A DNA stretch of 64,000 nucleotides from Thermovorax subterraneus (GCA_021608145.1 JAKIHM010000001.1:62001-126000); one strand, 5' to 3'. Shown: positions 1-64,000, counted from the stretch's first letter. The notes: generated from the sequence alone by a model not told the origin. Program-made: numbers and translations.

Positions 1-1615
1 TGCCGTACCGGGTGATACTTTATTGGGTTCGGACAGCCATACCCCCACGGCAGGAGGCATAGGATGCCTTGCTATAGGTGCGGGTGGGCTGGACGTAGCT
101 GCTGCGATGGCAGGTTATCCCTATTACCTAAAAATGCCCTATATAGTAAATGTGGAACTGAAAGGGAAGCTAAAGCCCTGGGTAACTGCAAAGGATGTCA
201 TCCTCGAGCTTTTGAGAAGGCTCACGGTAAAAGGCGGGGTCGGGAAGATATTCGAATATACGGGAGAAGGCGTAAAGACGTTGTCAGTCCACGAAAGAGC
301 GACAATAGCCAACATGGGGGCAGAACTCGGTGCGACCACTTCCATCTTCCCCAGCGACGAGGTGACGTACGAGTTTTTAAAGGCTCAGGGGAGAGAGAGT
401 GACTTCAGGGAATTAAAACCTGATGAAGATGCAAAGTACGACGAAAAAATAGTGATAGACCTTTCAAAACTGGAGCCGCTGGTAGCAATGCCCCATAGCC
501 CAGATAATGTTCATCCCATAAGTGAAGTAAAAGGTATGAAGGTGGATCAGGTTGCGATAGGAAGCTGTACCAATTCGTCTTTCAAGGACATGATGCTCGT
601 AGCAGGGATCCTTAAAGGAAGAGCGGTCCACCCTGATGTGAGCCTAGTTGTTTCACCGGGTTCAAGGCAGGTGCTCGCCATGATGGCGGAAAGCGGAATT
701 CTATCCGATATAATCTCGGCGGGTGCGAGAATTCTAGAGTGCACCTGCGGGCCCTGCATAGGCATGGGTCAGGCCCCCGGTTCCGGCGCCGTTTCCGTGA
801 GGACCTTCAACCGCAATTTCAAAGGAAGGTCCGGCACTGCGGATGCCCAGGTGATCCTTGCTAGCCCCGCGGTGGCTGCTGCAACGGCGATCAACGGGGT
901 GCTGTCGGATCCTAGAGAGTTAGGAGAAATGCCGGAAGTATCAGAGCCAAAGCAGTATTATATTAACGACAATATGATTATCCCGCCGGCCGAGGAAAAA
1001 GAAAAAGTGGAGGTTTTCTACGGCCCTAACATAAAACCGATTCCGGTGGCTAGCAAAGTCGGCGATGTTATTGAAGGCCAGGTGCTCATAAAAGTTGAAG
1101 ACAATATTACGACGGACCACATAATACCCGGCACTGCAAAGCTACTTCCTCTGAGGTCTAACATACCTGCCCTCTCTGAATACTGCTTCAGCATCATAGA
1201 CAAAGAGTTCGCTAAAAGAGCAAAATCAGTAGGTGGTGGAATCATTGTAGGGGGCGAAAACTACGGCCAGGGTTCTAGCAGGGAACACGCAGCTCTAGTC
1301 CCGCTTTACCTAGGCATAAGAGCTGTAGTTGCGAAATCTTTTGCGAGGATTCACAAGGACAACCTGGTGAATTACGGGATACTGCCGGTAATATTCGAAA
1401 ACGGCATGGACTATGAAAAAATAGAAGAAGGCGACCACCTCCTGCTAGAGGATGTTAAAGAAGGGATAAAAAGAGGCAGGGGCGTTCTGAAAAATGTTAC
1501 TAAGCGATTAGAAATTCCCATAAGCTTTGACCTAACAAAAAGGCAAATAGATCTCCTCCTTGAAGGGGGATTGCTCAACTATATAAAGAAAAACTTGGGA
1601 GAAGATCAACGATGA
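1..1615 (+). CDS. Aconitate hydratase, 5' end cut off by the window
   Basis: The frame is open from base 2, so the N-terminus lies left of the window and about 538 residues are seen. The protein interconverts citrate and isocitrate using a [4Fe-4S] cluster. Visible hallmarks are GSDSHTPTAGG near the left edge, the cluster cysteines in SCTNSS (about nt 559-576) and CTCGPCIGMGQ (about nt 739-771), and the C-terminal swivel domain with GGENYGQGSSREHAAL (about nt 1249-1299). The stop overlaps the start of the isocitrate dehydrogenase gene by 4 bases (ATGA), so the two consecutive citrate-cycle steps are translationally coupled. The sequence resembles the roughly 640-residue bacterial/mitochondrial-like aconitases; a homoaconitase or isopropylmalate isomerase role is less likely given the partner gene. 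Confidence 0.93.
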   Translation, partial: AVPGDTLLGSDSHTPTAGGIGCLAIGAGGLDVAAAMAGYPYYLKMPYIVNVELKGKLKPWVTAKDVILELLRRLTVKGGVGKIFEYTGEGVKTLSVHERATIANMGAELGATTSIFPSDEVTYEFLKAQGRESDFRELKPDEDAKYDEKIVIDLSKLEPLVAMPHSPDNVHPISEVKGMKVDQVAIGSCTNSSFKDMMLVAGILKGRAVHPDVSLVVSPGSRQVLAMMAESGILSDIISAGARILECTCGPCIGMGQAPGSGAVSVRTFNRNFKGRSGTADAQVILASPAVAAATAINGVLSDPRELGEMPEVSEPKQYYINDNMIIPPAEEKEKVEVFYGPNIKPIPVASKVGDVIEGQVLIKVEDNITTDHIIPGTAKLLPLRSNIPALSEYCFSIIDKEFAKRAKSVGGGIIVGGENYGQGSSREHAALVPLYLGIRAVVAKSFARIHKDNLVNYGILPVIFENGMDYEKIEEGDHLLLEDVKEGIKRGRGVLKNVTKRLEIPISFDLTKRQIDLLLEGGLLNYIKKNLGEDQR

Positions 1616-2613
1616 GGAAAGTAACTCTAATTCCTGGAGATGGGATAGGCCCAGAGATTGCAAAAGCTGCTGTTAAAGTTGTGGAAGCTAGCGGCGCTCA
1701 AATTGAATGGGAAATTATGGATGCAGGAATTTCGGCGGCTAAAAAAGGAAAACCAGTGCTACCTGATGAAGTACTCGCTTCGATAAAGGAAAATGGTGTG
1801 TGCCTCAAAGGACCTACGGAAACGCCGGTGATATCGGGACACAGGAGCGTAAATGTGGCCCTGAGGCAGGAACTAGGCCTTTTTGCAAACCTTCGGCCCG
1901 CTAAGTCCATAGATGGGATTAAAACGAAGTATGAGGGAATAGACCTTGTGGTGGTCAGGGAAAACACCGAGGACCTGTACGCCGGGATCGAGCACAGAAT
2001 AGGGAATGTGGCAGCCGAGAGCATAAAGCTGATAACCGCCGACGCTTCCACAAGGATTGCAAAATTCGCCTTCGAATACGCGAGAAAGGAAAAGAGAAAA
2101 AAGGTAACAGCCGTTCATAAGGCGAACATAATGAAGCTCAGCGATGGGCTTTTTTTGGAATGCGCAAGGAAGGTTGCGAAGGATTATCCCGATATAGATT
2201 ATGAAGAATTGATAGTCGACAATATGTGCATGCAGCTTGTGAAGAATCCCGAAAAATACGACGTGCTTTTGTGTCCCAACCTTTACGGCGATATAATTTC
2301 CGACCTGTGCGCGGGCCTGGTCGGGGGGCTTGGGGTTGTCCCCGGAGCGAATATCGGCGACGGTGTTGCGGTATTCGAAGCGGTTCACGGCAGCGCTCCG
2401 GATATAACGGGGAAAAATATAGCAAACCCCACGGCGATGATCTTGTCGGCAGTAATGATGCTAAGATACATTGGGGAGGGAGAAAAGGCAGACAGGATAG
2501 AAAAAGCCCTTTACGACGTTTTTCTAAAGGGCGAAAACCTGACTCCCGATTTGGGAGGAAACGCAACGACCGGTGAATTTTGCAGGAGCATAATAAAGAG
2601 ATTGAGAAATTGA
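1612..2613 (+). CDS. icd: Isocitrate dehydrogenase, NAD-type
   Basis: This 333-residue beta-decarboxylating dehydrogenase should oxidise isocitrate to 2-oxoglutarate. It starts with the family motif TLIPGDGIGPEI, contains the substrate-loop arginines in GHRSVNVALRQ and NLRPAKS, the metal-binding aspartates in CPNLYGDIISDL, and the cofactor loop HGSAPDITGKNIANP. The loop and the short length fit the NAD-dependent isocitrate/isopropylmalate/homoisocitrate group. Isopropylmalate dehydrogenase is a possible alternative from sequence alone, but the 4-base overlap with aconitase argues for isocitrate. With aconitase it would supply 2-oxoglutarate for glutamate synthesis. Confidence 0.88.
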   Translation: MRKVTLIPGDGIGPEIAKAAVKVVEASGAQIEWEIMDAGISAAKKGKPVLPDEVLASIKENGVCLKGPTETPVISGHRSVNVALRQELGLFANLRPAKSIDGIKTKYEGIDLVVVRENTEDLYAGIEHRIGNVAAESIKLITADASTRIAKFAFEYARKEKRKKVTAVHKANIMKLSDGLFLECARKVAKDYPDIDYEELIVDNMCMQLVKNPEKYDVLLCPNLYGDIISDLCAGLVGGLGVVPGANIGDGVAVFEAVHGSAPDITGKNIANPTAMILSAVMMLRYIGEGEKADRIEKALYDVFLKGENLTPDLGGNATTGEFCRSIIKRLRN

Positions 2614-2625
2614 AGAAGTTTTTTA

Positions 2626-2657
2626 AAGCGGGCGAGAGCCCGCTTAATAATTTTTTA
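2626..2657 (+). terminator. Rho-independent terminator after icd
   Basis: A perfect 8-bp stem AAGCGGGC/GCCCGCTT with loop GAGA (2626-2645) is followed by TAATAATTTTTT. It separates the aconitase-icd operon from the regulator promoter immediately downstream. Confidence 0.85.
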
Positions 2658-2667
2658 ATCGTTTCCG

Positions 2668-2718
2668 TTGACAATGTCATTTTATAAGTATATACTGTAC
2701 ATAAACAATATATACAGT
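2668..2718 (+). promoter_or_regulatory. Sigma-A promoter with overlapping inverted-repeat operator
   Basis: TTGACA (2668-2673) and TATACT (2691-2696) are 17 bp apart, an almost ideal housekeeping promoter. An inverted repeat ACTGTA (2694-2699)/TACAGT (2713-2718) overlaps the -10 box and the start of the transcript, inside a near-palindromic stretch of TATA steps. Its place directly in front of the GntR gene suggests that the regulator represses its own operon here; the binding itself is inference. Confidence 0.75.
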
Positions 2719-2742
2719 TATGAGAGGTGGTTTGTTTAAGAA

Positions 2743-3117
2743 ATGAACATTTTAATATCCAATACTTCTGAAGAACCAATATACAAGCAGATAGCAAGGC
2801 AGATAAAGGACATGATAATACGAGGAGTACTTAAGGAAGGAGAACTTCTTTTTTCCATACGAAATATGGCAAAAGAACTTGGAATAAGCGTGATTACAGT
2901 GAAGAAAGCTTATGAAGAGCTCGAAAGGGAAGGATATATCGTCACAACCCAGGGGAAAGGCACTTTTGTGGCAGTAAGAAACCGGGAGCTGTTGAGGGAG
3001 ATGCGCCTTAAAGTGGTGGAGGAAAAGCTTGAGGAAGCCGTTTTTGCAGGGAAATCTTTAGGGCTTTCTTTGGAGGAAATGACGAAAATGCTCGAGATTC
3101 TGTATGGGGAGGTTTAG
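2743..3117 (+). CDS. GntR-family (YtrA-type) transcriptional regulator
   Basis: This 124-residue protein has an N-terminal winged helix of the GntR type (residues about 10-75, including SIRNMAKELGISVITVKKAYEELEREGYI in overlapping blocks) and only a short helical tail, which is typical of the YtrA subfamily that lacks a large ligand domain. The GAGGTGG ribosome site lies 12 bases before the ATG. It is followed within 4 bases by an ABC ATPase and then a permease, the usual YtrA arrangement, so it most likely represses this exporter operon through the inverted repeat overlapping its promoter. Confidence 0.88.
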   Translation: MNILISNTSEEPIYKQIARQIKDMIIRGVLKEGELLFSIRNMAKELGISVITVKKAYEELEREGYIVTTQGKGTFVAVRNRELLREMRLKVVEEKLEEAVFAGKSLGLSLEEMTKMLEILYGEV

Positions 3118-3121
3118 ATAA

Positions 3122-4000
3122 ATGGAACCCATCCTGGAGGTAGTAGGTTTAAAAAAGAGATTTTCCGGATTTGAACTTAGAGAAGTAAGTTTTACCCTTG
3201 AAAGAGGCTATATAATGGGATTTATCGGCCCAAATGGGGCGGGCAAGACTACCACTATAAAGCTCATAATGAACCTCCTAAAGAAAGATGGAGGGATAGT
3301 GAAGATCTTTGGCTTAGAAAATGACGATGAAAAGACGTCTGTGAGGATAATGGATAAAATAGGGTTTGTATTCGGGGAAAATGTCTTTTATGAGGAACTT
3401 ACTGTGGAGGAGATAAAAGGAGTAATAGCGCCTTTATATAGCCAATGGGATGAAGAAGCTTTTAAAAAGTATATGAAAACGTTTTCTTTGCCCTTTAAAA
3501 AAAGGATAAAGGAATTGTCGCGCGGGATGAAGATAAAGTTGGCTTTGGCTATAGCCCTCTCTCACAATGCGGAACTTCTTATAATGGATGAGCCTACGTC
3601 GGGCCTTGATCCGGTGATGAGAAGCGAGTTTCTGGAGATACTCAGCGAATTCATCCAGGATGAAAGAAGGTCTGTTTTCTTCTCAACCCACATAACATCG
3701 GACCTGGATAAGATAGCGGATTTTGTCACGTTTATAAACGACGGAAGTATAATTTTTTCATGCGAAAAAGATGAACTTTTCGAAAGATATGCCGTGGTTA
3801 AGGGCCCCAAGGAAATTTTTAACCCGCATACAAAAGAATATTTTGTGGGAATAAAAGAAAATAGGTTTGGGATTGAAGGGCTCGTTAAAAATGCGGAAGA
3901 TTTTAGGAAGATTATAAAGGAAAAAGTTGTTTTTGAAAGGCCTAATCTGGAAGACATAATGTTTTATTACTCAAAGGGGGAAAAGGGATGTTTAGCCTAA
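3122..4000 (+). CDS. ABC transporter ATP-binding protein
   Basis: A 292-residue ABC ATPase with Walker A GPNGAGKTT (residues about 37-45), signature LSRGMK (about 131-136), Walker B LLIMDEPTSGLD (about 152-163) and the switch histidine in FFSTHITSDL. The extra C-terminal region of about 80 residues is usual in the YtrB/BcrA-like export ATPases. It overlaps the following permease gene by 13 bases, and the pair probably forms an exporter or a cell-envelope stress transporter; the substrate cannot be told from sequence. Confidence 0.9.
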   Translation: MEPILEVVGLKKRFSGFELREVSFTLERGYIMGFIGPNGAGKTTTIKLIMNLLKKDGGIVKIFGLENDDEKTSVRIMDKIGFVFGENVFYEELTVEEIKGVIAPLYSQWDEEAFKKYMKTFSLPFKKRIKELSRGMKIKLALAIALSHNAELLIMDEPTSGLDPVMRSEFLEILSEFIQDERRSVFFSTHITSDLDKIADFVTFINDGSIIFSCEKDELFERYAVVKGPKEIFNPHTKEYFVGIKENRFGIEGLVKNAEDFRKIIKEKVVFERPNLEDIMFYYSKGEKGCLA

Positions 4001-4617
4001 TAAAAAAAGATTTATTGATTCAAAAAAGTTACTTATTCTATTTGATTTTCGTAGCTTTAATTGCGATAATTTCCTTTTCCGGTTTAAAAGGGGCGATATT
4101 TTTGCCCGTGACATTTATTTTAACTTACGTTTTTATGCAGCACGCATGCTATTGCGACGACAAAAACAACGCCCATTTATTGTTGAATTCCCTCCCCTTA
4201 TCCAGGAAGAAAATCGTCCTTTCCCGTTATCTTTCACTATTTGTATTTTTTACAATCTCGCTTGGGTTTTGCGCAGCCCTTGGTTGGATTTCTGAATTGA
4301 TTTTTTCTGATTTTATACATTTTTCATTTCCTGCGGAAGGTGTTGCCGCAGTGCTAGCTGCTGCTCTTTTAATGAACAGCATAGGACTTCCGGTATTTTA
4401 TACCTTCGGTTATTCAAAAGCGAGGATTGTAAATGTCATTTTATTCATAGGAATCTTCAACGCATTTTTATTTTGGGAATCAGCGGGAAAGTTTATTGCA
4501 AATTTTTTCAATAAAGGCAGCTTGTTTTCCGGTTATTTTGTCCTAATTATAGCCTTTTTTATCTATGCCCTTTCGTATGCCGTGTCGGCAAAGATATATT
4601 CCAAGAGGGAATTTTAA
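3988..4617 (+). CDS. ABC-2 type membrane permease
   Basis: A 209-residue protein with about six hydrophobic segments, starting MFSLIKKDLLIQKSY, the common opening of small ABC-2 permeases (ABC2_membrane_5-like). The charged patch CDDKNNAHLLLNSLPLSRKK between the second and third segments is characteristic of this family, in which it lies on the cytosolic side. It is the membrane partner of the ATPase encoded by the overlapping upstream gene. The last gene of the GntR-controlled operon. Confidence 0.82.
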   Translation: MFSLIKKDLLIQKSYLFYLIFVALIAIISFSGLKGAIFLPVTFILTYVFMQHACYCDDKNNAHLLLNSLPLSRKKIVLSRYLSLFVFFTISLGFCAALGWISELIFSDFIHFSFPAEGVAAVLAAALLMNSIGLPVFYTFGYSKARIVNVILFIGIFNAFLFWESAGKFIANFFNKGSLFSGYFVLIIAFFIYALSYAVSAKIYSKREF

Positions 4618-4705
4618 TTAATTTTTCTGAAGGATAAGGGCAAAAAATATAGTATAATACCCAAAAGAAATTAAATTGACGAAATATTAAAAGGGGGAAA
4701 CGTAA

Positions 4706-5224
4706 ATGGGCAGGGCACTTTTGGTTATTGATATGCTCAACGATTTTGTGGAAGAAGGGGGAAGTCTGTACGTTGGGGAAGCGTCAAGAAACATAATCCC
4801 TTTTATAAAACAAAAGATTGAGGAATTCAAAAAAGAAAAATGTCCCGTGATATTCATTTGCGACAGCCATGAAAAGGATGACAGGGAATTTGAGATGTTT
4901 CCGCCCCACTGTATTTCTGGGACCTGGGGTAGTATGGTCATAAAGGAGCTGGAACCTGCAATAGAAGATAAAATAATAAAAAAGCGCAGGTACAGCGCTT
5001 TCTACGGAACTGATCTCGACCTTTACCTGAGAGAGCGGGGGATAAACGAGCTTTATCTGGTGGGCGTGTGCACCAATATATGCGTGCTCTATACCGCCAA
5101 GGATGCCAGGGAAAGGGGATACTCGGTAATAATATACAAAGATGGAGTAGCCTCATTTGATGAAAAGGCCCACGAATTCGCCCTTATGGAAGCAAAGAAT
5201 ACACTTGGATGTGAATTGATATAG
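4706..5224 (+). CDS. Isochorismatase-family cysteine hydrolase (nicotinamidase-like)
   Basis: A 172-residue cysteine hydrolase. The catalytic triad can be read as D9 in LLVIDMLNDF, a lysine near residue 92 in KKRRYSAF, and a cysteine near residue 121 in VGVCTNICVL, with the usual cis-peptide position just before it. The histidines in DSHEKDD and PPHC resemble the metal-binding positions of nicotinamidases (PncA), so NAD salvage is the best guess, but amide hydrolases of other substrates share all of this. An AGGGGG ribosome site precedes the ATG, and TATAAT near 4651 could be the -10 box of its own promoter. Confidence 0.85.
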   Translation: MGRALLVIDMLNDFVEEGGSLYVGEASRNIIPFIKQKIEEFKKEKCPVIFICDSHEKDDREFEMFPPHCISGTWGSMVIKELEPAIEDKIIKKRRYSAFYGTDLDLYLRERGINELYLVGVCTNICVLYTAKDARERGYSVIIYKDGVASFDEKAHEFALMEAKNTLGCELI

Positions 5225-5245
5225 GCAATTATTATAATGTATTTT

Positions 5246-5288
5246 AGGCCCCGGAATAGGATTGCAATGTATTTCCGGGGCCTTTTTA
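5246..5288. terminator. Bidirectional terminator
   Basis: The arms AGGCCCCGGA (5246-5255) and TCCGGGGCCT (5274-5283) form a perfect 10-bp stem, followed by TTTTT on the plus strand. It lies between convergent genes (hydrolase on plus, nitroreductase on minus) and could serve both, though the A-run on the left is weak. Confidence 0.8.
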
Positions 5289-5326
5289 ACAATGGTTGGT
5301 AGTTTTAGTATGGACTCTAAATTTTA

Positions 5327-5890
5327 CTACTTAATAATTCTTACCATATTTTCCCGCCTGGTAGCAGGTTCAGGTATTTCCCCTGCTGCATAGCCCAAAG
5401 TTACGACGAATACCGGTTCATATCCCTCCGGAATGCCTATTTCTTCTCTGGCAAATTTTTTTCCTTCTTCTGTGCCGAAAAATATTTCTGGAGATGCCAA
5501 AAAACAACTGGATACTCCAAGGGACTTTGCAGCGATCAAAATATTTTCAGCTGCTACTGCACAGTCGGCGTATACGAATTTGGATGACTTATCAGCGGAG
5601 ATTATTACTATTGTTGGAGCCCCGTAGAATGCATTAAAATTTGGTTCCTTAGCTCTTTCACTAAGCATCGGGATGTTTTGGTTTATAATCGCTTTTTTTA
5701 TTTCAGAGGAAAGTCTGTCTATTAGATCCTTGTTTTGGATTACGGTAAAATGCCAAGGCTGCCTTCCCATGGCGCTGGGAGCGTACATCGCTGCTTTCAA
5801 TATTAAATCCCTTTCTTCATCCTTTATCTGATCTGGCTTATAGTTTCTTACCGAACGCCTTTCGAGGATATTTTTTATCGTTTCATTCAT
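5327..5890 (-). CDS. Nitroreductase-family flavoprotein
   Basis: A 187-residue FMN-dependent oxidoreductase of the nitroreductase fold. It opens MNETIKNILERRSVRNY with the conserved RRSxRxY FMN-binding motif, followed by APSAMGRQPWHF, and has the C-terminal TLGYAAGE. I chose the ATG at 5890 because GGAGGGAGG lies just upstream; the frame is open further upstream but lacks a ribosome site. It is a single gene, convergent with the hydrolase. The natural substrate (nitro compound, quinone or other) is unknown. Confidence 0.88.
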   Translation of the reverse strand: MNETIKNILERRSVRNYKPDQIKDEERDLILKAAMYAPSAMGRQPWHFTVIQNKDLIDRLSSEIKKAIINQNIPMLSERAKEPNFNAFYGAPTIVIISADKSSKFVYADCAVAAENILIAAKSLGVSSCFLASPEIFFGTEEGKKFAREEIGIPEGYEPVFVVTLGYAAGEIPEPATRRENMVRIIK

Positions 5891-6177
5891 AGAATCATCC
5901 TCCCTCCTAAGCATATTAATTTCAAATCCGTTTAAATAAATTTGAGCCTGCATAAAAAAATGAGACGTATATCTATAAGAGATTATATCATTAAAAAGTT
6001 TTTTTATAAGAAGTTTTATATTATAACGACGAAAATTTTACAATACCAATAAAAGCCGTAGAATGAACTCTAATTTTGTCGAAATATTTTTGCTGCCATA
6101 AGGAGGATATTTAGAAAATTTATAGAAATAAATAAGTGCGAACAAATTTTTATTAAAGTCATAAAAGGTGTTCCAGG

Positions 6178-6693
6178 TTGAAAGAACAGAATTACGAAGA
6201 ATTGTATACCAACGGCATAAAAGTGAATTATGTGGCTATATGTCATCGAAAATTGTGGCTTTACAGCAGGGGAATGCGGATGGAGCCTCTATCCGAAAGG
6301 GTTGCCCTTGGTCGCTTGTTGCACGAAAGATCTTATGAATGGATTCCAAGGAGAGAAGTATTGATTGACAACCTGATAAAAGTGGATGTTATCGAAGGAG
6401 AAGGAAGAATTTTAGAAGTGAAATATTCGAAAAAACTATCCGATGCAGCTCGATTGCAGGTAGCATACTATTTGTATTATCTTAAAAAAATCGGTGCGGG
6501 GGAGCTGACCGGAGAGCTTCGGTTTCCGAAAGAGCGCCGAAGGGAAGAGATACGGTTGACGGACGAGCTTGAAAGAGAAGTGGAGGAAGCGTTAAAGAAG
6601 ATAAGGGGAATCGAACTTCTCACGGTTCCGCCCGAGGCTCAATACACGTCGCTATGCCGCCTATGCGCTTATATCGATCTTTGTTGGGGGTAA
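6178..6693 (+). CDS. cas4: CRISPR-associated exonuclease Cas4
   Basis: A 171-residue Cas4 nuclease that helps trim and select prespacers for Cas1-Cas2. The Fe-S cluster cysteines are visible: one at about residue 22 (ICHRKLWLYSRG) and three at the C-terminus (CRLCAYIDLC). The PD-(D/E)XK core includes VDVIEGEGRILEVKYSKK with the E-V-K triplet and the downstream DAARLQVAYYLYYL helix. It starts at TTG with an AAAGGTG site upstream. It is the first gene of the cas operon; the 280 bases before it are AT-rich and hold the presumed promoter. Confidence 0.95.
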   Translation: MKEQNYEELYTNGIKVNYVAICHRKLWLYSRGMRMEPLSERVALGRLLHERSYEWIPRREVLIDNLIKVDVIEGEGRILEVKYSKKLSDAARLQVAYYLYYLKKIGAGELTGELRFPKERRREEIRLTDELEREVEEALKKIRGIELLTVPPEAQYTSLCRLCAYIDLCWG

Positions 6694-6701
6694 ATAACCG
6701 C

Positions 6702-7712
6702 ATGTCCAGGACCTATTATATTTTCAGAAATGGACGGTTGCGCCGCAAGGATAATACGATATTTCTAGAGCAGGAGGGGGAGGAAGAAAAGATACAGAGA
6801 CAGGCGATTCCTGTCGAAGATGTCCGCGATTTATACCTCTTCGGGGAAGTTGACCTCAACACAAAGCTTTTAAATTTCCTAGCAGGTTACGGAATAGTAG
6901 TGCATTTTTTTAATTATTACGGCTTCTATACTGGAAGCTTTTATCCGCGGGAAACGAATGTAAGCGGAGACCTCATAGTGAGGCAGGTACAGCATTATCT
7001 TGATGGAAACTCAAGGCTTTTTCTGGCAAGGGAGTTCATAGAAGGTGCACTCTACCATATAAGCCGCAATTTGGGTTATTACAGCAATAGGGGAAAGCTA
7101 TTGGAAGAGGCTATAGCTGCGGTAGAGACTTCCATGCAGCGCCTGAAAAACTGCAACACCATTCAAGAGCTTATGCGTGAAGAAGGCCAGGCTAGAATGG
7201 CATACTATTCAGCCTTCAATGAAATCCTGGAACTTGATGAGCCTTTTGAAAAAAGGGTGCGCAGACCCCCGGACAATATGTTAAATGCTCTCATCTCATT
7301 TATAAACACCCTCATTTACACAGCCGTACTTTCCGAAATATATGTAACCCAGCTCAATCCAACAATCAGCTACCTGCACGAACCATCCGAACGGCGCTTT
7401 TCTTTGGCCCTCGATATTTCGGAAATCTTTAAACCTCTTATAGGTGACAAAATAATTTTTAGGCTTTTAAACCGCCGTATAATAAGCAGGGAAGATTTTG
7501 AAGGAATTGGGCACGCACAGGCTATTTATCTAAAAGAAGATGCGAGAAAAAGAGTATTGAAGGAATTCGAAGAAACCTTGCAGACCACCATATACCACCG
7601 GAAACTCAAGCGAAACGTATCTTATCGCCACCTTATCCGCCTTGAGGCTTATAAAATCGTTCGGCATCTGGTTGGGATGGAAAAATATAAGTCGCTTCGA
7701 GCCTGGTGGTAG
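6702..7712 (+). CDS. cas1: CRISPR-associated endonuclease Cas1 (type I-B)
   Basis: A 336-residue Cas1 integrase. The frame opens upstream within cas4, but the protein alignment start MSRTYYIFRNGRLRRKDN is at ATG 6702, preceded by GGGGGT. The metal-binding residues are in the AYYSAFNEIL glutamate region, the histidine of SYLHEPSERRFSLALD and the aspartate that follows. With Cas2 and Cas4 it adds spacers to the array about 6.5 kb downstream. Confidence 0.96.
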   Translation: MSRTYYIFRNGRLRRKDNTIFLEQEGEEEKIQRQAIPVEDVRDLYLFGEVDLNTKLLNFLAGYGIVVHFFNYYGFYTGSFYPRETNVSGDLIVRQVQHYLDGNSRLFLAREFIEGALYHISRNLGYYSNRGKLLEEAIAAVETSMQRLKNCNTIQELMREEGQARMAYYSAFNEILELDEPFEKRVRRPPDNMLNALISFINTLIYTAVLSEIYVTQLNPTISYLHEPSERRFSLALDISEIFKPLIGDKIIFRLLNRRIISREDFEGIGHAQAIYLKEDARKRVLKEFEETLQTTIYHRKLKRNVSYRHLIRLEAYKIVRHLVGMEKYKSLRAWW

Positions 7713-7717
7713 GGGAA

Positions 7718-7984
7718 ATGTACGTGATTGTTGTATACGATGTGGAACAGGCGAGGGTGGCAAAAGTTTGCAAATATTTGAGGCGTTACCTTCACTGGGT
7801 GCAAAACAGCGCCTTTGAAGGAGAAATTACAGAAGCGCAGCTGGAAAAGCTCAAATCAGGCTTAAAAAAAATCGTAGACCCCGATTGCGACAGCATATAC
7901 ATATACAGGTTGCCGCAGGAAAGATACCTTCATAAAGAAGTTATAGGACAAAAAAAGGCAAACCTGGAGCAATTTTTGGATTGA
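7718..7984 (+). CDS. cas2: CRISPR-associated protein Cas2
   Basis: An 88-residue Cas2 beginning MYVIVVYDVEQARVAKV, with the conserved aspartate after the first beta strand and the RRYLHWVQNSAFEGEIT block. ATG 7718 follows AGGGG closely; an in-frame GTG at 7706 that overlaps cas1 is possible. Cas2 dimers bridge the Cas1 dimers in the adaptation complex. Confidence 0.95.
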   Translation: MYVIVVYDVEQARVAKVCKYLRRYLHWVQNSAFEGEITEAQLEKLKSGLKKIVDPDCDSIYIYRLPQERYLHKEVIGQKKANLEQFLD

Positions 7985-7994
7985 GGGATGGTTT

Positions 7995-8738
7995 ATGCGA
8001 GTTCGCGTCGTTTTTCAAGGAGAAGAACCGGTAATCTTGCCGTGGAATTATCCGCACCTCCTGCACGGTTATTTGTACGGGGCGATAGCCAGGGCCAACC
8101 CCGAGTTTGGGACTTTCCTGCATGAAGAAGGATTTACTGCAGGAAATCACAGGTATAAAATGCTGGTGTTTTCAAAGATTTTTTCAAGGGAATCGAGGGC
8201 TTTGCCCCAGGGATTAAAGGTGATGCCTCCCCTTGAATGGTGGTTTTCGTCGCCGCTCGATGCTCCTATAGAAGCCCTAGTTAAGACCCTGGTTTTGGAA
8301 GGCGAGGTTCGCCTCGGGAATATCCGCCTTTATATTGAGAAGGTAGAGGTTGAAGGCATTCCCGATATTTCTGAAAGAATGTTATGCGAGACGATTTCGC
8401 CGGTGGTGGCTTCAACCGGTACTAAAAAGGAAGGCAGGCTTGTAAAGCGATTCCTCTCGCCCGATGATGAAGATTTCCGGCGGGTTATCGAAGTTAATCT
8501 TTTAAGGAAAGCGAAGGCCCTTGGGATTACTTTCGACCATACGATTAATATTAACATTGAGCCTGTTGGAAAATGGCGTTCAAGGCTTTTTACCGTTCAG
8601 GGGACCAACGTGAAGGGTTATGAAGGGCGGTTTGTGATTGAAGGTGATAAAAATTTAATTCAATTGGCGTATGAGGCGGGGATCGGCGAAAGAAACAGCC
8701 AGGGGTTCGGGATGTTCAGGTTTGTAAAAAGTGGATAG
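7995..8738 (+). CDS. cas6: CRISPR repeat endoribonuclease Cas6
   Basis: A 247-residue Cas6 of the RAMP superfamily, which cuts the precursor CRISPR RNA inside the repeats. The C-terminal glycine-rich loop GIGERNSQGFGMF is diagnostic, and a histidine near the N-terminus (HLLHGYLYGAI) is a candidate catalytic residue. Cleavage would leave an 8-base 5' handle ATTGAAAC, the end of the repeat in this locus. The gene starts 10 bases after cas2. Confidence 0.94.
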   Translation: MRVRVVFQGEEPVILPWNYPHLLHGYLYGAIARANPEFGTFLHEEGFTAGNHRYKMLVFSKIFSRESRALPQGLKVMPPLEWWFSSPLDAPIEALVKTLVLEGEVRLGNIRLYIEKVEVEGIPDISERMLCETISPVVASTGTKKEGRLVKRFLSPDDEDFRRVIEVNLLRKAKALGITFDHTININIEPVGKWRSRLFTVQGTNVKGYEGRFVIEGDKNLIQLAYEAGIGERNSQGFGMFRFVKSG

Positions 8739-8745
8739 GAGGTAA

Positions 8746-10263
8746 ATGGTATTGACCATGGGAACAAAGGTGAGAATAGACCTTTCCAGGACAACGGGGA
8801 ATTTTTGGATTGATACGGGTATAGTGGTGCTGGCAGAAGAATTTGGGGAGGGCGAGTATGAAGCAGATGAAGTCCTCCAGAGGCTGTTGAAAAAGCTCGT
8901 TCAAAAAACGGGGAATAAGGGAGTTTACTTTGACGAAATCACGGGGCAGCTTTGTGAATACGAAAAGGAAAATTGGGTTTATCCCGTAAACCTGTTTATA
9001 AAAGTTTCAGGTACTTCAGGCAAAAAAGTGAGAGTAAATGAAGATGTATATCCAACTCAGCCGCCCAAATTTGAACTGAAACTAGACCTGGGTAAAAAAT
9101 CTGAAGTATGCGATATGTGTGGCGAAAAAGTTAGGGTAACCGATGCGAAAATGTGGATGTTTCCTTTTATAGTAGATCCTAATAAATTTGGGAATTTCTA
9201 TTCGGGAGCAAAGCGTGGGTTAAAATTATGCGCCACGTGTGCCCTGGCGGGGCTTGCTGCGTATTTTGGGTGGCTCTGGAAAGCGCAGGGCAGGGATGCC
9301 TTTCATTTTTTCATATTTCATTCGGAATTGCGGGAAATGGATAGATTTCATCGCCTTGTAATAAAACCGTTGAATATTGAAGGTGAAAGTAGCGGAAATT
9401 TCCACCCGGCCTTTTACGGCCCTTATATCCATGAAACCATGCTAGGTCTATTGCTGGAACTTTTCGTTCACGTCCACCAGTCGGATCGACTTTCCGAAGA
9501 AGGACGATTATATTTGGCGAGTCTCTTGGGTGCCGTTCCGACAGATGCGCCACCTCCTTCCTTTACCTTATATGCAGTGAGTGGTGAGCAGGGGAAAGCA
9601 TTTAACATGAAGGTTTTGCGGGAGTTTACAAAACTACAGAAGTTATATCGCCTTTATGAGAGCTGGTTAAACGTTATTAGGGAGAAACGACTAGATTATA
9701 ATTCCCATCATCATATGGTAGAAATTTTAAGACAGTTTGAAGCGCAACAGGGAAACAAGCGCGAATCGATATGGAGGGATAAAATTTGCTGGGCTATATT
9801 GGAATTTTCCGATCCTTTGCCTTATGTGGAGCAATTCCTGTTCGAAGTAAGGGCCAAAGAAGAAGGCAAGCGCCCGCTTATAGCAGGGAGCTTGGATTTA
9901 TTCAATCAATATTTATTGGAGGTGCTCAATATGGACGAGCAATTTCAACGAGTTTTATCAGGGTTTGGTCATGGCCTGGGGGAAGCGGCACAGAAACATA
10001 ATGAAATGGGACTTTTATATGCATTAAGGAACGCCAAAAATCCTGAAGATTTTTACCGAATGCTCAACGATGCCCAATTCCGATTGGAAATAACAGTTCC
10101 AGAAGGACTTCTTAAAATAGAAAAAGGCGAACGCATTGCAGGAGTCCCTTGGGTGCGGGTAAAAACACTACTTTCCATTTATTCTATGAATGCCTATTTG
10201 CGAAAGGCAAAAGCGGCCAATGGAAATTCAAGATTACAAGAAGGAGGTCTGAACAATGAGTAA
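8746..10263 (+). CDS. cas8b: Type I-B Cascade large subunit Cas8b (Cst1-like)
   Basis: A 505-residue protein in the large-subunit position. Two CxxC pairs, CDMCGEKV (about residue 122) and CATCALAGLAAYFGW (about residue 161), form the zinc-finger-like element typical of the Cst1/Cas8b1 (Tneap) group. The large subunit recognises the PAM and supports Cas3 recruitment. Sequence outside the CxxC region is poorly conserved in this family. The AGGAGG site ends three bases before ATG 8746; TTG 8752 has better spacing, so the true start may be two codons later. It overlaps cas7 by 8 bases. Confidence 0.88.
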   Translation: MVLTMGTKVRIDLSRTTGNFWIDTGIVVLAEEFGEGEYEADEVLQRLLKKLVQKTGNKGVYFDEITGQLCEYEKENWVYPVNLFIKVSGTSGKKVRVNEDVYPTQPPKFELKLDLGKKSEVCDMCGEKVRVTDAKMWMFPFIVDPNKFGNFYSGAKRGLKLCATCALAGLAAYFGWLWKAQGRDAFHFFIFHSELREMDRFHRLVIKPLNIEGESSGNFHPAFYGPYIHETMLGLLLELFVHVHQSDRLSEEGRLYLASLLGAVPTDAPPPSFTLYAVSGEQGKAFNMKVLREFTKLQKLYRLYESWLNVIREKRLDYNSHHHMVEILRQFEAQQGNKRESIWRDKICWAILEFSDPLPYVEQFLFEVRAKEEGKRPLIAGSLDLFNQYLLEVLNMDEQFQRVLSGFGHGLGEAAQKHNEMGLLYALRNAKNPEDFYRMLNDAQFRLEITVPEGLLKIEKGERIAGVPWVRVKTLLSIYSMNAYLRKAKAANGNSRLQEGGLNNE

Positions 10264-11185
10264 GGCAATCGCTATTGGTTATCTTGCTAAAGTTTCGGCG
10301 GGAAACGTAAATGCCTCTCATACTGAAGGCAATGTGGTTGTTGCTAAAAAAATAACGTTGGGGGACGGGAGCACTATCCCTTACGTCTCTGGGCAAGCCG
10401 TAAGGAGGATGTTCCGCGATAGGTTTGAAGATTTAGGCTTCCAGCTTTCGGAGCCTTTTTCGGAAGTAGACGGACAGGAAGTAACGCCGCCTGTACGGCC
10501 GTGGGAATTTATCGATGAAGATCTGTTCGGATATATGGATCCGTCGGGCGGACGTAGAAGGACATCACCGGTGAGAGTTTCTCCGGCAATAGGTTTGTTT
10601 CCTTTCCAGGGCGATAGAGATCTTGGCACCCGTTCTTTCGAGCGTTTCGGGCAGGCTATGTCGGCCGGAGGAAATATGTTCGAAACGGAGATTTATGCAA
10701 ATCTTTTTAAGGGAACGGTTTTGGTGGAATTAGATAGAATAGGCGTATTTAAGCCGATGGAAATAAGCGAAGAAGGTGAGAGGATTCTTCCCGTCGAAGA
10801 AAGAAGAAAGCGGCTGCAAGCTCTTTTAGACGCACTTAATCTTCTATGGGGCGGTGGGCGCACAGCCAGGATGCTAGCCGATCTATCTCCGAAGTTTTTC
10901 GCTTATTCACGACTTAAAGTAAAGCATCCTGTATTTTTAGAGGCCTTTGAAGCTCGTTACGAAGACGGCAAGTATATACTGGAGATTGAACCGCTAAAGA
11001 ATGCCCTTGAGAAATTCAAAGAATATTCAGAGAAAATAATATTGGGAGTAGAACCTGGCATTTTCGGCAATGAGGATCAAATTCATGAAGAACTATCGGG
11101 TTGTGGAAAGATACTTTCCGTGCATGAAGCCATTGCTGAAGCTAAAGGGGATGTGTCGTCATTATGGAAAGAATCCTCAGAATAA
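10256..11185 (+). CDS. cas7: Type I-B Cascade backbone Cas7 (Cst2/DevR family)
   Basis: A 309-residue RAMP protein that polymerises along the crRNA spacer. The N-terminal segment IAIGYLAKVSAGNVNASHTEG and the GQAVRRMFRDRF helix are typical of the Cst2/DevR group, as is the glycine-rich SAGGNMFETEIYANLFKG block. It overlaps cas8b by 8 bases and cas5 by 22, pointing to tightly coupled, stoichiometric synthesis. Confidence 0.94.
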   Translation: MSKAIAIGYLAKVSAGNVNASHTEGNVVVAKKITLGDGSTIPYVSGQAVRRMFRDRFEDLGFQLSEPFSEVDGQEVTPPVRPWEFIDEDLFGYMDPSGGRRRTSPVRVSPAIGLFPFQGDRDLGTRSFERFGQAMSAGGNMFETEIYANLFKGTVLVELDRIGVFKPMEISEEGERILPVEERRKRLQALLDALNLLWGGGRTARMLADLSPKFFAYSRLKVKHPVFLEAFEARYEDGKYILEIEPLKNALEKFKEYSEKIILGVEPGIFGNEDQIHEELSGCGKILSVHEAIAEAKGDVSSLWKESSE

Positions 11186-11880
11186 CGGTAAAGGCACCTG
11201 TCGTGTCGTTCAGGCGTCCCGTGGATCATAATTATCAGAGAACCCTACCGATGCCTCCCCCGACAACTTTAATAGGTCTTGCGGGGGCGGCTTTGGGGCT
11301 TGCCGATTATGAGCTTTGGGGCGAAGGTAGTCCCTTGAAAAGCTTAAAAGTAGCCGTTTTGATGGATAATTGCCCGGGACGCTCGCGGGATATGTGGACT
11401 TTATTAAAAATTAAAGGAAATAAAATGGAAAGATCGCCGTATATGAGGGAACTGCTGTTCTTTGGGTGTTACACTATATTTTACGGTGGGGATGAAACCT
11501 TACTTGAGCAGTTGAAAAGAGCCTTTTTTGATCCTGCGTTCCCCCTTTCTCTGGGGAGAGAGGACGAACTGATTATCATAGATGAAATTTCTATAGAAGA
11601 CGTTAATGAAGGAAATCCGCATTTTAACGGAACTGTAATTCCCGGAGACATCCGGAAAATGAGAATTAAACCCGTATTAAGCCCTGGGGTTAGTGCAGAG
11701 CCGCCGGTAGTTGAAACATTGCCGTTAAGTTTTATAGTAGAGAAAAAAAGAAGAATCCGCCATCCGCATAATCCGGTGATTCTGAGTTTCCTTCCTTTAG
11801 AGATGGAATATGAAGTACAAGAGCCTTCAATACCCGCTTTGCAATACCGTGGGAGGAACTTCACGTGGATGAACTCCTAG
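11164..11880 (+). CDS. cas5: Type I-B Cascade subunit Cas5
   Basis: A 238-residue Cas5 RAMP protein that caps the 5' handle of the crRNA. Its opening, MERILRITVKAPVVSFRRP, with the following LPMPPPTTLIGLAGAALG, is the Cas5 N-terminal signature. The gene overlaps cas7 by 22 bases and cas3 by 16 bases. Confidence 0.93.
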   Translation: MERILRITVKAPVVSFRRPVDHNYQRTLPMPPPTTLIGLAGAALGLADYELWGEGSPLKSLKVAVLMDNCPGRSRDMWTLLKIKGNKMERSPYMRELLFFGCYTIFYGGDETLLEQLKRAFFDPAFPLSLGREDELIIIDEISIEDVNEGNPHFNGTVIPGDIRKMRIKPVLSPGVSAEPPVVETLPLSFIVEKKRRIRHPHNPVILSFLPLEMEYEVQEPSIPALQYRGRNFTWMNS

Positions 11881-14057
11881 CGAAACCAGATGTTACCCTC
11901 GAAGACCATTTGCGATGCGTTTTAAATATTGGAAATGAAATTGCGACCCGAATGAAATTGAATGAGCATTTGCGGACGAAGGCTTTACTTGCATGTGCAT
12001 TCCACGATGTCGGCAAAGCAACCTGGGATTTTCAGGATTACATAAGGGGTAGGCGCAAAAAAGTTTACCCCCATGCTTTAGCTTCATTACCTTTCGTATT
12101 GGTAGCGGAAAGCCTTATGGGACAGAAATTAAAATGGGATCAATTGGATTTTTGCGCCACCGCTGCAGTATTAACACATCATTCTCCGCTAAGCCCCGGA
12201 CTTTACAAAGGTTTCGATACCGTGCCCAATTTTCATCCGCAACTTTCTAAAATTATTAAGGTAATTTTAGAGATGCTTAGGAGTGCTGGCGTTAATGGGG
12301 TTCCCGATGACAAAGAACTTTTATCGATTACACAAAGCCTTACAAAGGATTCTCCTGCTGCAATGCTCGACAATGAGAGGATTCTTCCCAATAAGACGTT
12401 AAGAGGTATATTTAAAGACCTTAAACCGGAGGAATTTGCCCAGATTAAAACGATATTACATATATCGGATTGGCTGGTTTCATCAGGTGAATTCCGCTCT
12501 TCTATGATTTTTTTGGATGGTGGAAGGTCGAAGATTGAATCAAACGTTCGTCGGCGTGAAAAAGAAGAGGGTTTCATACTGCGCGGCTTTCAGCAGCGTG
12601 CGGCAAACAGCGGTTCTGATGTAATTTGGCTTAGGGCTCCGACTGGTTCGGGGAAAACCGAAGCACTACTTCTTTGGGCCGGTGATACAGAGCGACTCAT
12701 ATATCTTTTGCCGACTCAGGCTACGGTAAATGCGATGTGGAAACGAATGCGAAATATTTTTGATGACAAATCGGTAGCACTCGCTCATGGCCGCGCAAGT
12801 TACATTATGCGCAAAGATTTAAATCTAGATGAAGATCCTTTGGATACCCGTTTGTTCGGTTCGGTCTTCGCAAAACCTGTTACGGTGGCAACCATCGATC
12901 AATACATACTGGCCCATCTGAATGGCCGACACTGGGAAGAGCGACGAAGTTTTTCTAGACGAGCAACGGTTATATTAGACGAAATTCACTCTTATGAGCC
13001 TTATACGCTTGGGTTATTGGTAGAAGCTTTGGAAAGAGAAAAACCGTGTCGGCTGGCATTGGCAAGTGCTACATTGCCGCCCGCACTGTTAAATTTATTT
13101 CCGAAAGGAGAATTAATTGAAGCCGAAGATAATCTTTGGCAACGCAAAAGGCATAGATTGAAGCTTCAAAATGATTCGCTAGAAGACGGTTTATCCCTGG
13201 CAATGGATTATGCTCAAAAGGGAGAAAATGTCCTAGTAGTAGCCAATACGATTAGCGATGCGCAGTTGCTTTATAAAAAACTGAAGGAAGAATATGAGTG
13301 GGAAAACTGTTATCTACTTCATTCACGTTTTATTTTCCGCGACAGGCAATTAAAAGAAGAAATGGTGGGGAATCCTCCCAAAGGGACGATCTTCATTTCC
13401 ACTCAAGTGGTTGAAGTAAGTTTGGATATTTCGTATGATGTTCTGATAACAGAAATTGCACCTCTTGATGCTTTAGTTCAACGCTTAGGACGGGTAAATC
13501 GCCGTGGGGAAAAGTTACATTCTCCGGTATTTATTTTTAAGCAATGGAGCAAAGGGTCGGAGCGGATTTACGGCAAGTATGTGCTGGAATTAAGTTTGCA
13601 GCTTTTAGAAAAAATACCGGAAATCCCAACAAATCGCGATTTAGCCGAACTTACTCATACACTCTATGAACAAGTCTTTTCTTCGGATGATTGGAAAAGG
13701 GAATTTTTAGAAGGTCGAAATACCCTTGATGAGGTTCAACGAATTTTGGGATGTTATACAATAAATCTGTCTGATGAAGAGATGCGGGAACGTTTTACTG
13801 CGCGAAGGGGCCATTTGTCGGTAGATGTGATCCCTTCGGGCTATGTACAGGAGGCTTATGAGCTAAAGCAAAAAGAGGAATTCTGGAGATTACCGGAGCT
13901 GTTTGTTCCCGTGCCGATATATTGGTTGAGACAGAGCGAATACTTTGCATTTATAGAAGACCTTAATTGCATTCAGACTACATTAGAATATAGTTCTGAA
14001 TTTGGATTAATGCCACCAAGCCAAGAAAAAAGTAATAGCTTTGTTTTTATTGACTAA
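11865..14057 (+). CDS. cas3: CRISPR-associated nuclease-helicase Cas3
   Basis: A 730-residue Cas3 with both activities in one chain. The N-terminal HD nuclease has FHDVGKAT (about residue 45-52) and downstream histidines in VLTHHSPL. The superfamily 2 helicase has motif I APTGSGKTEALLLW (about residue 257), motif II DEIHSYEP, motif V region VEVSLDISYD and motif VI QRLGRVNRRG. All key residues are present, so degradation of Cascade-bound targets should be intact. It is the last cas gene; the stop is 99 bases from the first CRISPR repeat. Confidence 0.96.
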   Translation: MDELLAKPDVTLEDHLRCVLNIGNEIATRMKLNEHLRTKALLACAFHDVGKATWDFQDYIRGRRKKVYPHALASLPFVLVAESLMGQKLKWDQLDFCATAAVLTHHSPLSPGLYKGFDTVPNFHPQLSKIIKVILEMLRSAGVNGVPDDKELLSITQSLTKDSPAAMLDNERILPNKTLRGIFKDLKPEEFAQIKTILHISDWLVSSGEFRSSMIFLDGGRSKIESNVRRREKEEGFILRGFQQRAANSGSDVIWLRAPTGSGKTEALLLWAGDTERLIYLLPTQATVNAMWKRMRNIFDDKSVALAHGRASYIMRKDLNLDEDPLDTRLFGSVFAKPVTVATIDQYILAHLNGRHWEERRSFSRRATVILDEIHSYEPYTLGLLVEALEREKPCRLALASATLPPALLNLFPKGELIEAEDNLWQRKRHRLKLQNDSLEDGLSLAMDYAQKGENVLVVANTISDAQLLYKKLKEEYEWENCYLLHSRFIFRDRQLKEEMVGNPPKGTIFISTQVVEVSLDISYDVLITEIAPLDALVQRLGRVNRRGEKLHSPVFIFKQWSKGSERIYGKYVLELSLQLLEKIPEIPTNRDLAELTHTLYEQVFSSDDWKREFLEGRNTLDEVQRILGCYTINLSDEEMRERFTARRGHLSVDVIPSGYVQEAYELKQKEEFWRLPELFVPVPIYWLRQSEYFAFIEDLNCIQTTLEYSSEFGLMPPSQEKSNSFVFID

Positions 14058-14156
14058 TCCCAAAATTGCCGTCGACCTCCCGGGATTTTTCGAGTACCGG
14101 CGGTCGACGGCATATCCAAGGCTTCAAAGCCTTATAAAATCTAGTTTTTTTCCTTG
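14058..14156 (+). promoter_or_regulatory. CRISPR leader with a large inverted repeat
   Basis: The 99 bases between cas3 and the first repeat should be the leader, because repeat decay is at the other end of the array. It holds a perfect 10-bp inverted repeat GCCGTCGACC (14068-14077)/GGTCGACGGC (14102-14111), extendable inward through CCGG pairs, and ends in a T-rich run just before repeat 1. It should carry integration signals and the array promoter; no convincing -35/-10 pair is visible. Confidence 0.6.
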
Positions 14157-16756
14157 GTTCTAATCGAACCATAGTGGGATTGAAACTCGTGAGATTTTGG
14201 GGTTTAGGAGCGTTAAAACGGGCGGTTCTAATCGAACCATAGTGGGATTGAAACATTAGAAGCAGCAAAAAGATTAGGGGTTAATAAGGACACGGTTCTA
14301 ATCGAACCATAGTGGGATTGAAACGCGCATGAAGCGCTCAGGCGGCATTTCCCCTTTCAGAGTTCTAATCGAACCATAGTGGGATTGAAACGTTCTAACT
14401 GTCTGATAACCGCCTGCTGTCGACGTTGTTCTAATCGAACCATAGTGGGATTGAAACCATCAAGAGCCTTTAGCTCCTCTCTAGTAAACTCAAAGTTCTA
14501 ATCGAACCATAGTGGGATTGAAACAAAAGTGTAGTAGCGGAGGTAATGAGCAAGAGAGACCAGCAGTTCTAATCGAACCATAGTGGGATTGAAACCTGCT
14601 GCCGCTGGCGAAAACTTCGGCACGGTAGCCGGTTCTAATCGAACCATAGTGGGATTGAAACCTGGGCCAGGAATGGGTAGGCGACCCTGAAGCACTGGGT
14701 TCTAATCGAACCATAGTGGGATTGAAACTTAGTAAAAGAGCTTCAAGGCATAAAAGACCCTATGAAGAGTTCTAATCGAACCATAGTGGGATTGAAACCA
14801 GGGCAATGTAACCCGGGAGCAGCTTGCGGTAGTGCTGGTTCTAATCGAACCATAGTGGGATTGAAACCTTTCTGTTATGCCTGCTATGACAGGTAAAACA
14901 TTCTTGGTTCTAATCGAACCATAGTGGGATTGAAACCTTTGATACAGTGCCGAAAGCTCGGCGGTTCTCTGAAGTTCTAATCGAACCATAGTGGGATTGA
15001 AACAAAGATGAAAAAAAGCAGTAAGGGGAACTGGGATTATCGTTCTAATCGAACCATAGTGGGATTGAAACGAGGAGCTGGAAAAATATCGAAGAGGAGG
15101 AGAAAAGAAGTTCTAATCGAACCATAGTGGGATTGAAACGCGGCAGCCTCTCTATGATTGCCCTCTTAATCTCCAAAGGTTCTAATCGAACCATAGTGGG
15201 ATTGAAACCCAAGTAAAACCCAACTCCTTCGGGGGTTGATATGTCCAGTTCTAATCGAACCATAGTGGGATTGAAACTAAGTGGAGGAATTATATAATCT
15301 CTTCCCTCCCAAGTTCTAATCGAACCATAGTGGGATTGAAACTTAGCATACCTATATCAAGCATGTTTATCATTATCCAGTTCTAATCGAACCATAGTGG
15401 GATTGAAACCGTGGTTGACTGTAAAGCTAAGATTATACATTCACAGTTCTAATCGAACCATAGTGGGATTGAAACGAGGCAGGGGCTGAATCTTGTAGTG
15501 AGGCCTCAGGGTTCTAATCGAACCATAGTGGGATTGAAACAGGGAAATTAAATTTAGAGCTTGGGATAAAAGACAAAAGTTCTAATCGAACCATAGTGGG
15601 ATTGAAACGAGAGTGGAAGCTCAAAATGCTCAAGGCAGAACATTCGCCAAGTTCTAATCGAACCATAGTGGGATTGAAACCAGTGATGATGGAATTCATC
15701 TGTAAAAGGTGGAATGTGTTCTAATCGAACCATAGTGGGATTGAAACTGGTATCCACGGGCAACAGATGACGAGAGTTTCATGGTTCTAATCGAACCATA
15801 GTGGGATTGAAACTTAATACTAAACTGTTTACCGAATCTGAGCGTCGAGGTTCTAATCGAACCATAGTGGGATTGAAACTACATCGTAGGGGAGGCGTAG
15901 GGTGATTCTTTTTACAGTTCTAATCGAACCATAGTGGGATTGAAACGGTATAGACATGATACAACTTTACCGAACCCTTACCTTGTTCTAATCGAACCAT
16001 AGTGGGATTGAAACAAATAAGCACTTATCTTGGGGTGCCCGAACAGCTCGCAAGTTCTAATCGAACCATAGTGGGATTGAAACTGCGTATATGGTTTTTA
16101 GCCCCGACTTCCTCCGCTTCGTTCTAATCGAACCATAGTGGGATTGAAACTAATCTCTTTGAGCAATTCTTCCATGCTTAATCCATAGTTCTAATCGAAC
16201 CATAGTGGGATTGAAACCTGGAGAGGACGATATGGGAAGTAACAATCAATTATCAGGTTCTAATCGAACCATAGTGGGATTGAAACTCTGGTTCACCAGA
16301 GGCACTTATGAACTTGCATCCAGTTCTAATCGAACCATAGTGGGATTGAAACCTATCGGGCGATTTGCGGACCTGGTAAGTGACTGCGGTTCTAATCGAA
16401 CCATAGTGGGATTGAAACTTTAGGTGGCAATATGACGGTTTCAGGTTTTGTAGAAGTTCTAATCGAACCATAGTGGGATTGAAACGGTTTTTGGGCAGTC
16501 CAGGCTGTGGTTAGCAACCGGCGCGTTCTAATCGAACCATAGTGGGATTGAAACTAGACGATGAGCAGGTAGCTATTAAAGGGATGGTGAGTTCTAATCG
16601 AACCGTAGTGGGATTAAAACACTTTATTCTAGATGAGAACACAACTAAACGGTTTAGTTTTAATCAAACCTTAACGGGATTGAAACATTTAGGAATAGCG
16701 ATAGCTTGCAAAAGTTTTCAGAAATGGTTTTAATCGAACCATGGTGAGATTGAAAC
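14157..16756 (+). CRISPR. CRISPR array, 39 repeats of 30 bp and 38 spacers
   Basis: The repeat begins GTTCTAATCGAACC and ends GTGGGATTGAAAC. Repeats 1-36 (14157 to 16554) read as identical; repeat 37 (16591-16620) has two changes, repeat 38 (16657-16686) several, and repeat 39 (16727-16756) several. Spacers are about 35-42 bp. The GTTC and GAAC of the repeat can pair around TAATC, and the ATTGAAAC end is the usual type I-B crRNA handle. New spacers should enter at 14157 next to the leader, so the 16.6-16.8 kb end is oldest. The apparent antisense reading frames encoding FNPTMVRLE repeats are artefacts of the repeat. Confidence 0.98.
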
Positions 16757-16980
16757 CTCTTTCAAAATCTAACATTTTAATCGGACTATTAAAGTTTAGC
16801 AGCAGCAAAATTACAAATACTGGCGAACTATCCAGAGAACTTCAAGCTTTCAGGACTTACAGAAAGCCAAAAATTCCTTTGTTGTTATACTTCCTACAAA
16901 TGCAAAAATAGCTTGCTCAGGCCATAACTTCTATCCAGAGCTTAGCATTTTTGGATAGAGTCAAGGGAGTGATAAAGCAT
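16757..16980. other. Array trailer and gene-free spacer
   Basis: After the last recognisable repeat there is ATTTTAATCGGAC at about 16774, which resembles a badly decayed repeat half but is out of register. Nothing else is recognised up to the ribosome site of the next gene (AGGGAG, 16964-16969). Confidence 0.4.
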
Positions 16981-17592
16981 ATGAACGGTTTTAAATACTT
17001 CTTCTGCAGTGGAGATCTCCAGCGGGATAACTTTCTATCGCGTTTATTTGGCATATTTAACGAAGAAATAGTCCATTATTGGTGTCAATGCCCTTCGTCT
17101 CCCTATGAAAATTTAGGACGTCCCACTGTATATGTAAAAGGTGAAAAGCAAGGGCACACTTTGGACTTTACGCTTCGTCATCGAGTAACAAGGAAAATAT
17201 TTATAGCAGAAATGAAGAGCGAGCTTTCACTGGATAATTATCGTTATCTAATCCTGGAAAAAGCACGGCAACTTGAACATCATTTAGGCAAGACTGCATT
17301 TCAAAAGTTTTTACAGGCAGCAAGAGAGCCAAAATCATTAGAGGTTTGGGTTGGTGGTAGAAGTGGCGGTACCAGGGTAGAAATTGATGGAGCTATTCTC
17401 ATTTGGGGAGCTACAACTCTTAAAGGGCGGGAAGAGGTAATTGAAAAATATGGTCTTGCTGATGTGCTTTCGTTAGAAACAATGTTAAATGAGTTGTTAG
17501 AAAATGAATCGGAAAAGTGGTTAAAAAGAATAAATCAATTATGCAATTGGTCAACGGAGCTATTTAGGTTTCTTGGGTTAAGAAAAAAATAA
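16981..17592 (+). CDS. Uncharacterised protein with a PD-(D/E)XK-nuclease-like core
   Basis: I do not recognise the family. The 203-residue protein (ATG 16981 preceded by AGGGAG; a TTG at 16951 is an alternative) contains an early acidic helix, then TLDFTLRH followed 10 residues later by IFIAEMKSELS, which matches the D-x(n)-E-x-K layout of PD-(D/E)XK nucleases on adjacent beta strands. A helix with KARQLEHHLG follows. The C-terminal third is helical and charged. It has its own apparent transcription unit directly behind the CRISPR array, so an accessory defence role is possible but unproven. Confidence 0.6.
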   Translation: MNGFKYFFCSGDLQRDNFLSRLFGIFNEEIVHYWCQCPSSPYENLGRPTVYVKGEKQGHTLDFTLRHRVTRKIFIAEMKSELSLDNYRYLILEKARQLEHHLGKTAFQKFLQAAREPKSLEVWVGGRSGGTRVEIDGAILIWGATTLKGREEVIEKYGLADVLSLETMLNELLENESEKWLKRINQLCNWSTELFRFLGLRKK

Positions 17593-17699
17593 ATGATACC
17601 CACTTTTCTTGCTAATCCCTTGAAGATAGTTATGCAAAAAAGTATAATCTTAATCAAGTAATAATTGGTGAAAAAAAAGGACATAGGAGTTATATAGGT

Positions 17700-17889
17700 C
17701 AATACTGTCTACACAACAAGTGGGGATACCCTACTTAAGGGCAAGTTCCTAATTCTTGGACTAGGTGCTATTTGAGTGCTTAAAAACCGCCTGCTGGGAA
17801 TGAGCACTCTCTGAAAGGGCGGACAAAAAATAGCCCAGCCGTCTGAACTGATGCACATTTGCACAGTTTGGATGACAAGAGGTAAATCG
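17700..17889 (+). ncRNA. Possible structured RNA or leader upstream of the DIP1984 gene
   Basis: This gene-free stretch holds an 8-bp hairpin (17718-17736, AAGTGGGG/CCCTACTT with one G-T pair) and a second hairpin GAGTGCT (17774-17780)/AGCACTC (17803-17809). The loop of the second contains CCGCC (17787-17791), which can pair with GGCGG (17818-17822) just outside the stem, making an H-type pseudoknot. It may be a regulatory leader or a separate RNA. No match to a family I know. Confidence 0.3.
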
Positions 17890-18357
17890 GTGAAGCTTGC
17901 TGAGGCATTGCTTGAAAGAAAAAGAATAAAAGAAGAAATAGCTACACTGCGTGAGCGAACAGAGAGAGACTCCAAAGTTCAGGAAGGAGATAATCCTGCG
18001 GAAAACCCGGAGTTACTAATGGAAAAGATCTTTGAGCTTGTAGATAGACTTAAGAAGTTAACCATTGCTATTAACAAAACAAACATGAATGTAAAACTAT
18101 CTGACGGTAGAACATTAATGGAAGCAATAGCAGAAAGAGACATGCTTAAACTTCTCCATGAATCAACTAAAAGAGTAGTTGATGAGGCAGTTGGAGCTAG
18201 AGAATGGCGTGTTACAAGGTCTGAAATTAAATTTATGCCGACTATAGATGTGGCTGAGTGGCGTAAGCGTTCTGATAAGTATGCAAAAAAATACCGTGAA
18301 TTGGACGCTGCAATTCAAGCAGCTAACTGGTCAAATGATTTAATAGATGAGATATAG
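17890..18357 (+). CDS. DIP1984-family protein (septicolysin-like)
   Basis: A 155-residue, mostly helical protein of the DIP1984 family, whose biochemical role is not established. Recognisable parts are the opening VKLAEALLERKRIKEEIATL, VQEGDNPAENPELLMEKI, INKTNMNVKLSDGRTLMEAIAERDML (two family blocks) and the C-terminal ELDAAIQAANWSNDL. The GTG at 17890 is chosen because AGAGGT lies 6 bases upstream and the family starts at this residue. It is flanked on both sides by apparently structured non-coding DNA. From memory, relatives co-occur with RNA-repair genes in some genomes; I could not check that here. Confidence 0.8.
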   Translation: MKLAEALLERKRIKEEIATLRERTERDSKVQEGDNPAENPELLMEKIFELVDRLKKLTIAINKTNMNVKLSDGRTLMEAIAERDMLKLLHESTKRVVDEAVGAREWRVTRSEIKFMPTIDVAEWRKRSDKYAKKYRELDAAIQAANWSNDLIDEI

Positions 18358-18372
18358 TTCAATTTAGGTGTA

Positions 18373-18539
18373 GCTAGAAATACCGCTGAGAGCGTCTCCC
18401 AGACCGAGGGATTAAATCGGTCAAACGTATATTGGGTTCATGATGAACCAGCAGGAATGGTGAAAGGGCATTGCGTATTGAGCACATGTGTATCGTGCAT
18501 AGTGCAAAGAGTACTACCTGGCGCTGGCGGTATTATAGC
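18373..18539 (+). ncRNA. Candidate cloverleaf-like non-coding RNA downstream of DIP1984 gene
   Basis: The ends pair as GCTA+AATACCGC (18373-18386) with GCGGTATT+TAGC (18527-18539), 12 bp with a small internal loop. Inside, in order, are GAGA-GCG-TCTC (18388-18398), GACCGA/TCGGTC with a 9-base loop (18402-18422), GGTTCA-TGA-TGAACC (18435-18449), and CCAGC/GCTGG with inner AGG/CCT (18448-18527), which encloses GCAC/GTGC (18482-18498). No protein-coding frame fits. The layout of closing stem plus three short arms recalls a tRNA-like domain, as in bacterial Y RNAs, but anticodon and T-loop consensus are absent. Identity unknown. Confidence 0.4.
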
Positions 18540-18622
18540 GAGGGTGGGACAGAGGGATACGATTAAAATAGCACATTTGGTGGATTTTCAAGAACATAAA
18601 AATTTAAGATAAACTTCTCCTA

Positions 18623-18652
18623 TTGACAGTAATCCTTATGTTTTGATATAAT
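18623..18652 (+). promoter_or_regulatory. Sigma-A promoter for the riboswitch operon
   Basis: TTGACA (18623-18628) and TATAAT (18647-18652), both perfect consensus, with 18 bp between. The transcript would begin near 18660, about 30 bases before the c-di-AMP aptamer. Confidence 0.85.
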
Positions 18653-18684
18653 ATCCTTTACCAATAAAATACGCATCAATCTGG

Positions 18685-18845
18685 AACGCTGAATTCCTTC
18701 CGTGGCATTTGCCGCGGAGGGAAGCGGGGGACCCACTTTTTTGGGGTGAATCCCCTTCTTATATGGGGGACGTTCCTGTATTAAGAAGGGGTAGGGTTAC
18801 CTCTTCAACCCGAACCCGTCAGCTAACCTCGTAAGCGTGGAAAGA
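18685..18845 (+). promoter_or_regulatory. Cyclic di-AMP riboswitch (ydaO/yuaA leader)
   Basis: The conserved blocks of the ydaO-yuaA class appear in order: GGAGGGAAGCGGGGGACCCA in the first arm, GGGGTGAATCCCC, the variable hairpin around TCTTATATGGGGGA, GGGGTAGGGTTACC, and the hallmark CCGTCAGCTAACCTCG followed by GTAAGCGT. Members of this class bind cyclic di-AMP and normally shut off genes for potassium or osmolyte uptake and cell-wall remodelling. A terminator follows at 18882, so control by premature termination is expected. Confidence 0.93.
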
Positions 18846-18881
18846 GGAGGTTGATAGCTTGAGGGTTAGTCCGCCCAAAAT

Positions 18882-18914
18882 AAGCTATGGTCCTCCATAG
18901 CTTTTATTTTTGTG
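18882..18914 (+). terminator. Riboswitch expression-platform terminator
   Basis: AAGCTATGG (18882-18890)/CCATAGCTT (18895-18903) with loop TCCT, followed by TTATTTTTG. Upstream bases GATAGCTTGAGG can compete for the same strand as an antiterminator. It lies 30 bases before the first structural gene. Confidence 0.85.
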
Positions 18915-18943
18915 GGAAATATAAATACAGGGGGGTGACGTTT

Positions 18944-20077
18944 ATGATAAAAAGACCGGAAAAAGTAAAGTATGCAGTTATAGGTGCTGGCAACGGCGGG
19001 CTTGCGATGGCGGGGTATTTGGGACTGATGGGCTTTACGGTGGTGCTTTACAATAGAACTATAGAAAAAATTAAGACCTTAGTAGAAAAACCGGAGATAA
19101 TGCTCACCGGTGCTGTGGAGGGCGTAGGTAGGCTTTCCACCGTTACGGATAATATAAAAGAGGCAGTCAAAAATTCCGATATTATAATGATAACGACTCC
19201 AGCAACCGCTCACAGGGAACTTGCCAGAATGATGGCGCCTCATCTTGATGACGGCCAGATAATAGTATTAAATCCTGGAAGGACCTGCGGAGCGCTGGAG
19301 GTCTACCAGACCCTTCGAGAGGCAGGATGTGAAAAGGATATTACTGTGGCGGAGGCGCAGACTTTTATATACGCCTGCAGAGCAACGGGACCAAATAGTG
19401 CAAAGATTTTTAGCGTTAAAAACGAGGTTAAACTGGCTGCAATTCCGGCAAGCAGGACAGAATACGTGATTTGGCTTTTGTCTTGTGCTTATCCACAGTT
19501 TAAGCCTGCTAGAGACGTGATGGAGACTAGTTTAAATAATTTCGGTGCAATATTCCATCCTGCTCCGACGCTGTTAAACAGCGGACATATAGAACGGGGT
19601 CAAGCTTTTGAATACTATCTCGAAGGAATCACGCCGAGCATAGGCCAGATGCTGGAGAGGCTTGATGCTGAAAGGATGAAGGTCGCAAGGCTACTGGGTG
19701 TGAAGACCATGTCCGCTGTGAAGTGGCTAGAAGAATCTTATGGAGCCTGCGGAAATTCAATATACGAAGCTATACAGAATAATCCAGCTTATAAAGGTCT
19801 TACGGCGCCAAAAGATTTAAAAACTAGATACATCTACGAGGACGTACCTTTCAGCCTAGTTCCCATTGCTTCACTTGCAAAAAATATAGGAGTTGAGACT
19901 CCGGCCATAGATACAATAATTAGACTTGCCAATATGATGACGGGCGAGAACTTCTGGGAAACGGGAAGGACTGTCGAAAAGCTAGGGCTTGCGGGGCTTT
20001 CTCCGTCCCAGATAATAGAATTCGCTCAGCATGGATACGTTGACACTGCCAAAACCGGTGAGGAGGTGGTTGCATAA
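18944..20077 (+). CDS. NAD/NADP octopine/nopaline dehydrogenase-family protein
   Basis: A 377-residue opine-dehydrogenase-like oxidoreductase. The N-terminal Rossmann fold has VIGAGNGGLAMAGYLGLMG (residues about 12-30), followed by TTPATAHREL and NPGRTCGALE, and the C-terminal helical domain contains ETSLNNFGAIFHPAPTLLN, the opine dehydrogenase signature with its catalytic histidine. Such enzymes reductively join an amino acid to a 2-oxo acid. ATG 18944 follows GGGGGTGACG; the frame extends upstream into the terminator without a ribosome site. Its stop overlaps the next start (20077), so it is coupled to the B12-domain protein. Being under a c-di-AMP riboswitch suggests an osmolyte or cell-wall amino acid role; that is inference. 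Confidence 0.85.
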   Translation: MIKRPEKVKYAVIGAGNGGLAMAGYLGLMGFTVVLYNRTIEKIKTLVEKPEIMLTGAVEGVGRLSTVTDNIKEAVKNSDIIMITTPATAHRELARMMAPHLDDGQIIVLNPGRTCGALEVYQTLREAGCEKDITVAEAQTFIYACRATGPNSAKIFSVKNEVKLAAIPASRTEYVIWLLSCAYPQFKPARDVMETSLNNFGAIFHPAPTLLNSGHIERGQAFEYYLEGITPSIGQMLERLDAERMKVARLLGVKTMSAVKWLEESYGACGNSIYEAIQNNPAYKGLTAPKDLKTRYIYEDVPFSLVPIASLAKNIGVETPAIDTIIRLANMMTGENFWETGRTVEKLGLAGLSPSQIIEFAQHGYVDTAKTGEEVVA

Positions 20078-21723
20078 TGGCGAAGATCCTTGGTGCTACA
20101 ATAGGCAATTGTGTGCACGTGGCAGGTGTGATGAATTTCCTTTCGCTCGCAGAAAGAGAAGGATACGAAGTAGAGTTTTTAGGCGCAGCTGTTAAAATAG
20201 ACGAACTTATCGCTGCTGTAAAGGAAAGTAGACCTGACTATGTGGGCTTGAGCTACCGCCTCACGCCGGAGCCTTTGAGGGAGATATTGAAGGAGTTAAA
20301 AGAAAAAATAGAGTCTTCGGGTATTGATAAAGGGATCAAGTGGATATTTGGAGGGAATGAGCCAACTGCTCAAGTTGCAGAAGAAAGCGGCATATTTTAC
20401 AAAGTATTTAACGGGCTTGAGGATATCGATGACGTAATAGGATTTCTAAAAGGTTACAGGCATTCAAAAGAAGAAAATTACCCCCAGGATTTAATTTCGC
20501 GGATAGAATCCAAATATCCGTATCCGATTTTAAGGCATCATCTCGGCTTGCCGACCCTTGAGGCAACAATAGAAGCTATCAAAAAGGTTTCTGAAGCAAA
20601 GGTCCTAGACGTAATTTCTATTGCCCCAGACCAGAACGCCCAGGAATTTTTCTTCGAACAGCATAAAATGGACAGAAGACTTGATGGGGCAGGAGGCGTT
20701 CCGCTTAGGAAAAAAGAAGATTTCGAAGCCCTTTACGAAGCCTCGCGCCGTGGGAATTATCCGTTACTCCGTTGCTACAGCGGAACCACTCATCTCATCG
20801 AGTTTGCAGAGCTTTTGCAGGAAACCATAAAAAATGCCTGGTGCGCTGTTCCGCTTTGCTGGTACAGCGCCCTGGACAAAAGAAGCTCCAGGCCTCTCAG
20901 GGAAGCGATAAAGGAAAATCAGAAAGTGATGAAATGGCACGGTGAGAGGGGCATTCCTGTTGAGGTAAATGAATCTCACCATTGGAGCCTTAGAGACGCC
21001 CATGATGCAGTGGGAGTTGCTACAGCGTATTTGGCAGCGTACAATGCCAAAAAGATGGGCGTAAAGCACTACATTGCCCAGTACATGTTCAACGTCCCGC
21101 CATCGCTTTCGCCTAAGATGGACCTTGCTAAAATGCTGGCAAAAATCGAGCTTATTGAATCACTTCAGGATGATAACTTCAAAGTTTACCGCCAAGCTAG
21201 AGCCGGCCTTGCCAGCTTCCCAGGGGATCTTTCTCAGGCCAAAGGGCAGCTTGCGTCATCAGCATACCTTGCCATGGCGATAAAACCGCACATTTACCAC
21301 GTGGTAGGTTTCTGTGAAGCTCATCACGCAGCAACTGCCGAGGACATTATCGAAAGCTGTAAGATTGTGAGAGGCGTTATAAGGAATGCCTTCTTGGGGC
21401 TGCCTGATATGGTAAATGATCCGGTGGTGCAGGAACGCAAGAATCAGCTTATAAAAGAAGCTATGGTCATATTAGACGCCATAAAACAGCTAAATCCCAA
21501 TGTAGAGGACCCGCTTTCCGATGCGGATACCATTGCAAAAGCCATAGAGCTAGGCATTCTGGATGCTCCGCACCTCAAAGGCAATCCGGCAGCTTGCGGA
21601 AAACTAGTTACGAGAATGGTGAACGGTGCTCTATATGCTTACGACCCAGAAGAGAACAAGATTCTGACCGAAGAAGAAAGGATAGAAAAAATATTTAAAA
21701 GGGCACAGCTTACTGTAATCTAA
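20077..21723 (+). CDS. Cobalamin-binding-domain protein with mutase-like C-terminal part
   Basis: A 548-residue protein. Residues 1-130 form a B12-binding Rossmann-like fold: GNCVHVAGVMNFL has the H and G of the DxHxxG motif (H14, G17), but Cys12 stands where the Asp should be. The sequence continues with FLGAAVKIDEL, YVGLSYRL and FGGNEP, matching the usual B12-domain strand order. Residues about 150-548 resemble the large catalytic barrel of glutamate-mutase-like enzymes, with LLRCYSGTTHLIEF and VNESHHWSLRDAHDAVGVATAY. I cannot name the reaction. It shares a transcript with the opine-dehydrogenase-like gene, and the two probably act in one pathway. Confidence 0.7.
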   Translation: MAKILGATIGNCVHVAGVMNFLSLAEREGYEVEFLGAAVKIDELIAAVKESRPDYVGLSYRLTPEPLREILKELKEKIESSGIDKGIKWIFGGNEPTAQVAEESGIFYKVFNGLEDIDDVIGFLKGYRHSKEENYPQDLISRIESKYPYPILRHHLGLPTLEATIEAIKKVSEAKVLDVISIAPDQNAQEFFFEQHKMDRRLDGAGGVPLRKKEDFEALYEASRRGNYPLLRCYSGTTHLIEFAELLQETIKNAWCAVPLCWYSALDKRSSRPLREAIKENQKVMKWHGERGIPVEVNESHHWSLRDAHDAVGVATAYLAAYNAKKMGVKHYIAQYMFNVPPSLSPKMDLAKMLAKIELIESLQDDNFKVYRQARAGLASFPGDLSQAKGQLASSAYLAMAIKPHIYHVVGFCEAHHAATAEDIIESCKIVRGVIRNAFLGLPDMVNDPVVQERKNQLIKEAMVILDAIKQLNPNVEDPLSDADTIAKAIELGILDAPHLKGNPAACGKLVTRMVNGALYAYDPEENKILTEEERIEKIFKRAQLTVI

Positions 21724-21737
21724 ATATAAATAAAGAG

Positions 21738-21768
21738 AAGCCGACCTTGATTAAGGTCGGCTTTTTTG
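21738..21768 (+). terminator. Terminator of the riboswitch operon
   Basis: Perfect 11-bp stem AAGCCGACCTT/AAGGTCGGCTT with loop GATT, then TTTTTG. Confidence 0.9.
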
Positions 21769-21894
21769 ATTTTTTAAGTTAAAGCAAGACGTCGCCTTCA
21801 ATTAGGTCTTCGACGGGGACACTAGTTACTACTCTGTCGCTTAGGATTTCCACTTCGGCGGTATTGTCTTCAGGCTTTAGAGATATGGGGGAGC

Positions 21895-21946
21895 GCGAGG
21901 GGGCATATATCCCCTCAATTTATTGAGGGGATATATGCCCCCTCGC
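21895..21946 (+). repeat. Left-end hairpin, perfect 24-bp inverted repeat
   Basis: Arms 21895-21918 and 21923-21946 are perfectly complementary (outer part GCGAGGGGGC/GCCCCCTCGC, inner part CCCCTCAA/TTGAGGGG) around TTTA. The inner 8-bp stem and loop recur at the right end. It should be the subterminal structure recognised by TnpA on single-stranded DNA, although it is far longer than usual. Confidence 0.85.
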
Positions 21947-22002
21947 CCTAGCATTTACAACCGTTGCGCAGTATGTTACCATAATGGCATAAAAAAGAAA
22001 GA

Positions 22003-22374
22003 TTGGAAATCAACCACTTTGTATGGTCAACGAAGTACCGCCGCAAGGTATTGTTACCACCAGTGAACGAAACCCTGAAGGGAGCAATTACTTCTCTTTG
22101 TATGAAACATGGCTACGAACTATTGGCCTTGGAAGTTATGCCTGACCATGTACACGTTTTTCTCTCCGCCCCTCCCCAAATAGCTCCGGCAGTAATCGCC
22201 AAGGTGCTGAAAGGTTCTACGGCCCGCACTCTTTTTGTGAAGCATCCGGAACTCAGAAAAAAGCTCTGGGGCGGCCACCCGTGGAACCCGAGCTACTACG
22301 TGGGCACGGCTGGGCAGGTTTCCAGCGAGACCATCGGGCGGTACATTGAAGCTCAAAAAACAGAGGGAGGGTGA
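22003..22374 (+). CDS. tnpA: IS200/IS605 transposase TnpA (Y1 HUH)
   Basis: A 123-residue single-strand transposase. The HUH motif is in MPDHVHVFLSAPP (about residue 46-58) and the nucleophilic tyrosine in SSETIGRYIEAQ near the C-terminus. The chain begins at TTG with EINHFVWSTKYRRKVLL; relatives have about 10 more residues before this point and an in-frame stop at 21982 excludes a longer start, so the N-terminus is short. GGHPWNPSYYVGT is well conserved. Both catalytic parts are intact, so it may still be active. Confidence 0.92.
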   Translation: MEINHFVWSTKYRRKVLLPPVNETLKGAITSLCMKHGYELLALEVMPDHVHVFLSAPPQIAPAVIAKVLKGSTARTLFVKHPELRKKLWGGHPWNPSYYVGTAGQVSSETIGRYIEAQKTEGG

Positions 22375-22378
22375 TTGA

Positions 22379-23611
22379 GTGCCTCTAATCACACTCAAAG
22401 CCAAAATCCATGCAGACCCCCAGACTGAAGCTGTTCTGAAGGATGCCATGTTCTGTGCCACCAAAGTTTACAACGGCCTTCTGTGGCATCTGCGGAAAGA
22501 GCACAAGGAAACCGGGAGAGTAGATATTTCCCGAAAGAACCTCAACCGCATCTTAAAGGAACTGCCCAGGGCCAAAGGGTACTACTCGATGTCAGTGCAA
22601 CTCACCCGAGACGAAGTACGGGAAGCCTATAAGTCTTTCTTTGCCCTCAAGAAAAAAGGTCTTACACAACACGAAGCTCCCGGATTCCGCCGGAAGGGTC
22701 AGCTTTCGCCACTTAAGTACGTGCAGAGCGGATTCAAAGTAGAAGGGGATAAAGTTACATTGAGCCTGGGCACCAGCCGGGAAGACGGCATAAAACAGGT
22801 CACTTTCCGCATATCTCACCGTCCCGGTGTGGAGTACGAACGGGTGCGGGAACTTTCCATTGCCTACGACAAGGTTTCCGGGCGAATAGAAGCCCGTCTG
22901 GTGGTGGAAGTCAAGACCCGTGAAAACAGCGGGACGGGGAGAGCAGCGGTAGACCTTGGGGAGACGATCCTCATGGCCTGTGCATTTGATGATGGCACGG
23001 TAATGCTCTACGCCGGCAGGCAGATTAAAGCCATAAGGCGGTACTGGCAGAAGGTCCGTGCCGGCTTGAAGCAGAGTTCACGCAGATGGAGGCAGATATC
23101 ACACCGGGAGAAGAAGCAGGTAGAGCACCTACTGCATGTAGCCACATCTCACTTTATTGCGGAGTGCGTACGGAAAGGTGTGAAGGAAGTAGTTGTTGGC
23201 AATCTTGACGGCATTCGTGAAAGTATCGACTATGGGAAACGGCTAAACCAGCGGCTACATGCTTGGCCGTATAGAAAACTGATCGATATGTTGAAGTATA
23301 AAGGAACCCTAGCGGGGATAATAGTCCGTGACGATGTAGATGAGAATAGCACGTCCATTACCTGCCACGCCTGCGGGAAGGTTGTAGCTTCAAACCGGAT
23401 ACACCGGGGTCTGTATGTATGTTCCTGTGGCTGGAAAGCCCAAGCAGACGTAAATGGTGCCCTGAACATCTACGAGAAGGCGTATAAGGTATCTCCCGTG
23501 AAGGGGAGTAGTGGCCGTGTGGCGCGGCCCGCGGTTGTGTCATACCAGTTGGGATGGCACGGCGTCGCTGAACCGAAGCGCGAGGGTAAACCTTTGCGTG
23601 CATCCGCATGA
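22379..23611 (+). CDS. tnpB: TnpB-like RNA-guided nuclease (IS605 OrfB)
   Basis: A 410-residue TnpB. It has the N-terminal helix-turn-helix region, RuvC motif I AAVDLGETILMACAF (about residue 193), the zinc finger CHACGKV...YVCSCGW (about residue 332-350) and RuvC motif III QADVNGALNIYEK. At RuvC motif II, where many TnpBs have a Glu (VVxE-N/D-L), it reads VVVGNLDGIRESIDYG with Gly, so the acidic ligand must come from elsewhere (E in GIRE or VDENSTS) or be lost. It starts at GTG 22379, 4 bases after tnpA. TnpB cuts DNA next to a short TAM with an omega RNA made from the 3' end of this gene. Confidence 0.9.
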   Translation: MPLITLKAKIHADPQTEAVLKDAMFCATKVYNGLLWHLRKEHKETGRVDISRKNLNRILKELPRAKGYYSMSVQLTRDEVREAYKSFFALKKKGLTQHEAPGFRRKGQLSPLKYVQSGFKVEGDKVTLSLGTSREDGIKQVTFRISHRPGVEYERVRELSIAYDKVSGRIEARLVVEVKTRENSGTGRAAVDLGETILMACAFDDGTVMLYAGRQIKAIRRYWQKVRAGLKQSSRRWRQISHREKKQVEHLLHVATSHFIAECVRKGVKEVVVGNLDGIRESIDYGKRLNQRLHAWPYRKLIDMLKYKGTLAGIIVRDDVDENSTSITCHACGKVVASNRIHRGLYVCSCGWKAQADVNGALNIYEKAYKVSPVKGSSGRVARPAVVSYQLGWHGVAEPKREGKPLRASA

Positions 23612-23651
23612 GGATGCCCCTCAATTTATTGAGGGGAGGACGTCACCCCTC
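23480..23651 (+). ncRNA. Predicted omega RNA region and right end of the IS element
   Basis: The 3' end of tnpB and the following bases hold CATCC/GGATG (23601-23616), CCCCTCAA/TTGAGGGG (23617-23636), and an alternative GAGGGG (23631-23636)/CCCCTC (23646-23651). TnpB guide RNAs are known to come from this position, with the guide taken from the flank beyond the right end, here inside sspH. The 5' limit is only an estimate. Confidence 0.5.
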
Positions 23652-23862
23652 TAATCCAGACTATTGTAAAAGACTTCGTAAGTATCGGGTGAATTTAAAA
23701 TTTCTTGAGCGCGCTGGAAGTTCATACAAAAACTCCTTTCTTTTATTCTAAAATTAGAATTTGCGCCTCTTCGAAGCTATATACAATAGTGCGTTTTTGG
23801 TGATAAAATAAAAATAAAACCTGTCCTAAGGCAGGAATAAAAAAAGGAGGAAGCATATCCGC

Positions 23863-24675
23863 ATGTTTATCGAAGGAATAAGTCCGTACGCGTTTAAGAT
23901 AGGCCCTATCGCTGTTCACTGGTATGGGATATTCATGGCCATATCTTTTTTGGTAGGCTCGTATTACCTTTACGTCAAAGGAAAGAGGCTCAATCTTGAC
24001 GAGGACTTTTTGCTCAACCTTGCGATTGTCGTCATAATATCTGGAATTGTAGGAGCGCGCCTCATGTTCGTGCTAACGAACTACCCCGAATGGTTCTTAA
24101 AAGATCCCATTCAGGTAATTAAAATTTGGGAAGGCGGGTTATCTTGGCACGGTGCTCTCTTAGGAGGGTTTCTCGCAGGGTGGCCTTATTGCAGGAGATA
24201 CGGCATAAATCCCAACGTCGTGGCGGATTTGACCGTGCTGGGGCTTTCCTTCGGCTATATAATAGTGAGGATAGGCAACATATTCAATCAGGAAGTCCTG
24301 GGGCGCATGACCGAATTTTCTTTCGGCAGGTGGCCGGCTCAGTTAATAGGTTCTTTTATAGGCCTTGTGCTTTTGATTAGATACTTATATCTTGAAACTA
24401 AAGACCTACCGCCAGGGTACCAGTTCTGGTCCTTTATATGGTGGCATCAGATTTTAAGGGCTCTGATTGAGGAGACGGTGAGGGAAAATCCGCTCTTTCT
24501 CGTCCATTACGTAAATGATAAGTGGGGCATAGGGTTTTTCACTTTGACGCAGCTCATGACTCCATTTATAGTGATTTTTGCGTATTTGATGTATAAAACC
24601 ACCGGCGGTTATGGCTACGGCGGCTACGGCTATAGTGGCTACGGCTACGTCGGATACAGGAGGAGGCGTTATTGA
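23863..24675 (+). CDS. lgt: Prolipoprotein diacylglyceryl transferase with Gly-Tyr tail
   Basis: A 270-residue integral membrane enzyme that moves diacylglyceryl from phosphatidylglycerol to the lipobox cysteine of lipoproteins. Family hallmarks are the opening FKIGPIAVHWYGI, GGLSWHGALLGG with the essential histidine, and the Lgt signature VRIGNIFNQEVLG. About seven transmembrane segments are visible. The unusual part is the last 25 residues: after the final membrane helix comes TTGGYGYGGYGYSGYGYVGY ending RRRRY, which is not part of Lgt. The substrate LivK lipoprotein is also in this window. An AGGAGG site precedes ATG 23863. Confidence 0.93.
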   Translation: MFIEGISPYAFKIGPIAVHWYGIFMAISFLVGSYYLYVKGKRLNLDEDFLLNLAIVVIISGIVGARLMFVLTNYPEWFLKDPIQVIKIWEGGLSWHGALLGGFLAGWPYCRRYGINPNVVADLTVLGLSFGYIIVRIGNIFNQEVLGRMTEFSFGRWPAQLIGSFIGLVLLIRYLYLETKDLPPGYQFWSFIWWHQILRALIEETVRENPLFLVHYVNDKWGIGFFTLTQLMTPFIVIFAYLMYKTTGGYGYGGYGYSGYGYVGYRRRRY

Positions 24676-24689
24676 AAGACTGAAGATCA

Positions 24690-25340
24690 CTAAAAGCCCA
24701 GGTCCTCGTTTACGACTAAGACGTGGATGTCGGTAAGTAGCGGCTTTCTCTCAAGAATAGTGGTTATGCGGCAGATGCGCGCGGGAGAATTGCAGTCCGC
24801 ACAAAAGCCGGTGTCGGCGCATGGAGTGGACAAATTAAGCCGCCTTGCGTTGGCTGGTGCGGCGTACATTTTTATCCGGTTTAAGCCTTCTTCTATGCTG
24901 CTTACTAGTTTGTTTCGGCCAGCAACGACTATAACCTTTTTAGGGCCGAAAAACATTGATGCCGCCCGGTTTCCCGTGCCATCGACGTTGACGAGGCAGC
25001 CGGTTATGGTGAGAGCGTTGGTGCTTGTCAAAAAAAGGTCGCATGTAAGCTGGCGGCGCCTTATGGCCATTTTTTCTTCAGGGGAAAGGTCTGGTGCATT
25101 GTGGTTTAAAAGCTCCTTTCCCATTTCCTTTAAAGCTTCGGTTATTTTTAATTCCGCAAGCGTCATCGAGCCTCCAAAACCTATGGTGGAGGCTTCTTTT
25201 GCTTGATCGAGTATGTAATCAATGGCCTCCTTTCTCGTCTTGCAATATACGGCGGTAAAACCGTTTTTCTTCAAGGATTCTACAGCTTTTAGACATTTTT
25301 GCTCGTAGGTCCAATCAAGAATTTCTTTAGGTTCAACCAT
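24690..25340 (-). CDS. LUD-domain protein (LutC/YkgG-like, DUF162)
   Basis: A 216-residue protein with the LUD fold: GFTAVYCKTRKEAIDYIL, IGFGGSMTLAEL, the SSTNALTITGCLVNVDGTGNR region read here as STNALTITGCLVNVDGTG, FFGPKKVIVVAGRNKL. In lactate utilisation this domain occurs in LutB and LutC, but here it stands alone. C-terminal cysteines in PCADTGFCADCNSPARIC could bind a metal or Fe-S cluster. ATG 25340 follows AAGGAGGGG; the frame extends 9 codons further without a ribosome site. Function unknown. Confidence 0.82.
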   Translation of the reverse strand: MVEPKEILDWTYEQKCLKAVESLKKNGFTAVYCKTRKEAIDYILDQAKEASTIGFGGSMTLAELKITEALKEMGKELLNHNAPDLSPEEKMAIRRRQLTCDLFLTSTNALTITGCLVNVDGTGNRAASMFFGPKKVIVVAGRNKLVSSIEEGLNRIKMYAAPANARRLNLSTPCADTGFCADCNSPARICRITTILERKPLLTDIHVLVVNEDLGF

Positions 25341-25375
25341 ATCAAACCCCTCCTTAAAATTTCGCATAAATATAA

Positions 25376-25419
25376 CCCCTCCAGGAACACCGGACTCTTT
25401 TGGTGATTTCTGGAAGGGG
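25376..25419 (-). other. Imperfect hairpin between tRNA-Arg and the LUD gene
   Basis: CCCCTCCAG (25376-25384) pairs with CTGGAAGGGG (25410-25419) with one bulge, and an inner ACC/GGT is possible. No T-run follows on either strand. It may be a weak terminator or processing element for the tRNA transcript. Confidence 0.35.
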
Positions 25420-25458
25420 CAGTCCTCGGGAAGCCTTGCCTTATGGGCATTTTAAAAA

Positions 25459-25535
25459 TGGTGCGCCTAGGAGGATTCGAACCCCCGCAAACCCGGCTCC
25501 GGAGGCCGGTGCTCTATCCCCTGAGCTATAGGCGC
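25459..25535 (-). tRNA. tRNA-Arg, anticodon CCG, CCA encoded
   Basis: Minus strand. Acceptor GCGCCTA/TAGGCGC, D arm AGCTCAGGGGATAGAGC, anticodon arm CCGGC-CTCCGGA-GCCGG with anticodon CCG (reads codon CGG), T arm with GGTTCGAATCC, discriminator A and a genomic CCA end. All four stems pair correctly. Confidence 0.97.
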
Positions 25536-25606
25536 ACACCAAGAAGTTTATATACTTTTTGCAGAAATTATTATAGCATAAGGGGGCGGATAAAACAACA
25601 ATTAAA

Positions 25607-26734
25607 TCAGCACAGCGGAGATTCGTTAAAGAGGCTGGCCCGGGATGAAGTGTCGAGGATTTCGTTTAGAATAGGTGAAAGCTTTTCGAAATCTACCAGA
25701 AAAGCATCGTGGCCCTGGTAGGATTCTATTTCCCTGTATTCTCCATAACCGCCTGCGGTATTTAACTGCTTAATAAAACTTCGAAGCTCATCAGGCGGAT
25801 AAAGCATGTCGGTATCTATGCCAACCATAAAGACCCTTGCCTTGATGCGCTTCAAGGCTTTCTCCAGGGAACCGTAGGGCTCAGCTATATTGTGCCTGTT
25901 CATAGCTTTTACAAGGCAAAGGTAAGTGTTTGCATCGAATCTTTTTACAAAAGATTCTCCGTGGTATTCTAAATAACTTTCTGCCAAAAACAGTCCTTTT
26001 TCTGCATCCATATTTCTCGAAAATCTTCTTTTGAAAAGTTCGTGGCTCTTATAGGTGAGAGTGCCGATCATCCTTGCCAATGAAAGCCCTCTTACAGGTT
26101 GGCCTAGTGAATAATAATTTCCGTTTCTCCAGGACGGGTCGTTTTCAATAGCTTTTATACCTACATAGTTGAACGCAATAGCCAAGGGGGAAAGCTCGTG
26201 AGTTGCAGCTATTGCAACAACTGTTTCTACAGAATCGGGGAAGGTTACGGCCCATTCAAGGGCCTGCATACCTCCTAAAGACCCGCCAATAGCCATCTTC
26301 AATTTTTCAACTCCAAGGTAATCAAGCAGAATCTTTTGCAGTCTTACCATATCCCGTATATTTATAGGAGGGAAATCATTGCCATAAGGATTTCCAGTCT
26401 TCGGGTTGATGGATGTCGGGCCTGTAGTTCCGTAGCAGCTTCCCAGTATGTTTGAGCATATAATGAAATATTTGTTCGTATCCAGTGCCTTTCCGGGGCC
26501 TATCAGCGGGTCCCACCAGCCGGGCTTGGGGTCCCGGCTGGAATACATCCCCGCAGCGTGAGCATCACCTGTTAAGGCGTGCAACACTAAAATGGTGTTG
26601 TCCTTTTTTCTGTTCAAGTTGCCGTAAGTTTCGTAAGCCACCTGAATAGCATCGAAAGTATATCCGCTTTCGGTGCTGAATTGAATTTCATCTTTTGTAA
26701 AGCGAAAAAAGCGTTTTTTTACGAGCATGACCAT
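25607..26734 (-). CDS. metX: Homoserine O-acetyltransferase
   Basis: A 375-residue alpha/beta hydrolase-fold enzyme that acetylates homoserine with acetyl-CoA. Seen are YETYGNLNRKKDNTILVLHALTGDAHAAG (split here: YETYGNLN, LVLHALTGDAHAAG), GPGKALDTNKYFIICSN, the nucleophile elbow GGSLGGMQALEW and the C-terminal catalytic GHDAFLVDF. It lies 20 bases downstream of metY in one operon, so its product feeds the sulfhydrylase directly. Control is by the S-box riboswitch at 28100-28217. The first codons (MVMLVKKRF) offer two starts. Confidence 0.95.
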   Translation of the reverse strand: MVMLVKKRFFRFTKDEIQFSTESGYTFDAIQVAYETYGNLNRKKDNTILVLHALTGDAHAAGMYSSRDPKPGWWDPLIGPGKALDTNKYFIICSNILGSCYGTTGPTSINPKTGNPYGNDFPPINIRDMVRLQKILLDYLGVEKLKMAIGGSLGGMQALEWAVTFPDSVETVVAIAATHELSPLAIAFNYVGIKAIENDPSWRNGNYYSLGQPVRGLSLARMIGTLTYKSHELFKRRFSRNMDAEKGLFLAESYLEYHGESFVKRFDANTYLCLVKAMNRHNIAEPYGSLEKALKRIKARVFMVGIDTDMLYPPDELRSFIKQLNTAGGYGEYREIESYQGHDAFLVDFEKLSPILNEILDTSSRASLFNESPLC

Positions 26735-26754
26735 CCCCCTCGGTTATAAATTTT

Positions 26755-28032
<1,278 letters not shown>

Positions 28033-28056
28033 CTATTCCTCCTTTTATTTTTGTGT

Positions 28057-28091
28057 AAAAAAAACCCCCTTCGATAAGAAGAGGGTTTTTT
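28057..28091 (-). terminator. S-box expression-platform terminator
   Basis: On the minus strand ACCCTCTTC and GAAGGGGGT pair around TTATC with one G-T pair, followed by eight T. The upstream arm overlaps bases that can pair with the 3' side of the aptamer, the usual SAM-dependent switch. Confidence 0.88.
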
Positions 28092-28099
28092 CAACCTTC

Positions 28100-28217
28100 C
28101 TCTTATCTCTCAAAACGCGTTTTAGCGTTTTGCAGGAATTGGCACCTTCGCGCTTTTATTAAAGACGCGGGTTGCCGGGCTTCATCGGGCCAGTCCCTCC
28201 ACCACTCTTGATAAGAG
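28100..28217 (-). promoter_or_regulatory. SAM-I (S-box) riboswitch
   Basis: Read on the minus strand: CTCTTATCAAGAGTGGTGGA, GGGACTGGCCC, GATGAAGCCCGGCAACC, AGGTGCCAATTCCTGC, and a closing strand GAGATAAGAG that pairs with the first bases. These are the conserved S-box blocks in order. S-adenosylmethionine binding should favour the terminator at 28057-28091 and switch off metY-metX. Confidence 0.97.
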
Positions 28218-28244
28218 GCCAATTTTCAATTTTAATTTAAAGCA

Positions 28245-28274
28245 ATTATACCAGTATACTAGGAATTCTGTCAA
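28245..28274 (-). promoter_or_regulatory. Sigma-A promoter of the metY-metX operon
   Basis: Minus strand TTGACA (28274-28269) and TATAAT (28250-28245), 18 bp apart. The transcript would start about 20 bases before the S-box. Confidence 0.85.
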
Positions 28275-28364
28275 TATATTTTACGAATTTGTTACAAGGT
28301 GGACGAGATAGTATTGATTCTGGTATTATAGACTAAGAGGCAATTATGCTTTGCGAGGTGGACC

Positions 28365-28934
28365 ATGAGGCTGCTGGAAAAATTTAAGGAGGCTGAAAAA
28401 CTCCTAAAATTTGCAAAAAATTGTGAAGGCGTTGCTCGGGTTGAACTCATATCGGCCCGGGACGTGGTGGTGGATGAGCGGGTTAGGTTTCAATGCAGCC
28501 ATTCAGGCTGCAGGGAGTACGGGAAGAGGTTTATGTGCCCTCCTTATGTGCCAGATGTAGATGAATTTAGAAAACTTGTCTCCAAATACTTTATGGCAGT
28601 CATTCTGCAGGTGGAAGGGCAAACAGCAGGCGACGATGCAGAAAATGAGGCAAAAAGGCTTGCCCTTCTTTTGCACGAGGCGGTTTATAAAACGGAAAAG
28701 AAAGCTTTTTCTTCTGGCTTTCATTTTGCTGCCGGGTTTATAGGAGGGCCGTGTATATTGTGCGAAAGATGTCCTGCTGCCGGTGGACACGGTTATTGTG
28801 TCCAGAGGGAGAAGGCAAGGCCATCTATGGAAGCAATGGGTATTGATGTATTTAAAACTTGCGAAAATGCGGGGCTAGAATTTGCCTTTACGCCGGGGAA
28901 GGTGGTCTGGACCGGAATGGTATTGCTGGACTAA
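28365..28934 (+). CDS. DUF2284 metal-binding protein
   Basis: A 189-residue protein of the DUF2284 family, thought to bind metal or Fe-S through many cysteines. Seen are FQCSHSGCREYGKRFMCPPYVP, split as FQCSHSGCREYGK and RFMCPPYVP, then GGPCILCERCPAAGGHGYC and the arginine- and proline-containing EKARPSMEAMGID. It starts with ATG 28365 behind GCGAGGTGG. Function unknown; no obvious operon partner apart from the secreted protein 18 bases downstream. Confidence 0.85.
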   Translation: MRLLEKFKEAEKLLKFAKNCEGVARVELISARDVVVDERVRFQCSHSGCREYGKRFMCPPYVPDVDEFRKLVSKYFMAVILQVEGQTAGDDAENEAKRLALLLHEAVYKTEKKAFSSGFHFAAGFIGGPCILCERCPAAGGHGYCVQREKARPSMEAMGIDVFKTCENAGLEFAFTPGKVVWTGMVLLD

Positions 28935-28952
28935 TGAAGGGGGTCGTAGAAT

Positions 28953-30368
28953 TTGAGGAATATCCGAAAAATAGCCGTTCTTTTTTTAATCGGAGTCTTT
29001 TTATTATCGGCGGTGTCGCCTCTTGAAGTATACGGTGCCGGAACCATTAAAGTTTTCCTGAATGGCAGGGAAATAAAGCCCGATGTGCCGCCGGTGATGA
29101 AATCGAGCAGGGTGCTCGTGCCATTTAGATTTTTGGGCGAAAATTTGGGGGCGAATGTCCATTGGGATGAAAAGACGAAAACGATTACCGCTGTAAAAGG
29201 TTCAACGCAGATTACCCTCAGGATAGGTGATTCCGTCGCCTACATAAACGGAAAGCCGGTAAAACTAGATGTTCCTGCTCTGATCGTAAAAGGGAGGACA
29301 ATGGTTCCTATACGCTTTTTTAGCGAGGCTTTTAGAGCGCAAGTTCACTGGGATGGCGCTAAAATGGCGGTGTTTATAACTGTAAAAGAAGGGCTTACCA
29401 AATACATCTTGGGATATTATTATTCCCAGTCCTACGACGATTTCATAAAGAACGTGGAAAAGCTCACTTCCGTTGCGGCCAAGTGGTACACCCTTGACGA
29501 AAGTTCGAACCTGGTAAGTTACGACAATTCCCGCTATATTATGAAACCGCAGGATTATAATTTAGTCCTCGAGGCGGCACGGCAAAAAGGCGTCAAGGTA
29601 TATGCCCTCATTTTTGAATCGGACCGCGCGCGCTTGAGCCAGGCCTTGGCTACTCCGGAAAAAAGGAAGGCGTTAATAGGCCAGATAGTAAGTGAGGTAG
29701 AAAAGGAAAACTACGACGGCGTCAATATCGACTTCGAATATATAAAACCGGAGGATAAAGAGAATTTTAATAGTTTTATAATTGAGCTATACAATGCCTT
29801 AAAATCAAAAAACAAGTCTCTAAACATTTCCCTCCCTGCAAAGACAGAAAGAACCGACTGGTGGCCGGCGTACGACTATGAAGTCTTGGGCAAGTACAGC
29901 GATTTCGTAGTTATCATGGCTTACGACAAAAGCCCAAGTACGCCGGGGCCTCAGGCGGGTGTGGATTGGACGAGGGAAGTGGTGGATTACGCCATAGCGA
30001 GGATACCGGCCCAAAAGGTGGTCTTAGGTGTAGGCTATTACGGCTATGCCTGGACAGATGGCCTAAGGTACACAGTGTTGGAGGAAAAGAATCAGATGAC
30101 CTACTCAAGGATACTCTTTTTAGACGAATTAAAGGGCAAGTACGGCTTGAAAATGAACCTGGACGGAAATTCGCTTATGGCTTACGGAAGTTTTAAAGAC
30201 GAAAAAGGTGTAACTTATCAAATCTGGATGGAAAGCGGTGCTTCGGTGGATGCCAAATGCAAAATGGTCATAGAAAAAGGCCTCAAGGGAATAGCGGTGT
30301 GGAGGTTGGGCTATACCACGGCGAATTTTTGGCAGGCCGTATACGACAATTTTAAGGCTGCAAAGTGA
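28953..30368 (+). CDS. Secreted stalk-domain plus GH18 (chitinase-fold) protein
   Basis: A 471-residue exported protein. The signal peptide is MRNIRKIAVLFLIGVFLLSA with cleavage likely near VYGAG. Residues about 30-145 are two halves of a copper-amine-oxidase N-terminal-like stalk domain (VFLNGREIKPDVPPV, RVLVPFRFLGENLGANVHWD, AYINGKPVKLDVPAL, GRTMVPIRFFSEAFRAQVHWD in family order). Residues about 150-470 are a GH18 barrel with YDGVNIDFEYI, which keeps the DxxDxDxE acid. Relatives such as spore cortex hydrolases act on peptidoglycan, which is the likely target. The start is TTG 28953, with GAAGGGGG upstream. Confidence 0.88.
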   Translation: MRNIRKIAVLFLIGVFLLSAVSPLEVYGAGTIKVFLNGREIKPDVPPVMKSSRVLVPFRFLGENLGANVHWDEKTKTITAVKGSTQITLRIGDSVAYINGKPVKLDVPALIVKGRTMVPIRFFSEAFRAQVHWDGAKMAVFITVKEGLTKYILGYYYSQSYDDFIKNVEKLTSVAAKWYTLDESSNLVSYDNSRYIMKPQDYNLVLEAARQKGVKVYALIFESDRARLSQALATPEKRKALIGQIVSEVEKENYDGVNIDFEYIKPEDKENFNSFIIELYNALKSKNKSLNISLPAKTERTDWWPAYDYEVLGKYSDFVVIMAYDKSPSTPGPQAGVDWTREVVDYAIARIPAQKVVLGVGYYGYAWTDGLRYTVLEEKNQMTYSRILFLDELKGKYGLKMNLDGNSLMAYGSFKDEKGVTYQIWMESGASVDAKCKMVIEKGLKGIAVWRLGYTTANFWQAVYDNFKAAK

Positions 30369-30379
30369 TTCTGTTGTTT

Positions 30380-30418
30380 AAACACCTTCGGTAGAGAAAA
30401 AAACCGAAGGTGTTTTAT
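30380..30418 (+). terminator. Terminator after the GH18 gene
   Basis: AACACCTTCGGT/ACCGAAGGTGTT form a perfect 12-bp stem, followed by TTAT. The loop is A-rich, so minus-strand termination is also possible. Confidence 0.85.
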
Positions 30419-30513
30419 ATAAACAATCATGTAAAAAGTTTCACAAATATCTTTATGGGATTTCATTGTTGTGATAATATAAAAAACAGAATCATGTGGC
30501 AGGAGTTGATATT

Positions 30514-31338
30514 TTGGAAGTAATCGCCTTTGTAGGCAAAAGCGGCACTGGAAAAAGCCACCGGGCTCACCTGGTGGCAAGGCAGTATGGTGCCGAACTT
30601 ATAATTGACGATGGGCTTTTGATCCACGGAAATAGGGTGGTAGCCGGTTATTCGGCAAAAAGGGAGGAGACGAAGGTAGGTGCTATAAGAAGGGCGCTTT
30701 TTCAGGAGCCGCATCATGCCGAAGAAGTCAGGGAGAAGTTGAGAGAAATTGCGGCAGAGAGAATCCTAGTTATAGGCACTTCGGAAAAAATGGTAAGATC
30801 GATCTGCAGGACGTTAGAGCTCCCGGAGCCCAAAAAAGTTGTATTTATCGAGGAAGTATCCACCCCTAGGGAAATCGAAGAGGCAAGAAGGATAAGGACT
30901 GTAGATGGAAAACACGTAATACCGGTGCCCACGCTCGAGATAAAGAAATACTTTTCGGGGTATCTTTTAGACCCCCTTAAAATTTTTTACCGCCGGGGCA
31001 GGCAGGAAATCGTTGCAGAAAAGTCGGTGGTGAGGCCTACTTACAGCTATCTAGGACGGTATACTGTTGCCGATACGGTGATAAGCCAGATTGCTTTACA
31101 TGTGGCAAGAAACATAGAAGGTATAGGAGGCGGAGGGAGGGCTGTCGTTGAAAACCATGGCTCTGGAGTCGCGATTAGTTTAGAACTTACGGTACAGTAC
31201 GGGATTCCAATTCTGCCGCTGATGGAGAAAGTCCAGCAGGAGGTGAAGGAAAAGGTAGAATATATGACGGCTTTAAATGTGCTGAGGGTAGATATCAAGG
31301 TAAAAAAACTTTTTTTCAGGAAGGAAAAAGAGGCGTAA
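30514..31338 (+). CDS. P-loop ATP-binding protein fused to an Asp23/Gls24 domain
   Basis: A 274-residue protein with an N-terminal P-loop FVGKSGTGKSHRAHLVA (Walker A GKSGTGKS at about residues 7-14), an Asp-rich IIDDGLLIHG, and a helical middle. The last 110 residues form an Asp23/Gls24 (DUF322) domain: YSYLGRYTVADTVISQIALHVARNIEGI in parts, then GIPILPLMEKVQQEVKEKVEYMT. TTG 30514 is preferred because AGGAG lies 8 bases before it; GTG 30496 is in frame. Asp23 proteins are linked to envelope stress. The role of the nucleotide-binding part is unknown. Confidence 0.78.
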   Translation: MEVIAFVGKSGTGKSHRAHLVARQYGAELIIDDGLLIHGNRVVAGYSAKREETKVGAIRRALFQEPHHAEEVREKLREIAAERILVIGTSEKMVRSICRTLELPEPKKVVFIEEVSTPREIEEARRIRTVDGKHVIPVPTLEIKKYFSGYLLDPLKIFYRRGRQEIVAEKSVVRPTYSYLGRYTVADTVISQIALHVARNIEGIGGGGRAVVENHGSGVAISLELTVQYGIPILPLMEKVQQEVKEKVEYMTALNVLRVDIKVKKLFFRKEKEA

Positions 31339-31412
31339 TGTAGAATATAAAATAATCTATAAATTATGCATTCTGTTATTGGTGCGAATTCTGTGAAGGG
31401 GAGGAAAAATAG

Positions 31413-31949
31413 ATGGGTTGCTGTGAATGCAAAGAATCGGGGTTTGATGCCAGATTTCCGGATGAAGAAGTAGACCTTGCCCTTTTAGAAGGGGTGCTCG
31501 AAAAGTACAGGGGCAATCCCGGCAGCCTCATAACGGTGCTACAAAAAGCCCAAGATATCTACGGATACCTGCCCAGGAAGGTGCTCTACCATATCGCCCG
31601 GGAAATAAAAGTAAAACCCGCCAAAGTATTTGGGGTTGCCACGTTCTATGCCCAGTTTAGATTGAGACCCATAGGCAAGCACCTTATAATGGTATGCCAC
31701 GGCACAGCCTGCCATGTAAACGGGGCTGAACTAATCACCAGTGCCCTCTGCGACGAACTGAAAATTAATGAAGGAGAGACTACAAAAGACGGGCTTTTTA
31801 CCCTTCAGAATGTGGCTTGCCTTGGATGCTGCAGCCTTGCTCCGGTGATGATGATAGACGGTGAAGCTTACGGCAAACTTACCCCGGATAAAGCCAGGGG
31901 CATCATAAGGGAAATTTTGAAGAAAGAGACGGAAAAAGAGGGGGTGTAG
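31413..31949 (+). CDS. NuoE-like [2Fe-2S] subunit of an NADH-linked oxidoreductase
   Basis: A 178-residue thioredoxin-fold ferredoxin of the NuoE/HndA/HydC type. The family features are LLEGVLEKYRGNPGSLITVLQKAQDIYGYLP (N-terminal helix block), ATFYAQFRLRP, and four cluster cysteines in CHGTACHVNG and NVACLGCCSLAPV. The extra N-terminal CCECKESGF is unusual. First gene of a three-gene operon with NuoF-like and large fusion subunits, 4 bases apart from the next. Confidence 0.9.
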   Translation: MGCCECKESGFDARFPDEEVDLALLEGVLEKYRGNPGSLITVLQKAQDIYGYLPRKVLYHIAREIKVKPAKVFGVATFYAQFRLRPIGKHLIMVCHGTACHVNGAELITSALCDELKINEGETTKDGLFTLQNVACLGCCSLAPVMMIDGEAYGKLTPDKARGIIREILKKETEKEGV

Positions 31950-31953
31950 GAGA

Positions 31954-33705
31954 ATGAAGGTGATAGTTGGACTGGGAAGCTGCGGAATTGCCGCAGGGGG
32001 GAACAAGGTACTTCAAGCGGTTAATGAAGAGGTAAGAAAGAGAAATCTGGACGTGGAAGTTAAAAAAGCGGGATGCATAGGGATGTGCTACTTAGAGCCC
32101 TTGGTAGAAGTGGTGGACGACGAAGGGAAAAGCACGATGTACGTGAGAGTGACGCCGGATGTTGTGAAGGACATTTTTGAAAATCACGTGGAAAAAGGAG
32201 TGGTGGTGAGCGAGTACGCCCTTTCGGACGAGGACAGGGCTTATATAGAAGGTCAGCTAAGGATCGCGCTTAGAAATTGTGGTAAAATTGACCCTGAATG
32301 TATAGACGAGTATATAGAAGTAGGGGGATATAAAGCCTTAGAAAAAGCCTTAAAAGAGATGACACCTGAAGAAGTCATAGAAGAGATAAAAATTTCAGGC
32401 CTGAGGGGAAGGGGAGGAGCGGGCTTTCCTACCTGGTTTAAGTGGAATGCCACAAGGACTGCTCCTGGGACACCGAAATACGTGGTGTGCAATGCCGATG
32501 AAGGAGACCCGGGGGCATTCATGGACAGGAGCGTCTTGGAAGGCGACCCACACTCGGTGCTCGAAGGAATGGCAATAGCAGCATATGCCATCGGGGCAGA
32601 GGCTGGATATATCTACGTAAGGGCTGAATATCCCCTTGCCATTAAAAGGTTGGAGATAGCCATATCCCAGGCTAGAGAAAAGGGTTTTCTGGGAAAAAAC
32701 ATCATGGGGACGAACTTTTCCTTCGATATAAATATAAAGGCCGGTGCGGGAGCCTTCGTATGCGGTGAAGAGACGGCATTAATAGCATCTTTGGAAGGAG
32801 AAAGGGGAATGCCCAGGCTCAAGCCGCCTTTCCCGGCTCAAAAGGGTTACATGGGCAAACCCACCAACATCAACAACGTTGAAACTTTTGCCAATGTGCC
32901 CTGGATAATACAAAACGGGGGCAAAGCCTTCGCTGCTGTAGGCACCGAAAAGAGCAAAGGCACTAAAGTCTTTGCCTTGGCAGGGAAGGTAAAAAGAGGA
33001 GGCCTTGTAGAGGTCCCGATGGGGGTGCCGCTTAGGGAAGTCATTTTCAAAATAGGTGGCGGCATTAAAGGAGACAGGAAGATAAAGGCCGTGCAGCTTG
33101 GAGGGCCTTCCGGCGGCTGCATTCCGGAGTCCCTTTTGGACACGCCGGTAGATTACGAGTCTATCGTTAAAACCGGTGCAATAATGGGCTCGGGCGGCAT
33201 GATCGTAATGGACGAGACCACCTGCATGGTGGACATGGCGAGGTTCTTCCTGGACTTCACACAAAAGGAGTCCTGCGGAAAGTGCACCCACTGCAGGATA
33301 GGCACCAAGAGGATGCTGGAAATCCTTGAAAGAATCTGCAGGGGTGAGGGCAAAGAAGAAGACCTTGAAGTGCTGGAAGAACTCGCTATGAACGTCAAGG
33401 AGGGGTCGCTCTGCGGCCTGGGGCAGACAGCGCCAAATCCGGTGCTTACGACGCTCAAATACTTCCGCCATGAGTACGAAGCCCATATAAAAGACAAAAA
33501 ATGCCCGGCCAAGCAGTGCAAAGCTCTTATAACCTACAGAATTGACCCGGCAAAATGCAAAAGCTGCGGCCTATGTGCCCGCAAGTGCCCTGTAAATACC
33601 ATAAAGGGTTCGAAAGGACAGCCTTACGAGATAATCCAGGAAAACTGCACCAAGTGCGGCACTTGTATGGAAGTCTGCCGCTTTGGAGCAGTATACGTAG
33701 AATAA
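31954..33705 (+). CDS. NuoF-like FMN/NADH-binding subunit
   Basis: A 583-residue subunit with an N-terminal thioredoxin-like [2Fe-2S] domain (GLGSCGIAAGG, KAGCIGMCYLEP), the NuoF core with the NADH/FMN sites GLRGRGGAGFPTWFKW and CNADEGDPGAFMDR, the [4Fe-4S] motif ESCGKCTHCRIGT, and two C-terminal ferredoxin clusters CKSCGLCARKCP and CTKCGTCMEVCRF. This is the architecture of HydB/HndC and of NAD-reducing formate dehydrogenase beta subunits, used in soluble and sometimes electron-bifurcating complexes. It passes electrons between NADH and the large subunit downstream. Confidence 0.93.
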   Translation: MKVIVGLGSCGIAAGGNKVLQAVNEEVRKRNLDVEVKKAGCIGMCYLEPLVEVVDDEGKSTMYVRVTPDVVKDIFENHVEKGVVVSEYALSDEDRAYIEGQLRIALRNCGKIDPECIDEYIEVGGYKALEKALKEMTPEEVIEEIKISGLRGRGGAGFPTWFKWNATRTAPGTPKYVVCNADEGDPGAFMDRSVLEGDPHSVLEGMAIAAYAIGAEAGYIYVRAEYPLAIKRLEIAISQAREKGFLGKNIMGTNFSFDINIKAGAGAFVCGEETALIASLEGERGMPRLKPPFPAQKGYMGKPTNINNVETFANVPWIIQNGGKAFAAVGTEKSKGTKVFALAGKVKRGGLVEVPMGVPLREVIFKIGGGIKGDRKIKAVQLGGPSGGCIPESLLDTPVDYESIVKTGAIMGSGGMIVMDETTCMVDMARFFLDFTQKESCGKCTHCRIGTKRMLEILERICRGEGKEEDLEVLEELAMNVKEGSLCGLGQTAPNPVLTTLKYFRHEYEAHIKDKKCPAKQCKALITYRIDPAKCKSCGLCARKCPVNTIKGSKGQPYEIIQENCTKCGTCMEVCRFGAVYVE

Positions 33706-33723
33706 GGCGAGGGAGGGGAAGAC

Positions 33724-36700
33724 ATGGAGAAGATTAGTCTCAACATAAACGGAAGAGAAGTAAAAGGCTATAAAGGACAAACCATCTTGGAAGTCGCGAG
33801 GGAAAATGGGATAGAAATCCCCACCCTGTGTTATGACGAGAGGGTCAAGATATACGGTTCCTGCGGACTTTGCCTTGTGGAGGTGCAGGGTGCACCAAAA
33901 CTTCTCAGGGCCTGCGCGACGGAAATCAGCGAGGGAATGGTAATCTATACGGACAATAAAAAGATCCGGAAAGCGAGGAAGATGGCTTTAGAACTCCTTT
34001 TGTCCAACCACATAGGAGACTGCAGGCCGCCCTGCCGCCAAGCTTGTCCGGCTCACACCGACTGTCAAGGTTATGTGGGGCTGATTGCAAACGGCAGGTA
34101 CCAGGAAGCGGTAAAACTCATAAAGGAAAACCTGCCGCTGCCGGCCAGCATCGGAAGGATATGTCCCCATCCTTGCGAGGATGCGTGCAGGAGAAAGCTG
34201 GTGGAAGAACCCATCGCCATAGCTTGGCTGAAGAGCTTCGTAGGAGATGTAGATTTAGCTTCCGGGCATCCATATATGCCGGAGATAAAACCGCCTACCG
34301 GCAAATCGGTGGCAGTAGTGGGAAGCGGGCCTGCAGGGCTTAGCGCGGCGTACTATCTTGCCAAAGAAGGCCACAAGGTAGTGGTATACGAAGCTATGGA
34401 AAAACCCGGTGGCATGTTGAGGTACGGCATACCCCAATACAGGCTGCCCAAAGAAGTGCTGGACAGAGAGATTGAGCTCATCAAAAAGATGGGCGTCGAA
34501 TTCGTGACAAACTGCAAGATAGGAAAAGATGTAACGCTGGATTATCTAAGGGCGAAATACGATGCGGTTTTCTTAGCGATAGGTGCGTGGAAAAGCTCGA
34601 AACTTCGCTGCCCGGGTGAGGAACTGCCGGGAGTCATGGGAGGCATCGACTTTTTAAGAAAAGTGGCTAAGGGCGAGCCGGTGGAAATGGGCAAGAAAGT
34701 GGCGGTAGTAGGTGGAGGAAACACCGCCATGGATGCCTGCCGCACCGCGGTACGCCTTGGGGCTGACGAAGTTTACGTCCTATACCGCCGGACAAGAAAT
34801 GAGATGCCTGCCAACGAAGTCGAAATAAAAGAAGCTGAGGAAGAGGGAGTAAAATTCATATTCTTGGTAGCACCTCTGGAAATAATGGAGAAAAACGGGC
34901 GAGTTGGAGCTATAAGGCTTCAGAAGATGAGGTTAGGAGAACCCGATGCTTCCGGCAGGAGAAAGCCCGAGCCCATTCCAGGGGAGGAGATAGTGCTGGA
35001 AGTAGATATGGTAATTGCTGCAATAGGGCAGGAAGTTGACGCGACGGGCTTTGACGGCGTAAATCTCACGAAAAGGGGCACTATTTCCGCTGCCGAAGGC
35101 ACCTTTGCCACCAATCTTGCGGGGGTTTTCGCCGGTGGCGATGCTATAAACGAAGGACCTGGAATAGCCATAGAGGCTGTGGCCGACGGAAAGCGAGCAG
35201 CCGACGTGATAATGAGCTACCTAGAGGGCGAAGTCATACCCTATGAGGAACCTTATTTAGTGCGGCGAGATGACTTGTCGGAAGAGGATTTTGCCGACAG
35301 GGAAAAAATTCCAAGGGTCCGGATGGCACACCTTTCCCCTGAAGAGAGAAAGACTAATTTCAGGGAAATTGTCCTCGGCTACAGCGAAGAAGAAGCGAAA
35401 AAAGAGGCAATGCGGTGTCTCGAGTGTGGCTGCAAGGACTATTTTGAATGCAAACTAATAAAATACGCCAACGAATACGGCGTAAGCCCGGAAAAATTCG
35501 CCGGAGAAGCAAATAAGTACAATTACAAAGACGACCATCCTTTTATCGTGAGGGACCCGCAAAAGTGTATCCTGTGCGGCCTTTGCGTGAGGGTTTGCGA
35601 CGAGGTGATGGGAGTAACCGCACTGGGGCTTGTAAACAGGGGCTTTGTGACGGTTGTAAAACCCGAGTTCGAGCTGCCTTTAAAGGAAACGAGCTGCATT
35701 TCCTGCGGGCAGTGCGTAGCCGTCTGCCCGACCGGAGCACTGCAGGAAAGGCCGCCAGTGGCAAAATCCGTGCCCCTTAAGACCGAACAGAAGAAGACCG
35801 TGTGTTCCTTCTGCGGCGTGGGCTGCAGCCTGAACCTCGATATAAGGGGAGACATGCTGCTAAGGGCTTTGCCGGACAGGGAAAGCTCGGTAGACGGTGG
35901 ACACCTTTGCGTAAAGGGCCGGTTCGGTTTCAGTGCGCTTTCCATGAAAGAAAGGCTAACCATGCCGATGGTCAAGAAAAACGGGAAATTAGAAAATGCC
36001 TCTTACGAGGAAGCGGTGCTCTATGCGGCAAGAAAGGCAAGGGGGTTGAGCGCCCTTTACGGGCCGGAAAGCCTCGCGGTATTCGTATCGCCGGGACTTA
36101 CCAATGAAGAGATTTTCGCTATAAAAGAGTTCGCAAAAGGCCTTGGGACTCCCTATATCGCTTCTATTGGAAGCGATCCTAGTGGCCTCAAAGATGTATT
36201 AGGATATGATGCTTCCACAAACTCCCTTGAAGAATTGTCGACCACCGATGTGGTGCTCCTAATAGGTTGCCGGGCAATGGAGGATTACGCTGTAGCAGGA
36301 CTCAAGATAAGGGAGGCGCTGAAAAAAGGTGCAAAATTGGTGGTGATAAATCCAGAACCGTCTTACCTGGATGAAGATGCCGTTAAGGTGTTAAGGCCCG
36401 AAAACAACGTAGAATTTTTGAAGGCGCTATTAAAAGCGCTGATTGAAGAAGGATTTACAGCGGGAGTTTCAAAAGCTGAAGGGTTCGAGCAGCTAAAAGA
36501 GTCTCTTGACGGCGTAACCGTTCCGGAAGATCTGCGGGAAGTTGCCCGCATTTACGGACAGGCGAAAAACGCCATGGTGGTCTTCGACCATGAAAGGATG
36601 ACGAAGGATGCCGAAAGGCTAATAGCTTCCATTGCCGTGGTATCGGGTCATATAGGAAAACCGCGAAACGGCATAATCATGTTGAGAGGCAAGAATAACG

Positions 36701-37341
36701 CCCAAGGGCTGGTGGACTTGGGAGTTTCGGTTGAAGCCGAAGAAGTCGTGAACCTTATAGAGCAAGGAAAGGTAAGGGGAGCGTTTATCTTTGGAGAAGA
36801 CCCTGCCGGGGTAGCTCCGGATTTTTCGGAAGCCTTGAAAAAGCTCGAATTCCTGGCTGTGCAGGACCTTTTCCTTACTGACACCGCCCGGCTTGCCGAC
36901 GTGGTCTTGCCGCTTGCAGCATTTTCAGAATCAAGAGGTTCCTACACCAGCTGCGAGCGCAGGGTGCAGTGGTTCGAAAGGGCGATTCCGCCGCTTTTTG
37001 CAAGGGAAAACTGGCAGGTGATAAAAGACTTAGCAGGTGCTACAGGATATAGCCTGGGGTTTGATTCGGCAGAGGATGTGCTGGACGCCGTATCGCGAGA
37101 CGTTCCGGAGTACCGCGGCATAAAGAGAGAGTGCATAGGCAAATACGGCGTATTCTGGCCGGCAGGCTCAAAAGATGCCTTCGGAACACCCGTGCTTTAT
37201 CTCGAGGGATTCAACTTCGAAGATAAAAAGGCAAAACTGCCGGAAAAAGCCGAAGGACCGGCTTTCAGAACGCCTAGGATATCAACCGCTCTAGACAGGA
37301 CATTTGCAGCAAAAATAAAAGAGGAAGGCGTGGCAAGGTAA
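33724..37341 (+). CDS. 1205-residue fusion: 2Fe-2S, GltD-like flavoprotein, ferredoxin and molybdopterin-oxidoreductase domains
   Basis: Domains in order: a NuoG-type [2Fe-2S] ferredoxin (residues 1-78, CYDERVKIYGSCGLC); a GltD-like part with Cys-rich N-terminus (about 95-160) and two dinucleotide folds (SVAVVGSGPAGLSAAYYLA near 195, KVAVVGGGNTAMDA near 335) to about 505; a cysteine-rich bridge; two [4Fe-4S] clusters (CILCGLCVRVCDE near 615, CISCGQCVAVCP near 658); and a molybdopterin-oxidoreductase domain starting CSFCGVGCSLN (near 693) to about 1150. The formate-dehydrogenase active site segment (R-x-C/U-H) is replaced by IGSDPSGLKDVLGYDAS, so this is not a normal formate dehydrogenase. Electron acceptor unknown. 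Confidence 0.82.
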   Translation: MEKISLNINGREVKGYKGQTILEVARENGIEIPTLCYDERVKIYGSCGLCLVEVQGAPKLLRACATEISEGMVIYTDNKKIRKARKMALELLLSNHIGDCRPPCRQACPAHTDCQGYVGLIANGRYQEAVKLIKENLPLPASIGRICPHPCEDACRRKLVEEPIAIAWLKSFVGDVDLASGHPYMPEIKPPTGKSVAVVGSGPAGLSAAYYLAKEGHKVVVYEAMEKPGGMLRYGIPQYRLPKEVLDREIELIKKMGVEFVTNCKIGKDVTLDYLRAKYDAVFLAIGAWKSSKLRCPGEELPGVMGGIDFLRKVAKGEPVEMGKKVAVVGGGNTAMDACRTAVRLGADEVYVLYRRTRNEMPANEVEIKEAEEEGVKFIFLVAPLEIMEKNGRVGAIRLQKMRLGEPDASGRRKPEPIPGEEIVLEVDMVIAAIGQEVDATGFDGVNLTKRGTISAAEGTFATNLAGVFAGGDAINEGPGIAIEAVADGKRAADVIMSYLEGEVIPYEEPYLVRRDDLSEEDFADREKIPRVRMAHLSPEERKTNFREIVLGYSEEEAKKEAMRCLECGCKDYFECKLIKYANEYGVSPEKFAGEANKYNYKDDHPFIVRDPQKCILCGLCVRVCDEVMGVTALGLVNRGFVTVVKPEFELPLKETSCISCGQCVAVCPTGALQERPPVAKSVPLKTEQKKTVCSFCGVGCSLNLDIRGDMLLRALPDRESSVDGGHLCVKGRFGFSALSMKERLTMPMVKKNGKLENASYEEAVLYAARKARGLSALYGPESLAVFVSPGLTNEEIFAIKEFAKGLGTPYIASIGSDPSGLKDVLGYDASTNSLEELSTTDVVLLIGCRAMEDYAVAGLKIREALKKGAKLVVINPEPSYLDEDAVKVLRPENNVEFLKALLKALIEEGFTAGVSKAEGFEQLKESLDGVTVPEDLREVARIYGQAKNAMVVFDHERMTKDAERLIASIAVVSGHIGKPRNGIIMLRGKNNAQGLVDLGVSVEAEEVVNLIEQGKVRGAFIFGEDPAGVAPDFSEALKKLEFLAVQDLFLTDTARLADVVLPLAAFSESRGSYTSCERRVQWFERAIPPLFARENWQVIKDLAGATGYSLGFDSAEDVLDAVSRDVPEYRGIKRECIGKYGVFWPAGSKDAFGTPVLYLEGFNFEDKKAKLPEKAEGPAFRTPRISTALDRTFAAKIKEEGVAR

Positions 37342-37347
37342 ATAGAG

Positions 37348-37391
37348 GACCTGCATCACAGGATGCAGGTCTTCCTCTTTTGCATTTTTTT
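37348..37391 (+). terminator. Terminator of the oxidoreductase operon
   Basis: GACCTGCATC (37348-37357)/GATGCAGGTC (37362-37371) with loop ACAG, with outer GAG/CTC pairing, then TTTTGCATTTTTTT. Confidence 0.85.
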
Positions 37392-37459
37392 CAGCAGGAA
37401 TTTTATGCTAGGCGTTGAATTATATATTGATTTGACAATAAATGAAGGAGAGACCTCGA

Positions 37460-38416
37460 TTGAAAATAGGAGTGCCGAGAGCCCTGGCTTACTACGCGTA
37501 CTATCCCTTTATAAATACCTTCTTCGAGGAACTGGGCTTGGAAGTGGTGGTTTCCGACCCAACTTCGAAGGAAATTATCGACGAAGGAGTTGAGGATGCT
37601 GTAGCCGATGCCTGCGTGCCGGTAAAACTATTTCACGGCCACGTGAAAAATTTGATGGGAAGGGTGGATTACATATTTGTCCCGAGGCTTATTAGGGTAA
37701 ATAGTGAAGCTACCTTCTGCCCGAAATTCCTTGGCCTTCCCGACATGTTGGCATGCTCCATAGAAAACTTGAACAATATGCTGGAAGTGAGAATAGACAT
37801 AGCAAAGGGCAAGAGACAGCTTTTTTCCCTGTGCCTTTCGGTGGCGAGGAAGTTAAATAAAGGTTTTTTTAAGGCCTGGAATGCTTATAGGAAGGCAAAG
37901 GAGAGTTTGGAAAAATATAAGCTTGATTTTCTGAAAGGCGCCATCCCTCCCCTTGGAATAGGAGTGCAGGAAAAAAAGGCCGAAGTAAAGCTGGGAGTAG
38001 TGGGATATCCTTACCTGCTTTACGATCCGTACGTCAGCCTGGACGTAATCGGAAAGCTAGTAAGAATGGGCGCTTATGTCGTAACTCCCGAGATGGTTCC
38101 GGAAACGGAAAAAAGGAAGTACGCCCGAAGATTGAGAAAAATGCTGTTTTGGACCTTCAGCAACAGCGTCCTGAGGACGGCTTTTCATTTTATGGAAACA
38201 AAATTGGTGGACGGTATAATCCACGTGACCGCTTTTGGATGCGGGCCGGATTTTATTGTGGACAAGATAATGGAACTGGAGGCAAAAGAAAAAAATGTGC
38301 CATTTTTGACTGTTGCCTTCGACGAGCACACCGGTCAGGAGGGAGTAAACACCCGGCTCGAGGCTTTTGTAGATATGCTGAAGAGAAGGAAAGTAAAAGA
38401 GGCGATAGTAGTATGA
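37460..38416 (+). CDS. Acyl-CoA dehydratase activase-related protein (DUF2229)
   Basis: A 318-residue protein starting at TTG 37460 (MKIGVPRALAYYAYYPF) with AAGGAG 10 bases upstream; an in-frame ATG at 37442 overlaps that ribosome site. It has the DUF2229 blocks: FFEELGLEVVVSDPTSKEI, DACVPVKLFHGHVKNL, FVPRLIRV, FDEHTGQEGVNTRLEAF. In other bacteria this sequence is part of a larger polypeptide fused to a 2-hydroxyacyl-CoA dehydratase activator. Its stop overlaps the next start (ATGA). Function unproven; probably part of an Fe-S electron activator complex. Confidence 0.82.
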   Translation: MKIGVPRALAYYAYYPFINTFFEELGLEVVVSDPTSKEIIDEGVEDAVADACVPVKLFHGHVKNLMGRVDYIFVPRLIRVNSEATFCPKFLGLPDMLACSIENLNNMLEVRIDIAKGKRQLFSLCLSVARKLNKGFFKAWNAYRKAKESLEKYKLDFLKGAIPPLGIGVQEKKAEVKLGVVGYPYLLYDPYVSLDVIGKLVRMGAYVVTPEMVPETEKRKYARRLRKMLFWTFSNSVLRTAFHFMETKLVDGIIHVTAFGCGPDFIVDKIMELEAKEKNVPFLTVAFDEHTGQEGVNTRLEAFVDMLKRRKVKEAIVV

Positions 38417-39546
38417 GGAAAGTGTCCTTCCCTTATGTGGGTAACGCGACAATAACGTTCAAAAAGCTGATGAACGCCTTCGGAAACGAAGTGGTGCTGC
38501 CCAGGCGCCCAACGGAGGAGACTTTGAGCCTGGGCACAAAGTATTCTCCGGAATTTGCGTGCCTGCCTTTTAAAATAGTCTTGGGAACGTATATAGAGGC
38601 CTTAGAGGCGGGGGCCGACACCCTGGTCTCCACTGGGGGTGTGGGGCCGTGCAGGGCGGGGCTTTACACCACACTGCACGAGAAAATTTTAAAAAGCCTG
38701 GGCTACGAATTCGAGATGATAACTTTAGAACCTCCGGGCAGGCACCTTAAAGAGCTCATCGCCAGCATAAAAAAGCTGGTAAACAAGAGGCTTAGCTTTG
38801 CCGACTATTACAGAATCATAAGGTTTGCCTGGAAGGAACTCCAGCTTCTTGACAAGGCCGAAAAGCTCTCCCATAAGATAAGGCCCCTTGAGGTCAAAAA
38901 GGGAGAAACAACAAAGACCTACAGGAAATGTGCGGAGCTTATAGCCCAAGCGAGAGACTACAAGGACCTTCTAGAAATCGAAAGGGAAATAGAATTACTT
39001 TATGAAAGGATAGAAAAAAAGGACTATGACCCACTCAAAATAGGCATCGTCGGCGAAATATACGTGGTGATAGAGCCTGCGGCTAACCTGGAAATAGAAG
39101 AGATGCTGGGGGACCTCGGAGTATACGCCGAGCGTTCCATGTTTTTAGCCTCTTACACCTTTTACAATGCCGTCATGGACCTTTTGAGGATGCCCGGGGA
39201 GCGCGACGTAAAAAAGCTCGCCTCCCCCTATTTCAAGGAAATGTGCGGAGGCCACGGAAGGGAATCGGTGGGAAATGCAATCCTTTTTGCAAAAAGAGGT
39301 TTTGACGGGGTAATACAGCTTTCTCCGTTTACCTGCATCCCCGAAATTGTGGCAAAAAGCATCCTGCCGAAAGTCTGCGCAAAGTACGATATAGGATTCC
39401 TTTCGGTAACGTTAGACGAACAGACCGGGAAAGAAGGCCTCAGGACTCGCATAGAGGCTTTCGTAGACTTGCTAGCAGCCAAAAGAAAACATAAAGAGGC
39501 GAACAAAAAAGGAGATGTAGTCTATGGCGCATTATTTGGGAATTGA
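38413..39546 (+). CDS. Second acyl-CoA dehydratase activase-related protein (HgdB/DUF2229-like)
   Basis: A 377-residue paralogue-like partner of the previous gene, starting MRKVSFPYVGNATITFKKL at the ATG that overlaps the upstream stop. Visible are the cysteines CLPFKIVLGTYIEALEAGADTL in parts (CLPFKIV, AGADTLVSTGGVGPCRAG), HGRESVGNAILF, SPFTCIPEIVAKSILP and VTLDEQTGKEGLRTRIEAF, which repeats the last motif of the upstream protein. These cysteines are likely cluster ligands. Overlaps the activase gene by 23 bases. Confidence 0.82.
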   Translation: MRKVSFPYVGNATITFKKLMNAFGNEVVLPRRPTEETLSLGTKYSPEFACLPFKIVLGTYIEALEAGADTLVSTGGVGPCRAGLYTTLHEKILKSLGYEFEMITLEPPGRHLKELIASIKKLVNKRLSFADYYRIIRFAWKELQLLDKAEKLSHKIRPLEVKKGETTKTYRKCAELIAQARDYKDLLEIEREIELLYERIEKKDYDPLKIGIVGEIYVVIEPAANLEIEEMLGDLGVYAERSMFLASYTFYNAVMDLLRMPGERDVKKLASPYFKEMCGGHGRESVGNAILFAKRGFDGVIQLSPFTCIPEIVAKSILPKVCAKYDIGFLSVTLDEQTGKEGLRTRIEAFVDLLAAKRKHKEANKKGDVVYGALFGN

Positions 39547-40474
39547 CGTAGGTTCGGTGAGCACAAACCTGGTGATTATGGATGAGGATGGGAAGATAGA
39601 GGAAGCTATATACTTGCGAACTCAAGGCCAGCCTATAAAAGCAATTCAAGAAGGACTAAAAATTTTATCGAAAAAACAAAGAAGTTGGGATATAAGGGGA
39701 GTTGGGACTACAGGGAGCGGCAGGCAACTGGCGGCGGTAATAGCGGGTGCGGATGTGGTCAAGAACGAGATAACTGCCCACGCTGTAGCGGCCATAAAAG
39801 AAGTTCCCGATGTGCGCACTGTCATTGAAATAGGTGGACAGGACTCTAAGATAATTATACTGCGGGATGGAGTAGTTACCGACTTTGCAATGAACACAGT
39901 ATGCGCCGCAGGAACCGGGTCTTTTTTGGACCAGCAGGCCAACAGACTGGGGATACCCATTGAGGAATTCGGCTATTACGCCCTGAGGTCACAAAATCCG
40001 GTTCGAATTGCGGGAAGGTGCGCGGTTTTTGCCGAATCCGACATGATTCACAAGCAGCAGCTTGGGTACAAGGTGGAAGATATAATAAGGGGACTTTGTC
40101 AGGCACTGGTTCGAAATTACCTAAACAATGTGGGGAAGGGCAAGGAAATCCGCCCGAAGGTCGTCTTTCAGGGGGGAGTAGCGGCCAATGTGGGGATGAA
40201 GGCCGCTTTCGAGGAAGCCCTGGGGATGGAAGTATACGTCCCCAAATACCACAATGTAATGGGCGCCATAGGTGCAGCCTTACTCGCCAAGGATGCCAAC
40301 GTCGGCAAGACCAAATTCAGGGGGTTTGATGCCAGCGAAATAGAGTTTACTGCCGACAGCTTCGAGTGCCAGGGTTGTTCCAACCACTGCGAGGTAGTCA
40401 ACATAAGAATGGAAGGAAAGGTAATAGCCCGGTGGGGGGATAGGTGCAACAGGTGGAAAGTCATTGACGTTTGA
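39524..40474 (+). CDS. Acyl-CoA dehydratase activase (HgdC/BcrA-type ASKHA ATPase)
   Basis: A 316-residue ASKHA-fold ATPase. It opens MAHYLGIDVGSVSTNLVIMD (phosphate 1), followed by GVGTTGSGRQL, EIGGQDSKIIIL and the cluster-binding CAAGTGSFLDQQANRLGI and AGRCAVFAESDMIH, both with the conserved cysteines. Such proteins drive an ATP-dependent low-potential electron transfer to a dehydratase or reductase. A cysteine-rich tail (CQGCSNHCEVV) is extra. No dehydratase subunits are in the window; the two upstream proteins may be the acceptors. Confidence 0.88.
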   Translation: MAHYLGIDVGSVSTNLVIMDEDGKIEEAIYLRTQGQPIKAIQEGLKILSKKQRSWDIRGVGTTGSGRQLAAVIAGADVVKNEITAHAVAAIKEVPDVRTVIEIGGQDSKIIILRDGVVTDFAMNTVCAAGTGSFLDQQANRLGIPIEEFGYYALRSQNPVRIAGRCAVFAESDMIHKQQLGYKVEDIIRGLCQALVRNYLNNVGKGKEIRPKVVFQGGVAANVGMKAAFEEALGMEVYVPKYHNVMGAIGAALLAKDANVGKTKFRGFDASEIEFTADSFECQGCSNHCEVVNIRMEGKVIARWGDRCNRWKVIDV

Positions 40475-41102
40475 GCCATTTTAATATGTCCGAAAAATCG
40501 CTATAAGCGATGGCGGGAGTTCCTTCTTGGCGAAGGTGCAAGAGCAGTACTCCTTTTGCAAAAATCACGTCGGCCTTTTTGGCTGCGCAAATATCCGAGT
40601 ATCCATCTCCCACGTATATAGAAATGGCATTCGCAGGCTTTAATTTTTCTAAAAGGTCAGCTTTACAAGTACCGCACTGTGGGCAGGTTTTCGACGAGTA
40701 AGTGCACTCGATGTCAAATCTCATCCCTTCAATTACGAGCTTGTTCGCAAAGTAGGGTATCCCACTTATGCCGTATTTTCCGAAGATGGTTTCGATGTTA
40801 AAATCGTAGCCGTCGCTCAATATGTAAATTTCATACCCTTTTTGGCGGCAAAACTCTACGAAGTCTATGAAGTAATCGTCGATTTTTATGTTCTCCAGCA
40901 AAAAATTTTTCAATTCCTGTTCGTTAGCGTCGAAAAGTTTAAAGGTTTCTCTTGCGCACTCTTCAGTGGATATTTCCCCTTTTTGCCATTTGAGCTCCAG
41001 CTCCTGCCAATTGCCGCGGGCGAATTTTTCGGTCATAGCAAAACAGGTATCTTTATCGGTGATAGTCCCGTCAAAATCTATAAAAAATACTTTTTTTGCC
41101 AT
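40461..41102 (-). CDS. HAD-superfamily phosphatase (MtnX-like, HAD-IB)
   Basis: A 213-residue HAD phosphatase with motif I FFIDFDGTITDKDT, motif II ILSDGYDF and motif III YVGDGYSDICAAKKADVIFA. An insert with four cysteines (CTYSSKTCPQCGTC) suggests a zinc site. It resembles MtnX-type and SerB-like enzymes. Convergent with, and overlapping by 14 bases, the activase gene. The substrate is not clear; no methionine-salvage genes are near. Confidence 0.82.
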   Translation of the reverse strand: MAKKVFFIDFDGTITDKDTCFAMTEKFARGNWQELELKWQKGEISTEECARETFKLFDANEQELKNFLLENIKIDDYFIDFVEFCRQKGYEIYILSDGYDFNIETIFGKYGISGIPYFANKLVIEGMRFDIECTYSSKTCPQCGTCKADLLEKLKPANAISIYVGDGYSDICAAKKADVIFAKGVLLLHLRQEGTPAIAYSDFSDILKWLKRQ

Positions 41103-41151
41103 TTTTTATCACCTTAAGAGAAATTATAACACAGGGTTACATATAAAAAAA

Positions 41152-41214
41152 GCCTGCAGGTGACTAACTATCGATACCCATTGGGACACGGTACCTCGCT
41201 AGCCACCTGCAGGC
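41152..41214. repeat. Long imperfect hairpin between divergent genes
   Basis: GCCTGCAGGTG (41152-41162) and CACCTGCAGGC (41204-41214) pair perfectly, and the stem continues with CTA/TAG and TACC/GGTA separated by single mismatches. Runs of A on the left and T on the right make it look like a bidirectional terminator, but it lies between two divergent start codons (41102 minus, 41321 plus). Confidence 0.7.
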
Positions 41215-41320
41215 ATTTTTATTTTTTCCCCAAAAACTCGCTGTATACTTTATATTCTTGGAAAGGCTGGAAGGGATAACATGCCTTTTTAAGTGGAACA
41301 TTATAACGGGAGGTGAAAAG

Positions 41321-42157
41321 ATGCGAGCTTTGTGGAGGGGCTCGATAAGTTTCGGACTTGTCAACGTGCCTGTGAAGATGTACGCAGCGACTGAACGAAA
41401 AAGTTTGAGCTTCAGGCAAATCCATAGGGCATGCGGCACTCCGATACGCTATGAAAAAGTTTGCCCTTTTTGCAACCGCAAGGTTGAGGACGATGAAATT
41501 GTGCGTGGATATGAATACGAAAAAGGGAAATTTGTGGTGATAGAAGAAAAAGACCTCGAATCCATACCGGACGAGACAACCCGCACCATTGACATAGTGG
41601 ATTTTGTAAACCTTTCCGAAATTGACCCGGTTTATTTCGACCGTTCGTACTTCCTTGGGCCTGAGGAAACGGGGCAAAAGGCGTATATTCTGCTTTTCGA
41701 AGCGCTTAAAAAAACGGGGAAGATCGCCATAGCAAAAGTAATGATAAGGTCTAAACAGCACCTTGCCTGCGTTCGGCCTTACGGTGAAAAGCACCTGGTG
41801 ATGGAGACCATGTTTTACCCCGACGAGGTGCGCAGTGCCGGAGATGTACCAATTTTGCCCGATGTAAAGCTTCATGAAAACGAGGTGAAAATGGCGGTGC
41901 AGCTAATCGATTCCCTTTCTTCGGACTTCAAGCCCGAAAAATACGCCGATGAGTACAGAAAGGCGGTGCTGGAGATCATAAGGGCGAAAGTAGAGGGAGA
42001 AGAGGTAAAGGTGCCTCCTGGCAGGGAAGAGAAGGTGGTCGACCTGATGGAAGCATTGAAGGCAAGCCTTGCCATGGTGGAAAGGGAAAAGGAAAAGGAA
42101 AAGGCGGAAAAAAAGAAGGCCTCTGGTGCCAAAAGGAAAAAAGCAGCAACATCGTAA
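41321..42157 (+). CDS. ku: Ku protein of bacterial end-joining
   Basis: A 278-residue Ku homologue. It starts MRALWRGSISFGLVNVPVKM at ATG 41321 with GGGAGGTG upstream, followed by IHRACGTPIRYEKVCPFCNRKVEDDEIVRGYEYEKGKFV in parts, and ends in a lysine-rich tail (EREKEKEKAEKKKASGAKRK), which is typical of Ku C-termini and may aid DNA binding. Ku holds double-strand break ends and recruits the ligase and polymerase encoded just downstream. Confidence 0.95.
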   Translation: MRALWRGSISFGLVNVPVKMYAATERKSLSFRQIHRACGTPIRYEKVCPFCNRKVEDDEIVRGYEYEKGKFVVIEEKDLESIPDETTRTIDIVDFVNLSEIDPVYFDRSYFLGPEETGQKAYILLFEALKKTGKIAIAKVMIRSKQHLACVRPYGEKHLVMETMFYPDEVRSAGDVPILPDVKLHENEVKMAVQLIDSLSSDFKPEKYADEYRKAVLEIIRAKVEGEEVKVPPGREEKVVDLMEALKASLAMVEREKEKEKAEKKKASGAKRKKAATS

Positions 42158-42160
42158 AAT

Positions 42161-43078
42161 CTACAGAATACCCCGGAGGACGGGGTGCCTCAGGAATCCT
42201 TCGCCGGTGTACTCTAAAAATTCTACTTCGACTAAGGTGCGAGGCAAAACCCATAAGGGTTTTTCTTTTTTTGATAGGGGCGGCAACGCTGAAAAGGGGC
42301 ATTCATCGGTTATAAGTCTAGAGAAAGCGTCGAAAAGGGCACTGCTTTTTTCCGCATCGAGGCCGCTGGAAACCCTGCCGATAAAGACCAAATGCCCTTC
42401 TACCAGATGGCCGAGAAAAAGAGATCGAACCCTCTTGCCTTCGGCCAGAAACCCGCCCACCAGGGCGGTTATAATGCGGCGGTTTTTGATCTTGAGCCAT
42501 TTTTTGCTCTTTTTTCCAATTTCGTAGCGGCTGTCGAGCTTTTTTGCCACTATGCCCTCAAGGCCCTTTGCCTTTACCGCTTCGAAAAGGGAGATTCCCG
42601 TGCCGGGGAAGGTATCTGTGACCACCACTGGATCGCGGGATTGAAGGCTGCTTTTTAGAATGCCATATCGTTCTGAGAACGGGAGTTCGGCAAGACACCT
42701 TCCGTCAAGGTACAGGATGTCGAATACCACGTAAGTTACCGGTATTTTTGAGGCGAGGTATTTTACGGCGGCCTCGTCGGTCGCCATGTCCCGCCTCATG
42801 AGGTTATGAAAGTCGGGCCTTCCACCGAGAAGGGCTATCATCTCGCCGTCGAGCACCGTGCTTTTGCCGGAGAAAAGCCGGAGAAGGGCATCAACCACCT
42901 CGGGGTACTGTTTTGTTCGCCCTTTCATCTTCCTGTTGAAAAGCTCCACTTTGCCGTCTATGTGGGCTAAGACTCTGGTCCCGTCCCATTTCACCTGAAA
43001 GCCGAAGCTCTCGTCGTCGAAAGCTTCGCGGCAGGGCGTGGGTTCCATTGGAATGAAGGGAATGCCGGGCTTAATCAT
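42161..43078 (-). CDS. ATP-dependent DNA ligase (end-joining, LigD ligase-domain type)
   Basis: A 305-residue ATP-dependent ligase. The adenylated lysine is in FQVKWDGTRVLAHI (KxDG), followed by LDGEMI, FDILYLDG, and EGIVAKKLDSRYEIGKKSKKWLKIK motifs IV and V split as EGIVAKKLDSRY, KKWLKIK. An OB fold follows. ATG 43078 has AGGGTGG upstream; the frame extends three codons further from a GTG. It is encoded on the opposite strand from Ku and the polymerase, with its 3' end 3 bases from the Ku stop. Confidence 0.92.
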   Translation of the reverse strand: MIKPGIPFIPMEPTPCREAFDDESFGFQVKWDGTRVLAHIDGKVELFNRKMKGRTKQYPEVVDALLRLFSGKSTVLDGEMIALLGGRPDFHNLMRRDMATDEAAVKYLASKIPVTYVVFDILYLDGRCLAELPFSERYGILKSSLQSRDPVVVTDTFPGTGISLFEAVKAKGLEGIVAKKLDSRYEIGKKSKKWLKIKNRRIITALVGGFLAEGKRVRSLFLGHLVEGHLVFIGRVSSGLDAEKSSALFDAFSRLITDECPFSALPPLSKKEKPLWVLPRTLVEVEFLEYTGEGFLRHPVLRGIL

Positions 43079-43182
43079 GGCAACCACCCTATATATTTTT
43101 TCCTTTTTTAAAAATATTTTTGCATAACAGGGAAATCGGCCGGCAAAATCTAATATAAAAATAAAAGGAAAGGTGCGGTAAA

Positions 43183-44076
43183 ATGACCGTCGTGTCAGTG
43201 GGAGGCGAAAGGTTGAAGCTCAGCAACCTTTCGAAATTGATGTGGCCGGAAGATGGGATAACGAAAGCGGATATTATAAACTATTTCGTGAAAATAGCCC
43301 CCTATTTGCTGCCTCACCTGAAGGGCCGTCCCATAGTTTTTACGCGTTACCCCGAAGGTATAGGCGGTGAAAGTTTTTACCAGAAAAATGCGCCCGATTA
43401 TGCACCTAAATGGCTCAAAACTTATACCGTCGCAACTTTATCGGGTGGGCAAAAAAGAAAGATACGCTACGTCCTGATTGACGATTTAAAAAGCCTAGTC
43501 TGGGCTGCCAATCAGGCAAGTTTAGAAATACACCCGTGGCTTTCTCGAATAGGAAGCATAGACCATCCCGATTTTGCAGTGTTTGACCTTGACCCGATGG
43601 AAGACACCGATTTTGAAGATGCAAGGTTTCTTGCCCTTGCCTTGAAAAAATTGCTTGAAATGGAAGGCTTTAGAGGTTATCCCAAGACTTCCGGGGCAAC
43701 GGGAATTCAGGTTTACGTGCCGCTCGAACCCCGTTATACCTACAGGCAGGTGAGGACCTTTGCGGAATTTTTCTGCAAGGTTCTGGAAAAAACGTTCCCT
43801 GAAAAGGCAACTACCGAGAGAAACATAGCAAAAAGAAGGGGAAGGGTATACCTGGACTACATGCAAAACGTCAAGGGAAAGACATTGATCGCACCTTATT
43901 GTCCACGGCCTCTTACAGGCGCCCCCGTTTCCGCGCCAGTTACCTGGGAGGAGCTGGAAAACGGTGTTGTTCCTTCGATGTTCACCGTGAAAAACATGCC
44001 CGAGAGGCTGAAAAAAACGGGCGATCTCTTTAAGGGCGTCCTGGAAGAAAGGCAAAAAATTGACCAGTGGCTTTAA
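43183..44076 (+). CDS. ligD: End-joining DNA polymerase/primase (LigD polymerase domain)
   Basis: A 297-residue stand-alone version of the LigD polymerase domain. Family motifs are LSNLSKLMWPEDGITKADII in parts, LKGRPIVFTRYPEGI, FFQKNAP-like FYQKNAPDY, IHPWLSR, the catalytic FAVFDLDPMED, and TSGATGIQVYVPL. Such enzymes fill gaps, preferring ribonucleotides, during break repair. The domain is usually fused to the ligase in LigD but is separate here. Divergent from the ligase gene across 104 bases. Confidence 0.92.
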   Translation: MTVVSVGGERLKLSNLSKLMWPEDGITKADIINYFVKIAPYLLPHLKGRPIVFTRYPEGIGGESFYQKNAPDYAPKWLKTYTVATLSGGQKRKIRYVLIDDLKSLVWAANQASLEIHPWLSRIGSIDHPDFAVFDLDPMEDTDFEDARFLALALKKLLEMEGFRGYPKTSGATGIQVYVPLEPRYTYRQVRTFAEFFCKVLEKTFPEKATTERNIAKRRGRVYLDYMQNVKGKTLIAPYCPRPLTGAPVSAPVTWEELENGVVPSMFTVKNMPERLKKTGDLFKGVLEERQKIDQWL

Positions 44077-44101
44077 AGGACAAAAATAAGAGGAGGGAGA
44101 G

Positions 44102-45166
44102 ATGGTTTTGGCAAAGGTGCTTGTCATAGGCGGCGGGCCTGGCGGCCTTTCGGCGGCAATATATGCTGCCCGAATGGGTCACAAAGTAAGGCTTATGGAG
44201 AAAGAAAGGATAGGCGAAAACATAAGGTGTGCTGAAGGATTCTTCGATCCTCTGAAAAAGTTGGGCAAACCTTCGGCAGGGGTTAAATTTAAAGTTGAAA
44301 AAATCATCGTAAAGATAAAGAATACTTATGAGATAGATGTTAGAGGGCTGAACCTATGGATGCTCGACAGAAGGGAATGGCAAAAAAGCCTGGGGGCTGA
44401 GGCTATAGAAAAAGGAGTAGTCATCGAAGAAAACTTTCCGGTTTCTCCGAAAGACCTGGAGGCATTAAAAAGAGATTACGATCTCATAATAGATGCCAGT
44501 GGAGCTCCTTCGGTGACCTCCAGGGCTTACGGTTTTTCGGACTTTTACAAACAAAACTGCGGGAAAACGGTGCAGTTCGTCTTGGAAGGGGATTTTTCAC
44601 ACATCGGGAATAATTTTAAGGTGGGTCTGCTTCCGGGATTGTTCGGCTATTACTGGATATTTCCGAAAGACTGGAATTCGGCCAACGTGGGAGTTGGCAA
44701 TTTTGGAAAGGAACCCGTAAAACTATGGAATTTGCTGGGACATGTGCTTGAAATTGAAGGGCTTTCAGGGTACCGCGTGATAAGGGAGCTCGGCGGTATA
44801 TGCCCTGTCAGGATGGTACCCCGCCTTTTTTACGACAATATACTGCTTGTTGGGGATGCAGCAGGCCTCACCTCGCCGCTTCACGGCGGGGGCATAGACA
44901 TGGCCCTTTTGAGCGGGATGTGCGCCGCAAAAAGCATTGCTTATGGCGGGAAATTTTACGAGAAAAATCTTAGAAAACTGCTCTTGCCGAGGCTTGAACT
45001 TGAATCGACTGTATCGGGGGTGTGGGAAAAACTGGACTTTGAAAAGATGGATGTACTGGTAAGCAAGATGATTAAGACAGGGCTTTACAGGCTGCTTTTT
45101 AATCCTACTTGCCTTAACATTTTGCTTTTTAAAACCTTTGCAAGGATTTTACATTATTATACGTGA
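44102..45166 (+). CDS. FAD-dependent oxidoreductase (geranylgeranyl-reductase-like)
   Basis: A 354-residue flavoprotein with an N-terminal FAD fold VLVIGGGPGGLSAAIYAARMG, a middle RREWQKSL helix typical of the geranylgeranyl reductase group, and the second FAD motif LLVGDAAGLTSPLHGGGIDMAL. The C-terminal end is hydrophobic. It may reduce an isoprenoid or a related lipid, but this broad family includes many monooxygenase-like members. It starts with ATG 44102 very close to GGAGGGA, or with TTG 44108. Confidence 0.8.
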   Translation: MVLAKVLVIGGGPGGLSAAIYAARMGHKVRLMEKERIGENIRCAEGFFDPLKKLGKPSAGVKFKVEKIIVKIKNTYEIDVRGLNLWMLDRREWQKSLGAEAIEKGVVIEENFPVSPKDLEALKRDYDLIIDASGAPSVTSRAYGFSDFYKQNCGKTVQFVLEGDFSHIGNNFKVGLLPGLFGYYWIFPKDWNSANVGVGNFGKEPVKLWNLLGHVLEIEGLSGYRVIRELGGICPVRMVPRLFYDNILLVGDAAGLTSPLHGGGIDMALLSGMCAAKSIAYGGKFYEKNLRKLLLPRLELESTVSGVWEKLDFEKMDVLVSKMIKTGLYRLLFNPTCLNILLFKTFARILHYYT

Positions 45167-45215
45167 AAGAAAGGCTTCTATTTATTGTGTTATAATATAC
45201 TAGAGGTGGTTTTTA

Positions 45216-45650
45216 GTGTATGAGCTTCTGGCTCAGGTCTTGAAATTTTTGCTGATCGGACTTATATATTATTTTCTTTATAACTTTCTAAAGTTGATGG
45301 TCCTCGACCTTTATGAAGAAAGAAGGTCGCCGGATGAGACCGGCTATTGCCTAAGGTGCGAGGATGGGAGGGAGTTTCCTATCCGCAGGGTGACAACGAT
45401 AGGGAGGGCAAAGGACTCGGATATTGTGATAGACGACCCCTATCTTTCTAGCAAGCACGCCATGATTTACAGGCGAGGAAGGAGACTTATAATTCAGGAC
45501 TTAAAGAGCACAAACGGTACTTATATCAACGGCAGGCGGATTAAAAAGCCAGTGGCACTAAAGGAGAAGGATGTCATAACGATGGGCAGCCGGAAATTTA
45601 CCTTTTTGAGGAGGGAGGACCGTGGAGTCGAGAGAGGAAGCGATTTATAA
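45216..45650 (+). CDS. FHA-domain membrane protein
   Basis: A 144-residue protein with one N-terminal membrane segment (LAQVLKFLLIGLIYYFLYNF) and a forkhead-associated domain (residues about 55-135): TTIGRAKDSDIVIDDPYLSSKHAMI and DLKSTNGTYINGRRI. The GR, SSKH and STNG residues that bind phosphothreonine are present. It is encoded before an FtsW-like and a PBP gene and overlaps the next by 29 bases, as in the FhaB-RodA-PbpA cluster of other Gram-positives, where a Ser/Thr kinase signals to cell-wall synthesis. Confidence 0.92.
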   Translation: MYELLAQVLKFLLIGLIYYFLYNFLKLMVLDLYEERRSPDETGYCLRCEDGREFPIRRVTTIGRAKDSDIVIDDPYLSSKHAMIYRRGRRLIIQDLKSTNGTYINGRRIKKPVALKEKDVITMGSRKFTFLRREDRGVERGSDL

Positions 45651-46851
45651 CAAGTCGCTTGCTGCCATGGCCTTGGTGGGTTTTTTATCTTTTTTGCTTC
45701 TTTCCATATACAGGAAACCGGTAGATTTTTTGCCCTTTTATGGAGCACTGGCGTTTCTGACTGTAGTGTTTATAGGATATTTTTTCACCGGGTGGGTGAT
45801 AGCGAATTCCGATAAATTTTTGTTGTTGATCTCTTCTTTTTTGGCACAGCTTGGACTTATCATGCTGTGCCGGATAAACCTGGAGCTTTTTAAAAGGCAG
45901 GTCATGTTTTTCGGGGTAGGCGTAGCATTTTTTATTTTGGTCAGTTTCTTTACCAAATACCTGCTAAAGCTCAAAATTGCACCTTTTTTTTACTGGGGGG
46001 CTACTGTAGTTTTGCTAATTCTTCCCCTATTATTTGGAGTGGAAAAAGGCGGCGCTAAAAACTGGCTCGTATTTGGCGGATTTACTTTTCAACCCTCAGA
46101 GCTTGCGAAAGTAACCTTTGCCTTTTACCTGGCAGGCGCTTTAAAAAACGGTAGGATAACTTCATTTCCCAGGATGATAGCGGAAATCCTTGCAGTAGTT
46201 GGACTTTTGACCTTGTCAAAGGATTTGGGAGGAGCGATGCTGTTTTATTTTACCGCCCTGATCGTAATTTTTGTGGCGACTTCGCGGATAGATTTATTTG
46301 CCGTTGGAGGGGGCCTTTTTGCGGCCCTTGGGGTCCTGGGGTACAACCTTTTTGACCATGTAAAGGTGAGGATAGAGGCTTGGCTCAATCCCTGGCAGGA
46401 TGTGCCCGGCAGGGGTTATCAGATAGCGCAGTCGCTCTTTGCCATAGCTGAAGGGGGGTACTTCGGTACCGGCCTGGGTCTGGGAAGGCCTGACTTCATC
46501 CCAGCGGTAGCGACGGATTTTATCTTTTCAGCTTTTGCCGAAGAATTTGGCTTTCTGGGAGCTGCCGCGGTGGTGCTGATGTATTTCCTTCTTGTGTACA
46601 GGGGAATAAGGATCGCCTTGAGACTTCGGGAAAACTTTGAGATTTTGCTGGCGGTAGGACATACGGTGATGTTTGGGATGCAGATTTTTACCATTATAGG
46701 CGGTGTGATAAAACTAATACCTATGACCGGTGTTACGCTTCCTTTTATGAGTTATGGGGGTAGCTCGTTGGTAATGAGTTTTGCGTCCCTCGGAGTATTG
46801 AACGGATTGTGGCAGAGAGCCCTGGAGGATGAAGACGATGACGAGGCTTAA
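45622..46851 (+). CDS. FtsW/RodA/SpoVE-family peptidoglycan polymerase
   Basis: A 409-residue SEDS membrane protein with about ten membrane segments. Seen are the conserved GAKNWLVFGGFTFQPSELAKV in parts (GAKNWLVFGG, FQPSELAKV), SKDLGGAMLFY, the invariant GRGYQIAQSLFAIAEGG and TGVTLPFMSYGGSSLVMSFASLG in parts. It polymerises lipid II together with the class B PBP encoded by the next gene, which overlaps by 23 bases. GTG 45622 has GGAGGGAGG upstream. Confidence 0.93.
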   Translation: MESREEAIYNKSLAAMALVGFLSFLLLSIYRKPVDFLPFYGALAFLTVVFIGYFFTGWVIANSDKFLLLISSFLAQLGLIMLCRINLELFKRQVMFFGVGVAFFILVSFFTKYLLKLKIAPFFYWGATVVLLILPLLFGVEKGGAKNWLVFGGFTFQPSELAKVTFAFYLAGALKNGRITSFPRMIAEILAVVGLLTLSKDLGGAMLFYFTALIVIFVATSRIDLFAVGGGLFAALGVLGYNLFDHVKVRIEAWLNPWQDVPGRGYQIAQSLFAIAEGGYFGTGLGLGRPDFIPAVATDFIFSAFAEEFGFLGAAAVVLMYFLLVYRGIRIALRLRENFEILLAVGHTVMFGMQIFTIIGGVIKLIPMTGVTLPFMSYGGSSLVMSFASLGVLNGLWQRALEDEDDDEA

Positions 46852-48247
46852 GAGGAACGTGAGACTGGTATTTATAATGTTTTGCGGGCTTTTTTTAAGC
46901 CTCCTCGGCTACCTTACATACTTTCAGGTACACGAGCGTCAAAAGCTCATCGAAAGTTCTTATAACCGAAGGCTTTGGGAGCAGGAAGAAAGTATAATGA
47001 GGGGCACAATATACGATTCAAAGGGCAGGGTTCTTGCAAAGACCGTAGAGGAAAGCGGAGGGAAAAAACGGGTTTATCAAGGGGGCGAAGCCTTCGGGCC
47101 GGTTATCGGGTATTCCACCAGGAAACTGGGTAGGGCCGGTTTAGAGCAGGCATTGAACGGAGAGCTATTGGGGGTTTCGCAGCAGGACCCTATGATGATT
47201 TTGCGGCAAAAAGTTTTAGGGATTTCAAGGGGAAATGATGTATATTTGACAATAGACTCGGAGCTCCAAAATAAAGCCTACCAGCTCTTCAGAGGAAGAC
47301 GAGGAGCTTTGGTCGCTCTTGAACCGAATACTGGAGCTGTGCTTGCCTTGGTCAGCTCGCCCGGTTACGATCCTAATTTTATTGAACAAAAGTGGGAATC
47401 GCTTTATAAAAATGAAAGCAGCCCTTTGCTCAACCGGGCGGTGCAGGGGCTATATCCACCCGGGTCTACTTTTAAAATAGTGACCCTCGCAGCAGCCTTA
47501 GAAAGTATTCCAGATATAGAGTTTAAAACCTACGAGACCCCGGGATATGTGGAAGTAAACGGTAGGGTAATAAGAGATTACGAAGGTTTCAGGCCGGGAG
47601 ATTATGACATAAAAAGAGCTTTTAGCCTCTCAAGCAATTCGGTTTTTGTAAAAGTGGGCCTCGAAGTAGGGAAGGAGAGGCTTTTTGAAAAGGCGGTGGA
47701 TTTCGGTTTCAATGAAGGAGTATCTTTTGAACTCCCTGTGGCAATAAGCCGCTTTCCGCGGTTTTCTTTGGTAGGGGATGATGTGGAACTTGGCGAGGCT
47801 TCCATAGGCCAGGGAAAAATCCTTGCGACCCCATTTCAGATGGCCATGGTGGCTTCTGCAGTGGCAAGCGGCGGGCGAATTATGAAGCCTTATATTGTTA
47901 AGGAAGTTGTCACCCCATTAGGAGAGGTTAAAAATATTTCTCCCCCTTCAGTTTTAAAAGAGGCAATCGATGCAATTACGGCCAATAAGATTAAGGAGTA
48001 TATGGTTGACGTAGTGGAGAACGGCACCGGTCAACAAGCCAGGATAAAAGGAGTAAAGGTAGCAGGCAAGACCGGCAGTGCCGAAAATCCCCATGGAAGG
48101 CCTCACGCCTGGTTTGTGGGATTTGCACCGGCAGACAGCCCCAAAATTGCGGTGGCGGTCGTAGTAGAAAACGCCGGTTCAGGAGGGGCAAATGCAGCTC
48201 CTATAGCCCGGGAGGTTATGTGGCAGTATTTGAAGGGGCTGCAGTAG
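46829..48247 (+). CDS. Class B penicillin-binding protein (transpeptidase)
   Basis: A 472-residue membrane-anchored transpeptidase. One N-terminal membrane helix, a dimerisation/pedestal part, then the catalytic domain with SxxK in LYPPGSTFKIVTLA (Ser near residue 212), SxN in LSSNSVFVKVG, and KTG in VAGKTGSAENPHGRPHAWF. All three active-site motifs are intact. It pairs with the overlapping SEDS polymerase, as in RodA-PBP2 or SpoVE-SpoVD systems; no PASTA repeats are present. Confidence 0.93.
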   Translation: MKTMTRLKRNVRLVFIMFCGLFLSLLGYLTYFQVHERQKLIESSYNRRLWEQEESIMRGTIYDSKGRVLAKTVEESGGKKRVYQGGEAFGPVIGYSTRKLGRAGLEQALNGELLGVSQQDPMMILRQKVLGISRGNDVYLTIDSELQNKAYQLFRGRRGALVALEPNTGAVLALVSSPGYDPNFIEQKWESLYKNESSPLLNRAVQGLYPPGSTFKIVTLAAALESIPDIEFKTYETPGYVEVNGRVIRDYEGFRPGDYDIKRAFSLSSNSVFVKVGLEVGKERLFEKAVDFGFNEGVSFELPVAISRFPRFSLVGDDVELGEASIGQGKILATPFQMAMVASAVASGGRIMKPYIVKEVVTPLGEVKNISPPSVLKEAIDAITANKIKEYMVDVVENGTGQQARIKGVKVAGKTGSAENPHGRPHAWFVGFAPADSPKIAVAVVVENAGSGGANAAPIAREVMWQYLKGLQ

Positions 48248-48278
48248 GATTAATTATACTAAAGCGGAGGTAAGTTAT

Positions 48279-49181
48279 ATGAAGATTAAAAAAAGCCTAT
48301 TAGCTGACGGCGCTCTTCTTCTCATAGCAATGGCCTGGGGACTCAATTTTGTGGTGATGAAAAACGCCCTTCAGAGGATAACTCCTTTTATGTACCTTGC
48401 TGTGCGGTTTTTGCTGGCGTTCCTCATCCTTGCGGCAATATTTAGAGATAATTTAAAGGCCATGGACAAAGAGGATATCGTGGGGGGCACCATAATAGGT
48501 TTTTTTCTCTTTTTGGGCTTTGCAACCCAGACCTTGGGTCTTTTGTATACGACTCCTGCCAAATCCGGTTTCATAACCGGAAGCAATGTGGTTATGGTTC
48601 CGTTTCTGGCGTACGCTTTAAATAAAAAATTTCCCGGCTGGTATCAAGTATTAGGAGCTGCCGTCACTTTTGCCGGGCTGGGCGTCATCTCTCTGGAAGG
48701 GGGTTTTAGGATAAGCAAAGGCGACTTTCTCACGTTGCTCTGTGCCGTATTCTTTGCCATGCAGATAGTGACTATTGAATATTACGCCAGGCGTGGAAAC
48801 CCTGTAAACCTGACAATCCTTGAGACAGGTATAACCGGAATCCTCTCCCTCTTTGTAGGTGCATTGACAGAGCCCATGCCCGTGACGCTTGATTTGACGA
48901 TGTGGATTGCAATACTTTATGCAGTTATTTGCTGCACGGCAGGCGCCTTTCTCGTGCAGAACGTGGCCCAGAAGTATACTACCTCTACCCATGCGGCGGT
49001 CATAATGTGCCAGGAGGCGGTGTTTGCTGCAGTATTTTCCTTCCTCTTTTGGGGTGAGCCGCTGACGCTAAAAGCCCTGACCGGCTTTGCGCTGATACTG
49101 GCGGGTGTCCTGATAACAGAGCTTTTACCTGCTAATGGGGTAAAAACGGAATCTCCGGTCAGCTGCGGCAAAGGCGCTTAA
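48279..49181 (+). CDS. DMT-family (EamA) transporter
   Basis: A 300-residue membrane protein with ten predicted helices in two EamA repeats: LLLIAMAWGLNFVVMKNAL in the first and TAGAFLVQNVAQKYTTSTHAAVIMCQEAVFAA (parts) in the second. Such proteins export amino acids, nucleosides or other small metabolites. An AAGCGGAGG site precedes ATG 48279. Substrate unknown. Confidence 0.88.
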   Translation: MKIKKSLLADGALLLIAMAWGLNFVVMKNALQRITPFMYLAVRFLLAFLILAAIFRDNLKAMDKEDIVGGTIIGFFLFLGFATQTLGLLYTTPAKSGFITGSNVVMVPFLAYALNKKFPGWYQVLGAAVTFAGLGVISLEGGFRISKGDFLTLLCAVFFAMQIVTIEYYARRGNPVNLTILETGITGILSLFVGALTEPMPVTLDLTMWIAILYAVICCTAGAFLVQNVAQKYTTSTHAAVIMCQEAVFAAVFSFLFWGEPLTLKALTGFALILAGVLITELLPANGVKTESPVSCGKGA

Positions 49182-49183
49182 AG

Positions 49184-49357
49184 ATGACATATCAGGATTT
49201 TGGACTTAAGCTTGCCGTAAAAGGGCTCTACGGACTTTCAGATTGGCCGGATAAAAAAACGCTTGATTTTCTAAGTCAGCGCTGGAAGCCATGTAGAACC
49301 GTTGCTTCGCTTTATCTGTGGGAAGCAAAAAACCGGGGCCTTGTAAATTTGACATAG
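49184..49357 (+). pseudogene. C-terminal fragment of an AlkA-type DNA-3-methyladenine glycosylase
   Basis: A 57-codon frame from ATG 49184, two bases after the transporter stop, reads MTYQDFGLKLAVKGLYGLSD, WPDKKTLDFLSQRW, KPCRTVASLYLWEAK and on to stop. This matches the extreme C-terminus of HhH-GPD DNA glycosylases (the DxGL-AVxxLYGL, W-P-RTVASLYLW pattern). The catalytic HhH-GPD part, which lies just before this in intact proteins, is missing, and the upstream DNA is the transporter gene. It is a truncated remnant; expression of a 57-residue protein cannot be excluded. It is too short to be seen with a 60-codon cut-off. Confidence 0.72.
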
Positions 49358-49415
49358 CTTGTATATTATGGATTTCCATTGTAAAATAAATAAAAAAAGT
49401 AAAATGTAGGATGGG

Positions 49416-50438
49416 ATGGGATATATGACCGGCAAAAAAAGGATATTCAGCGGTGCGCAGCCTTCGGGCTCTGTGACTCTTGGAAACTACCTGGGAGCTA
49501 TAAAAAACTGGGTCAAGCTTCAGGATGAGTACGATTGTATTTACTGCATAGTAGACCTTCATGCGCTTACAGTAAGGCAGGACCCGGCAGTATTTAGAGA
49601 AAGATGCTATTCATTTTTGGCTCAATACCTGGCGTGCGGGCTCGATCCTGAAAAAAACGTTATATATTTCCAGTCTCATGTAAGCGCCCATGCAGAACTG
49701 GCGTGGATTTTGAACTGCTACACTTACGTCGGAGAGCTGAGCAGGATGACACAGTTTAAAGAAAAGGCGAGAAAGCACAGGGACAACATAAACGCAGGGC
49801 TTTTCACCTATCCTGTATTGATGGCGGCGGACATCCTCCTTTTCAAGACAGACCTGGTTCCCGTGGGAGAAGACCAAAAACAACACATCGAGCTCACCCG
49901 GGACGTTGCCGTAAGGTTCAACAAGCTGTATGGAGAAGTGTTCAAAATACCGGAGGCGTACATTCCGAAGGTTGGCGCAAGGATAATGAGCCTGCAGGAG
50001 CCGACGAAAAAGATGTCAAAGAGCGACGAAAACGAAAACAGCTATATTTTAGTGCTCGATTCGCCTGATTTGATAATGAAGAAATTTAAAAAAGCGGTTA
50101 CCGATTCTGAAGCGGTCGTACGCTATGATGAGGAAGCAAAGCCCGGCATAAGCAATTTGATGAACATTTATGCTGCTATGACAGGGCGGTCTTTCGAGGA
50201 AATTGAAAAAGAGTTTGAAGGTCAGGGCTACGGGGCTTTTAAGAAGGCCGTGGCCGAAGCGGTTATAGAAGGTCTGAGGCCCATCAGGGAAAAATACCAA
50301 GAGCTTATGGCCGACAAAGGTTACCTCGAAAGCGTGATAAAAGATGGAGCTACCAGGGCGAAAGATATTGCCTCTCAGACATTAAAGGAAGTGTACGACA
50401 GAATAGGACTAGTGCCGCTATCCACGGGTAATTTGTGA
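49416..50438 (+). CDS. trpS: Tryptophanyl-tRNA synthetase
   Basis: A 340-residue class I synthetase. It opens MGYMTGKKRIFSGAQPSG or, more usually, MTGKKRIFSGAQPSG (ATG 49425), with TLGNYLGAIKNW as the HIGH-like motif, ADILLFKTDLVPVGEDQKQH, and KKMSKSDEN as the KMSKS loop. No T-box leader is seen in the short gap upstream. ATG 49416 is preceded by a weak GGATGGGA site, and the two starts cannot be separated with confidence. Confidence 0.95.
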   Translation: MGYMTGKKRIFSGAQPSGSVTLGNYLGAIKNWVKLQDEYDCIYCIVDLHALTVRQDPAVFRERCYSFLAQYLACGLDPEKNVIYFQSHVSAHAELAWILNCYTYVGELSRMTQFKEKARKHRDNINAGLFTYPVLMAADILLFKTDLVPVGEDQKQHIELTRDVAVRFNKLYGEVFKIPEAYIPKVGARIMSLQEPTKKMSKSDENENSYILVLDSPDLIMKKFKKAVTDSEAVVRYDEEAKPGISNLMNIYAAMTGRSFEEIEKEFEGQGYGAFKKAVAEAVIEGLRPIREKYQELMADKGYLESVIKDGATRAKDIASQTLKEVYDRIGLVPLSTGNL

Positions 50439-50458
50439 AAAATTTTATAAAAATAACA

Positions 50459-50530
50459 TTGACTTTTACTTTCAACAGAGTAAAATAGAAAGTGAAGACA
50501 TTCTCAACCTGACGCAAGGGTAGTCCTGAG
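50459..50530 (+). promoter_or_regulatory. Promoter and short structured leader of the ECF S-like gene
   Basis: TTGACT (50459-50464) and TAAAAT (50481-50486) are 16 bp apart. The short transcript leader can fold as CTCA...TGAG with inner ACC/GGT around GACGCAAG (about 50503-50530), just before the GAAGGGGG ribosome site. It could be a small ligand-binding or translational control element; I do not recognise a known riboswitch. Confidence 0.45.
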
Positions 50531-50547
50531 CGAAGGGGGTATTTTTT

Positions 50548-51039
50548 ATGAAAAAAGATACGAGATTTTTGACCAGGACCGCCTTATTGCTTGCCTTGAC
50601 GCTCATAGTTCAGTACCTTAAAATGCCCCAAATTATCACTGGTTCCTTGGTAAATGCCATGCTAGCCATTGCGGGGGAAATGGTTAATCCGATGTCAGGA
50701 GTGACCATCGGCCTTTTGACTCCTTTGATTGCGATCTTAATCGGAATTTTAAAATTTCCTCCAATGGTGCCGTTCATAATGGTGGGGAATGCTCTTTATG
50801 TATGGCTTTTTTCTATCCAAAAGAATACGGTATTAAAAATTGCGTTGCCTTCTTTAGCAAAGTACGCCTGGCTTTCGATCTCTGCAGTTTATATCTTAAA
50901 GTGGGTCGGAGTAAAAGTGCCACAGCCGGTTATCCAGGCCTTCACCCTGCCGCAACTGATGACGGCATCAATAGGGGCAACGATAGGTATGGCCGCTGCA
51001 TTTGTGTTAAAGAAGATTGCCAGGGGAGAGGATATGTAA
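50548..51039 (+). CDS. Predicted ECF transporter S component-like membrane protein
   Basis: A 163-residue protein with five to six membrane segments and the motifs LALTLIVQYLKMPQIITG and MSGVTIGLLTPLIAIL, IMVGNALYVWLF, which are typical of unassigned ECF S components. These proteins bind a vitamin or amino acid and need shared ATPase and T subunits, which are not in this window. Its position right after trpS makes tryptophan an attractive but unproven substrate. GAAGGGGG precedes the ATG. Confidence 0.75.
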   Translation: MKKDTRFLTRTALLLALTLIVQYLKMPQIITGSLVNAMLAIAGEMVNPMSGVTIGLLTPLIAILIGILKFPPMVPFIMVGNALYVWLFSIQKNTVLKIALPSLAKYAWLSISAVYILKWVGVKVPQPVIQAFTLPQLMTASIGATIGMAAAFVLKKIARGEDM

Positions 51040-51053
51040 TTTTATGCAGGAAA

Positions 51054-51083
51054 ATAAGGGGGATGTTATGCCCCTATTTTTTT
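51054..51083 (+). terminator. Terminator after the ECF S-like gene
   Basis: TAAGGGG and CCCCTAT flank GATGTTATG and are followed by TTTTTTTG. The stem is short but the T-run is good. Confidence 0.7.
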
Positions 51084-51122
51084 GTGTACATAATACCTGA
51101 CAAAAAGGAAATAAAATTTCAT

Positions 51123-51150
51123 TGACGCTGCAAGGGGTTGCGTTTATAAT
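51123..51150 (+). promoter_or_regulatory. Promoter of the livKHMGF operon
   Basis: TTGACG (51123-51128) and TATAAT (51145-51150) with 16 bp between. It leaves an AT-rich leader of about 160 bases before livK in which I see no known riboswitch. Confidence 0.75.
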
Positions 51151-51319
51151 AGAAGTGTCGTCTGTTATCTTTCTAAATATATATTTTTGGGCATAAATAT
51201 TTATGAGTTTTTGATAAATCCTTCGGCGATAGAAGTAATAAATAAAGGGGGGACAAAGAAGGAAAAAATCAATATTATCGGAAAATTATTTTAATTGTAA
51301 AATCAAAGGGGGAACTGGA

Positions 51320-52486
51320 ATGTCAAAAAAAGTTGCTTTGCTAATTTTATCAGCCCTTCTCGTGATTTTATCAGTTTCTGGTTGCAGCCAGGGGCAAAAC
51401 AAGGGCGCATCCGGCGATGTGGTCAAAGTCGGCTGGATAGGCTCTCTCACCGGGGACCAGGCTGTATGGGGCCAGAGCGAGCTTAATACTCTAAAGATGC
51501 TAGCCGAGGAACTCAACAATTCGGGTGGTCTCCTGGGCAAGAAAATAGAAATTGTGGGCTATGACACCCGCGGCGATGCCACTGAAGCCGTAAACGCTGT
51601 AAAGAGGCTGATTTCCCAGGATAAGGTAATCGCCATCATAGGTCCCAACACCAGCAGCTCGGCGATGGCCATTTCGGGAATTCTAGAAGAGATGAAGGTG
51701 CCCGACATAGCCACCGTTGCCACCAATCCTAAGGTAACGGTTTTGGACGGGAAGGTGAAGCCCTTCAACTTCAGGGTATGCTTTATAGACCCCTACCAGG
51801 GTGCCGTTGCGGCCGGTTACGCCTACGACGTATTGGGGTTTAAAAAAGCAGCGGTTCTTTACGATGTAACTGACGAGTACTCCCAGGGCCTTGCAGAATT
51901 CTTCATAAAGACCTTCGAGGAAAAGGGCGGAAAGATAGTGGCCAAGGAAGCCTTCAAGAGCGGAGATACCGATTTCAGACCGCAGCTTTCAAAAATCAAA
52001 GCTGCCAACCCTGACGTAATCTTCATGCCTTACTTCTTCAAGGAAGTGGCCCTCAGCGCAAAGCAGGCCAGGGACCTCGGCATAAAGAGCGTGCTGATGG
52101 GCGGCGACGGATGGCCTTCGGATACATTGCTGGAAATGGCGGCAGACGCCGTCGAAGGGAGCTACTTTGTAAACCACCTGGATTTCGACGACCCTGCGGT
52201 GCAGGAATTTAAACAAAAATACAATGCCAAGTACGGTAAAATGCCCGAGCTCAACGGATACCTGGCCCATGACGCATTCTTTGTGCTGGTGGACGCCATA
52301 AAGCGAGCCAACAGCTTTGACCCTGTGGCTATAAGAGATGCCTTGGAGACGGTAGACATTCAGGGTATTACCGGAAGGATAAGGATAAGCAAGGAAACCC
52401 ACAACCCCGAAGGGAAAGAAGCGGCTATAATAAAGATAGAAGGCGGCAAGTATAAGTTCCAGCAGAAATACGCTGTGACTGAGTAA
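51320..52486 (+). CDS. livK: Branched-chain amino acid ABC transporter, substrate-binding lipoprotein
   Basis: A 388-residue periplasmic-binding-protein-like lipoprotein. The signal peptide MSKKVALLILSALLVILS leads to a lipobox SVSGC, so Lgt (encoded in this window) should lipidate it. The mature part has VKVGWIGSLTGDQAVWGQ, GPNTSSSAMAISGILEE and YGKMPELNGYLAHDAFFVL, the LivK/LivJ type I fold. First gene of the livKHMGF operon. Confidence 0.93.
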   Translation: MSKKVALLILSALLVILSVSGCSQGQNKGASGDVVKVGWIGSLTGDQAVWGQSELNTLKMLAEELNNSGGLLGKKIEIVGYDTRGDATEAVNAVKRLISQDKVIAIIGPNTSSSAMAISGILEEMKVPDIATVATNPKVTVLDGKVKPFNFRVCFIDPYQGAVAAGYAYDVLGFKKAAVLYDVTDEYSQGLAEFFIKTFEEKGGKIVAKEAFKSGDTDFRPQLSKIKAANPDVIFMPYFFKEVALSAKQARDLGIKSVLMGGDGWPSDTLLEMAADAVEGSYFVNHLDFDDPAVQEFKQKYNAKYGKMPELNGYLAHDAFFVLVDAIKRANSFDPVAIRDALETVDIQGITGRIRISKETHNPEGKEAAIIKIEGGKYKFQQKYAVTE

Positions 52487-52492
52487 AGATTA

Positions 52493-52521
52493 TGGGTCCT
52501 GCGCTTTTCGCGCAGGACCCA
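52493..52521 (+). other. Perfect hairpin between livK and livH
   Basis: TGGGTCCTGCGC/GCGCAGGACCCA forms a 12-bp stem with loop TTTTC. It lacks a T-run, so it more likely protects the upstream livK message from 3' exonucleases than ends transcription. Confidence 0.75.
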
Positions 52522-52541
52522 CCGTGAATAAGGGGGATTGT

Positions 52542-53420
52542 ATGATCCAGATATTGCAACAGCTGATTAACGGCCTTTCGATAGGCAGCGTATACGCCCT
52601 CATGGCGGTGGGTTATTCGTTGGTCTACAGCATAATGAATTTCAGCAATTTCGCCCACGGCGGTGTGATAATGCTGGGGGCGTATTTCGGCTTTTTCTTC
52701 GTTACCCTTTATAAGATGCCGTTTTGGGTAGCTTTTTTCGGGGCTGGAATTTGTTCCATGCTGGTTGCGGTGCTGGTAGAGAGGGTGGCCTATAAGCCCT
52801 TAAGAGCAAGAAATGCCCCCTTTTTGTATTTTATGATTTCAGCGATGGGGGCTTCTATGTTTATGGAAAATTTCGTGATAGCTACCATAGGCCCCACCTT
52901 CAGGACCTATCCCCAGGTCTTTCCGCCCCAGCCTTTCAATTTGAGAGGCATATACGTAGGACGTCTAGATATGGTGATGTTTGTAATTTCGTGTATTAGT
53001 CTTGTTGCTCTAGTTTACTTTATTGAGTTTACCAAAATGGGAAAAGCCATACAGGCTACGGCATTTAATCCAAAGGCTAGTGCCTTGATGGGAATAAATA
53101 CGGATTTTGTGACAATCGTGGTTTTCGCCCTTGGAGGATTTCTGGCCGGGATTGCCGGAGTGCTTTTTGGGATGAAGTACACGGTCTATCCCCAGATAGG
53201 CTCGATAACAATAAAGTCTTTCATAGCAGCAGTATTTGGCGGGCTTGGGAGCCTGCCAGGAGCGGTGATAGGTTCTTTCATCCTGGGCATCCTTGAAACC
53301 CTGGTATCAGGCTACATGATGTCCCAGTACAGGGACCTGATTTCTTTCAGCTTGTTGATATTGATCCTTGTATTTAAACCCATGGGTCTTATGGGTAAAT
53401 CCTCCGAAGAAAAGGCGTAA
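52542..53420 (+). CDS. livH: Branched-chain amino acid ABC transporter permease LivH
   Basis: A 292-residue permease with about eight membrane segments, starting MIQILQQLINGLSIGSVYAL at ATG 52542 behind AAGGGGG; an ATG six codons earlier overlaps the ribosome site. It has the LivH blocks AVGYSLVYSIMNFSNFAHG and AFNPKASALMGINTDF with the GKAIQA loop. It forms the channel with LivM. Confidence 0.94.
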   Translation: MIQILQQLINGLSIGSVYALMAVGYSLVYSIMNFSNFAHGGVIMLGAYFGFFFVTLYKMPFWVAFFGAGICSMLVAVLVERVAYKPLRARNAPFLYFMISAMGASMFMENFVIATIGPTFRTYPQVFPPQPFNLRGIYVGRLDMVMFVISCISLVALVYFIEFTKMGKAIQATAFNPKASALMGINTDFVTIVVFALGGFLAGIAGVLFGMKYTVYPQIGSITIKSFIAAVFGGLGSLPGAVIGSFILGILETLVSGYMMSQYRDLISFSLLILILVFKPMGLMGKSSEEKA

Positions 53421-53432
53421 GGAGGGATTGCT

Positions 53433-54317
53433 GTGGATTGGTTTTATATCGAAGGAGTGCTGATTCTCGCGGGAATAAACATCATAGCGGTTTTGGGCCT
53501 TTCCCTCCTGACCGGGTTTACAGGACTTTTTTCTTTTGGCCACGCAGGCTTTATGGCTGTTGGGGCGTACACCTGCGTATATTTCGGAGAAAGGTTGGGG
53601 CTGCCTTTTATAGCTGCTGTTATCGCTGGAGGACTTTCGGCAGGCCTAGTGAGCCTTTTCATAGGAAGGCTTACCCTCAAGCTAAAAGGCGATTACTTTT
53701 GTATCGCGACATTGGGATTCGGAGAGGCAATCCGGCTTTTGCTTGATAACCTTCAGATTTTCGGCGGGGCCAGGGGCTGGCCAGGTATACCCCCTAAGGT
53801 AGACCTTACGACGGTAGTGATATTTAGCTTGCTCGGAATCATATTTTTGGTATTTTTGATAAATTCCAGGCACGGGCGTGCGATGATAGCGGTGAGGGAA
53901 GAGGAACTGGCTGCTAAGGTTATGGGGATCGATGTCTATAGGTATAAGGTTATTTCGCTTTTTATCAGTGCCGTATATGCTGGCGTGGCCGGAGGGCTTC
54001 TTGGTTATTACCTTACCTTCCTCCAGCCCAAACTGTTCGGCTTGCAAAAGTCTACGGAGTACACCATAATGGTAATATTCGGCGGCATCGGAAGCATTTC
54101 GGGTAGCGTGCTTGCTGCTTTCTTTTTGACGGTGCTGCCGGAAATCCTAAGGTCCTTTGCGGTGTGGAGGTTCGTGATATACGGCGCTGCTGTTATATTC
54201 ATCATGATAGCAAGGCCGCAAGGCCTCATGGGCGGTAAGGAGATAACGTTAAAAGGCATAACTTCCATTTTAAAAAAACCGGGCAAAAATAGGGCTATTC
54301 GAAGCGGGGAGGTATAG
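53433..54317 (+). CDS. livM: Branched-chain amino acid ABC transporter permease LivM
   Basis: A 294-residue permease starting at GTG 53433 behind AAGGAGGG. Family blocks are INIIAVLGLSLLTGFTGLFSFGHAGFMAVGAY in parts, LRGDYFAIATLGF-like LKGDYFCIATLGFGEA, and GRAMIAVREEELAAKVMGID, the cytosolic loop that touches the ATPase. About nine hydrophobic segments. Confidence 0.94.
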   Translation: MDWFYIEGVLILAGINIIAVLGLSLLTGFTGLFSFGHAGFMAVGAYTCVYFGERLGLPFIAAVIAGGLSAGLVSLFIGRLTLKLKGDYFCIATLGFGEAIRLLLDNLQIFGGARGWPGIPPKVDLTTVVIFSLLGIIFLVFLINSRHGRAMIAVREEELAAKVMGIDVYRYKVISLFISAVYAGVAGGLLGYYLTFLQPKLFGLQKSTEYTIMVIFGGIGSISGSVLAAFFLTVLPEILRSFAVWRFVIYGAAVIFIMIARPQGLMGGKEITLKGITSILKKPGKNRAIRSGEV

Positions 54318-54318
54318 G

Positions 54319-55095
54319 ATGGAGCTTTTGAGAATAGAAAATCTTACTAAAACTTTTGGTGGCCTTACCGCCGTGAAAGATGTGAGCTTTGCAGTTAGAC
54401 AGGGTTCCATATCGGGGCTCATAGGACCAAATGGTGCGGGCAAAACAACCGTTTTCAACCTCATAACGGGAATTTACAAGGTCACAAGCGGCTCCATATA
54501 TTTTGAGAATACCCCGATTCACGACAAAGAACCCCACATAATTGCAAGGATGGGGATTACGAGGACTTTCCAGAACATTAGGCTCTTTAAAAACCTGACG
54601 GTTTACCAGAATGTTTTGACAGCATGTCACCACAGCGCCGATTATAATATATGTGATGCGGCCTTGAGGTTGAATAAATTCAGGCGGCAGGAGAGGGAAT
54701 TGAAAGAGTTTGCAGAAAGGCTTCTAGATCTCATGGAGCTTTCAGGCTGGAAGGACAAGGTGGCCAATTCCCTCCCTTATGGACTGCAGCGGAGGCTGGA
54801 AATCGCAAGGGCCTTGGCTTTGAAACCGAAGCTTCTCCTGCTAGATGAACCCGCCGCGGGAATGAATCCCGATGAGACTCTGCAGCTGATGAACCTCATC
54901 CGAAGGATAAGGGATGAGTTCTGCTGCACCATCCTCGTCATAGAGCACCACATGGACTTGATAATGGGGATCTGCGAAAACATCGTGGTGCTCAACTTCG
55001 GTGAGAAGCTGGCAGAAGGGCCTCCCGAAAAAATCCAGCAGGACCCGAAAGTAATAGAGGCGTACCTGGGCGAAGGAGGGATGCCGGTTGCTTGA
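54319..55095 (+). CDS. livG: Branched-chain amino acid ABC transporter ATPase LivG
   Basis: A 258-residue ATPase with Walker A GPNGAGKTTVFN, the LivG-specific TRTFQNIRLFKNLTVYQNVL, a degenerate signature LPYGLQRRLEIARAL, and Walker B LLLLDEPAAGMNPDE. ATG 54319 lies one base after the livM stop. The C-terminal NFGEKLAEGPPEKI is usual for LivG. Overlaps livF by 8 bases. Confidence 0.95.
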   Translation: MELLRIENLTKTFGGLTAVKDVSFAVRQGSISGLIGPNGAGKTTVFNLITGIYKVTSGSIYFENTPIHDKEPHIIARMGITRTFQNIRLFKNLTVYQNVLTACHHSADYNICDAALRLNKFRRQERELKEFAERLLDLMELSGWKDKVANSLPYGLQRRLEIARALALKPKLLLLDEPAAGMNPDETLQLMNLIRRIRDEFCCTILVIEHHMDLIMGICENIVVLNFGEKLAEGPPEKIQQDPKVIEAYLGEGGMPVA

Positions 55096-55807
55096 AATTA
55101 AAGACCTTCACGTCTATTACGGTGGCATACATGCCCTTAAAGGAGTTAGCATATCGGTCGAAAAAGGTGAGATAGTCACTATAATTGGTGCAAACGGTGC
55201 GGGAAAATCCACTCTTTTGAACGCAATATCGGGAATCGTCAAGTACAGGGAAGGAAGTATATCGTTCAAGGGAGAACCACTCCCAAAATTGCCCCACCTC
55301 GTCGTAAAAAGGGGTATCGTCCAGGTGCCCGAGGGAAGGTTGATTTTCGCAAATCTTACGGTGAAGGACAACCTCATGCTGGGGGCATACCTTAGAAGTG
55401 ACGTGAATGGGATAAAGCGCGACCTGGAAATGGTATACGAACTCTTTCCCCGCCTTAAAGAAAGGGAAAAGCAGATGGCGGGGACTCTCTCCGGCGGGGA
55501 GCAACAGATGCTCGCTATAGGGCGGGGGCTTATGGGCAATCCGGAGCTCGTGCTTATGGATGAGCCTTCGTTGGGCCTTGCCCCTTTGATGGTTCAGACC
55601 ATTTTCAAAGTTATAAAGGACATCAAGAGCATGGGCAAGACCATCCTGCTGGTGGAGCAAAACGCCTATAAAGCTCTGGCTACCGCCGACAGAGCTTATG
55701 TGCTCGAACAAGGCAGGATAGTAAAGAGCGGCAGGGCTCAAGACCTCCTCGACGACCCGGGGATAAAGGAATCATACCTTGGTGTAAAAGTGAATAACCG
55801 CGGTTGA
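55088..55807 (+). CDS. livF: Branched-chain amino acid ABC transporter ATPase LivF
   Basis: A 239-residue ATPase starting at TTG 55088 (MLEIKDLHVYYGGIHALKG) within the end of livG. Walker A GANGAGKSTLLNAI, VQVPEGRLIFANLTVKDNL, signature LSGGEQQMLAIGRGL, Walker B ELVLMDEPSLGLAP and VLEQGRIVKSG are as expected. Last gene of the operon. Confidence 0.95.
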   Translation: MLEIKDLHVYYGGIHALKGVSISVEKGEIVTIIGANGAGKSTLLNAISGIVKYREGSISFKGEPLPKLPHLVVKRGIVQVPEGRLIFANLTVKDNLMLGAYLRSDVNGIKRDLEMVYELFPRLKEREKQMAGTLSGGEQQMLAIGRGLMGNPELVLMDEPSLGLAPLMVQTIFKVIKDIKSMGKTILLVEQNAYKALATADRAYVLEQGRIVKSGRAQDLLDDPGIKESYLGVKVNNRG

Positions 55808-55812
55808 AGCGT

Positions 55813-55836
55813 AAGCCCTCTTTCGAGGGCTTTATG
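55813..55836 (+). terminator. Terminator after livF
   Basis: AAGCCCTC/GAGGGCTT with loop TTTC, followed by TATGTATT. The T-run is weak. Confidence 0.65.
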
Positions 55837-55863
55837 TATTACTGGCCCACGGGCCAATGAATA

Positions 55864-55900
55864 AGGCCCTGGGCAATGCCTACTTGCAGTCCCAGGGCCT
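55864..55900. repeat. Hairpin between livF and the minus-strand SPOCS gene
   Basis: AGGCCCTGGG (55864-55873) and CCCAGGGCCT (55891-55900) are perfect complements around a 17-base loop. No T-run. It may end or protect the minus-strand message. The roughly 150 bases around it hold no gene I can support. Confidence 0.6.
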
Positions 55901-55962
55901 GATGAGCGGTGAACCGTTGGATGCAGACCTGCGTGTCCGGTGGGGTGAGAAGACGAATATTT

Positions 55963-57645
55963 TTATATTGACGGTATCTCGCCTAATCTCACGGTTGATG
56001 TCACCAAGATATCGACTTTCAGAACCACTTTCTGCAGGAGCTGTGTCTCGCTCAGCAGCTCAGGTATAACGCTTTCGATGGTGGGGACTGAGGTGCAGTT
56101 CATGCCCGGAGCGGCACCTGTTAAGTCCACGAAAAAGCTGAAATTCACGTCATCTCCCTGTTCATATTCGATGTTGTCAGTGCCGATGTAAAAGATCTGC
56201 TTGTGGATGGTACCCTGGATAATGACTTTATTGGTGATCACCTGGCAAGAAATATCAGTTACGGTCGCATCAATATTTCTTATCTTCTTGGTAGGCCTTT
56301 CCATTGTAACGATATCCTGGAGGAGCGTTTGCCCGGTAGCCTCGCCTACGACTTCCTCCACCAATATGGTCTTGCCAGTGATGGGGAGTAAATTGAGCTT
56401 TGTATTTTGCGTCACTGTTACGGAAAACTGGATTACCACCTTTTGCTGCAGTATGGTCTCATTTTCTAGAGTATAGTTTATGCTTTCTATAACGGGTTGG
56501 ACCTGCACGTTCATCCCCGGTGCGGCTCCGGTGGTATCTACAAAAAGACTGAAGGGCACGTCTTCTGCCTGATGGTACTCTACATTGTCGCTGCCCACAT
56601 AGAATATCTGCTTGTGGAGCACTCCCTGAATTACTACCTTGTCGGTAATGACATCAGTAGTTATATCCCTTACCATCGCTGTGATTTCATCCACTTTTTG
56701 AGCGGGATTGGTAAGCTGAACCGTAGTTTCCACTATTAGCTGCTGGGAGCCCTGGCCTGCCACCTGTGGCACATAATATAGCGGAGTTCCGACACCCGGT
56801 AGTACATTAAGTATTTGAGTATCAGTGACCACGGCATTAAACACCAGTATTACTTTCTGGTGTAAAGTGTTCTGGTCCAAAAGAGTGTAAGCGATGTGTT
56901 CTATCGTTGGAGTCACAGTTACGTTCATGCCCGGTGCGGCTCCAGCTATATCCATGAAATAGCTCACTGGGATGTTCTCGGTCTGATGGTGGATTACAGC
57001 GTCGGTCCCTACGTAAAATATCTGTTTGTGAAGCGTCCCCTGGATGATCACCTTATCCTGGATAACATCCGTCCTTAAATCATCAATTCGAGCCCTGATT
57101 TCTCGCACCTTGACCGCAGGGTTTGCTAGGGTAACGGTAGATTCAACCATTTTCTGGATTGAACCTTCCCCGACCAAAACGGGGACTTGAATCAATGGAT
57201 CCATTATATCCTCCCCTTTTTGTTTTTTTTCCAAAATATCAGCTAACCCCTTTCCCTCTTCCTGTTGGATTTCGTTATCTTGTATTGGTTCCCGACAGTA
57301 TTCCTCCCCTTCGGAATCCTCCTCATCCTCTCTTTTAACTTCCTGCCCTCTTTCGCAAGCTGCCTGTATTTCGCTTTTCCCTTCCAGCGTTTGATCCTGT
57401 TTTTCCTGCCCCTTCTCCTCCAGTTTTTCTGTTATCACATGGCCACAAACTCCCTCTTCGTTGCTTTTGCAGATTTCAATTGAGGGTTCATCATCACATG
57501 TCTTATTGATTTCTTGCTGGGCGAAAAACGATTTTTCTGTGTTGTTCGGTGCTCTTAATCGGCCTTTCATATGCAGTCTTACGATAAAAAGAGAGCAGGC
57601 CACAATAACGACAACTATTGCGGCGAATGCAATTAAACCAAACAT
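55963..57645 (-). CDS. Three-repeat SPOCS (DUF3794) protein with membrane anchor
   Basis: A 560-residue protein. Residues 1-23 are a membrane helix, 30-147 an acidic, Glu/Gln-rich linker, and 153-545 three SPOCS/DUF3794 repeats of about 125 residues. Each repeat carries the pattern VI(Q/T)(D/N)KVIIQG, LHKQIFYVGTD, and (D/A)GAAPGMN, e.g. KVIIQGTLHKQIFYVGTD. A second strong ribosome site (AGGGGAGG) precedes an in-frame ATG at 57204 (residue 148), which is where most family proteins start, so a soluble 413-residue form may also be made. SPOCS domains occur in SipL, a protein that binds the spore coat ATPase SpoIVA. No terminator with a T-run is seen at its end. Confidence 0.85.
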   Translation of the reverse strand: MFGLIAFAAIVVVIVACSLFIVRLHMKGRLRAPNNTEKSFFAQQEINKTCDDEPSIEICKSNEEGVCGHVITEKLEEKGQEKQDQTLEGKSEIQAACERGQEVKREDEEDSEGEEYCREPIQDNEIQQEEGKGLADILEKKQKGEDIMDPLIQVPVLVGEGSIQKMVESTVTLANPAVKVREIRARIDDLRTDVIQDKVIIQGTLHKQIFYVGTDAVIHHQTENIPVSYFMDIAGAAPGMNVTVTPTIEHIAYTLLDQNTLHQKVILVFNAVVTDTQILNVLPGVGTPLYYVPQVAGQGSQQLIVETTVQLTNPAQKVDEITAMVRDITTDVITDKVVIQGVLHKQIFYVGSDNVEYHQAEDVPFSLFVDTTGAAPGMNVQVQPVIESINYTLENETILQQKVVIQFSVTVTQNTKLNLLPITGKTILVEEVVGEATGQTLLQDIVTMERPTKKIRNIDATVTDISCQVITNKVIIQGTIHKQIFYIGTDNIEYEQGDDVNFSFFVDLTGAAPGMNCTSVPTIESVIPELLSETQLLQKVVLKVDILVTSTVRLGEIPSI

Positions 57646-57819
57646 TATCTTTCCTCCCTCTATAATATGACTTTGTGCTGCCTTTTGTTACATCTTGCTG
57701 ATATATTTTCGAAAGTATGGAACTATTTTCAATTTTATATTATGAGGGATTCCTTCTAAATGCTACTATCAAAGTCTTACTTTGTGATGATAATACTAAT
57801 TCGGCAAATTTTTAAATAA

Positions 57820-57849
57820 AAAATAAAAAAGAGGTTGATTACCTCTTCA
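57820..57849 (-). terminator. Terminator of the two-gene SPOCS operon
   Basis: Minus strand AAGAGGT-AATCA-ACCTCTT followed by TTTTATTTTTT. It closes the unit that runs from 60317 through 57863. Confidence 0.85.
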
Positions 57850-57862
57850 TCTCTAAGTTCCC

Positions 57863-58219
57863 TTACTTGCTAATATTTTTAAAATCACTGATTAAGTTCT
57901 TTATATTTGACTTGAACAACTGGGCTATAGAACTAAAAATGGAGGAATTTTTGATATTGGACTGCTCAGAGCTTCGGTCTTCATATTCTAAACTCAAAGG
58001 GGAACGAATTTGAAGTTTGGGTACATCCTTTATATATGGTTTTTTACGATAAAAGGCTTTTACTGAAAAGTCATTATCTAAAATTACTTGATACTCTCCG
58101 TCAGATAACTTACAAAGTGCATTAGCGCCATTTTCGCCTAATTGAACATCGATGATCTCCACTTCCTCTTGTGAAAAACTCCTGAAAAAGGCAGCTATAT
58201 TTTGGGCAATGTCCTGCAT
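57863..58219 (-). CDS. Uncharacterised 118-residue protein
   Basis: I do not recognise this protein. It begins MQDIAQNIAAFFRSFSQEEV behind GGGAGGATAATTTT, has a central segment LGENGANALCKLSDGEYQVILD that looks like a small beta fold, and a Ser/Asn-rich, amphipathic C-terminus ending FKSNIKNLISDFKNISK. It lies 16 bases after the multi-repeat SPOCS gene and shares its terminator, so it probably belongs to the same spore-surface unit. Confidence 0.7.
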   Translation of the reverse strand: MQDIAQNIAAFFRSFSQEEVEIIDVQLGENGANALCKLSDGEYQVILDNDFSVKAFYRKKPYIKDVPKLQIRSPLSLEYEDRSSEQSNIKNSSIFSSIAQLFKSNIKNLISDFKNISK

Positions 58220-58235
58220 AAAATTATCCTCCCTA

Positions 58236-60317
58236 CTACATATTATTTTTAATGAAATAGTTTTTTATAGATATATCGAATTCGCCTTCAAGCATTTCAC
58301 CCCCGGTAGAGAGTACCACTTTTTTGGGCCTTGCAGATATGTCTACCCTGTTTGTGTCTAAAGCTACCTTGCCTTTAATAGAAAACCTAAATTCCAGTTC
58401 GTCGATATCATGATGCACCAGGTGATCCCTGCCTACATAAGTAGCATTTACCCGAAGTTTGCCTCCCACCCAAAAACCTGCTTCATCCAGTTCTACCCAC
58501 TTTTCTGTTATCTCAGGAAGTATATCTTTCACAAAAATGCAAGGGGTTGTGAGAGGCATGATATGTGAAAGGCGGCGCAGTTTCTCTTCTACATAAACCT
58601 GCCGATACTGACGATTTTGAAGAAACGTAGGACCTGTTACGAGATATAGATCCTGCTGGCAAGTTGCCTCAATGTCAAAGCTCAACAAAAAAATAGATTC
58701 CAACCTGGTAGGGTTATTTATTTCAGTAGATATCTCCGATATTCTTGCATTTACCTGAACTTGCATATCCTTTCGACCGCCTTTTACATCTCCAAGTACG
58801 CCAAAGGGTATTAGATTTTTCTGGCAATGAATTATACCGTCGATTCCTGCATAATAAATGTGAACGGAAAGTCCTCCTTGAATTAAGAATCTGTAGTCTA
58901 GGACCGTAACATTTAAATTTTCAACCTCTCCCTTTACGTCCACTATGAACTTTGTAGGATGATCCAAGATTATATCATTTTTCTCAATAAGTTCGATGGT
59001 TTTTGATTCCAAAATCTTTTCTACACGGAAAAGTTCTCTTTCTATACCTTCTCGTGGGATGATATCCACCACTACAGGGGTGTTTCTGCGGCAAACTGCT
59101 GTGTATTCTATTTCAATGAGTGAAGATATTTTTATACTGCTATCTTTTAAGACCCCGGAGAGGTGAAGTATCTTAGGTTTTAATTCATATGATGCTTGTG
59201 CTTGAGAAGTTTCTACGGGGAGGTTCCTGCTAAAGTTTATTTTGAGATATCGGTACGCTGAAAGGAGATTTTCATCTATGTAATAAACTTCAACCCCAAT
59301 TATACCTTGGACTACCAATAACCCACCATTAATCTCATAAGAAATCCTTTCTATTCTTCCGTATATGTCCACAAGATTTCTGCCATTTAGGGGATAACTC
59401 TGCATGATAAAAAAAGAAAATACTCCTTCGTCTAACACTTCCTTTAATAGCAGCTCTTCTTTTACCGTTTGATAACCCTCCTGTTTAAAATCGGTGACCA
59501 CCTTGCTTTGCTCTCTTTTCAAAACCTTTACATTCAGCTGGCAGGCTATCATTATTTCGTAATTTCCTTTTTTATTGTGAGACGGCTGAAACTTAACTTC
59601 AGAAAAAACTGCTGTTACTTTAGCAAGATGTTCCGGTTCTGCTTCGTTGCATGTAATAACCCTTTCTAAGGGGGATGTCACCTGGCCGTGTCTTTCCAAA
59701 CCCGAGCTATCTATATAAAAAACATCCGCCAAAATTTCTCCTTCTACGGCTATGAGACCTTTGAATACTTTTGTTTCTACTTTGGACAAATGGGGTTTTA
59801 TTGTTACAATCTTTCTGCAATCGGGTTTTTCAAAAAAAAACTTTATGCCGGCTAAATCTGTTTCTTCTTTAACAACCCTGAAAGTTGCAATCTTTGCTGT
59901 CTTTGCTTCAAGGGTCTTTACAAAATCAGCGGGCTTTTCGGTAACAGCTTCGAGATTTATATTTAGCAAAAAATCAATGAAAAGAGTATCCTCTGCCAAG
60001 TAATATTCACGGATTTCGGGAATGCAGTAGACTCTTACTTCCATCCCATTGATTATTTTTTCAGGGCAAAATACATATTTGACTGGCTGCAGGACTTCAG
60101 TATAGTGGAGGGTACCTTCCCTGCTCAAAAAGTAGACTCCCGTTATAAGGGTTGCGGAAAATATTACAGCATCATTTTGAATACAAGAAACTTCATCTCG
60201 AATTCTGGGCACAACACCGGTTACTTTCACGGGGTAAGGTTTCAGCTTTATATCCTGCTTCAATTCCTTTGTATAAACCTTCTGCCACAGGATTTCTTCA
60301 GTTCTGAAGAGTTTCAC
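58236..60317 (-). CDS. Large multi-repeat SPOCS (DUF3794) protein
   Basis: A 693-residue protein made of about five diverged SPOCS repeats, each containing a strand of the type VxGxIxxxVFYIDxxG: for example GLIAVEGEILADVFYIDSSG, GLLVVQGIIGVEVYYIDE, FLIQGGLSVHIYYAGIDGII and WVGGKLRVNATYVGRDHLVH. No signal peptide or membrane segment. GTG 60317 is chosen because GGAGGGGG lies 5 bases upstream; the frame continues five codons further. The repeats are much more diverged than in the neighbouring three-repeat protein. It is transcribed away from the TasA-like gene. Confidence 0.8.
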   Translation of the reverse strand: MKLFRTEEILWQKVYTKELKQDIKLKPYPVKVTGVVPRIRDEVSCIQNDAVIFSATLITGVYFLSREGTLHYTEVLQPVKYVFCPEKIINGMEVRVYCIPEIREYYLAEDTLFIDFLLNINLEAVTEKPADFVKTLEAKTAKIATFRVVKEETDLAGIKFFFEKPDCRKIVTIKPHLSKVETKVFKGLIAVEGEILADVFYIDSSGLERHGQVTSPLERVITCNEAEPEHLAKVTAVFSEVKFQPSHNKKGNYEIMIACQLNVKVLKREQSKVVTDFKQEGYQTVKEELLLKEVLDEGVFSFFIMQSYPLNGRNLVDIYGRIERISYEINGGLLVVQGIIGVEVYYIDENLLSAYRYLKINFSRNLPVETSQAQASYELKPKILHLSGVLKDSSIKISSLIEIEYTAVCRRNTPVVVDIIPREGIERELFRVEKILESKTIELIEKNDIILDHPTKFIVDVKGEVENLNVTVLDYRFLIQGGLSVHIYYAGIDGIIHCQKNLIPFGVLGDVKGGRKDMQVQVNARISEISTEINNPTRLESIFLLSFDIEATCQQDLYLVTGPTFLQNRQYRQVYVEEKLRRLSHIMPLTTPCIFVKDILPEITEKWVELDEAGFWVGGKLRVNATYVGRDHLVHHDIDELEFRFSIKGKVALDTNRVDISARPKKVVLSTGGEMLEGEFDISIKNYFIKNNM

Positions 60318-60448
60318 GGCTACCCCCTCCACTTATAATCTTTATGAAAAAAATTCCCCTTTTATGAAAAATAAGGGCTGGGAAATGTTCAGGTTCCTGT
60401 AACAGTTTTAAATTTCACTGAATATGATTTCAACAGGAGGTGAAAGAA

Positions 60449-60901
60449 ATGGCTCTTACCTTTACCGCCAGTTCCACCGGAAGCACGCTGCAAACTGCCA
60501 ACGTGTCCATCGTGGTATCGCCGACCAGCGGTGTGCTTTCCGCTACGAATATGCTGCCCGGGGATACCGTGACCGCTGTAATCAACGTCTCGAATACCGG
60601 AGATGTAGATGAATACTATTTTGTGACAGCTGACTGGAAACCTTCGGGTTCCACAACTGCATCGCTCGCGGCATTGCTGGCCGATAATTTAAACGTCAGC
60701 GTTTCCGCCAGCCCCGGAACGACCATATACACCGGTAAGCTCAGCGGTTTGATAGACCAGCCTGCAAGTCCCGGCCACGCCCTGGCCCTCAGCACTGGAA
60801 ACGAAGATGTGACTTTTACTTTTCACCTGCCGAGCACCGTGGGCAATGCGGTTCAAAATATAGATATCACGCTGGACTTCGTATTTGTGGCTACAGCATA
60901 A
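60449..60901 (+). CDS. TasA/camelysin-like beta-sandwich protein without signal peptide
   Basis: A 150-residue protein starting MALTFTASSTGSTLQTANVS at ATG 60449, six bases after AGGAGGTG. The block MLPGDTVTAVINVSNTGDVDEYYF is the TasA/CalY pattern (LxPGDxxxxxxxVxNTGxxxxYY), and the whole chain is Ser/Thr/Ala/Val-rich like fibre-forming matrix proteins. Unlike TasA and camelysin it has no signal peptide, so it would stay in the mother cell or on the forespore surface. It lies between SPOCS genes and glycosyltransferases, fitting a role as a spore-surface subunit. Confidence 0.7.
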   Translation: MALTFTASSTGSTLQTANVSIVVSPTSGVLSATNMLPGDTVTAVINVSNTGDVDEYYFVTADWKPSGSTTASLAALLADNLNVSVSASPGTTIYTGKLSGLIDQPASPGHALALSTGNEDVTFTFHLPSTVGNAVQNIDITLDFVFVATA

Positions 60902-60921
60902 ACTCAACCTAGTTAGAAAAA

Positions 60922-60945
60922 AGGGCCTTCCGAAAGGAAGGCCCT
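60922..60945 (+). other. Perfect hairpin after the TasA-like gene
   Basis: AGGGCCTTCC-GAAA-GGAAGGCCCT, 10 bp with a GNRA-type loop, followed by ATTGC instead of T. It may protect the abundant upstream message while letting transcription continue into the glycosyltransferases. Confidence 0.7.
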
Positions 60946-60964
60946 ATTGCAAGGAGAGATCATC

Positions 60965-61753
60965 ATGAGGAAAAAGAGCGGGAATCGCATAGTGGCGATG
61001 ATGCCCGTAAAAAATGAATCCGGACGCTATCTGTCCCAGGTTCTGGAACACCTTTCGCTCTGGGTCGATAAAATCGTGGTAATCGATGATGCATCCGAGG
61101 ATGACACGTATGAAGTTGTAAAGAGCTTCGATAAAGTTATAGCTTACAGGAACGAACGGCCGCTTTTCATCGAAAATGAAGCGGCACTGCGATCAAAGCT
61201 CTGGGACCTTACGGTAGAGCAGAATCCCGACTGGATAGTCGCCCTCGATGCCGATGAGATGTTCGAAGATAGAATTATTGATGAGGCGGAATTCCTCATA
61301 AACCAGGACTATTATGATGCCGTATACTTCAGAGTATTTGATTTCTGGGCGTCCAATACCCATTACAGAATCGACGGGGGTTGGAATCCATGGGTTAAAT
61401 TCCAGCTTTTCCTGGTGCGTTATAACCCAAACCTCAGTTACACCTGGCCCCAAAGGGAAATCCACTGCGGCCGCTTTCCAAGTCCATGCCAGGATTTTAT
61501 ACCTTATTATTCGGACATAAGGCTCAAGCATTTCGGCTGGGCCGATGAAAAAGAACACTACAAAAAGTACCTTTTTTACCGGGAGAAAGATTTAAAACTT
61601 CACGGCAAGGTTCTTCCCCACACCCAGAGCATTATGATATCACCGAAGCTAAACGACCTGGAAGAATGGCGCGACTCAAAACGGCTTTATTTTCTGAAGG
61701 AGGGGAAAGGAGGTAGTCTGGATGGGGAAGAAAGTCGGGATATTGACCACTAA
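60965..61753 (+). CDS. Family 2 glycosyltransferase
   Basis: A 262-residue GT2 enzyme starting MRKKSGNRIVAMMPVKNESG at ATG 60965, behind AAGGAGAG. The nucleotide-sugar part has IVVIDDASEDDTYEVV, and the DxD metal site is LDADEMFED. Length and the KLHGKVLPHTQSIMISPKL-like tail are usual for surface-polysaccharide enzymes. It overlaps the next glycosyltransferase gene by 32 bases. Confidence 0.87.
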   Translation: MRKKSGNRIVAMMPVKNESGRYLSQVLEHLSLWVDKIVVIDDASEDDTYEVVKSFDKVIAYRNERPLFIENEAALRSKLWDLTVEQNPDWIVALDADEMFEDRIIDEAEFLINQDYYDAVYFRVFDFWASNTHYRIDGGWNPWVKFQLFLVRYNPNLSYTWPQREIHCGRFPSPCQDFIPYYSDIRLKHFGWADEKEHYKKYLFYREKDLKLHGKVLPHTQSIMISPKLNDLEEWRDSKRLYFLKEGKGGSLDGEESRDIDH

Positions 61754-62834
61754 TTTTTTCAGCCCCGATGGGACGAGAATGGTATACGGCGGTGCTGAAC
61801 GCTACGGGCTGGAACTTACAAAGCTCCTTTTGGAACTGGGTTATGAAGTCGTGTGGTGGCAGATAGGAAGTGGTTGGGAAAAAGAGATACTGCCGGGTGT
61901 CAAAATATACACAATCCCGGAGACGAAAAATGAGTTTATGACATTTCCCAATGTCAACCAGCATTTTTACGAACAGGCGGTTGAAGTGGATTACGCCATC
62001 TATTTTGTCACCTTCCTGGCGTACCCCCAGGCTCTGGAAAAAAGCATATCCATTTCCCACGGCATATTCTGGGATTTCCCTGGGTTTGACCGTCAACTTG
62101 CAACCGAGGCCGACCGCAAAGAGTGGCTCCGGCGGCTTCACATAGCCTTGAGTGGGGTGCAAAAGGTGGTATCGGTGGATACTAATACCATAAATTGGAT
62201 AAACGCCACATGGCCGGGGCTTTATCACAAATTAGAATACATTCCTAATTTTGTGAATCTGGGAAATTGCAGGCCCCGGGTAGAACATCCGGGCAAGGTA
62301 AGAGTGATATTTCCACGGCGACTCACTTCGGTGCGGGGTGTAAACGAAGCGGCCCGAGCCGCAAAAGTATTGACAGCAAAATACCCAGGCAAAGTGGAAT
62401 TTCATTTTGTAGGGAGAGGGCACTCAGACCGGCTGGAGGCCGAAGCATTGAAATGGGCATCGGAAAATGAAAACATATATTATTACTGGCAGCCGCCCCA
62501 TATGATGCAGGAGCTTTTTCGCCACATGGATATAGCTATAATACCCACTAAAGCAGCGGAAGGCACCTCTCTTTCCTGCCTGGAAGCCATGGCCGCCGGC
62601 TGCGCCGTGATAGCCTCGCCCGTCGGTGGGCTCACGGATATTGTTATAGACGGCTATAATGGGTTGCTGGTAAAGCCCACATCAAATAATCTGATAGAAG
62701 CCCTGGATTACTTGATATGTAATGAGGATGAAAGGAGAAGGCTTGGAGAAAACGCCGCGAAGGTGGCCGAAGCCTTCAGTTTAACGCGCTGGAAACAAAG
62801 ATGGCAAAAGGTGATTTCCGATGTTTTTCGCTAG
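61722..62834 (+). CDS. Family 4 glycosyltransferase
   Basis: A 370-residue GT-B enzyme. The N-terminal half has VYGGAERYGLELTKLL, the acceptor-side pattern, and the C-terminal half has VIFPRRLTSVRGVNEAARAAKVL in parts, the donor-site EGTSLSCLEAMAAGCAVIASPVGG in parts with E-x7-E, and GYNGLLVKP. ATG 61722 lies behind AGGAGGT. It probably acts with the GT2 enzyme on a spore-surface glycan. Confidence 0.88.
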   Translation: MGKKVGILTTNFFSPDGTRMVYGGAERYGLELTKLLLELGYEVVWWQIGSGWEKEILPGVKIYTIPETKNEFMTFPNVNQHFYEQAVEVDYAIYFVTFLAYPQALEKSISISHGIFWDFPGFDRQLATEADRKEWLRRLHIALSGVQKVVSVDTNTINWINATWPGLYHKLEYIPNFVNLGNCRPRVEHPGKVRVIFPRRLTSVRGVNEAARAAKVLTAKYPGKVEFHFVGRGHSDRLEAEALKWASENENIYYYWQPPHMMQELFRHMDIAIIPTKAAEGTSLSCLEAMAAGCAVIASPVGGLTDIVIDGYNGLLVKPTSNNLIEALDYLICNEDERRRLGENAAKVAEAFSLTRWKQRWQKVISDVFR

Positions 62835-62845
62835 GAAGTGATAAT

Positions 62846-63301
62846 GTGTACACGCATGTGGCAAAATGCACTGGGAATTTTATAAGGGTTCCACCGGCCC
62901 CTGGACCGCTGGAAGTCCGGCTCCCGGTCGTTGTGGCAAAAAAAGAGGCCTCATTTCTTTTCACGCAAGAAAAAACCCTGCCGGAAATTCCCGATGGTAT
63001 AAAGAAGATCGAAACATCTCTTCAGAGCTCTAAATTTGTTGTTATAAAAGGTTATGTTATCTTCGAAATAACGGCCTCTCAGGACGTTTATTATATTTGC
63101 AGGGATATGGTAAAGCTTTTCACAACCCCCTGTTTCTTCAGGGGCAGCGTATCGGTTCCTGAAGCAGAGGAAGGAATGGAGGTCATCCCTCGGATTTCTA
63201 TAAAGATTTATTACACAAACTCCGGAGCCAGGATTTCAGAGCGTGTGCTGATAAATATAGAGCTGCAGTGCATCGAATACCGCAATATTTTTTTAAATTA
63301 A
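62846..63301 (+). CDS. Single SPOCS-like (DUF3794) protein
   Basis: A 151-residue protein with a SPOCS-like core: KFVVIKGYVIFEITASQDVYYI followed by a C-terminal ISIKIYYTNSGARISERVLINIELQ (parts), resembling half of a SPOCS pair. GTG 62846 follows AGGAAGTG by 5 bases and avoids overlap with the glycosyltransferase stop; ATG 62801 is in frame but lacks a ribosome site. No signal peptide. Confidence 0.65.
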   Translation: MYTHVAKCTGNFIRVPPAPGPLEVRLPVVVAKKEASFLFTQEKTLPEIPDGIKKIETSLQSSKFVVIKGYVIFEITASQDVYYICRDMVKLFTTPCFFRGSVSVPEAEEGMEVIPRISIKIYYTNSGARISERVLINIELQCIEYRNIFLN

Positions 63302-63404
63302 CTTCTGAGCCATATTTTGACCAACAACTGGATGGTATATAGCAGTGGGTAAGTCCGCTGAATATAATAAATTAACAGGTTTAGATATAATAGGGGGGTG
63401 CAGC

Positions 63405-64000
63405 ATGGGTTTAGGATCAGCCCTTTTTTTGACTAGAGAGCTACCGGTGGTCGCCAGGAAGATTAAAAAGGTCACCGGAAGAATAAACGCCCTGAATTAT
63501 ATAATACTGACTGATAAAATAATCGTTCAGGGCGTATTTCAAACACAGGTGTTTTTTGTCGGAACCGATGACATCGTCCACTACCTATCTGGAGACATAC
63601 CTTTTAAGACCGTACTCTATGTGCCCGGTGCAAGGCCCGGCATGACTGCCAGCATTTCTGCTGAAATAGAGAAAATAAGGACCAAGCTTTCGCCCGGGGG
63701 TGATAGTGTTCTTACCGAGGCCATTATAAAAGTCACGGCTACGGTGGAAGATGTAGCTTCTGTAAACCTGGCACCCGGCACCGACGCGACAGTACTCGCA
63801 GAATTGGTGGTTGGAGAAGGTTATGCTCAGGTGCTGGTGGAGGACACCTTTATCTTGGAGAATCCAGCCCAGAAGATAACTGAAATTAATTCAGAAGTTG
63901 TTATGCAAAATACAGAACTGATCGAAAGTAAAATTCTGGTTCAGACGGTTCTCCGCAACCAGGTGTATTACGTGGGAGAAGATGACGTGTCCTATCACCA
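63405..64000 (+). CDS. Multi-repeat SPOCS (DUF3794) protein, 3' end cut off by the window
   Basis: The frame from ATG 63405 (behind AGGGGGGTG) stays open to the window edge, over 198 residues. It begins MGLGSALFLTRELPVVARKI and contains KIIVQGVFQTQVFFVGTDDI, PGARPGMTASISAEI, then a second repeat starting ELVVGEGYAQVLVEDTFILE with KILVQTVLRNQVYYVGEDDV. These match the repeat pattern of the minus-strand protein at 55963-57645, so it is the same family. How many repeats follow is not known. Confidence 0.85.
   Translation, partial: MGLGSALFLTRELPVVARKIKKVTGRINALNYIILTDKIIVQGVFQTQVFFVGTDDIVHYLSGDIPFKTVLYVPGARPGMTASISAEIEKIRTKLSPGGDSVLTEAIIKVTATVEDVASVNLAPGTDATVLAELVVGEGYAQVLVEDTFILENPAQKITEINSEVVMQNTELIESKILVQTVLRNQVYYVGEDDVSYH

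Follow-up and report, generated by a model that had tools for sequence, protein, structure and literature searches.

In cells free of osmotic distress, c-di-AMP riboswitches turn off functions related to osmolytes and potassium. One charge-reduced osmolyte, N-acetylglutaminylglutamine amide, is synthesized through an AsnO-like amidotransferase and an ATP-grasp ligase. Mutase chemistry enters osmolyte synthesis in Dehalobacter sp. CF, where a c-di-AMP riboswitch, with Na+, controls the lysine-2,3-aminomutase for N-epsilon-acetyl-beta-lysine and causes transcription termination ahead of the aminomutase gene in vitro (PMC9337991). The first-pass annotation of the locus described here had held that ydaO targets are normally transporters or wall enzymes, a generalization that overlooks this known case of c-di-AMP control over osmolyte biosynthesis.

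Here, we describe an operon of Thermovorax subterraneus (hereafter the host) in which a c-di-AMP riboswitch precedes genes for an opine-dehydrogenase-like enzyme (gene A) and a B12-domain mutase-like protein (gene B); it lies in the window, the whole 64,000-nucleotide stretch of DNA that was analysed. As in Dehalobacter, a c-di-AMP riboswitch governs a mutase-type gene for an osmolyte precursor, the role we predict for A-B, and there is a link to Na+ sensing. However, the A-B mutase is of the B12 type rather than a radical SAM enzyme, its partners are an opine dehydrogenase and ligases, and Na+/Li+-type and c-di-AMP RNAs occur at A-B in different species instead of in tandem. The A-B gene set shares with N-acetylglutaminylglutamine amide synthesis a ligase and an Asn-synthase-like amidotransferase, but the latter scores as a plain asparagine synthase, well below the cut-off for the trio_amidotrans family (233 bits vs 570 for TIGR03104), the opine dehydrogenase and mutase are additions, and no acetyltransferase was seen. 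We found no literature match for a c-di-AMP riboswitch with an opine dehydrogenase or glutamate mutase, though the pair may have been mentioned earlier, e.g. in the original riboswitch gene lists (Nelson 2013, Block 2010).

The riboswitch leader and its two overlapping genes

The elements of the operon are collected in Table 1. The aptamer spans the entire covariance model (positions 1-134 of 134) at 105.1 bits vs a gathering score of 38 (E 5.8e-24), and aligns with its counterparts in relatives. The leader terminator, whose stem of 9 pairs is followed by TTATTTTTG, folds alone at -13 kcal/mol (z -4.3). Because the AUAGCUU strand can pair with the 5' arm of this terminator, the natural reading of the leader is that of an OFF switch, a direction we infer from predicted folding. 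Gene A is taken to start at the ATG that follows GGGGGG, the mechanical ORF start being 18887; genes A and B share one base (TAATG) at 20077, and the hairpin closing the operon has the arms AAGCCGACCTT-GATT-AAGGTCGGCTT with a T run after them. The promoter with its 12/12 consensus matches, the aptamer, the 9-pair terminator stem and the 1-base gene overlap bear out the arrangement proposed in the first-pass annotation.

Table 1. Features of the A-B operon, with positions counted from the first letter of the window
Feature	Position	Strand	Basis
Sigma-70-type promoter TTGACA-18-TATAAT with extended TG	18623..18652	+	12/12 consensus matches
c-di-AMP riboswitch aptamer (RF00379, ydaO/yuaA)	18677..18851	+	Covariance model, 105.1 bits
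Predicted antiterminator strand AUAGCUU	18854..18860	+	Folding; pairs with AAGCUAU of terminator 5' arm
Riboswitch expression-platform intrinsic terminator	18882..18908 (stem 18882-18903)	+	Sequence and folding
Gene A, CENDH/octopine-dehydrogenase family, 377 aa	18944..20077	+	PF02317, 166.8 bits
Gene B, B12-binding domain fused to MutE-like barrel, 548 aa	20077..21723	+	Pfam, structure model, profile comparison
Operon-closing terminator hairpin	21738..21767 (hairpin 21738-21762)	+	Read from sequence

Enzyme families of genes A and B

The description of A as opine-dehydrogenase-like and of B as a B12-domain protein proved sound. Gene A matches PF02317 (the Octopine_DH helical domain, together with a Rossmann domain) at 166.8 bits against a cut-off of 30, and its best solved relative is N-(1-D-carboxylethyl)-L-norvaline dehydrogenase (CENDH; PDB 1bg6), to which it aligns over its full length with 297 bits as a single sequence and 404.6 bits as a 38-member profile. 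His205, Arg295, Tyr296, Glu299 and Asp300 are invariant among the 38 homologues, and His205 and the RY..ED motif, which includes Asp300, align with the HP and ED motifs of both 1bg6 and 3c7a (octopine dehydrogenase); we take His205 and Asp300 to lie at the catalytic positions of opine dehydrogenases. Judged by sequence, gene A is thus a CENDH/octopine-dehydrogenase-family enzyme that keeps the catalytic His/Asp, differing from CENDH in that it nearly always adjoins a B12-type mutase gene and is under c-di-AMP control.

Gene B begins with a B12-binding domain (PF02310; the N-terminal 110 to about 130 residues, 54.8 bits vs a cut-off of 32.1) and continues as a barrel (about 140-548) that matches no family above cut-off, Pfam MutE reaching 23.1 bits vs 26.6. 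The predicted structure has a mean pLDDT of 93.4, and its top Foldseek matches are chains of glutamate mutase E (6h9e_B and 1cb7_B; E 3.9e-18, TM 0.66 on the target), followed by lysine 5,6-aminomutase and ornithine 4,5-aminomutase; comparison of the gene B profile with a profile of 24 MutE proteins gave E 9e-7. Gene B thus resembles glutamate mutase (MutS/GlmS plus MutE/GlmE; 1cb7, 6h9e) in combining a B12-binding domain with a barrel, but it has both parts fused into one polypeptide, the B12 domain leading, lacks the MutE substrate-binding signatures, and usually carries Cys in place of the motif Asp. In glutamate mutase, glutamate is bound by R66, R100 and R149, the Arg claw. None of these is kept in gene B, where His155, Gln189 and Tyr234 are aligned (with moderate certainty), and the signatures QPRAG, YTRQN and RHGTPD were not found, the aligned segments being HLG, NAQ and YSGT. 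A plain glutamate mutase was rejected as the identity of gene B on the subthreshold Pfam MutE score and these absent signatures, and true MutE genes are present separately from gene B in genomes G005 and G049. Since the MutE substrate signatures are replaced, gene B would best be assigned to an AdoCbl-mutase-type family of its own, which is widespread among bacteria and archaea.

The B12 motif of gene B reads CVHVAG, with Cys12 where DxHxxG has Asp. The first-pass annotation was correct in noting the missing Asp, which it thought might signal altered or lost cobalamin use. Cys12 is, however, a family-wide feature, present in 49/52 homologues and replaced by Asp in L085, L106 and L049 (DAHTLG in the last), and His14 and Gly17 are invariant in all 52; because Cys and Asp alternate within the family around these invariant residues, loss of cobalamin use is unlikely, and Cys12 was discarded as a sign of it. 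MutL belongs to the glutamate-mutase-type reactivase family. Its gene adjoins A or B in L039, L041 and L101 and was not found in genomes G009 and G012, both of which carry A-B. Among the selected neighbours that were annotated and clustered, neither methylaspartate ammonia-lyase nor separate MutS/MutE genes recurred beside gene B.

Linkage across genomes and the shared regulon

A scan of 84,980 species genomes recovered at least 565 gene B relatives, of which the best 80 constitute the named loci used for counts. Gene A lies upstream of gene B on the same contig in 78 of these 80 (tblastn), at a gap of at most 140 bases in every linked locus except L130, where three genes intervene; the other two are L093, which is at a contig end, and L075, where A is elsewhere in the genome. 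ORF clustering put the linkage at 87/96, gene A being hidden in some GC-rich loci. Carriers include Bacillota, Halanaerobiales, Bacteroidales, Armatimonadetes and several archaeal MAGs (records named as archaea: L102, L110, L120, L126, L129 and L131), many loci coming from draft MAGs with organism names as given in the records. An apparent second B in Halanaerobiales loci was set aside as a Crp-type regulator by sequence. Recurrence of the pair in other genomes and of the ydaO aptamer upstream of it had both been proposed as checks, and both came out positive: the pair spans bacteria and archaea, and the Rfam match is strong at this locus and recurrent in relatives. RF00379 matched in all 19 of the same-order A-B loci first scanned, and a model built from 18 leaders detected a c-di-AMP aptamer in 44 of the 80 named loci, ahead of either A or a ligase-A-B unit; in about half of the A-B loci no c-di-AMP riboswitch was detected. 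Gene A is only partly recovered in L115, at an aptamer distance of 672 bases, and in L084 a fluoride riboswitch stands in place of the c-di-AMP riboswitch.

The host genome, which encodes a diadenylate cyclase, contains exactly two c-di-AMP riboswitches, one targeting A-B and the other an ATP-grasp gene. The latter riboswitch, found about 138 kb beyond the window, nearly duplicates the A-B leader, with an almost identical terminator, and lies about 90 bases upstream of this gene, which is D-Ala-D-Ala-ligase-like (Ddl-like); a separate, stronger Ddl is encoded elsewhere in the host (264 bits vs 106 for the co-regulated gene). Orthologues of the host ATP-grasp gene, with 65-68% identity, are situated directly upstream of riboswitch-A-B in two Tissierellia-type loci (L063 and L067); in other lineages, related Ddl-like genes (29-38% identity) occur inside the A-B unit. 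In L057, L059, L061 and L087, gene A has divergent Ddl-like neighbours, which at 26-28% identity to the co-regulated ligase were treated as distinct from it. Asn-synthase-like genes are found next to A-B in the unrelated lineages Thermoanaerobacter, Bacteroidales and archaea, and G006 and G012 carry extra c-di-AMP riboswitches upstream of such a gene; none was found in the host genome.

Across 20 genomes, 22 of the 34 above-cut-off c-di-AMP riboswitches have a member of this gene set downstream, be it A-B, A alone, the ATP-grasp gene or the Asn-synthase-like gene. This is not a general fraction, because these genomes were chosen for carrying gene B (G046 excepted). The remainder are upstream of wall genes, an OpuC-like transporter and others; RlpA-like wall genes are among the other targets in gene B-carrying genomes, and an ABC transporter operon resembling OpuC, so named by sequence, is controlled in this way in the relative G015. 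A-B is the only c-di-AMP riboswitch target found in G005, G007, G009 and G011, and where A and B are apart, in G022 and G025, the riboswitch remains with A.

At L108, a Desantisbacteria MAG locus, A-B and the Asn-synthase-like gene are each preceded by an nhaA-I RNA that is followed by a GC hairpin and a T run. Variants of nhaA-I that bear a terminator sense Na+ (PMC9646797). Both sets of genes thus appear to be under an alkali-ion-type (Na+/Li+) RNA in L108, a locus without a c-di-AMP RNA.

A candidate compatible-solute pathway and its alternatives

We consider it rather probable that A-B form the core of a c-di-AMP-repressed pathway for a putative amino-acid-derived compatible solute; the pair, which stays together in both bacteria and archaea, is likely to produce a solute that protects against osmotic stress. 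With one signal governing a mutase, an opine-type dehydrogenase, a dedicated amino-acid ligase and an amidotransferase, the gene set suits synthesis of a charge-reduced solute derived from amino acids, and regulation and gene content together best fit an amidated or peptidyl opine-like compound whose synthesis is off at high c-di-AMP. When c-di-AMP is high, in potassium-replete cells without osmotic distress, the aptamer would fold and the leader terminate; a drop in c-di-AMP would allow transcription to read through into A and B. The AdoCbl-dependent mutase encoded by gene B would rearrange the skeleton of an amino acid, and the CENDH-type product of gene A would join an amino group to a 2-oxo acid, yielding a secondary-amine dicarboxylate; both the mutase substrate and the opine product are what we infer from the enzyme families. 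The Ddl-like ATP-grasp ligase, and in many relatives also the Asn-synthase-like amidotransferase, may then amidate or couple this product and so lower its charge, as in N-acetylglutaminylglutamine-amide synthesis. The order B, then A, then ligase or amidotransferase is our guess. More tentatively, and at a little short of an even chance, these genes may represent an undescribed compatible-solute pathway of anaerobic bacteria and archaea, in which a new family of fused AdoCbl mutases and a CENDH-type dehydrogenase generate an opine-like compound, its last step falling to a Ddl-like ligase or to an Asn-synthase-like amidotransferase, and which is wired to c-di-AMP riboswitches in bacteria and to the Na+/Li+ type in at least one lineage.

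The first-pass annotation had proposed a compatible solute or a wall precursor, and the second of these is now the less favoured. This main rival explanation, in which A-B, together with the Ddl-like ligase, supplies an unusual component of the wall or envelope and c-di-AMP serves to adjust the wall, draws on the classical control of wall enzymes by c-di-AMP riboswitches, extended in these genomes to RlpA-like genes. The co-regulated ligase is itself Ddl-like, a Mur-ligase-like gene follows gene B in L045, and dapF is near gene B in G022; each of these features, the RlpA-like co-targets among them, suits a wall product as well and so counts against a solute. Counting against a solute, too, are the lack of the Asn-synthase-like gene in the host and its scoring as a plain asparagine synthase, the roughly half of loci in which no c-di-AMP riboswitch was detected, the fluoride riboswitch of L084, and the missing MutL of G009 and G012. 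We nevertheless regard a wall product as unlikely, given that A-B is also found in records named as archaea, which are without peptidoglycan, that the host has its separate, stronger Ddl, that Na+/Li+-type RNAs precede the same genes in L108, and that the Mur-ligase linkage did not recur among the clustered neighbours. The ligase, the Asn-synthase-like amidotransferase and, in a relative, OpuC in the regulon, in conjunction with the Na+/Li+-type RNAs of another phylum, favour a compatible solute over a wall precursor.

Other explanations carry less weight. Gene A, fed by B, could serve in fermentation as an opine-forming NADH sink, as in anoxic invertebrates, with the c-di-AMP link being secondary; the carriers are largely anaerobes by name and the opine-dehydrogenase catalytic residues are kept, but we judge this improbable, as in several genomes c-di-AMP riboswitches target solely or mainly A-B and the ligase, and the use of ATP by a ligase and an amidotransferase suggests a product retained by the cell rather than a redox sink. 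Slightly more improbable is that gene B is an ordinary glutamate mutase of methylaspartate fermentation and gene A a neighbour of unrelated function: the nearest fold is indeed glutamate mutase E, and a few loci have MutL as a neighbour, yet such a reading conflicts with the Pfam MutE score below cut-off (23.1 vs 26.6), with the missing QPRAG, YTRQN and RHGTPD, with the true MutE genes coexisting separately in G005 and G049, and with the linkage of A to B in 78/80 named loci. Opine dehydrogenases also make metallophores of the staphylopine/pseudopaline kind. For A-B such a product is hardly credible, because the neighbours examined include no recurrent nicotianamine-synthase-like gene, exporter or metal regulator, gene A is closest to CENDH, and control is exerted by c-di-AMP or Na+/Li+ RNAs.

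If the compatible-solute pathway is real, it would entail an osmolyte chemistry and a B12 mutase family that are both new, as well as a riboswitch regulon that defines a whole pathway, and it would explain the role of c-di-AMP riboswitches in genomes where the A-B operon is the only target found. The question can be put to a direct test, since the regulon comprises four enzymes and one signal and has culturable carriers, among them Thermoanaerobacter and Tepidanaerobacter.

Surroundings of the operon in the window

Immediately downstream of the operon, which joins A (an octopine-dehydrogenase-family gene) to B (a B12-domain gene), lies an IS200/IS605-type element with a Y1 transposase and a TnpB-like OrfB, preceded by a long palindrome; its insertion may have split a gene, the 3' end of which can be read on the minus strand between the element and the operon. 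On the other side, the non-coding stretch flanked by a DIP1984-family ORF and the operon promoter had no Rfam match above cut-off. Elsewhere, two ORFs downstream of a SAM riboswitch look like methionine-biosynthesis genes, and repeats encoding FQSHYGSIRT, near a Cas3-like ORF, look like a CRISPR array.

Coordinates of features in the window and in related loci
Feature	Coordinates	Strand	Bits
Non-coding stretch	18358-18600		
3' end of possibly interrupted gene	about 21780-21890	minus	
Palindrome	near 21900-21950		
IS200/IS605-type element	22003-23611		
SAM riboswitch	28100-28217	minus	98
ORFs downstream of it	26755-28029, 25607-26734		
Repeats and Cas3-like ORF	14729-14989 and 11865-14057	minus (repeats)	
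Fluoride riboswitch (RF01734)	L084:5685-5746		50.3
c-di-AMP riboswitches	L106:5497-5620, 5760-5886		
nhaA-I RNAs	L108:5763-5816, 10456-10508		

Regulatory RNAs ahead of A-B in relatives

In a Bacillota MAG (L084), a fluoride riboswitch immediately 5' of A-B occupies the place held by the c-di-AMP riboswitch in relatives. Tandem c-di-AMP riboswitches head the pair in a Thermoanaerobacteraceae MAG (L106). Two nhaA-I RNAs, each with an intrinsic terminator, stand 5' of A-B and of the asparagine-synthase-like gene in a Desantisbacteria MAG (L108), and are candidate Na+-II riboswitches.
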